64,000 bases of DNA from Pempheris klunzingeri (Eukaryota > Chordata > Actinopteri > Acropomatiformes > Pempheridae). Shown piece by piece: positions 1 through 64,000 of this stretch (positions are counted from its first letter, which is position 1; every line of letters starts with the position of its first letter). The position numbers were made by a program, and so were the translations under genes. The notes under the pieces were generated by a model. That model had not been told where the DNA came from and searched no databases. It worked only from the letters and a program-made list of their open reading frames with translations. The stretch is taken from assembly GCF_042242105.1 (NCBI RefSeq), contig NC_092012.1:16436543-16500542 (forward strand). Reading direction: 5' to 3'.

Positions 1-125
1 TTAATGTCTCACGACGACTGTGCGTCCTCACTCTTCTCAACTTAATTAATTCATACATGTTTACGAATTAGACAGTTGAGACAGTTCAGTCAAGAAGGCG
101 GGAATCGACGAAAAGCGCCGCAAAC

Positions 126-3100
126 ATGGTAAATCCCCGTCGGCAAGTTTGAGTTAACATTAGCTTGACTGCTACAAACAGAGCAGCTAGGTTACCGCAC
201 TGTTAGCGTAGCATGCGTTACTGTTCAGAGGTTTCTTATGTGTCTTTTCCACTGGGACAGAGTCGTCACTGGACGTACAACCAGCAGCAGAGGCTCATGT
301 CTCAGCGCCAGAGTGAGGAGCAGCACAGGCAGCAGGAGGCTCGGCGTGTGGACAGAGAGAGGCAGCTGCAGGCCGGACTGCGAGACCAGGAGAGCTTTGA
401 GAGGAGGAGACACCTGCGACAGGTGCAGGAGGAACTCAAGGAGAGGCAAATGGAGAGCGCTCTGCTCAAGGTGTGTGTTTCTGCCTGTGCAGGTGATATT
501 GGGCCCAGAGCACAAAACACACACACACATGACCACAATACTACAAATGCATTGTTTAAATGCAAAGTTTAAAACTTTTTTTCCAACCATGTAAGGTTTA
601 AGGATTAGCTTTTGTCATTATACTGTACAGGATTGTCCAATGAAGTGTAGTTGTAGCTTTCTTCATGCTACACACACACACACACACAGAAATGATGTAC
701 AATATGACTGAATAATTGTGGTGCAAAGAAAAGAGGCTGTGGTGGGAATGGTGTCAGGGTGTTTCTTTTTAAGGCAGCACCTAATGTTTTAATGCTCGTG
801 GGGGAATTGTATAGAAGCTGTTTTAATGAGCAATAAATTGAATTGATTAATAGTTGGTTGATTTCTGTTTCATTTGTAATTGGCATTAAAGCAGGTATAA
901 ACCAAGGTTCTTTGGTGGCTTGAGATCCAAACTTTGAAAAGCATTGCTTTTTACACAAAACCAAGCTGTGTCATCATGGTTTTAACAAGGCATTAACTTA
1001 CCCGAACCAAAATGTAGATTATCGTGATTGAATTTGACTTGCAGGCAGAGGAGGAGAGAAGAAACAGAGAAATGCAACTTGAACAAGAGGAGAGGATGGC
1101 TAAAGAGCTGGCCCGCATCAAATATGAGACACAAAGAGAAGAGAAAATGAGGCAGTATATTAAAGAGAACAGGTAAGTACACCTACTTCATTACCTTGAC
1201 CTAATTGTAAATTATGGGTCAATATACAAATAAAATAAACAGTTTTGTGTCTTCTTTGTCTGCTTTGGTCTCTTCAGTACTTTTTTTTTCAAAAGTCTAT
1301 TTGAATGATTTTCAGCATGGAGCTTCGAGAGCTGGAGTCAAAGCTTAAGTCTGCATATCTGAACAAGGAGAGAGCTGCACAGATCGCTGAGCAGGAAGCT
1401 ATGAGGTTTGAGACAATGGTGAGTAATGACACAACACCGGCTGTAAAAGATGGATTCTGTTCTTCAAAGTATCTTTCTTTATAACTCCAGATGCTTTTTC
1501 TTTGCATAAAAGCCACCAGGCAGAGATCCAGTGTTATTAGATATAGAAAAATGCTGTACGATACATTTGAGTACGTACAGTTTGTGGAGAAAATATGTGA
1601 TTAGCTTTATGCGTCAGGGCCCATATTTATCAAAGAGCTCAGAATTACACTTGAGTCAATTTAGGAGTAAAAAAAAGTTGTTATCCTTCCTAATAAGGAA
1701 CTGTAGGCATATTTCTAATGCAGAATATACCTACAGGCTTTAGACTGTTTACGTCTTTTCTCTGACACTAGCGTGAGGAGGCAGACTTTGCTCGCAAGAT
1801 GAAGAGCGAGCATGAGCGAACAGCCACTGAGCAGCAAAGACTGGACCAGAAACGGCACGAGGAGCTGGTGCAGTATCAGAGAGAGCTGGAGCAGCAGCTC
1901 ATGGAGAGGGAGCGTAAGAGACAAGAGGCGTACGAGGAGTTCCTCAAAGAGAAGCTCATGGTTGATGAGATTGTCAGGAAGATTTACGAGGAGGATCAGA
2001 TGTGAGTCCCTGACATCAATGCAAAATATATACACGCACATTTATCTTGATGACCGTCAAGGGATAAGATTAGTGTGAGCAAAAACTTTGAGTTCAACAA
2101 AATAGATAAGTTCAGTCAAATCATGTAGTATCTGCAAAATTGCCATTACATCTGTTTGTGCAACTAATACAGTATGTTTTAATTTTTAATTCACTAGCTC
2201 AGTATGAGTCTGTACTTCAAACAAAGTGTCTATCAGCACCTGTTTCCTCGTAGTATGATAGATTTGATTAAATATAATGGTGTTTTCTTGAAGGGAGAGA
2301 CAGCTGAAACTCGAGAAGGTCAGAGCGACTCAGCAGCACATTGAAGAATTCAAGAGACAGCAGGCCGAGTGGAGACGCATGGAGCAAGAAAAGATGGAAG
2401 CTGAGAACCGACGAATCATGGAGTTTGTGAACCGTCAACAGCACGTGGAGGAGAACAGAATGGCCATGATCAGAGAGAGAGAACAAGCAAAGGAGCAGCT
2501 TCATAGAATGGTTGACACTTTTTTTGTCCATACTTTTATCTGTTCATTCAATGACAGCGCACCAATATTTTTGCACCAGACATGACTCCTCTTTGTTCTC
2601 CTGTAGCTGTCTGAGAAGATCGAAGAGGAGAGGCAGCAGCGTGAAGAGATGGAGCGAGTCCGTGAGGAGCTTTGTTTAGAAGAACAAGAAGAGGCTAACA
2701 GGCAGAGAGAGATCGTACGTATCATTGCTTCATGGTCTCACTTCCTAAACATCCATCACTTATTCTTTTAAGGATCACAACTGAGATTACAGCAATGATG
2801 AAGGCGCTAACCAAACATTAGGGCTGCAAGCAATAATTACACTTACAAGAATTGCCTTTTTTAATGAGTCATTTGGTCTATAGAAAGATTACAAGGTTAA
2901 GGTAACCTCTTCAAATTGCATGTTTTCTTCAACCAACTGTCCAAAACCCCAAAACAGTTACTTAACAGTACTGTAAGTTAGAGACAAGCAGCAAATGTGC
3001 ACACTTTAGAGCTACAACTAGGAGTGTTTCTTATTTCTGCTTGATAAATGACTGATCCATCAACTAATCAGCTGATGGTTATAGCACTGTGACGTTGAGT

Positions 3101-4318
3101 TGTAATCATACCGACACTGTTTCGAAGTGACGCATTCTGTAGTGAAGAAGTAATGAACATGTGTTCGCTATCTGTCACAAGCATGTTGAACAAAGCAGTC
3201 TGAGGTAAAGCAGGATTGAGGTAAAGCTCATAATTAACAGGACTGCATTATTCACAAGTCATGAGACAAGAGACACACACAGGGTCTTTGTGCTCTGGGA
3301 CCTGAAATAATAACTGTTATATATATTACCTTAATATTTTCCCCACCTTTCATCTAACAGGAAGAGATGGAGAAGAAAATCAGACAGAGGCTGATGATGC
3401 AGCGGACCTGCCAGGAGCAAATGGCTTTCAAAGAGATGAGGAGGCAGGCAGAGAAAGAGGAAGAGGAGGCCTTCAGGAAAATGATGATGGCTAAGTTTGC
3501 AGAGGACGATCGGATAGAGCAGATGAATGCCCAGAAGAGACGCATGAAGCAACTTGAGCACAAACGCGAGGTGGAGAAGCTGATAGAGGACAGAAGGCGG
3601 CAGCATGAGGCTGACATGGTACAAACCAGACTCTCTGTGTGCATAGTTACATCCAGGATATGGTGGTGCTGGTGTAGTTTACTGGAAGGCAACAGGTAGC
3701 AGCAACTAAGTTTTAGCTCACTGATTTTTGATATTAAGCACTTAGTAATAAATAAATAGAATAAATAGAGATTTAGTATTTAGTACTTAAGTCTTAAAAA
3801 ATGTATATAAGAATGAATATAAGTATCTGACCTTCAAAAGAATAGTTGTAGCTTGGGTGAGTAATAAAGAAGTAAGAGATTTATTTGAGGAACATAAGTG
3901 AAAATGTACAAAACGTGCAGCTCTAGAGTCTCATCTTTGGTTGTAAAGTCAGTTTTCATAATAACATTTATGTTTCCCTTCAAGGAACTGGAGGCGAAAG
4001 AAAGGGCGCTTGAGCAGGAGAGGGAGGCGCTGCGCAGGCAGATAGTTGAAGAAGAGAGGCAGCGACTTCTTAAACGCCACGCAACAAAACTCCTTGGATA
4101 CCTTCCAAAGGTATGAGCCAGCACATGAATTGTCAACAATTTTACACCAGTTCATAATCTTCTACAGATCAAACCATGTGTGTGACCACGAGTGTATCCA
4201 TTCACAGGGCTTGCTCCGTGAAGATGACCTGGTGCACTTTGATGAAGACTTCAGAAAAAACTTTAAAACACGTCAGGCAGATATTTTCTCTGAAGATGGC
4301 TGGGATAGCGATGAGTAA
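126..4318 (+). CDS. mns1: MNS1, meiosis-specific nuclear structural protein 1 (coiled-coil axonemal protein)
   Basis: Ten coding exons: 126-128, 261-470, 1045-1172, 1316-1418, 1772-2001, 2294-2510, 2607-2714, 3361-3618, 3985-4110 and 4208-4318. All phases close to give 497 aa; from memory the human protein is about 495 aa. Almost the whole chain is a charged alpha-helix or coiled coil rich in E, R, K, Q and M, with no membrane segment or signal peptide. The C-terminus is acidic (GWDSDE) after a KLLGYLPKG block. Family knowledge: MNS1 lies inside axonemal doublet microtubules and is needed for motile cilia, sperm flagella and left-right patterning. The start is the ATG at 126, followed directly by a GT donor; splicing to 261 reads M-SRHWTYNQQQR. 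A later in-frame Met in exon 2 is the alternative. The exon 6 donor is weak (GTTGAC). TEX9 lies tail-to-tail 283 bp downstream. Identity rests on the protein pattern, the length and synteny with TEX9 and RFX7. Confidence 0.9.
2818..3075. repeat. Degenerate interspersed repeat in MNS1 intron 7 (hAT-like, tentative)
   Basis: The stretch opens with TTAGGGCTGCAA. It then holds diluted motifs of a common fish repeat: a 'tttggtctata' block, 'ccaaaaccccaaaa', and an end with 'aatcagctgatggtta'. A similar decayed copy sits at 34300-34545 in NEDD4 intron 2's downstream neighbour, intron 5. The assignment to a hAT-like family is from memory of motif style and is uncertain. Confidence 0.4.
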
Positions 4319-4435
4319 ATTTGTCCACTGAAATTGCACATCAAGCCACTAGAGGGCAGTTTAACATTACAGTGAACTGAGTAGAAATTTTAAGTGACCA
4401 CAGGTCATGATAGCACTTGTTTAGCATTCAGTAAC

Positions 4436-4441
4436 AATAAA
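4436..4441 (+). terminator. MNS1 poly(A) signal
   Basis: A canonical AATAAA lies about 118 nt after the MNS1 stop. Cleavage would be expected some 10-30 nt downstream, which is inside the TEX9 3' UTR territory. Confidence 0.6.
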
Positions 4442-4459
4442 ATGTTTTAGAGACATCTT

Positions 4460-4465
4460 TTTATT
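4460..4465 (-). terminator. Candidate TEX9 poly(A) signal
   Basis: TTTATT on the + strand reads AATAAA on the TEX9 strand, about 137 nt past its stop. A second identical hexamer at 4561-4566 is closer to the stop (about 36 nt) and could be used instead. If the distal signal is used, the MNS1 and TEX9 transcripts would overlap at their 3' ends. Confidence 0.45.
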
Positions 4466-4601
4466 AGGACTGTGCTGACAGCATCTCAATTAAAACATGC
4501 AGAAAAGATCTGAGGTGTCTGGTGGCTAAATGTGATAATAAGGAGATGAATCTCAAAAGATTTATTCAGGCACCTGTAACCAGTGCTGAACCTCTCGGCG
4601 T

Positions 4602-8839
<4,238 letters not shown>

Positions 8840-8867
8840 TGTCACACAGTGAGGCAACGCGGCGCTG

Positions 8868-8880
8868 GTTGCATAGCAAC
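8868..8880 (-). promoter_or_regulatory. X-box (RFX binding site) in the TEX9 promoter
   Basis: GTTGCATAGCAAC is a near-palindrome with two RFX half-sites (GTTGC and GCAAC) separated by three bases. That is the classic X-box layout found close upstream of ciliary genes. It ends 29 bp upstream of the TEX9 ATG. The site is seen in the sequence; RFX binding is inferred from the motif and from TEX9's expression pattern. Confidence 0.7.
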
Positions 8881-9764
8881 TATGAGTGTGGAGCGCACAC
8901 AGTACGGTAGCCCTTTAGGGACATTTAAAAAGCGAACTTTCAATCCAAGTGCAAAAACATACAACTAAAGGCAGGACCAAAAATGTCAAATGATTTTAGG
9001 TGTTGTTTTTCCTAACAAAGTAAAAATAAGGATTATAGTAAGAAATAGTGATTGTTTACATATTACTTTGAACTACATGATTGCTCAACACTTAGTTTTA
9101 ATACTGTCTATGGAAGTGATATTTGCACAATAATCTAATAAGATTATGCTCTGGCAATTCAGCATGGTATTGCAATAGTTGGGGAACTCACAAGAGGCGG
9201 GTTAAAAGCAGAAAGAAGAATGGTCATAATTAAAGCAGCAGAGGCTGAGATATGCTGACTTTTAGTCTCCAAAACTTTCACTTCTTTCAAATATCAAAAA
9301 CGACTGTTTGTAACTCACGCTTTCTGTTCCATTTGCCACTCTAAAGCCCAAGCAGTGATAATCTGATGACGTCACAGACTTGACATAAAGCTCCCTCCAG
9401 AGCTACAGAAGACCACTTTCATCACATGCTGAGGGTCCTCATGACAGGATACTGAGCCTCATGTGTAAAATCAGTGCCTCCATCTCAAACAATTGCAATC
9501 AGTAAATAATCATAAGCCTGCGAAAATAAAGTTTTAACCCCTGGTTCTTTGCTATCTCTGTGAATTTTGTACAGTATTTCTGTGGTGGAATATTAAATGG
9601 TCTCAGCTTTTTGTGAGGTAATTAATGGTGAGGCATGGTCATTTATAATGTACAAAAATGTCAGAAAATGGACCAAGTAAACACAATATCAACTGAAATA
9701 AAGATTTAACTACTAGATTTTCCAGCCTCCAGCCTCCTCAAGACAGGCTCGAGCATAGTAATAA

Positions 9765-10195
9765 TCGGTGGGGAAGGAAGTCCTCAGATCCTCTATTAGA
9801 ATAAAAACACTATTACAAACTCTTACCTAACTAAAAGTACATTTGTATTATTAGTCAAATGTGCTGGTATCAAAGCAAAAGTACTCATTATGTGTTAAAA
9901 TGGGTCTTGTGGCTGATATATAATCATTTATTACATAGATTGTTACTGATGCATCAATGTTCATGTATAATTTACTGTTGTTGCTGGTTAAGGCTGCAAA
10001 CAACTCATAGACATCTGAAATGTGATGACACTGCTTTTTTAAAATAATGCATTGCACTTCTAAGCTTATGTCATGTTTTTAACGTAAGGCATCCATGTGA
10101 TAAAGTTACTGCACATTTTCTTCCTCTGAATTGTGGTGGAATAAAAATGTGACGTATCATAGAAATACTAAAGTAAAATAAAAGTACTTGTTAAT
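9765..10195 (+). repeat. Degenerate 'AGTACTTTTACT' family repeat (non-autonomous DNA transposon-like)
   Basis: It begins with a 'gtggggaaggaagt..tcagatcctc' block and contains 'aaaagtactcattatg', 'gatgcatcaatgt' and a terminal 'aaaataaaagtact'. This order matches a very common teleost repeat remembered for its stepwise AGTA/TACT motifs. Copies also lie at 11108-11570, 11865-12130 (reverse) and 30895-31095 (reverse). Confidence 0.55.
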
Positions 10196-10533
10196 GTAAG
10201 CTAATGAGTTTTCTTTTATAAGTCGCTGTCATTACGTAATAGAACCTGCATCATGTCAGTGGATGTTTTGTTTTAGTGGTCCAAGTTTCCAAAAGAAAAG
10301 TACAATTTGCCAAGTCACCACAAACCTTAGTCACACTGTCAAGATGGTGCAAAGCAGACAACCCATATAAAATAGATACAATATTAACAATAATTTACAA
10401 ATTATTATTAATGACCTGCACATATAACATTTATTTTTGTTTTCCTGCTGGGCCAGTGTCAGCATTAATGGTATCCATGTTTAAATCCTCACAGTGTCTT
10501 CTGCTTACATATTTTTAATGCTGCGGGTCTCAC

Positions 10534-10545
10534 TGCGCATGCGCC
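10534..10545. promoter_or_regulatory. NRF1-like motif in the RFX7 promoter
   Basis: TGCGCATGCGCC matches the palindromic NRF1 core GCGCATGCGC. It lies in the CpG-rich segment about 370 bp upstream of the RFX7 start codon. The motif is seen; function is inferred. Confidence 0.5.
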
Positions 10546-10914
10546 CGCCCAGCAGCCACTACTCACCCTGCACATGCAGAGAAATCCCATAACGTGAGGG
10601 GCACAGCACACCGGAGGGACGGGCTAGTTGTTTACCAGCTGTCTGCTCACTGTTTACACCCGCTTTTATTTATATCCACGCATCACCCCGCGGTAGACAA
10701 TGTAGTGTTTCACTACACTTTATTCACTGAGTGTTGGGACTTGAAGCGAGCGATGTCGCAGGAGGTCCGGGAGGCAACAACAACAACAACAACAGGGCGC
10801 GCTGCTGTCCCGTTAGCATCGCAGCGTCCTCCGGTAAATGTAGCTTAACCCTGCACCCGTCCACGCCTCCTGTCCAGCCCAGCCCAGCCCAGTCCGGACC
10901 CGAGGCCCGCCGTG

Positions 10915-13900
10915 ATGGCCGAGGAGGACCCCCAGCAGCCAGCGGAGCGCGGGGTGAGGAGCCAGGCCGGCCTGCTCCCCGGGCTGCAGGGCGCCGAGGC
11001 CAGCGCTCTGCAGCTCAGGATCAAGAACTCCATCTGGTGAGGAGGTGTCCACACACTGCCGGGGCATGTGCTTGATGCTTGAAGGGAGAAGCAACATTTA
11101 CACTGAGCCTTCTCACCCAGAGGTAGAAGTAGTGCTCACATGCTTTACTGCAGTAAAAGGAGCAACAACACCATGTCAGAGTACTTCATCACTGTTAGAG
11201 AAGTCCTGCATGCAAAATGTAGCAGTATAAGCAGTAGTGATAGAGCAGAAAACTGTCTCCTTATTTTACTGGAATACTGATTTAATAATATGTAATTAGT
11301 ATACTGTTATAGATTCTACAAGTGGAGCCAGTTTTACCTGTGTGCTGTTGGACAGTTTAATTATATTTTATACACTGATCACATGTTTAATAAGTGAAAA
11401 GTTAATCTGCGCACAACACGTGCCAGTAAAATGAATGCGATGGAGTAAAAAGAGCAATATTTTCTGCTGGAATGCAGCAAAGTGTCATTTAATGGAAGTG
11501 TTAAGTCAAATAAGCACACAGTACTGGAGTAGTTGTACTTAGTCACATTCCAGAGTAGCTATAGATATGTATTTACATGTAGTTTCAAAGGAGTTGCAGA
11601 GCATCAGCAGTTCATTTGGTAAAGTGTTCAGGTGGTTTGTGGTCTGTTCGTTCAGACTGAGGAGTGACAGACTCTGAGGGCAGGTACAGTCCAGTCTGCC
11701 CATACGTTGTAGCTCATATCCGCCTGTTCCAGGACTGTTGGGCCGATTGTTAATGCAGACAGACTAAACTATAAAGATCGTCTTGGGATCTAAATCTGTT
11801 GATCAGGTCTCAGGGTGCCTTTATGTCAGATGTTCAGGGTCAGATGTTGGCATGGACAGTGTTAGTGGTGGAATTTAACTAGTGCATTTACTCAGGTACA
11901 GTACAATTTTGTGGTACTGTTCTGCAGATGAAGATTTTACCCACAAAACATACGGTCAAATAATAAAATATGATGATGCATTGCTGTACAGTAAACTACT
12001 TAACAGTATATTGTATGTCGTAGTTGAAAATGCTGCTTACGCATGAATGCACCAGTAATTATAACCTCATATTACAGTACAATGTCTTCTTGCATAGTTC
12101 AGTGTACTTTTACTCAAGGGAAAACTTGAGTAATAATAGAGTATAGCTCCTTAAACGTAGTAAGTCTCATCTCTTTGTAGTTGTTGTAGCCATCTACATT
12201 CAAGTTCCCTATTAAAACGCTTGCGAAACCAGCAGCTGCAGTATTTAGTTCCTCACTTGACATAACTCAGTTTCACATTATGTACCAAGTAGAGCAAACC
12301 TCGAAAGAAATGCTGTGCTTTACGTTTACAAGACAAATGTAATGTCATGTAATCACCACGATGTGTGTTTGAAAACTGCTCACACATACCAGATATTATC
12401 CAAATGATCCAAGTGACTTTCACAACAGTTTATAGAAGAAAGCTCACTGACTTCAGACATGTTTACCTGGTTTTAGGCTACTTTTTCTACTATTTCCCGA
12501 TTGATAAATTGATTCTATTGTTTGTCTATAAAATGTTTTAAAAAAAAAGTTTTGTCCAATAGAAAAACACAAAGATATACTATATATAACTAAGTGAGTC
12601 TCTGAGAGGCAGTCAGGCCTGAAATCTCAGGAGCTGTAATTTCTGTGTATAAAATAATATTTTCAGCATTATTTGAACTGCTTTAACATAAATATACTAG
12701 ACTGAATCATTACCAGTTTGAAATAAGGACCTGTGGCTGTTCACATAATAAAATCTGAATCAAATGCAAAAGTTTATTGTACTTAAACAAGATAAATGCA
12801 AGGATTTGAAGTAGTGTATTAGTTTTCAGATATGAGAAAAAGACCTAATTTCTTTAACAACTGCTACTGTATATTGTCTGAAGGTCATGTTCTGACCAAA
12901 AATACCCTTTTTTTCTCTGAGTGAGAGTTAACTCAATTCTTGTCGTGGAAATATCAAGCAGCCATAAAATGTCAAAAGGCTGAACCAGCAGAAAGCACAA
13001 GAGTTCAGAGTTGAAATGTCTGCAGGAAAAACCTGAACAGCAGCCGGTCACTGTGCTAGTGCCAGTTTGCCATTAACACGCTGGGATTTTGAATATTTGT
13101 CCTGCTCCCTAAATCTTTAACCTTTAAAGAAGATTAGAGCATAAATATTGACGTTCACCTCAGCAACCTGCTTCTGAGTGGCTCATTGGAGGCTGAGGCC
13201 GTCTGCGTCGGGGTCAGCAAGTTCAAGCGTCAACGTACGGAGCGGAGCGGGGGTCTGTTGTGAAGCGCTGCTGTGGAGGGAGCTGCTCCTGCTGGTTTTA
13301 CACCTGGATTTTAGACCCAGCGTAATTTAAACGATGTCTTGCATCAGTTCTTTGTTACGTTTTCTAATCTAAGTCTTAAATAAATGGCCTCAGGTGTCGT
13401 TCGGTGTACCTGCCAAATCTGCCTTACAAACAGCTTAACGGCGGCCTTTCAGCACCGGGACAATCCTTGCCCCTAGTAACAGTGAATTAAAGGGAACTGT
13501 TCTTGTCATGGCTTAGCAGAGTGTCCCCTGTTTCTGTCCTGCCCAGTGTTGCCGAGTAAGAGTCTTTAAATGAGACCTTCTGTCTCGCGATCGACAACAA
13601 CATGACCCGTCTGTAGATGAGGAATTAGACCTGGAAAATCTATTCATGCGTCTGGTTTGATGGGCAATGCTTCAGTGGTTTAAATCAGTGTAGAGGTTTA
13701 AGATGAGTGTCTTCTTGTAGTTTATTTAGTTAATTTAGTCAATTAAAATAGTGATTGGCACCTTTTGTCTAAACTTATGTATGTACAATATGGATGTCAA
13801 TGGCCTCCTTTTATTAGTATACAATAAGCAAGAGCATATGGATAATATCAGTAATCACAATAAAACATTTGGGAACACTCTAGGATTTTTTACTTCTCTT

Positions 13901-16900
13901 AAATTATGACAAACCCATGAATAAAGGGTGAATGCCCACATTTTTATCAAATTCTACCATCAACATTAGCTTCAACTGGGATGAAAGAGTTGGATAGTAG
14001 ATTTCCTCAGTGACGGCACATGAATGTCTGTGCTCTGAATGATAAAAAAGCTCCTGTCTGTCAGAGACAATGTTACCACAGTGCCTGTCTGTCTCTCTCT
14101 CTCTCTTTTTACATATGACAACATGTGTTCCCGCTGGTGGGATACATGACCTGAGAGATGCTGAAGGGAGGGTCGTCTCATACCAAACATTCCTCGGCTT
14201 TATAAATAAATACACTTTAGACACACGTGCTCATGTTACACCAGCTTCATACTAATTTATACTATGTCTCTGTTTTGCAGCAAATCCGTTCAATCAAAAG
14301 TGGAAAACATTCTGGTGAGTATTCTTGACGTGTTTTTAACCCATAAACTGCAACTTTAATGAAAGCATTTTTATTGAACCCTGCGTCATCTGTTGAAATA
14401 TCGTTTGTGATTCATTCGCGTTTCTCGCATGCAGAGCTAAAGCACTGTTGCTTCCTGATGGGTTTATTTCCTTTCTGGAATATTTTTTTAAAAATGACCG
14501 CAAATCTGTCTTTTTAGCGTCACTTTTTAGATCAGCCTATAGAGGGCGCAGCTGAGGCCCGACAACTGTAGCGAGCCGGTGACGTCTCTAGTTAGGACTC
14601 AACAAGGACGGCTATTACTATTTGTTCTATGATTTTATAAATCATGAATGTTTAAGATTTGTAAAACTCTCCCCGAGCCTTGAAAAGCCGGAAAAGAAAA
14701 AGGAGCGTTGAATGTCGGCTGTGTGGGATGAACGGCTGAGTTCAGACACAGAGATACTGATGTGCAGTGGGCTGCATTGAGCCTCTATGAAAAGAGACAA
14801 CAACGGATTAACCTCTGACAGCAGCCTCATGAGTGGGTCAAATATGGTCTCAGCAGACCAGCGTCTCCTCTATGAATGGATTATAAATCAGTATATTGCA
14901 TCCCCTGAAGGTCAGAGGGAAACATTGTCATTAAAATTTCTAAATAAATTCATTATCGAATCAGCTCTGAACGGTATGTACAGTCTAGAGGTGCTTCAGC
15001 GTATCTTAAACTATGTTTATTACATCCAACAATAGGAAAATGGGATGTTATAAAATACTAATGCTATTCCTTCAGTCTAAGCAGTAATTGGTGAGAAGGT
15101 TAAAGTATGTGTTGTTGGGAGTGATGCTAATAGAAAGGCCACGGGACTGTTTTAGGCACACGTGCCAAATGCCAAATTAGGCACACGTGTCTATCCCCGT
15201 TGGAAAAGGGCAAATTTCATGTTGGCCTGACGGTGGCGCTAGAGGAAGGAAGGCGCTAGAAGAGTGTCAAAAACAGGAAAAGCTCTTTGCGAATCCACAG
15301 ATTATGTTCTCGATTTGTCGTTTGGTCCTTGAAACACCAAAAAGTAGTAAAAACCAACTCTCCAAGTTAAATGCTTCTTTTATCCAACCAACAATTCCAA
15401 ATGAAAAAAATGTTCATTATCAAAGATGATAGAAAAGAAGGAGCAAATCCTCACATTGTAGAAGCTGAACCCAGCAAATATTTGTCTGTTGCTGGAAAGT
15501 AAAATAGTAAATCATTTTCTTTTGATTGACTAATCATTCACTAAAAAGAATCTACTGTGCTCCGTGGATTGCATGGCAGTCTGCCCATTACATTTTGATA
15601 TTTCTTTTTGTGTACTTGTTGAAGGACATCAAAACCATTAACATTTCTGTGGGGAGGATGAATGTCTGCTGGCTGTAGACATCTTACAGTATGCTTAGTG
15701 TGTCCATGGTTCATACACACATTGTGACGCAGGCTGTGTTGACTCTAATTTTGTGATTTTGTGTGATGCTCTGCTCTGTTTCATCACCTGCTATATAAAG
15801 AAGAAGTCCAGCGTTACTGAGAGCCAGCTGATGTTGCACTGTTTGCTAAATTGGTGTCTAGTATTGTACTTGCACATGCTATAACGATGATATAACAGTA
15901 GTTTGTTTAGAGCAATGTGCAGCTTTTTGGAGAGTGTGACAGTCACTGTTAAAGCCTCATGGGTGCTGTAGTCTACGTGTTGAATAGTAGAGTAAAAGAA
16001 TACATGTTTATCAGGACGTTCAGTTGTAGATACCATCTAACTTAGCAGAATACCAGGTCATGTGTCACCTTTTAATAAAATGCAATGCAGAAAATTCATT
16101 GTAAAGCCGAGGCTGGTTGTCCCTATGTAATATTCTATATATAATGTGTGTTGTCATGTAGTTGTTAATACAGACCGGGTCATCTCATCCCTGACCATGC
16201 CTAAAATCACTTTGCACCCTATGTTGCCTGACCTCATCTATCACCACCGTGTGGGCACCAGTTTGCTTCTGTTTTGATAATCCTAAAGTAGTCAACTGAG
16301 AAGAGCTTAATAAAAAGCATTGCATTGAATTGATGATATGTTTAGTCTCCACTGGGTCTTCCTTGGCAACCTCACAGCGATGACGAGACTCCAAGAAGTC
16401 ACTTAACCGACCGAGAAATAGTCCCCTGCATCACCCGTCAGAAAACCACAACTTGATTTTTACACATGATCTAACTTTATAATAGTTTATTCTGTTTATC
16501 CGACCACAGAAACATAAAAATGTATGAATAAGATTAACCGTAGTGTAAATTCTGATCCATTAAAACACAGTTTAAGTGATCGCAGAGACCAGGAAGAGGG
16601 GAATGAACAAAGGTTCAGGCCTCGAATACTGAGGGAGCACCTGAGCTACAATAATTTACCAAATTTAAGCCACTGCATCTTGGGTCAGGAAGTTTATATT
16701 TAATAGTGCACATAGCTGCACAAAATAAGTCAAAATGTCTGCACATTAACTATCAAACACTGAAATCATAAATGTTTGCATGTTGGTAGCATCTCTGTTT
16801 CCAGGTAAAGTGAGTTAAAGGGTGAGAGGAGTTGATGACACAGTAACACACAGACATCGACAGTCCAAGTCAGCAGAGCAGGACGTGAGTCCCAACAGCG

Positions 16901-19900
16901 TCCTCTGAGCGATACACAGCAAGCAGCCCACAGACAAAACAAGCTGCTCACTGTTATTTCCTAGTTTAGATGATTATGATGATTATATGGATGTGCCTGT
17001 ATTCCTCACGGCTGATGCTGCTCAGTGTCTGTGACCTTCAGCGTGAGGTGTGTTTTCCTGACAACAAATAAGTTAATCAGAAAAGATGGACAGAATGACA
17101 TTTATTCTTAGGAGCCAGTTCAAAAGGGTGAATATGTCTGTATGTTGGCAGTGTGTGGGTTTGTGTCTGTACACTGTTCTGGGAGCAGACGGTTTGAGTT
17201 CACCTTACAAGCTCCCCTCCCCGTTTGTCTCTGTGTGTCTGTCTGCAGCCTGTCTTCAACCCTCTGCACTGTCTTGTTAAAACTGTGTTCATGCTCCTCA
17301 CTCCTAGCCCCAGTGCTTCACTGTGGGGACGGAGTTTAGTCTGATGGCCAGAATCAGACTGTAGAAGCCTCTTCCAGGTGACTTCAGAGACTTTTCACTG
17401 TCTCCCTGTTGAAGGTTTTGCAACAATACTGACACAAAGAAAGTCACACCTTCAAATTCGGGTGTATTTATGCTACAGTCAAACAAAACCCCTTCGCTGC
17501 ACACACTCGGTTTAACTAATTATGTGACTGCTAAAACAAGTTGCTTTAGCTTTTTAGATTTGTAATTTGAATCAGTTTAAGATCTGTTTTCATTTTGATA
17601 TAAAGAGACTTAAATATCCTTGAATTCTCCTTAAATCTCCCTTAAATCTTTGTTGTATAACAATAAAACACTAGAGAGCTTCTTGCTACCAGTTGGATAT
17701 CAGGTCACTGTGTTTGGTGCAGTAGGACACATGACATGAGCGAAGTAAGTTTGACAAAACAGATGAACTGTGCCAAATTTATTCAATGTCCCTGCATGTT
17801 CAGCGTTTACCCTATGTTGTATTGGCATATATATGTGCTTTACTGAAATATTTTCTCGTTTGATCGGCTTTCCCTTCCCCCTGCACTATATGTCTATCTG
17901 CCCCAGGGGCGTTTATAGGATTTTAGGACATTGGGGGCTTAGGCCGGACCTCTGTAACTCTATTTTGATGCACTCTGGCACTGATTGATTGAAACTGGGA
18001 TTGAAACTTAGAGTATAAAACAATTGTGGGCCAGGGGTGTAAAGTGGGGGGGCCACTAAAGTCTCATGACTGCATTTTGCACGGTTGTGATGCTATCACA
18101 AGACAGACTTATAAATGCCTGACAAAGTACTCAAAACGCTTCTGTGGTAGTTCCTGCTACGTTAGGTGTTTGTAAAAACGTGCTTAGATGAAATGAGGGA
18201 TAATTTTGTTCCACCTCTGAGACAGCAGTTGAGTTGAGACGGGACTCCACTAGACGCAGGCGCTGTTGTGTTAAACATCGCGTATCTTTTGCTCCCGGAA
18301 AGCCGGTATGCTGTCTAATGCCACACACGGGGTCAGCAATTTGCTGCCATTGTTTGGTTTTGGTGTAAAAAAGCAAAGCGTGGTTGCTGCGTATGAATGA
18401 ATGAGAGTGAGAAGTGAACATGCAAACACCATAATATGCAGGTGTTACTGAGTTTATACTGTATGTGGTATGTTCAATGTACTTATAGGTGCTGTTGGTT
18501 GTAAAAGTAATTCATGGCCAGAATATCATGTGTGCATCGACGGTTTAACAATTTGTTTGAGTGCGTATTTAAATTAATTATTTGCATTTTATTAACATAC
18601 TTTTCTGTTGCTTCAACAGTAAGTAAGTTGTGTTGGACAAGTCTGTTTGTTTATTACTACTGTCACATCAGGCCAGGATAGTTTATCCTGGATAGTTTTG
18701 TAGATTTTAGAGATAAACCAAATTTTGACTTGATGATGACACCAGAGGAAAAGTCAGGGATCATCAGGAAGTTATCACCGTTCATCCTGAGGAGGATATG
18801 AATATATGTATACAATTTCTTGGCAATCCATCCAATAGTGGTCAACATATTTCACCCAGATCCACTAATGTCAACCTCACGGTGGCGCTACAGGTCTCTG
18901 GGGTTCATCCTCTGGGAACCGCAAATATATGTACAAAATTTCTTGGCAATCCATCAAATAATGGTTGAAATATTTCAGTATGGACCACAGCGGTGGACTG
19001 ACAGCCACACAGATAAAAACACGAACCTGCAGGATGTGTACAAACTGCCTCTGCTGTGGAAACCTCTTTGTGCTGATAAAAAGGAAAGCCAAATGTTAAA
19101 ACTCCGTTTTTTTCTGTCCCCGTTCTGTTTCTACAGCAAGATGTCGAGAAGTTCTCAGACATCGAAAAACTCTACCTCTACCTTAAGTTGCCTTCCGGTC
19201 CCAGCAGCAGCACTGATAAAAGGTGAGGAATAAGGACGTAATATAGACATTTATAGAAAAATGGACAAATAATGAAATATTTATGAAAGAGGGAGCCCCT
19301 GAAATGATTAATCGTTGATAGAAACACACATTTCACTTCACTGTTGTCTTAAATGTTTGCTATGTTTAATTTCACTATTACACAAAGCTTACATTAGCCT
19401 TTGTCAGGATGATTTCTCAGGACTGAGGTGACAGTGACCTGAGTGTTGTGGCTTTTGCTTTGCCCCTCGTTACTCAATCAATGATCCACATCTTTCTCTC
19501 AGTGACCAGAGCGCCCTGTCGTCAAGCCGCACTCAGCAGATGCATGCGTTCAGCTGGATCCGTAATCATTTAGAGGAATACCCAGAGACATCTCTTCCCA
19601 AACAGGAGGTCTATGACGAATACAAGTAGGTATAAACAGACTGAATAGATAAGATAAATATAGAAGAATAAAGGTTTTTTTCACTGCTACAAACCAATTT
19701 CAAGTGGAGACTTAATTGTTACTGTCATAGGTTCTCACTAAAAACATAAACATATACACCACACAGAGAATAAATCAGATATTTTTTCCATTAATTAACT
19801 CTAGACTTCACTATCTGAATGTGTATCATTGATGTTCGCCGTTTGAATAGATAACAGCTACTAATGTTTGAGATTCTTTCTCCTCTAAGTTGCTGCAGGC

Positions 19901-22900
19901 TGAAGCGTCAGTATAAATAGACGCAGCAGGCATGAGAATCACAGAGAGCAGCATGTGTTGGTAATATTAGAATGGAAAGTCTGAGACAGCCATTGAAATG
20001 CTCTGACAGTGTTATGTAAGTGTCTTTTTAACTCTACCAGATCAGAAATACAGTGCCCCCCAGAAATATTGGCGCCTTCAGGATGGACAGGTGAAAAGGC
20101 TTTAAAGAGACTTAATGTCTCACTTCAAAACAGCAAAAACATGTCGTCTATGAAACAATCATGCTTGTTACAGTCGTTCACTTTATTGTAACAGATGCTA
20201 AAGCCTCTCGTGGGGACTATTTCATTTAAATGTTTCGTATGTTTAACAAATTGTTTAAATAAAGAGCCATACTTCAGTCAGTTGCACACAAGAACTAATT
20301 CACCGAGACAAATGTCATCAGGACTTCAGTTAAGCTGCAATGAATCGATTATAATGACAGTTTATCAGAGGTTTGTGTAAACAGACGATGATGGAACCAA
20401 AAAATACAGCTGTGGGCTGTAAAACCGAAACAATGAGCTGAAAGGTGCTAAAAGTGATTTTATCCATTGTTGATATACGCTAAAAAGATTTATTACAGCA
20501 GCTTTAATTGTTCCAATCAACAATGTCACACCATGACAATATGTTCTTTAAAGTTAGTTAAATTTTAGAGTAGAACAGAACAGTTTTCACTTTAAAAACT
20601 TTTATCATGGGATTCAAACAGTAATGGCTCAGAAAATAATCTGCTGTGTCGATTTGGTTTTGACTCATGGCTCACGTCGTGACATGTCCTGTGGTTTGGT
20701 TTAAAACTAAATGGGATTGTTTTGCTATTTCTTTCTTCTTAATTACATTTCTTCTGTTTTTCAGGAGTTTCTGTGACAATCTGAACTACCACCCGCTGAG
20801 TGCTGCAGACTTTGGAAAAATGATGAAAAATGTCTTCCCCAACATGAAGGCACGTCGACTTGGCATGAGAGGAAAATCTAAATATCCTTTACTGGAATGG
20901 ATTGTAACAGTCTGGCCTCTGTCTCTGGTCACAGACCATCTGCTGTTGCAGTTCATAAGCTCTCTAAATATAGATGTGAAATGAAATAAAGTCCCCCCTC
21001 TGCTTCGGAAGCAGGAGCATAATACAGAGGCCCTCAGGGGCAGTCACTGTGATCTTGACCTTCATGACGCAATTGTGATTTTTATTTCTTTTTTTTGTGC
21101 AAATCCTGGTTTATATTCATGACCTTCAGTGTTTTGGGTTCATGAAATTATCTCTGTAGAAGGTGTGATAGTATTTGCTTAATTCTGTCAGTTCTATCAT
21201 GATGTGGGAAAACTTATTTTCCTTGTTTGCCTGTTGAAGAGAGTCTGCTTTGAACTCATGTTAGCAACATCTCCAGCACTAATTAGAAATAATCTGTAAA
21301 ATATATCAAATGAAACACATGTAAAATATCAAATAGTTTTAAATCAAAGTAGTTTAACTCCAGCAGACTAGTTGAATTAGCCTGAACACTTGAAAATCAC
21401 ACCATCGTGAGAAATTATTTACAATTTATAGACTTAGTTGCCTCTCTATTCTCACTAGATTCCATACAAATAGATAAAAAGTTTACGTATCGCTTCGCCT
21501 CGTCTGTAATTTGAGACATATTGCAGCTACAGGTGGCTGCAAGTTCTTTAATTCAATAAAGTAATTCTTAGTTTCTCACATTTGAAACAGCACCTGGTAG
21601 TATATTGGGTAAGATTTTGTTTGTTTTACTTGGGATAAGAAATGTTGGGCGCAGACTGCCACAGTGTGCCTGACTGGAGGTGCCTCACAGGGTTCACCCT
21701 CTGTCACTCACACACAGTTGAAAACGTTTGATAAAAAGACATTAACACAAAGCTGCAATTTACTGAGAAGCTTGAGAAGGTGTTTGCTGCTGTTATTCAT
21801 AGAGGCCAGTGTCAGTTTACACTTTTCACTATGAGACTGGTCCTGTCGCAATGTTTTTAATTATTCTCACAGTAACTTCTTCTTCTTCTTCTTTTGCAAA
21901 AAGCTAATTAATAACTTAATTTATAATAAAAACACAGTTAGGGTGTGACACAATGGGGTACGATAGTTGTACAGTATCAGAAGCTGGACCGTTAAACTCA
22001 GAGTCAGATTTTCTAATATTAATTTTTTAACATGGAAAATTGAACTGATGAGCTTTACATGAACGCTATCTATACTTTCCAGTATATCACCATGGTTATT
22101 TTCTTGAATCATGTTTTTGATCTTAACACTGGCTTACATATTGCTATAGCGGACTGAGGAAGAGGCCCTGTGTTCACATGCCATCTTTACCCACTCTGGA
22201 CGTCCATAAAACAGGGGATGGAGTAAGCACGCTTACATCTTCCTTAGAAGTCTCCAATCTCTTTGTATTCCGATTTTTGTCACTATCCTGTCTGTCATAT
22301 GTATATTTATTGTCACGTATCTATTGTGTGTAGCTCCAGTGCGATGTCCTAGAATCAGCGGGCCAGCTGAGCAGCATAAAGGAGGACGTGCGATTTGCAG
22401 CCTGCGATCTGGTGTGTGAGTGGGCCCAAAAGGTGCTAAAACGCCAGTTTGATGCCGTGGAAGACTTGGCTCGCTTCCTGATTGACAGCCATTACATCAG
22501 CAACAAGTCTTTGGCAGCTTTCACCATTACAACCGGCACAGCAACAGGTAAGAGAGTTTAATCAGCCTTCTGTAAAAACAGAGGCAACAGTGGCATCTGG
22601 TGGCAGCTGCCTGTTACTGCTCTTGTGTCTGTGCCATGATCAAATCTTACTGTAACTCAAGCTTAAACATTCACAGATTTATATATCAAGATGTTGAGGT
22701 TACTTTTTACTATTGACAGAAGCCTGATATCTAAATCCTTGTTTTCTTTCATTAGAGGTGAATACTCCACAGGCGGTCTCAGCGTTCGTCCCCACTGCCG
22801 AGGCTCACTCCCTTCAGCCTCACGTGACAAACCTGTCCTCGCCCTCTGTCGATGCGAAGCAGCAGCTCCAGAGGAAGATCCAGAGGAGACAGCAGGAACA

Positions 22901-25900
22901 GAAGCTGCACTCTCCTTTACCTGGAGAAGGACAAACCAAGAGGGCGAACGACGGTGTGCCTTGTGCTAGCCCCAACCCTCCGTCACCTCAGGCAACCTTA
23001 GGCATCGTGGTCGCTGCTGTCCCGAGCCCCATCACGGTGAGAAGGCAGGACTTTCAGTGTAGATTACACTGTTGGGGGTCATTTTTTCCTATCTGCTGTG
23101 TTCACCTCACCTAAGAGAAACATTTAGATTCACCTAAATTCACCCCTATTTTGTTGATGGTTACATCCTGATAGCGCCAGTTTACAGTCTGACCGTTGTT
23201 TCCAAGATTACACTCTTTCTGATGATCACTTATTTCATATTAACTTATTATTAACATAAAACAAGCAATTAGAGTGGTTCAAATTGTGCTTAAAAACACA
23301 CCTCTTATTTTCAATTTAATAACTCTAAATGTATAATTACAATAAGAATTAATAAACTAATAAATAAACATTAATATTAATAAACAGAATCAGTTAATGA
23401 TTTGTGTTACTTCAATGTCTGTAAACATTTCGAGGTGAAGGTGAATATTCAGATCAGATAATGACATATTTGGCTGTAGTTCTCTTTAGAAAAGCTTACA
23501 AAGATAATGTAGCATTCAACAAAATGTAAACTAAGCTGAAATATGCAAACCATCTGTTTTCACGTATTTAGACAGTTAACACAGTTCTATGTAAATACAT
23601 TTTTTTATAACTGAATCTGCTGAAAATTCTTCTGTTTCTCGAACATAGACTGTATTTGGCTGCAGTTCAACACTGACATAGTGCACTTTATCAACACAAA
23701 TATTATATCCACAATAATATCTCACTGTCATCCATCTATGTTTTCTTTGGACTTTGATGCAGTTCATATTTCATTTCTATTTTTTCCTTTTTTTTGGGAT
23801 TATCATCTAGAACTCAGTCGTTCCACTTTCTGATTGACCTTCCCTCTCTGCAGGTACAGAGAAGTAGGCAGCTGATGTCTCCCAGTCCAGTGGGAACAGT
23901 GGAGAACAAATTGCTGCCTATTAACTTCCAGATGGTGACCCAGCCAGTTCAGGCAGTGAAACAGAGCCCCAAAACCCCGCAAAATATTCTAGCCAGTCCC
24001 GTGGGAGAACGCACTGTCCGGCAGCGCTATGCACAAATCCTGCCCAAGCCTACGGCCACGACCGCTATCACGTTACGCTCGCCCTCCACCATGATCATCG
24101 GCAACAGCCCCATTAAGACTATGATGACTACATGTCATGTTAGCCCGGTCAGTTTGGTCAAGATGACAGCCATATCACTTGCACCCAACAGCAGCAACAC
24201 CACCACTTCCGTCACAAACACCACTCTGCGGCCGGCATCTGCAGGCATTAGCAGTTCTGCAGAAGACATCTGCTCCAATGAAAGCATGAAGAGCCCCTCT
24301 GCAGTCCCCCTTCTGGCCCCGGTGGCCAGGCCAGGGCAGGCTTCTAACAATCACACCATCGATGTTGAAATGGAAGTTGAAGCTATACATAAAAACAGCC
24401 AAATGCAAAGTCCTAGTAGTCTAATTTTGCATCAGGAAGCAATGGCAAATAGGGCTGGAGGGGCTATGCAGAGGGCTGCCAGTGTGCCCATTCCTCAGAC
24501 CAGAGGTTTCCTGGGTCTGGAGGAAACATCCAGCACTAATTGCAACGGAAAGTCCTCCTCAAGCAGCAATAATAGCGCTAATTATGCAAGCACTTTGCAC
24601 TTAACACCCTCCAATGAAAATACCAGCACTCTTTCCTTTCTGAACACCAGCAGAGCACCTTCATTTGGGGAAAGCAGCCTTGTAACATCAGCAAAGGAAG
24701 ATTTCTTGTCCACTAAGAGCGTCAGGAAACGGTCAGGCCTCAGTCCAGACCTTTCTCCAGTCAAAAGGATTTTTATGTCCCAGCAGCAGCCAGAGGGCGC
24801 TGCTGGTCTTGGATATGGGATTAGAAACACAGTCAGTAACGTCCCCAGGCTAGGAGCTCCAGCTAGATCTGAAAGTGCACCAGCGACCAGGGAGGTAGAG
24901 ACGAAAATGAACTCCGTCTCATCCACTCAAGTCCACGCATTCGGCACTTCCTCTTTCAGAGCCAGTGGCTTCTGCTCTGTTGCCAAAACACAGAGCTCAA
25001 TGCAGAGGAAAAACACTTCCTCTGTTATGGAAACTAGCACCTCAGCCAGTCACGCATTAATGCAGCAACAGCAGGGGCACACAATTGCTAACATGCATAC
25101 CATACCTAATAACCCCGACCTCCAAAAACATTCATGTGTGAGGGATGTTAGGAGTTCAAACTCAAACACAGGAGGCCTGGAGGGAGCTCAACAACAGACC
25201 TACTCTCAGTCCAACCCTGTCACTGAACCCTTAGACTTTTTCAGTCAAGCTTCATCGTCAAACCAGCCCTCTGTGCACACAGAAATGGACTACTTTCCCT
25301 TTGATGACGATGTGACTCAGGACAGCATTGTGGAGGAGCTGGTGCAGATGGAAGAGCAGATGAAATTTAACAACTTGCAGGAGTTTGGAAACTGTGTCAC
25401 AGTGCAAGGCCAACAGGCCGTGATGCCGGACAACATAATGTCCTCCAATCAGGGCATGGCTGCTTTCTATAATGCTGCCAACAGCCACAGCAACCCGATC
25501 CAAACTCCAACACCGACACCCACCCCCACACCCACATCAGAAATGATGGGAGGGGCCCAAGGCCTCACCGGAGAGAGCCCCTTCTCCCGCATCGCCTCCA
25601 CAACCCCAGTGGATAGCGCGCTGGGAAGCAGTCGTCACACCCCAGTTGGCACTCCACACTCCAACTGCAGCAGCACGGTGCCTCCCAGTCCAGTGGAGTG
25701 CAGGAACCCGTTTGCATTTACGCCCATCAACTCTAGCATCACTGGTTTCCATGACGGCAGCACCGTCTCCAGCAGCCCAGTCAAGCCTATGCAGAGGCCG
25801 ATGGCCACCCACCCAGACAAAACCAGGTTGGAGTGGATGAATAACAGTTACAACAGCAGCAGTGGGAGCTTAAACAAGTCAAACAGTGAAATGGGAATCC

Positions 25901-27078
25901 TCCACAGCTACCAAGGCCTGATAGGTGACCATTTTCAAAAACCTCACGCCTTCGCTGTCCCTCACGTACGGCACCACGACAGCCATTTTGGCCGCTTGAC
26001 TCCCATCTCGCCTGTGCAGCAGCAGGTAGCTAGCATGGCTAACACGACCAAGCAGGAAGGTTTTGCTGTGCCTGCCCCTCTGGATAACAAAGCCACGAAC
26101 ACACCTGCCACGACTTTCCGATGTCGCAGCGTAAGCCCCGCGGTGCACCAGAGGAACTTGAGTGGGAACACAGGAAACCTTCCCCATGTCCCTCGTTCAA
26201 TATCGTCTCCCTTTAACTCTCCTGTGACGCCTGAGGTGTTAAACATCTTCGCAAACAGCCAGACGAATCTTGGGGTGAGCAGCATGGCTCAGAGGAGCCA
26301 CTCTGTGCCGCTCAGCATCATGATGCAAACTGAGGTCGTACCCACACCGGGCCAACAATGCAACAGCAAAAACATCACCAGTGTTCTGCTCAGCAAGCTG
26401 GATGGGGACCATGATGACGCTACGCGGGGTCTGGGTATCAATAATTTACCCTCCAGCTACACTGCGCGCATGAACCTCACACAGATCCTCGAGTCCAACG
26501 CCAACCTCTCCCGCGGTGACAACCACCTCGGCCAGATGACCTCTGAGTCCACCAGCGCATGCAAGTTGCAGAGGCCAGATTACCTCATGGAAAATGCTAT
26601 GAACGAACAAGTGATCTTTGCAGCAGGTGGCAGCCGCGCACAGTCGGCCTCTGGAGAACAGCGTCGACAACAGGCCCAGTCTATGCTGTTGACTTTGAGC
26701 TCGCAACAGCCTCAAGAACTACAACAGCGTCAGCAGTTGGATTTCAGCAGCACCGTGAAAGACCTCCTGACAGACAACAGCCTTACCGCTGGCAACCAGC
26801 TCATGGAGCAGGTGTCAGAGCTAACTACAGGCACCGCAGATTTCCCCTGTGAAATCAGAATGACGTCAGAGCTCTCCAGTAGCATCAATGACCTTAACGC
26901 ACTGGACACAAACCTTCTGTTTGACCCCAACCAGCAGCATGGGCAATATCAAAACGCTGCTGCGGAGGACTTGGTGAATGATCCGCTGTTTCAGCAAATT
27001 ACCAGCGAGACGACACATTCAGGTGGACTCGACTGGCTAGAAAGCAAAGATCATCCGACTGTTGGGTTGATGGGGTGA
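10915..27078 (+). CDS. rfx7: RFX7, regulatory factor X7 (winged-helix transcription factor)
   Basis: Nine coding exons: 10915-11036, 14281-14314, 19137-19222, 19503-19625, 20765-20881, 22138-22222, 22334-22547, 22756-23036 and 23854-27078. They give 1428 aa. The RFX DNA-binding domain spans about residues 95-170 ([35 protein letters not shown]). Directly after it, PSLPTL (176-181) is a PxLPxL motif, which in this family binds the ankyrin repeats of RFXANK/ANKRA2. The 1074-aa last exon is largely disordered and rich in S, T, N and Q. It keeps conserved islands: [20 protein letters not shown], a (PT)n run, [43 protein letters not shown] and DHPTVGLMG at the end. RFX7 acts in the nucleus on X-box sites. 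Intron 5 is a U12-type AT-AC intron. NEDD4 follows on the same strand, as in human. Confidence 0.95.
11108..11570 (+). repeat. Second copy of the 'AGTACTTTTACT' family repeat, RFX7 intron 1
   Basis: It opens with 'agaggtagaagtagtgctcac', carries 'cagtaaaaggagcaac' and 'gtcctgcatgcaaaatg', and ends in 'gtagttgtacttagtcacattcca'. It has the same order of blocks as the copy upstream of RFX7 but different decay. Confidence 0.55.
11865..12130 (-). repeat. Third copy (reverse orientation) of the same repeat family, RFX7 intron 1
   Basis: It begins TTAGTGGTGGAATTTAACTA and continues 'gcatttactcaggtacagta', the reverse-complement end of the family. Its 'gtggtggaa' edge looks like a terminal inverted repeat. 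Confidence 0.5.
12131..14280. other. Rest of RFX7 intron 1
   Basis: I see no supported exon. A CpG-richer patch at about 13140-13290 and a TC run at about 14092-14107 stand out. A weak hAT-like relic lies near 12480-12600 ('tctataaaatgttt'). Confidence 0.5.
14315..18730. other. First part of RFX7 intron 2 (no gene)
   Basis: It holds an unrecognised 82-codon ORF at 14787-15035 and a fragment of the '..acggtggcgctagagga..' repeat near 15220-15250. A stretch at about 17900-18065 starting 'ccccaggggcg' resembles the edge of a DNA transposon. No splice-supported exon is visible. Confidence 0.45.
18735..19012 (+). repeat. Two tandem diverged copies of a teleost interspersed repeat, RFX7 intron 2
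   Basis: Both copies carry 'ttcttggcaatccatc.aata.tgg' (about 18818 and 18940), preceded by 'gttcatcctg/tctg' and a 'tatatgta.a.aattt' block. Between them sits 'acctcacggtggcgctac'. The array ends 125 bp before RFX7 exon 3. Confidence 0.65.
20040..20105. mobile_element. Possible Tc1/mariner terminal-repeat relic
   Basis: 'tacagtgccccccagaaat' followed by 'attggcgcc' resembles the ends of fish Tc1-like elements. No matching reverse end or transposase was found, so this is at most a solo fragment in RFX7 intron 4. Confidence 0.3.
20882..22137 (+). other. rfx7: U12-type AT-AC intron (RFX7 intron 5)
   Basis: The intron begins ATATCCTTT, the U12 AT-AC donor consensus, and ends GGCTTAC. A branch-site-like TCTTAAC (22121-22127) lies about 11 nt before the acceptor. 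Joining 20881 to 22138 restores [13 protein letters not shown] of the RFX domain exactly. No GT-AG choice at this junction restores those residues. Confidence 0.9.
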
Positions 27079-29965
27079 GAAAAGAGTTGTTGTTTTTTTT
27101 CTGAAGTCATGTTGAACATGTTAATCTGTGGTTGCTGTTAGTTTTATTTATTTTCAGGCATTTACACTTTATAATGCAACACTGGACACGTTGAGGTTTG
27201 TCCAGTTTAAGTGCCAGGCTGAACTGCAACGATGCTGCAACACTCTGATTAAAATGCTGGTCATTTCCCTTTAATCGGAGAACATCACCTCGTGTTTGAT
27301 CAAGAGCATTTCCAACAAGTAAACAAAGGTCACTGAACAACAAAAAATAAAACCTAATTCTAAACTGTTTTTTTAATGTGTGTCAATTAAAAAAAATAAT
27401 ATTATCAGCGCCATGAAGCAATTAATAAGCCTTCTACAACAATATTGCTTTATATCACTGTGTCTAAATGTTTGCCACTGCAGGCATTATCTAATTAAAG
27501 CATAAGATGCAAAATATATATGCTGCTGAACTAATAAAATGTCATGAATGAAACATTTGTGTGGTGAAAAAAACTGCAAGTATTACAAGTTATCTTTGTA
27601 GGACGTTTAGGTGTAATTTCTTTAGCTGAAAAAGACATTAACAACTAGATGTTTAAAAGTTTACACCAGTTTATAAAAATGTAAATTCATCCATTCAAAC
27701 CTATTTGATATATTCTTTTGAATAGTTTCAGATGACGTATGTGGACGAATTAAAAAGAATTATATAATCATTAAAGAAATAGAGTTACTTCCTTGACTGA
27801 CGGTTCACTTTGTGGGAATACATGACGAGTATCTGATGATGCTTAGTGTTCCAGAAACATGCAGGAAGTGATAACTGTCTAAAGTGTCATTTCCAAAGTT
27901 TTGAAATTCCCCTGCTCATCATATCCACATTATGAAGCTTTGGTATTCTTTCATATAAATGCTTCAATCATCACAGACTGTGGGCCTCTCAGAATGAGCC
28001 AATAAATGTAAAGAGCCAAGTTAACTTCTCATCTCTCAGTTACCACGAGCATCAAACATCTGTGCGATACAGGCAGAGCACAGACAGCTTGAAGATATCG
28101 ATATCAGTAGTGTTTTCTTTCATCATAACTCTGATAAATCCCTTTAATTTACACGCATAATCTTTATCGATCATTTATAATATGTATATTAAGAAATGAG
28201 TGGAAACAATGAGTTCTCTCGGTGGTTCTGTGGAAACATTAACCACGAAGGGTGACCTCTGTCCTGTAACGACACCCATAAAATAACTTTAATTATGCAT
28301 TGAGTATTTATATGGTAGATGTGTCACACTTTGGCATTGTCACATGATGGATGATCGTTGGATACCTTTCATGTAGTAGCGCTACGTACATGAAACAAGC
28401 AGCGACGGACGAGGGCTGATCCAGTTGAATGTTAGTCGGAAAAAAGGGAAAAAGCATAAAAGTACATTTAACTATAAATTCAACTAAACCCTTGAAAGGG
28501 GGTTTCTGTCATTTTTAAAGTATGAATCTTGTGTTAGACAAGAATTGTGGGAATGTGAAAATAAAATGAAATGAATTATTTGTATTGCACTAAATGACTC
28601 AATAGAGATGATTTTTTTTTTCATCTGAAAATTACAAAATGGGCTCGAAATTGAGCAAAAATCAACACTTTATTTCTAAAGCAAGTTTGGTCCTAATGTA
28701 GCACTCATCACACTGCACTGACAATCGGTAATACTTGTGTTTCTTTACACGAATGCACTGTGTTTGGTTTGGATGACGGAGGAATATTTTTCATTATGAC
28801 AGCGAATCACTGATGAAATGTGATGGCGTTGCTCTACGCTGACGGTGAGAAGACATGCAGCCACAGATGAGATGAGGGTTTTTGGTTTCCGAGCCTTATG
28901 TCCATACCAAAGAATAACCTTTAGAAATATTACCTGCAATAACATGCACTAAGATCTTGGGGGTCTGGTATAAATCTGCTGTGTGATGGACGCACTGCGT
29001 TGTGTTTGATAACAGCCATAACGATCATATTCTGTAAGACGGAGGATAAAATGAGAAATGGGTGAAAAATTGGGGACATTTGCAGCACTGGAACAACATT
29101 TGTTTATAAAATCAGGAAAATATAAAGGATTTCTTTGTTTACTATTGTTGATGCTTTTGTAAACCCAACAGGTAAATAATGTTTTCATGGAGGCAACTAA
29201 CACTGTAATGTATTTGTTACATTTATTCATCTCTCCGCATTAGATCCCTGCGTGTGTTTGTATTTTTGGTCACACTAACTTCATTTGTTGTACAGATCTG
29301 GGATGTGGCCTGTGCGTTTTTGTTTTACTATTTATTTAGGGTGTGTTGTTTGTACAGAAACTGTAACCTTGTAAACCATATAACCTTGTGAATTCACAGT
29401 AATCTGACTTGCACTGTTCTGATGTTTTGTAGCATACGTTTTAAGTGTCATAGCATATTACCACGTATCGAGATTCAGGTTGTTACTCAAAAACTTTCAG
29501 AACTGGATTTTGGTCAGAAAATTATCCCAGAAAATATTTGCACACGTTTTGAAAATGAGGAAATGAGACTATCCATAACTATATGGTGTAATATTGATGC
29601 CATGATGACTTCTGTAAAAGCAGATTATATCATTGTAATGTATAATCTAATTTTTGAGTAATTTAGACACATTTTTCTTATTCATATTCAGTTTTTGAAC
29701 CTGTTCTCTCAGTTTTGATGTTCATCTTTACTGTGTCTGTTTGGTTAGCACTGACGTTTGTGTTTCATGAAGACTTTACCCTTCCTCTTGTTTAAAGTGG
29801 TTCAGAGCTGTAGAACTGCCCTCCACTGTTATGTTGCTGTGGTCAGTGTACTTCTTTTTTTTTTTTTTGCATTTTAGCAAGTGCTTTTTTTAAGGGGAAG
29901 AGCTTGTTGATACTGATTTTTCAAGACTTTTTAAAACTAATAAACATTTTTAAGTACAGTATCCT
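27079..29965 (+). other. rfx7: RFX7 3' UTR
   Basis: AT-rich sequence with no recognisable coding follows the stop. The last clear AATAAA is at 29939-29944, which would make a 3' UTR of about 2.9 kb. Long 3' UTRs are usual for this transcription factor. Earlier AATAAA hexamers, for example near 28561, could give shorter forms. Confidence 0.55.
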
Positions 29966-30894
29966 GGAGTCAGTGTTTCTTTAAAATCAGCGTAAAAGAA
30001 AAAGGAAAGGCTTTAGAGGTCATAAAGCCATAACATTTAAGGAGAGGAACATCTTCAGGAAAAAAATAGATCATGAATTGATCTATTAGTCAACTGATTC
30101 AGCACTCTCGATAAATGTGGAAAACTTTGCATGCACTGAGAATGAGCCTTGTGATGTGTCTGCCGTCTCGAGATGAATCTGGGTGGTTGTGAGATGATTC
30201 ATGGGAGACTGAAGCAGAAGTTCTGCGACACAGATCTCTAGTCATTTTTTGGACTTTCCTCTAATATTGGAATTTGAGGTGAAATACCAGATACTTTGAC
30301 CTCTTTGGCCTGGAAGAATTTTTTTAAATGATACAATCTGAGATGGTAAAAGAACAAATGGCTCTTTGGTGGAACTTTCATTCTGACACATTCCTGACAC
30401 TAGTTTTTACTCTTTAGGTTGTGGTTCCCTGCAGAGGTCCTGGTTTTCAGAACCACCAACACTTCTCTCCTGCATGTTTCAGTCCATTAACTACGAACAA
30501 GCTACACCTTACGTTACTGCATAAGTCCATGAAAAGAATCTTAAGTTTTCTGACAGTTTCCCTACTGCAACCTCCACAAAACCATTTCATCCAGTAAACT
30601 CAGTTTCAGAAACAGATCACCTCTCAGAAACTAGAATCTCAATATTGTTTTCAGCTGCGGTATTGCACCTATTAACCACGTTCCCTGTGATGCACATGGA
30701 AATACACACCGAAACAGACAAAAGTGTCGTCTATATTTGGCACCAGCCTCTAACACCCTGCATCGGTTGAGTTACAGTTGACATATGACACATGCAGGCT
30801 TTCACCTACAGTGTGACAGTAATTAGTCCTCTTTGACTTGTCAGATAAAGTTAATTTATAGTAATATTTCTTCAAACATCTCATGGGCTAAATG

Positions 30895-31095
30895 CAATAT
30901 TGTTACAGATGAAACTACTTAACTACTACTACAATTTTCTGGTATATGATAATGGACTGTAGCCAGAGTAGGCTACTTTTACTTTTTACTGATAGTGCTC
31001 ATGCATGTTAAATAACACTTTGAATGCTTTGGCTTGTTTACATTGTGGGATTATTACTTTTACTTCAGTAGAGGACGTGAATACTTTTATTCACC
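30895..31095 (-). repeat. Fourth copy (reverse) of the 'AGTACTTTTACT' repeat
   Basis: 'ctacttttactttttactgatagtgctcatgcatg', 'aacactttgaatgc' and 'attacttttacttcagtagaggacgtgaatactttta' follow the block order of the family in reverse. It abuts the NEDD4 promoter region. Confidence 0.55.
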
Positions 31096-31197
31096 TCTCT
31101 TCAGTGTCAAATATCTCCACTAAGAGATTAATAATGCTTCCAGTTGTCCTCTCGGTGGATTTCCTCTGGGTTTTGTCAGGCTGAGGACGAGAGGAAC

Positions 31198-31290
31198 AAG
31201 AGGAGGAGGAGGAGGAGGAGGAGGAAGAGGAGGAGGAGGAGGGGAAACAGAGGGGGAGGAGAAGGAAAACAAGGAGGAGGAGGAGGAGGA
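31198..31290. repeat. Polypurine (GGA)n tract upstream of NEDD4
   Basis: Fifty uninterrupted purines (31198-31247) are followed by two more purine runs, broken only by single C bases. Mirror-symmetric purine tracts of this sort can form triplex DNA. Confidence 0.9.
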
Positions 31291-31495
31291 TGGATACAGT
31301 GAGTGACGACGGTGTCACAGCTAGCCACTAGGTCAGGTTCACGGTATCTACCAGCGTAAACACATAGAGGGCATAATAGAGGCGGAGTAGTAACTAAACA
31401 CCTCAAGACTCCAGCGTGCAGTCTTCTTCTTCCTCTTCTTCTTCCTCTTCTTCTGGTTGTTGTCGCTCTCTGCGAGGAGGAAGGACGAGGATACT

Positions 31496-55504
<24,009 letters not shown>

Positions 55505-57875
55505 TGCTTGTGCTGTAAATGAGCTGAACTGACATAACCGCCATCAGAGTGAAGCCGAGCACCATGATGTGGTGACGCCGATGAGAGAGAACAAGCTGTG
55601 CGTCAAACTCGGGTCTCAACCTTCCAGCTGTGTGACAGATGAAGGACGGTCACACAACCTTCACTTTGGTCCTCTGTTCAGGCTCACTCAGAGAAAGGAC
55701 ATTAAATCTGGGGTGATGGAGGTATTAAATCACTCTCTCTGTTCTAAAGTTTACAAAGCAAAAATACAAAGCTGTATACTGTACAGCAAAAACATGTAAC
55801 TTTAAAAAACATTAGTTTCATTTGGGCTGAATTGCCTCAGAAAAACTTTATAATCACATTCTCACATCAGGTACTTGTGAGAATTTTGTCTTCACGTTGT
55901 AGCTGCTGGGAAATGAGTTTAGTTGTGTTTCTCGTCTTTGGAAAATAACTTGTCTCTTCACCACGTGTTACTGCTGGAAAGAGTGGACCATGGGGCAGGG
56001 TAGGCAAGCCACTATGTTGGATTTACTAAATTAAGTTTAACAAAAAAATGGCATCAATTCTTCACATTTGAAAGAAAAATTACATCTCTCAACCCAGGTC
56101 TCCTTCGTTCACCATTCACCTCCAAAGTACAACTGAAGTGAGTAAGACCAAAATCCCTTTAAGAAGGACATTGGCCCAACAAGAAAATGGTTTTAATTAT
56201 TAATTATTAATTAATTAGAACATGAAGGCAACAAAATGAAGGAAGTGTATTCCAGACTTATATGACATTTTAAAACCTACATGATAAATTGGCAATTCAA
56301 CCTAAATCAAACAGATGTGAAGATACTTTCTCTCTATTTTTTCCTAAAAATTTAAATTCTGTACACAATTATACATTTTTCATTCCATCATACTAGAAAC
56401 TCTGATGCGAATCCCAAACATATGCACCTCCAAAGCTCATTTGTAGCAGAAAATCTGCTGTTTGTACACAAGTTTGAGCGACTACATTTAAAGCAAGTGT
56501 GTCATTTAATCATTTATAGTAGTGATGTACCAATACCAGGACCAGTAACAGGCTAAACTAATTATACTGTAGTTTGTATCTGTGTAGTCCACAGATCCAA
56601 AGGAGTGACTACATGCAATGTTGGATTGTGCTGAGATACTATGCATAATTGTACATATTAACTTGAGATAATTCATTATCACTTGATTTTTGAGTTTTTC
56701 AGTTATTACATACATATAATGTACCTACAAATATAACTTTGCCTTCTACAAAATGATGAAGCATTTATTGTTAAAAGTCACTCAAAGTTTTCAAGCTGGA
56801 AAGTAATGGTTACTGGTGCACCTCTACATTATACATCTTTTTTATGTTTCATAGCCACTCGCATTCAAATTCAACACTGACTGTTTGTGTATCAGAGGAA
56901 TAGGTAAGAATAGATACACGTCATATCTCCTGGCCAGTAGCCTACACAAACACAATCTAACAGACTGACCTTTTTCACCATCAGTTTGCAGATAGTATGT
57001 TAAATATGATGTATTGTTGCCTTTTTGTCAATGAGTGATATCATTTTGTTTCCTTCTACTCATCATGGGTGTCTAATTGCAGCACAGTGCTCTGTTTTTA
57101 AGAGTACAACTTTAAAAATTGTTATGCTGGTTGTCAAAATGTACAGATTGTCTGTTCTCAAAAATGCGTAATCACTTGTAATACCTTTGTAGAAAAGTAA
57201 CTGTACTTAAAGCAGTAGTTTTAACATTTTCTGAATGGTAAAACATGTGTTTACACTACCTGCCATGTTTACAGGTCGTCGATAAAGGAAGAAATCGTGG
57301 GCTTGTTCTTGTCTCTGACAACACAATTTTATACTTAATGCTTTTATAAAGTGAAGCACTTTGTTAATATTGATGAGTCTTACTTCTGAACTGTCTGAAT
57401 CTTTGCCAATCTGTCACCTGCAGACTGCTTAAATCGCTCTTTAAGAAAACGATCCTTTGCTTTAAGTGCACGTGTTTAAATGTTTACATGTGAACATTGC
57501 TGAAAATAAGCACATTCTCTTCTTTCACTTGTATTTTAAATTAAATACAGAGGCCTTCGTTTGTAATCTATTGTAGACTTTGATTGTTTATCAATGTTCT
57601 CATCTCTAAATGGAAATACTGTTATACATGTATTATTGTCTACTGAAAAATAATGAATAGATCACCACTTAATTTCTGATATATCAAGTTTTGTTATTAT
57701 AGAATTTATTTATAACACCTATAAGTGCATTACAACAACGACATGCATGCAACATATATACAACAGTTTAAAGGGTGAAATGAACTGTAGCTGTTAAATC
57801 CCAATTTGAAAATGAACTATACTACACCAAATTAAATATATTTGAACAATAAAGAACAATAAAAACAATTGTCTT
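55505..57875 (+). other. nedd4: NEDD4 3' UTR
   Basis: AT-rich with no recognised coding. Paired AATAAA hexamers at 57848-57853 and 57858-57863 mark a likely end, giving a 3' UTR of about 2.4 kb. Confidence 0.55.
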
Positions 57876-58797
57876 CATGTCTAACTTTCCCATTTATTCA
57901 GTTGTAGTGTTTTTTTCCTGTGTTTTTCATCTGATTTAATTTAATGTTCTCACTTAACTTTTAGTGATCTGTGGTTATTTTATAGTCTTCAGTAACACTT
58001 TATAACTCCCCTATTTAGCATTTATATGTAGAATAAAAATATAGACACACAGAAGCAACCGTAATATAAAAATCATCATATAATTGCAATATAATGTATC
58101 AAAAACCATTTATTCAATATATATATACAGATTATAAACACTAAATAAGTGAGATTAAAGTGAAGCTTTCCATTTCTCTTTAGTTTTCACGCAGCGATCA
58201 TATAGAAAACATGACGTGTTTAATACAAACACAAGAAACTGGGTGAAAAATTCACTTCCCACAGTCTTGTTTCTAATATTGAGAAGTCAAAGAGAAGCAA
58301 AGAGCTTAGGAAGAGCAGCTGTTGATGCTTGAATGTTTTATGGGAAAATCCTCGGAGGGATGATAGTTGTTCAATATGTACAGAATCATATACTGAACAC
58401 ATGAGGTGCAGCAGTTCAGGAGTGTTTCCTGATCCATCCATGAACACAGTCTCTCTCCTCCGTCAAAGTGAGACTTATTTCAGTGTGACACTGCAGAAGT
58501 CTCACGTCCAGGTCTCACACTGAGGTCCTGGATTTGGCCTGTGATTGGGATGTTTTACACAGATGACTTTATTTATTTATAAGGTATCTGCAGAACGTTA
58601 CATACAGCATGTGTGATGATGAGTTTTTCCTTGTCACTGTTGCTCAATATAATATCTGATGCTTGCTCATGTGGGAATTCTTGAATCCTTAATTTTGAAT
58701 TCCTGAATCGTTGGGTCTCTCTCTAATTAAAGAGTTTGGTCTAGACCTGCTCTTTATGTAAAGCGTCTTGAGACAATGCTGTTGTGAATTGGCGCTA

Positions 58798-58829
<32 letters not shown>

Positions 58830-59360
58830 TGGATTAAATCTATGACTGGATGTAAATGACAATAAAGATGTGAAGCAGTAAACAGTATTTTGTTCATTTT
58901 AGTTTCTGTTTTGTGTTTAAAAAGCTGCTGGTTTGAACTCATGTTCTGATGCACTGTGTTGGTTTTTTTTCTCATGCTGTGTTTTGATTAAGTGATTGTA
59001 TGAAGAGGTTCGCGGACATCCTTAGGAGGAGGTATTCTCTGTTCTTTTCATTGATTTCAACATTTTTAAGTGTTGTTTATTGTCAATGAACCACTAATCT
59101 CATGTGACCTGACCATATTTTTGTGGCGTGTACAGATGTAAGTGTTTGTAGTACTGAATTGTTCCAGCGGGGGGAGATAAATAACATTGTTTTCTTCCCG
59201 AGGAGCATCACCTAACTAGTAAACTTCCATCTGATGGAAAAACTTGGTTTCAACCAATTATACTCTTTAAATTGAATGTTTTTATGTTTAACTCTTTCTT
59301 TCACAAGTTTCATTTAAGGATTTATTCTAAACTACATTTTACTGCCTAACAGAGTTGAGA
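57876..59360. other. NEDD4-to-next-gene gap, left part
   Basis: No gene is visible. The only recognised item is the L2-like tail at 58710-58832. Confidence 0.5.
58710..58832 (+). mobile_element. L2-like LINE 3' tail with (ATTG)n end
   Basis: 'gtaaagcgtcttgagacaat' followed by 'ttggcgctatataaataaa' and (GATT)n is the typical 3' end of teleost L2/Maui-type LINEs. Only the tail is present, as usual for 5'-truncated copies. Confidence 0.8.
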
Positions 59361-59367
59361 GGACAGT

Positions 59368-59830
59368 TTGACTGTCTTGTGTTCGGGGCCTTTTGTGTGC
59401 TTCAGCTCAACAGCCCCTGTCCTAATTTCTCCACAACCCCCCCGTTGTGGCACTAAAAACCCCCTCCCCTCCACAAGGGTCAGAGGCAGGGTCACAGAGG
59501 ATTCAGGCCGGCCTTTTGGACACCCCTGGGGTCAGCGGGGATGGGCATGTGTGGTAACAGGACAACACAGGCCTCAGCCAATGGCAGCAGGTCCCCTTTA
59601 CCCACAACCTTACCAACATTCACGACCTGATAATGAGTTTTACTTCATTGATCTGGCCGCAGAGCTTGACCGGGGTTCACATGCAGGCCGACCATCACTC
59701 CACCTACAAACTGTGCCATATCGGCAGGTGTTGAAACTGACTCTTGATTAATTAAGCACCCTGGGGAGAGCCATGCTGACCATGAATGAGGCCAGGCTCT
59801 GACTTTCTCCCGTTATGTAAGACAGGAGCC
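59368..59830. other. GC-richer island with a 127-codon ORF, function unknown
   Basis: This stretch is clearly richer in G and C than its AT-rich surroundings and carries one open frame (59368-59751, +). The predicted peptide is Pro/Arg-rich at first, then NEFYFIDLAAELDRG. I recognise no domain, signal peptide or splice-site pattern. It may be an enhancer, an untranslated exon or a chance ORF. Confidence 0.3.
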
Positions 59831-61599
59831 CACAACCTGCACTGAGGCTGTGGAGTAAGGTATTTGGTTATGTAATACAACGCGAGGACTTTACGGGGAA
59901 TCACATCATGCCAATAGGTTTTAAAATGAGAGTGAGAGAGCTTATTGTGGCAAATGAGGTCATTTTAACTACATGTGATGGAAGAGATTAGATGTTTATG
60001 ATTAATTAGATAATATCTTGAGGCTACTGTCAGAATTAATGTGGGAATTTCACATTTTTTAACCTCAAGAGATTAAAATCTATGTTTCATTTGCATTTCC
60101 TCATGCAGTTCCACCTGAGTTACCAAACTGAAACTTATTATTTCAGATAGTTTCAGATTCAGGAAAAAGACAGCACTCAAACTGAAGAAATCATGATGAC
60201 ACACAATGGTTTCCTCCCCTTTTTATGGGCTTTTCACTGAATTTATTTAGGGAGGACAAACACATATACCACAGTTCACTGAGGCATATTTTAAAATGTC
60301 TTTCCCAAATATATAAATAGCATTTTTACATACGATAAACATGTATTGTTTCTAACTTAACATCCATAATATTTCTGTTGCATTTATAAACGTGAATCTG
60401 TACTGATGAGTCCAGTTTTTCTTCACTGAATCAGCACTTAGTGTTTTTTTTTTTTTTCTAACTGACTGGACATCACAGCTGGGCTGCGGTCCTGCTGCTG
60501 AATAAAGGTTCACAGAGGGAGGGGTGAGGACCGTGGGAGAGAGGGGGTTTGATCTCTCTCCACAATAAGTGATGGACACTGGATCAATATCGACATTGAC
60601 ACAGCAGCTGTCCTGCTCCTATCAATGCTTCTTATGAAGAGACAAACTCATTTCCATTAACATTTGGTGTGCAGTTGGTCTCTGATACTGAGGGATCTGC
60701 TCTCATCAATACAGCCTCACTTGTATTGATAAGGAAAAGTGAAAGGGTCTTGTCAGAAGATGGTATGTGGTGTACGACAGTGTGGTTTGTCTGCCATGAA
60801 TTGTATCTTAAGGTTGCCACATGCGTGACTCTGGAAAGACAGTATCCTGCTGTTATTTAAGTTGTTATTGTCAATGAAAAATACTTGCGTTACGTAAGAA
60901 ATGTGGCTCCTTACGGACAATATTAAAGAATTGTGCTTGAAAGCTAATTCTTGACTTTGGAACAATACTTTGACAAGTGGCTCCTATATCTTAAAATTCC
61001 ATTTTTGTCAAACAATATGGTGTAATACTTAATTACTGTATGTGTGGTCCTTGTTAAAGGACTGTAAATGTGCCATTCTTACCAAATCTTTTCACTATGA
61101 GCACAACATACCAACCAATCCCTAACTAACTCAGGAACTCTGTCCAAAGTGAGGATCATCTTTTCTAAGCAGTTTCTCTAAGATTTCATTGTGAAATCAT
61201 AGTAATTAACTACATAATCAAAAAGCAACTTAACTCAAAGGAGAATTACAGATTTAGGGAGTGTTACTACAGAAAGACAATATGCACAAGAATACCAACT
61301 AATGCTGCTACATAAATGGAAATACTTCCCATCCCAGCATTTAGATATGTGCACTTTCAATTACATACACAAATATAAATTGTACTCTTTCATCCACCAT
61401 ACGGCACCTGAGGACCTGCAGCAGCTCTCCTCCACGTGCCAGAACTACTCTTACTCATTTAATAGCCGCAATTACAGTAATCTAGTGTAGAACACCAGAA
61501 AATGACAACTACCGAAATGATTTTAAACCATCTCCAATACAAACAAATCAATTTCAAACAGATCCATTTTAAAAATCTATTTTTCAGAATAAAGCTTAA
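59831..61599. other. AT-rich intergenic sequence
   Basis: I see nothing I can support as a gene. A poly-T run lies at about 60446-60458. Confidence 0.5.
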
Positions 61600-61870
61600 T
61601 GAAGCAGACTGGCTCAGAGGTAGAGCGGGTTGTCTATTAATCAGAAGGTCAGTGGTTTGATCCCTGGCTCCCATGAGTCACCATGTCGAAGTGTCCTTGG
61701 GCAAGACACTGAACCCCAACTTGCTCCTGAAGCATGGCTTCGGTGTGTGAATGTGTGCGAAAGAATAGATCCCTCCTGAATGAAAGATGGGTGAATGAGG
61801 ATGTAATGTAAAAGTGCTTTGAGTGCTCAACCTGTTTAGAAAGGCGTTATACAAATACAGGCCATTTACT
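61600..61870 (+). mobile_element. tRNA-derived SINE
   Basis: A box A-like TGGCTCAGAGG (61610-61620) and box B-like GGTTTGATCCC (61654-61664) have tRNA-like spacing. A body with 'tgtccttgggcaagacactg' follows, and the 3' part ('gcgttatacaaatacaggcc') resembles an L2-type LINE tail. This is the layout of fish SINEs mobilised by LINEs. It should not be called a tRNA gene: no cloverleaf closes. Confidence 0.7.
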
Positions 61871-62632
61871 TTTAAAAGAGCAGTACACAAATACCATTTT
61901 GTGAGACATTACCTATTAGATTAGCGACTGGGCAAAGTAGCCAACTGCCCTGGAGGTCCAGACCATCTCCAGGGCCCCGTTTATGGTTATTGGATTAAGT
62001 AGAAATGTGTTTAGTAATGTACATAATTAAAGCATAACATCAGCTGAATTGAAATGGGTCTTCAGGAGCACTTTCACCAGCCTCATTGTACATGGTGCAC
62101 ATTTCTTTTGTGTTTAAGTGAGTGGGGGCCGGCATCTAATATATATTTTTAATGTATTTTTTTCACTCCACCACATTTATCTTACAGCTGATGTTACTTT
62201 GCAGATGAATGTAGGTATTTCACATTCAGTTTGATATGTGCTCATAAATAAAAATGACAACATGAGACAAATATGACATGGCATTACTGACTATTTATAT
62301 ATCAACACATTGCACAAGATGCAGAATTAGTATCTTTGCTTTCAGGTGAGTACATCTTTTACTTCTTATGCAGAACATTTATTTGTTATTGGGTATTTCT
62401 CCATTAGTTGTGTGCTACATTTCTATGTAGGATCCATGTTGCACACCCAAGTATTTAGCTGTGGTTTAGCTTCCTGTGGCCGACCCACAGCTGACACTGG
62501 GTGGCGTTGGACTAAAAGCCTCGATCAGACCTGCAGACGTGATTAATTGACTGTGTCCACCTCAGAGGAGGGAAACTGTGGTGCTGGAGCTCAGGACAGC
62601 AGCCCTCCTCCTCCTCAGTAGCAGCGCAGTTC
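61871..62632. other. Upstream region of the next gene
   Basis: AT-rich at first, then more GC-rich from about 62460. No TATA box or transcription start could be placed with confidence. Confidence 0.4.
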
Positions 62633-62687
62633 ATGTGGAGGAAACAGCTATGAGAGAGTAGCTAGCATGCACGGACAATTCATGTAA
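62633..62687 (+). promoter_or_regulatory. Cluster of tiny upstream ORFs
   Basis: ATG triplets at 62633 (6 codons), 62650 (3 codons), 62667 (6 codons, MHGQFM) and 62682 (ATG-TAA) all end before the main ATG at 62688. The last two share the main frame, and their TAA directly abuts the main start. Whether they are transcribed depends on the unknown transcription start. Confidence 0.5.
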
Positions 62688-62754
62688 ATGGCGCCTGTCA
62701 AAGGGAAATTATATCAGCGTTTGCTGTTTTCTGTCGTTTTTCTTCCAATCTCAG
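62688..62754 (+). CDS. First coding exon with signal peptide, probably protogenin (PRTG)
   Basis: ATG opens 22 codons (MAPVKGKLYQRLLFSVVFLP plus IS) and ends in phase 1 at a perfect GTAAGC donor. The peptide has a basic start and a hydrophobic core (LLFSVVFLPI), i.e. a signal peptide. Signal-peptide exons ending in phase 1 are typical for immunoglobulin-domain receptors. In human, PRTG is the next gene after NEDD4 on the same strand, which fits the location and orientation. The rest of the gene is outside the window, so the name is an inference from synteny. Confidence 0.6.
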
Positions 62755-64000
62755 GTAAGCAGCTCTTACGGTAATATTTTACGAGAGAGTAAAAGCGCTT
62801 ACTTACTGTTTGAGTGCATCCCTCTGTGTTAGTCAGTGGACCCTCAACAGGAGCTGACCGTAAATCTAACTTTAAAGCTCCTCCGTAACTTAACGGGCTA
62901 ACATTCATTTAACTGTTAGCTTGACTCATCGCTGTCAACATTTATCACCTTTAAAACGACAAAAGACGAATTAACTTTAACCACAGTGTCGCCAAAACAG
63001 CCCGTTTTTGACGTGAACATTTGTAAATTTAATTAAGTTGTATTCATTTTAAACGGCACTAAACTTTAACGCTAATTCATCTTTTAACGTGTGAACGTGT
63101 CTGTTGTGTTTAAACGTCAGTTAACTTTTAAACTTGACGGGTTTTTTTTTTTTTTACTTCGAATGTTAACCGTTAGCGAGTAACGGTTAAAACTCCAACT
63201 GTTAACTGTCATATTCTTACTATCAATTAATTATATTCGGCTGTAGATTAAAACAGTGCTGAGTTAAAGTGGACATGAAGGCTCTGTGGACATGCTAGTT
63301 ATTGGGGAGATATTTGTGATGGGACTATTCTCTGTCTATCGGCCATATTGATGCTTGAGATGATTAGTTGGAGCTGAACAGGCAGGAGGAAAGTGACAGC
63401 GCTCATATTGTAAAGTATTTAGCGATCCAGTTACACATCTGAAATGAGAGATCACTGTGTCGGTCCAGCAAAAAAAAGTACATGTTGTATCAAATATACA
63501 GGTAGTATGTAAAATAAATGGCTCCACACAGATACACAGTATAGCCAGGTTTTATGTATGGTCCGTTCCTTTTAATGTGGAAGAGAAATAAATATCTCAA
63601 AACTGCAAGTTGTTATGTCATTGTTTTGAATTGGAGGTGAAGAACCTGCTGTGTGGTCTGTTGATATATTCAATTATAGCCTTTTAGGAATGACACAGTG
63701 TCTCTATTTAGTCCCTAAATGTTATATTAATGAAACATTACGTAAAGCTCATGCTGAGAGTTCAGTAATAGCGAGGACTAATAGGATCAACTGTTTCACC
63801 TTCAGCTGGTGACTTTATGAGCCATAAGTAAGTGGATTAAAATGGAGCAAAAAGACTCCTTGAAGCTACAATGTGATTACTGTACAGAGCTGTAGATCTC
63901 CTGTTGGCAGGCCTCCATGCCCTCTCAAATGTGACATTTCACCTTTAGGAGGGTGTTTTAATCTGTCTCACACGTCTGAGACTCTAAACACTGATAATAC
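62755..64000 (+). other. First intron of the signal-peptide gene (incomplete)
   Basis: No further exon is visible to the window end. The first 450 bp are rich in GTTAAC/TAACGG-type motifs, including an inverted repeat at 63166-63190. Confidence 0.5.
63166..63190. promoter_or_regulatory. Perfect 10-bp inverted repeat of MYB-like sites
   Basis: TTAACCGTTA and TAACGGTTAA flank a 5-nt spacer. Each arm contains a MYB-type core (TAACGG). More YAACTG-like motifs lie at about 63118 and 63198-63208. The inverted repeat is seen; regulatory use is inferred. Confidence 0.45.

Follow-up and report, generated by a model that had tools for sequence, protein, structure and literature searches.

Introns of the U12 type that begin with AT and end with AC are an established kind, catalogued in U12DB, MIDB, and IAOD and characterized by their donor, their branch site and its distance from the acceptor, and their termini. 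The initial annotation of the locus treated here described such introns as rare. This holds overall, but among U12-type introns those with AT-AC termini make up 22% in zebrafish and 26% in human, and the type as a whole is biased against phase 0 (PMC7367187). Minor introns in transcription factors are also on record: Prospero/PROX1 has a minor AT-AC intron, which in the fly lies at the homeodomain and, having a major intron nested within it, forms a twintron (PMC2831892, PMC6865273), and minor introns occur in most members of the E2F family (PMC6865273). Introns converted from the U12 to the U2 type, in which position and phase are kept and the spliceosome class differs, were described by Burge et al. 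(via PMC2831892).

A 64,000-nt stretch of the Pempheris klunzingeri genome (contig NC_092012.1, positions 16,436,543 to 16,500,542; hereafter “the window”) was analysed, and intron 5 of its rfx7 gene is a further case of this kind. No literature linking RFX7 or RFX5 to minor or U12-type introns was found, and the minor-splicing papers examined do not contain “rfx” in their main text. Among papers that mention both RFX and the minor spliceosome, the matches in one were to RfxCas13d, and the others concern CRISPR-Cas by title. Because lists of U12-type introns sit in supplements, this absence is a weak sign of novelty.

The rfx7 gene and the signals of its intron 5

The coding sequence of rfx7 was placed on the forward strand at 10915-27078, in nine exons that encode 1428 amino acids with no internal stops. 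Coding exons 1 to 3 lie at 10915-11036 (the start codon is assumed), 14281-14314, and 19137-19222. The N-terminal part of the RFX domain is encoded by exon 4 (19503-19625); exon 5 (20765-20881) continues the domain as far as SK, and exon 6 (22138-22222) begins with YCYSGLRK. Exons 7 (22334-22547) and 8 (22756-23036) are followed by a long last exon (23854-27078) that carries the stop codon.

When the first 424 residues of the protein were searched, Pfam RFX5_N (PF18326) scored 112.9 bits and RFX_DNA_binding (PF02257), at residues 94-170, scored 102.6 bits. The PDB matches of the same residues were to RFX5 (8zjr, 150 bits; 2kw3) and RFX1 (1dp7). The Pfam dimerisation domain was found neither in these 424 residues nor in the last-exon frame; RFX5 and RFX7 are described as being without the B, C, and D domains (PMC2533330). 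In a tree of RFX domains, the two rfx7 copies of this genome pair with a support of 0.999, apart from the RFX5 of 8zjr and the rfx5 gene of this genome (L007); the tree is small, was built without a named RFX7 sequence, and orders the RFX5/7 clade internally with a support of 0.181. The window gene is probably of the RFX7 type, its protein being taken to resemble RFX7; in human, RFX7 is flanked by MNS1 and NEDD4.

Other features of the window were recorded as well. Upstream of rfx7, an MNS1 exon was observed as a coiled-coil open frame (3358-3630) matching MNS1 structures. Downstream, WW-like motifs occur at 48047, 49753, 50204, and 51196, one of them a Pfam WW domain, and the region 48047-51200 is probably a NEDD4-type gene. 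An open frame of 456 codons (39390-40760, forward strand) has no Pfam match and may be an exon of a neighbouring gene. An ATTAT tandem repeat occupies 45721-45838 (23.6 copies, 98% matches). Nothing in the window reached the Rfam gathering score, and no relatives were found in viral and bacterial sequence collections, as expected for an animal gene.

Intron 5 (20882-22137, forward strand) is 1256 nt long and interrupts the Lys161 codon in phase 2: exon 5 ends with GGA AAA TCT AA at 20881, and exon 6 resumes with A TAT TGC TAT AGC GGA at 22138. The intron reads ATATCCTTT...TTAC, its termini being AT and AC. The 5' splice site (20882-20890) agrees with the U12-type motif RTATCCTTT at 9/9 positions, and this 9-mer has one exact copy on the forward strand of the window and none on the reverse strand. 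The branch site TCTTAAC (22121-22127) matches CCTTRAC at 6/7 positions, and its second A lies 11 nt ahead of the final base of the intron; judged by the longer motif TTCCTTRACY, it is no better than TTTCTTGAAT, which lies farther upstream, ca. 30 nt from the intron end. A long pyrimidine tract is absent before the 3' splice site AC (22136-22137). The class, the signals, and the exact coordinates given in the initial annotation were thus recovered. Its placement of the intron inside the DNA-binding domain of an RFX7-type gene agrees with the Pfam, PDB, and splice-pair scores.

ATAT follows both splice sites, and shifting the boundaries by 1-4 nt leaves the mRNA identical. Among these equivalent boundaries, only 20882-22137 has both AT-AC ends and a complete donor motif. 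The ATAT at both sites was considered as a mark of insertion, a reading that was rejected because the repeat is explained by the donor consensus together with the codons for SKY.

AT-AC termini do not by themselves exclude the major spliceosome, as U2-type AT-AC introns are known, among them some sodium channel introns (PMC2831892). The sodium channel introns, however, have G at +5 (PMC2831892), whereas the rfx7 intron has C. Moreover, the rfx7 donor, with its full U12-type match, agrees with the U2 donor consensus at only 4/9 positions, while the other seven rfx7 introns, all GT-AG, score 6-8/9 against the U2 donor and 2-4/9 against the U12 donor. Processing of intron 5 by the major spliceosome was judged very improbable.

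The junction was compared with other splicing choices using 81 in-frame, stop-free pairs (GT/GC-AG, AT-AC, or AT-AG termini; donors starting at 20781-21000 and last intron bases at or before 22190). In alignments to the RFX5 of 8zjr, the 20882/22137 pair scored 159, the highest of the 81, and the best GT-AG pair scored 114. The claim that only the AT-AC choice restores the residues of the domain held among the best 12 of the 81 pairs, and is narrowed to that set. With exons 5 and 6 joined at 20881/22138, Pfam RFX_DNA_binding scored 71 bits; the intron-retained form scored 56.1 bits. An ordinary GT-AG (U2-type) intron in which the AT-AC signals were fortuitous would have a usable pair at 20921/22149, which is in frame and stop-free, and motif pairs of the AT-AC kind do arise by chance in the window. 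Use of 20921/22149, the best GT-AG form, would nevertheless replace the CYS of KYCYSG with unrelated residues and lower the Pfam score to 55.9 bits, and the AT-AC signals recur at the same codon in two paralogues (see below). An ordinary intron was accordingly assigned a negligible probability. A YCYSG pattern search of the locus that covers the intron (L006), in the three forward frames, returned exon 6 and one unrelated match before the intron. An extra exon within the intron that supplied these residues, one of the outcomes that the initial annotation had named as fatal to its proposal, was not found in this search, and none is needed.

Chance expectations for the motifs were obtained from 200,000 random sequences with the base composition of the intron and the junction fixed by homology. 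With thresholds that were chosen after the site had been seen, a donor of at least 8/9 appeared in 0.00057 of the sequences and an AC or AG with a branch site of at least 6/7 in 0.0015; both signals appeared together in 0 of 200,000 trials (ca. 0.2 expected from the product). The probability of a 9/9 donor alone was 2.2e-5. In the window itself, 53 of the 3756 forward-strand AC dinucleotides have a branch site of at least 6/7 at 9-14 nt, and a scan of both strands yielded 98 donor/acceptor pairs with a donor of at least 8/9 and 8 with a donor of 9/9, the rfx7 pair included. A second U12-like donor, an exact GTATCCTTT, occurs at 41021; no recognisable exon was found there, and the site was taken as background, so a donor motif alone can arise by chance. 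Because motif pairs are common without homology, the weight of the assignment is carried by the protein homology and the paralogues, and a chance-motif reading of intron 5 is rejected on the frame, the domain score, and the paralogues.

The same codon in other RFX genes

An RFX-domain search of the same genome (646 Mb) returned 11 exon matches, corresponding to nine RFX genes and one ARID2-like gene. Two matches (L009 and L011) belong to one gene, and L010, which we take to be ARID2-like from an ARID2 match, was excluded from the RFX counts. The labels rfx4, rfx6, and RFX1-3-like are likewise presumptive. At L017, an ARID2-like gene was observed whose RFX-like domain is interrupted by an intron. 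The total of nine RFX genes equals the figure given for sequenced fish genomes (PMC2873420).

All three RFX5/7-group genes found (the window rfx7, a second rfx7, and rfx5) share an AT-AC intron that splits one and the same Lys codon at an identical nucleotide, in phase 2, and has an identical 9/9 donor. In the second rfx7 (L005), the intron is 677 nt long, with the branch site CCTTAAC (7/7) at 11 nt; the exon layout of this gene matches that of the window gene where it was read, and GT follows exons 1-4, 6, and 8. The intron of rfx5 (minus strand) is 422 nt long, with CCTTAAC (7/7) at 15 nt. The interiors of the three introns are unalignable (best pairwise blastn E of 0.54), and no convincing conserved intronic elements were found among them at blastn E <= 1; the splice signals are therefore what was kept between the paralogues.

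A GT-AG intron occupies the same nucleotide and phase in both RFX4/6-type genes, which the RFX-domain tree pairs with a support of 0.918. The rfx6 intron (L016) is 162 nt long, its donor GTACACAC scores 4/9 against the U12 motif, and no branch site above 5/7 was found in it; the rfx4 intron (L012 and L013) is 595 nt long and has the donor GTAAGT. In the four RFX1-3-like genes (L001-L004), a GT-AG intron lies 12 nt upstream, in an Arg codon and in phase 2. One of their donors (GTTACCTTT, in L002) reaches 7/9 against the U12 motif, with no branch site of at least 5/7. The comparison of paralogues that the initial annotation had proposed, carried out within this genome, thus showed the AT-AC intron to be common to both rfx7-type genes and rfx5 and absent from the RFX1-3-like genes (n = 4).

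Age of the intron and the class difference between clades

The shared minor-class signals, the shared codon, and the unalignable interiors in three paralogues argue for a real intron, one that most likely already existed when RFX5 and RFX7 split. The segment 20882-22137 is almost certainly a genuine U12-type AT-AC intron, which most likely was present ahead of that duplication and passed down to rfx7. The codon shared with RFX4/6 suggests an intron that is older still and whose class differs between the clades.

A single position that is minor-class in RFX5/7 and major-class in RFX4/6 is a candidate for a class switch, in either direction. Change from U12 to U2 has been argued to be the likelier direction, with AT-AC introns underrepresented in the converted set (5 of the 79 clusters in one subtype; PMC2831892); taken together, these points make a GT-AG minor form a possible intermediate in the history of the RFX4/6 intron. 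Alternatively, the RFX5/7 intron may have arisen otherwise. The GT-AG intron of RFX4/6 and the AT-AC intron of RFX5/7 could also be independent insertions at one site. Such insertions would fit the unalignable interiors and the presence of the RFX1-3-like intron just 12 nt away, and the shared position was compared among paralogues of one genome. The nucleotide and phase are, however, identical in five of the nine RFX genes of the genome, and the protein alignment is ungapped there; independent insertion was considered less likely than not.

A bolder account of both clades is an ancestral intron in the Lys codon of the RFX wing that predated the split of RFX4/6 and RFX5/7 and was fixed as an AT-AC minor intron in RFX5/7 and as a GT-AG major intron in RFX4/6, a deep class switch between paralogues that would leave the RFX5/7 wing under obligatory control of the minor spliceosome and, because of the AT-AC termini, of CENATAC. 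This account in its entirety is tentative, and its probability was put a little below even. If a single intron is involved, its position would be very old, given that the three RFX groups predate the split of choanoflagellates and animals (PMC2873420). RFX4/6 and RFX5/7, with major and minor introns at the same codon, form a natural pair for studying spliceosome change.

Recognition, retention, and comparison with known introns

At least one U12 snRNA gene is present in the genome (L018, C17:10656207-10656360, 128.7 bits), 44 of 38,965 candidates having been scored. Judged from sequence, intron 5 would be removed by the minor spliceosome, on which the protein would depend. The donor would be recognized by U11 and then by U6atac, and the TCTTAAC branch site by U12; the minor spliceosome would then join the halves of the RFX domain between K and YCYSG. 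With the first A of AAC left out as the branch point, GTAAGGA of U12 can pair with 7/7 bases of the rfx5 branch site, 6/7 of that of the second rfx7, and 6/7 of that of the window rfx7 (one G-U). The window site differs from CCTTAAC at one base, which is the G-U pair with U12, and the preceding base, 22120, is mismatched. Either A of AAC can serve as the branch point (PMC3584512).

On retention of intron 5, the first in-frame stop would be met at 20982-20984 (forward strand). Counted from the junction codon, read-through before the stop amounts to 34 residues in the window rfx7, 42 in the second rfx7, and 6 in rfx5, CYSG being missing from each product. Reading into the intron at this codon also meets a stop in rfx4 and rfx6, and a premature stop is therefore not special to the minor intron. 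Were splicing to fail, CYSG and everything downstream would be lost, and decay of the retained RNA would be expected because three exon junctions follow. The splicing itself, these effects of retention with the decay of unspliced RNA, and any regulatory role of the intron are inferences.

The junction lies after helix 3, presumably in the wing of the RFX domain. RFX1 reads the major groove with its wing (PMC4333399, PMC2533330). In zrsr2-mutant zebrafish, retained U12 introns are shorter than unretained ones (median 451 vs. 1398 nt; PMC9501576); by length, rfx5 (422 nt) would be expected to be more sensitive and the window rfx7 (1256 nt) less so.

A single old intron in the DNA-reading part of the protein would tie RFX5 and RFX7 to minor splicing. 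RFX5 acts in MHC class II expression. Upon loss of CENATAC, 92% of A-type minor introns are affected, vs. 24% of G-type (PMC8280824). Because A-type introns are the most CENATAC-sensitive, RFX5 and RFX7 would be concrete candidates for study in disorders of the minor spliceosome, provided that the human genes have this intron too.

Compared with the U12-type AT-AC introns in the catalogues, the rfx7 intron has the same donor, branch site and branch-site distance, and termini, and does not differ in kind; its phase, 2, accords with the bias of the type. As in other genes with U12-type introns, it is one minor intron among major ones. It resembles the Prospero/PROX1 intron in being a minor AT-AC intron of a transcription factor, but the rfx7 frame needs no nested intron. 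As in E2F, the minor intron recurs within a family of transcription factors; RFX is another family, however, and differs in that the intron at this codon belongs to the major class in a related clade. In this last respect it is like the conversions of Burge et al., from which it differs in that the two classes are found in paralogue clades of one genome and the change could have run in either direction.
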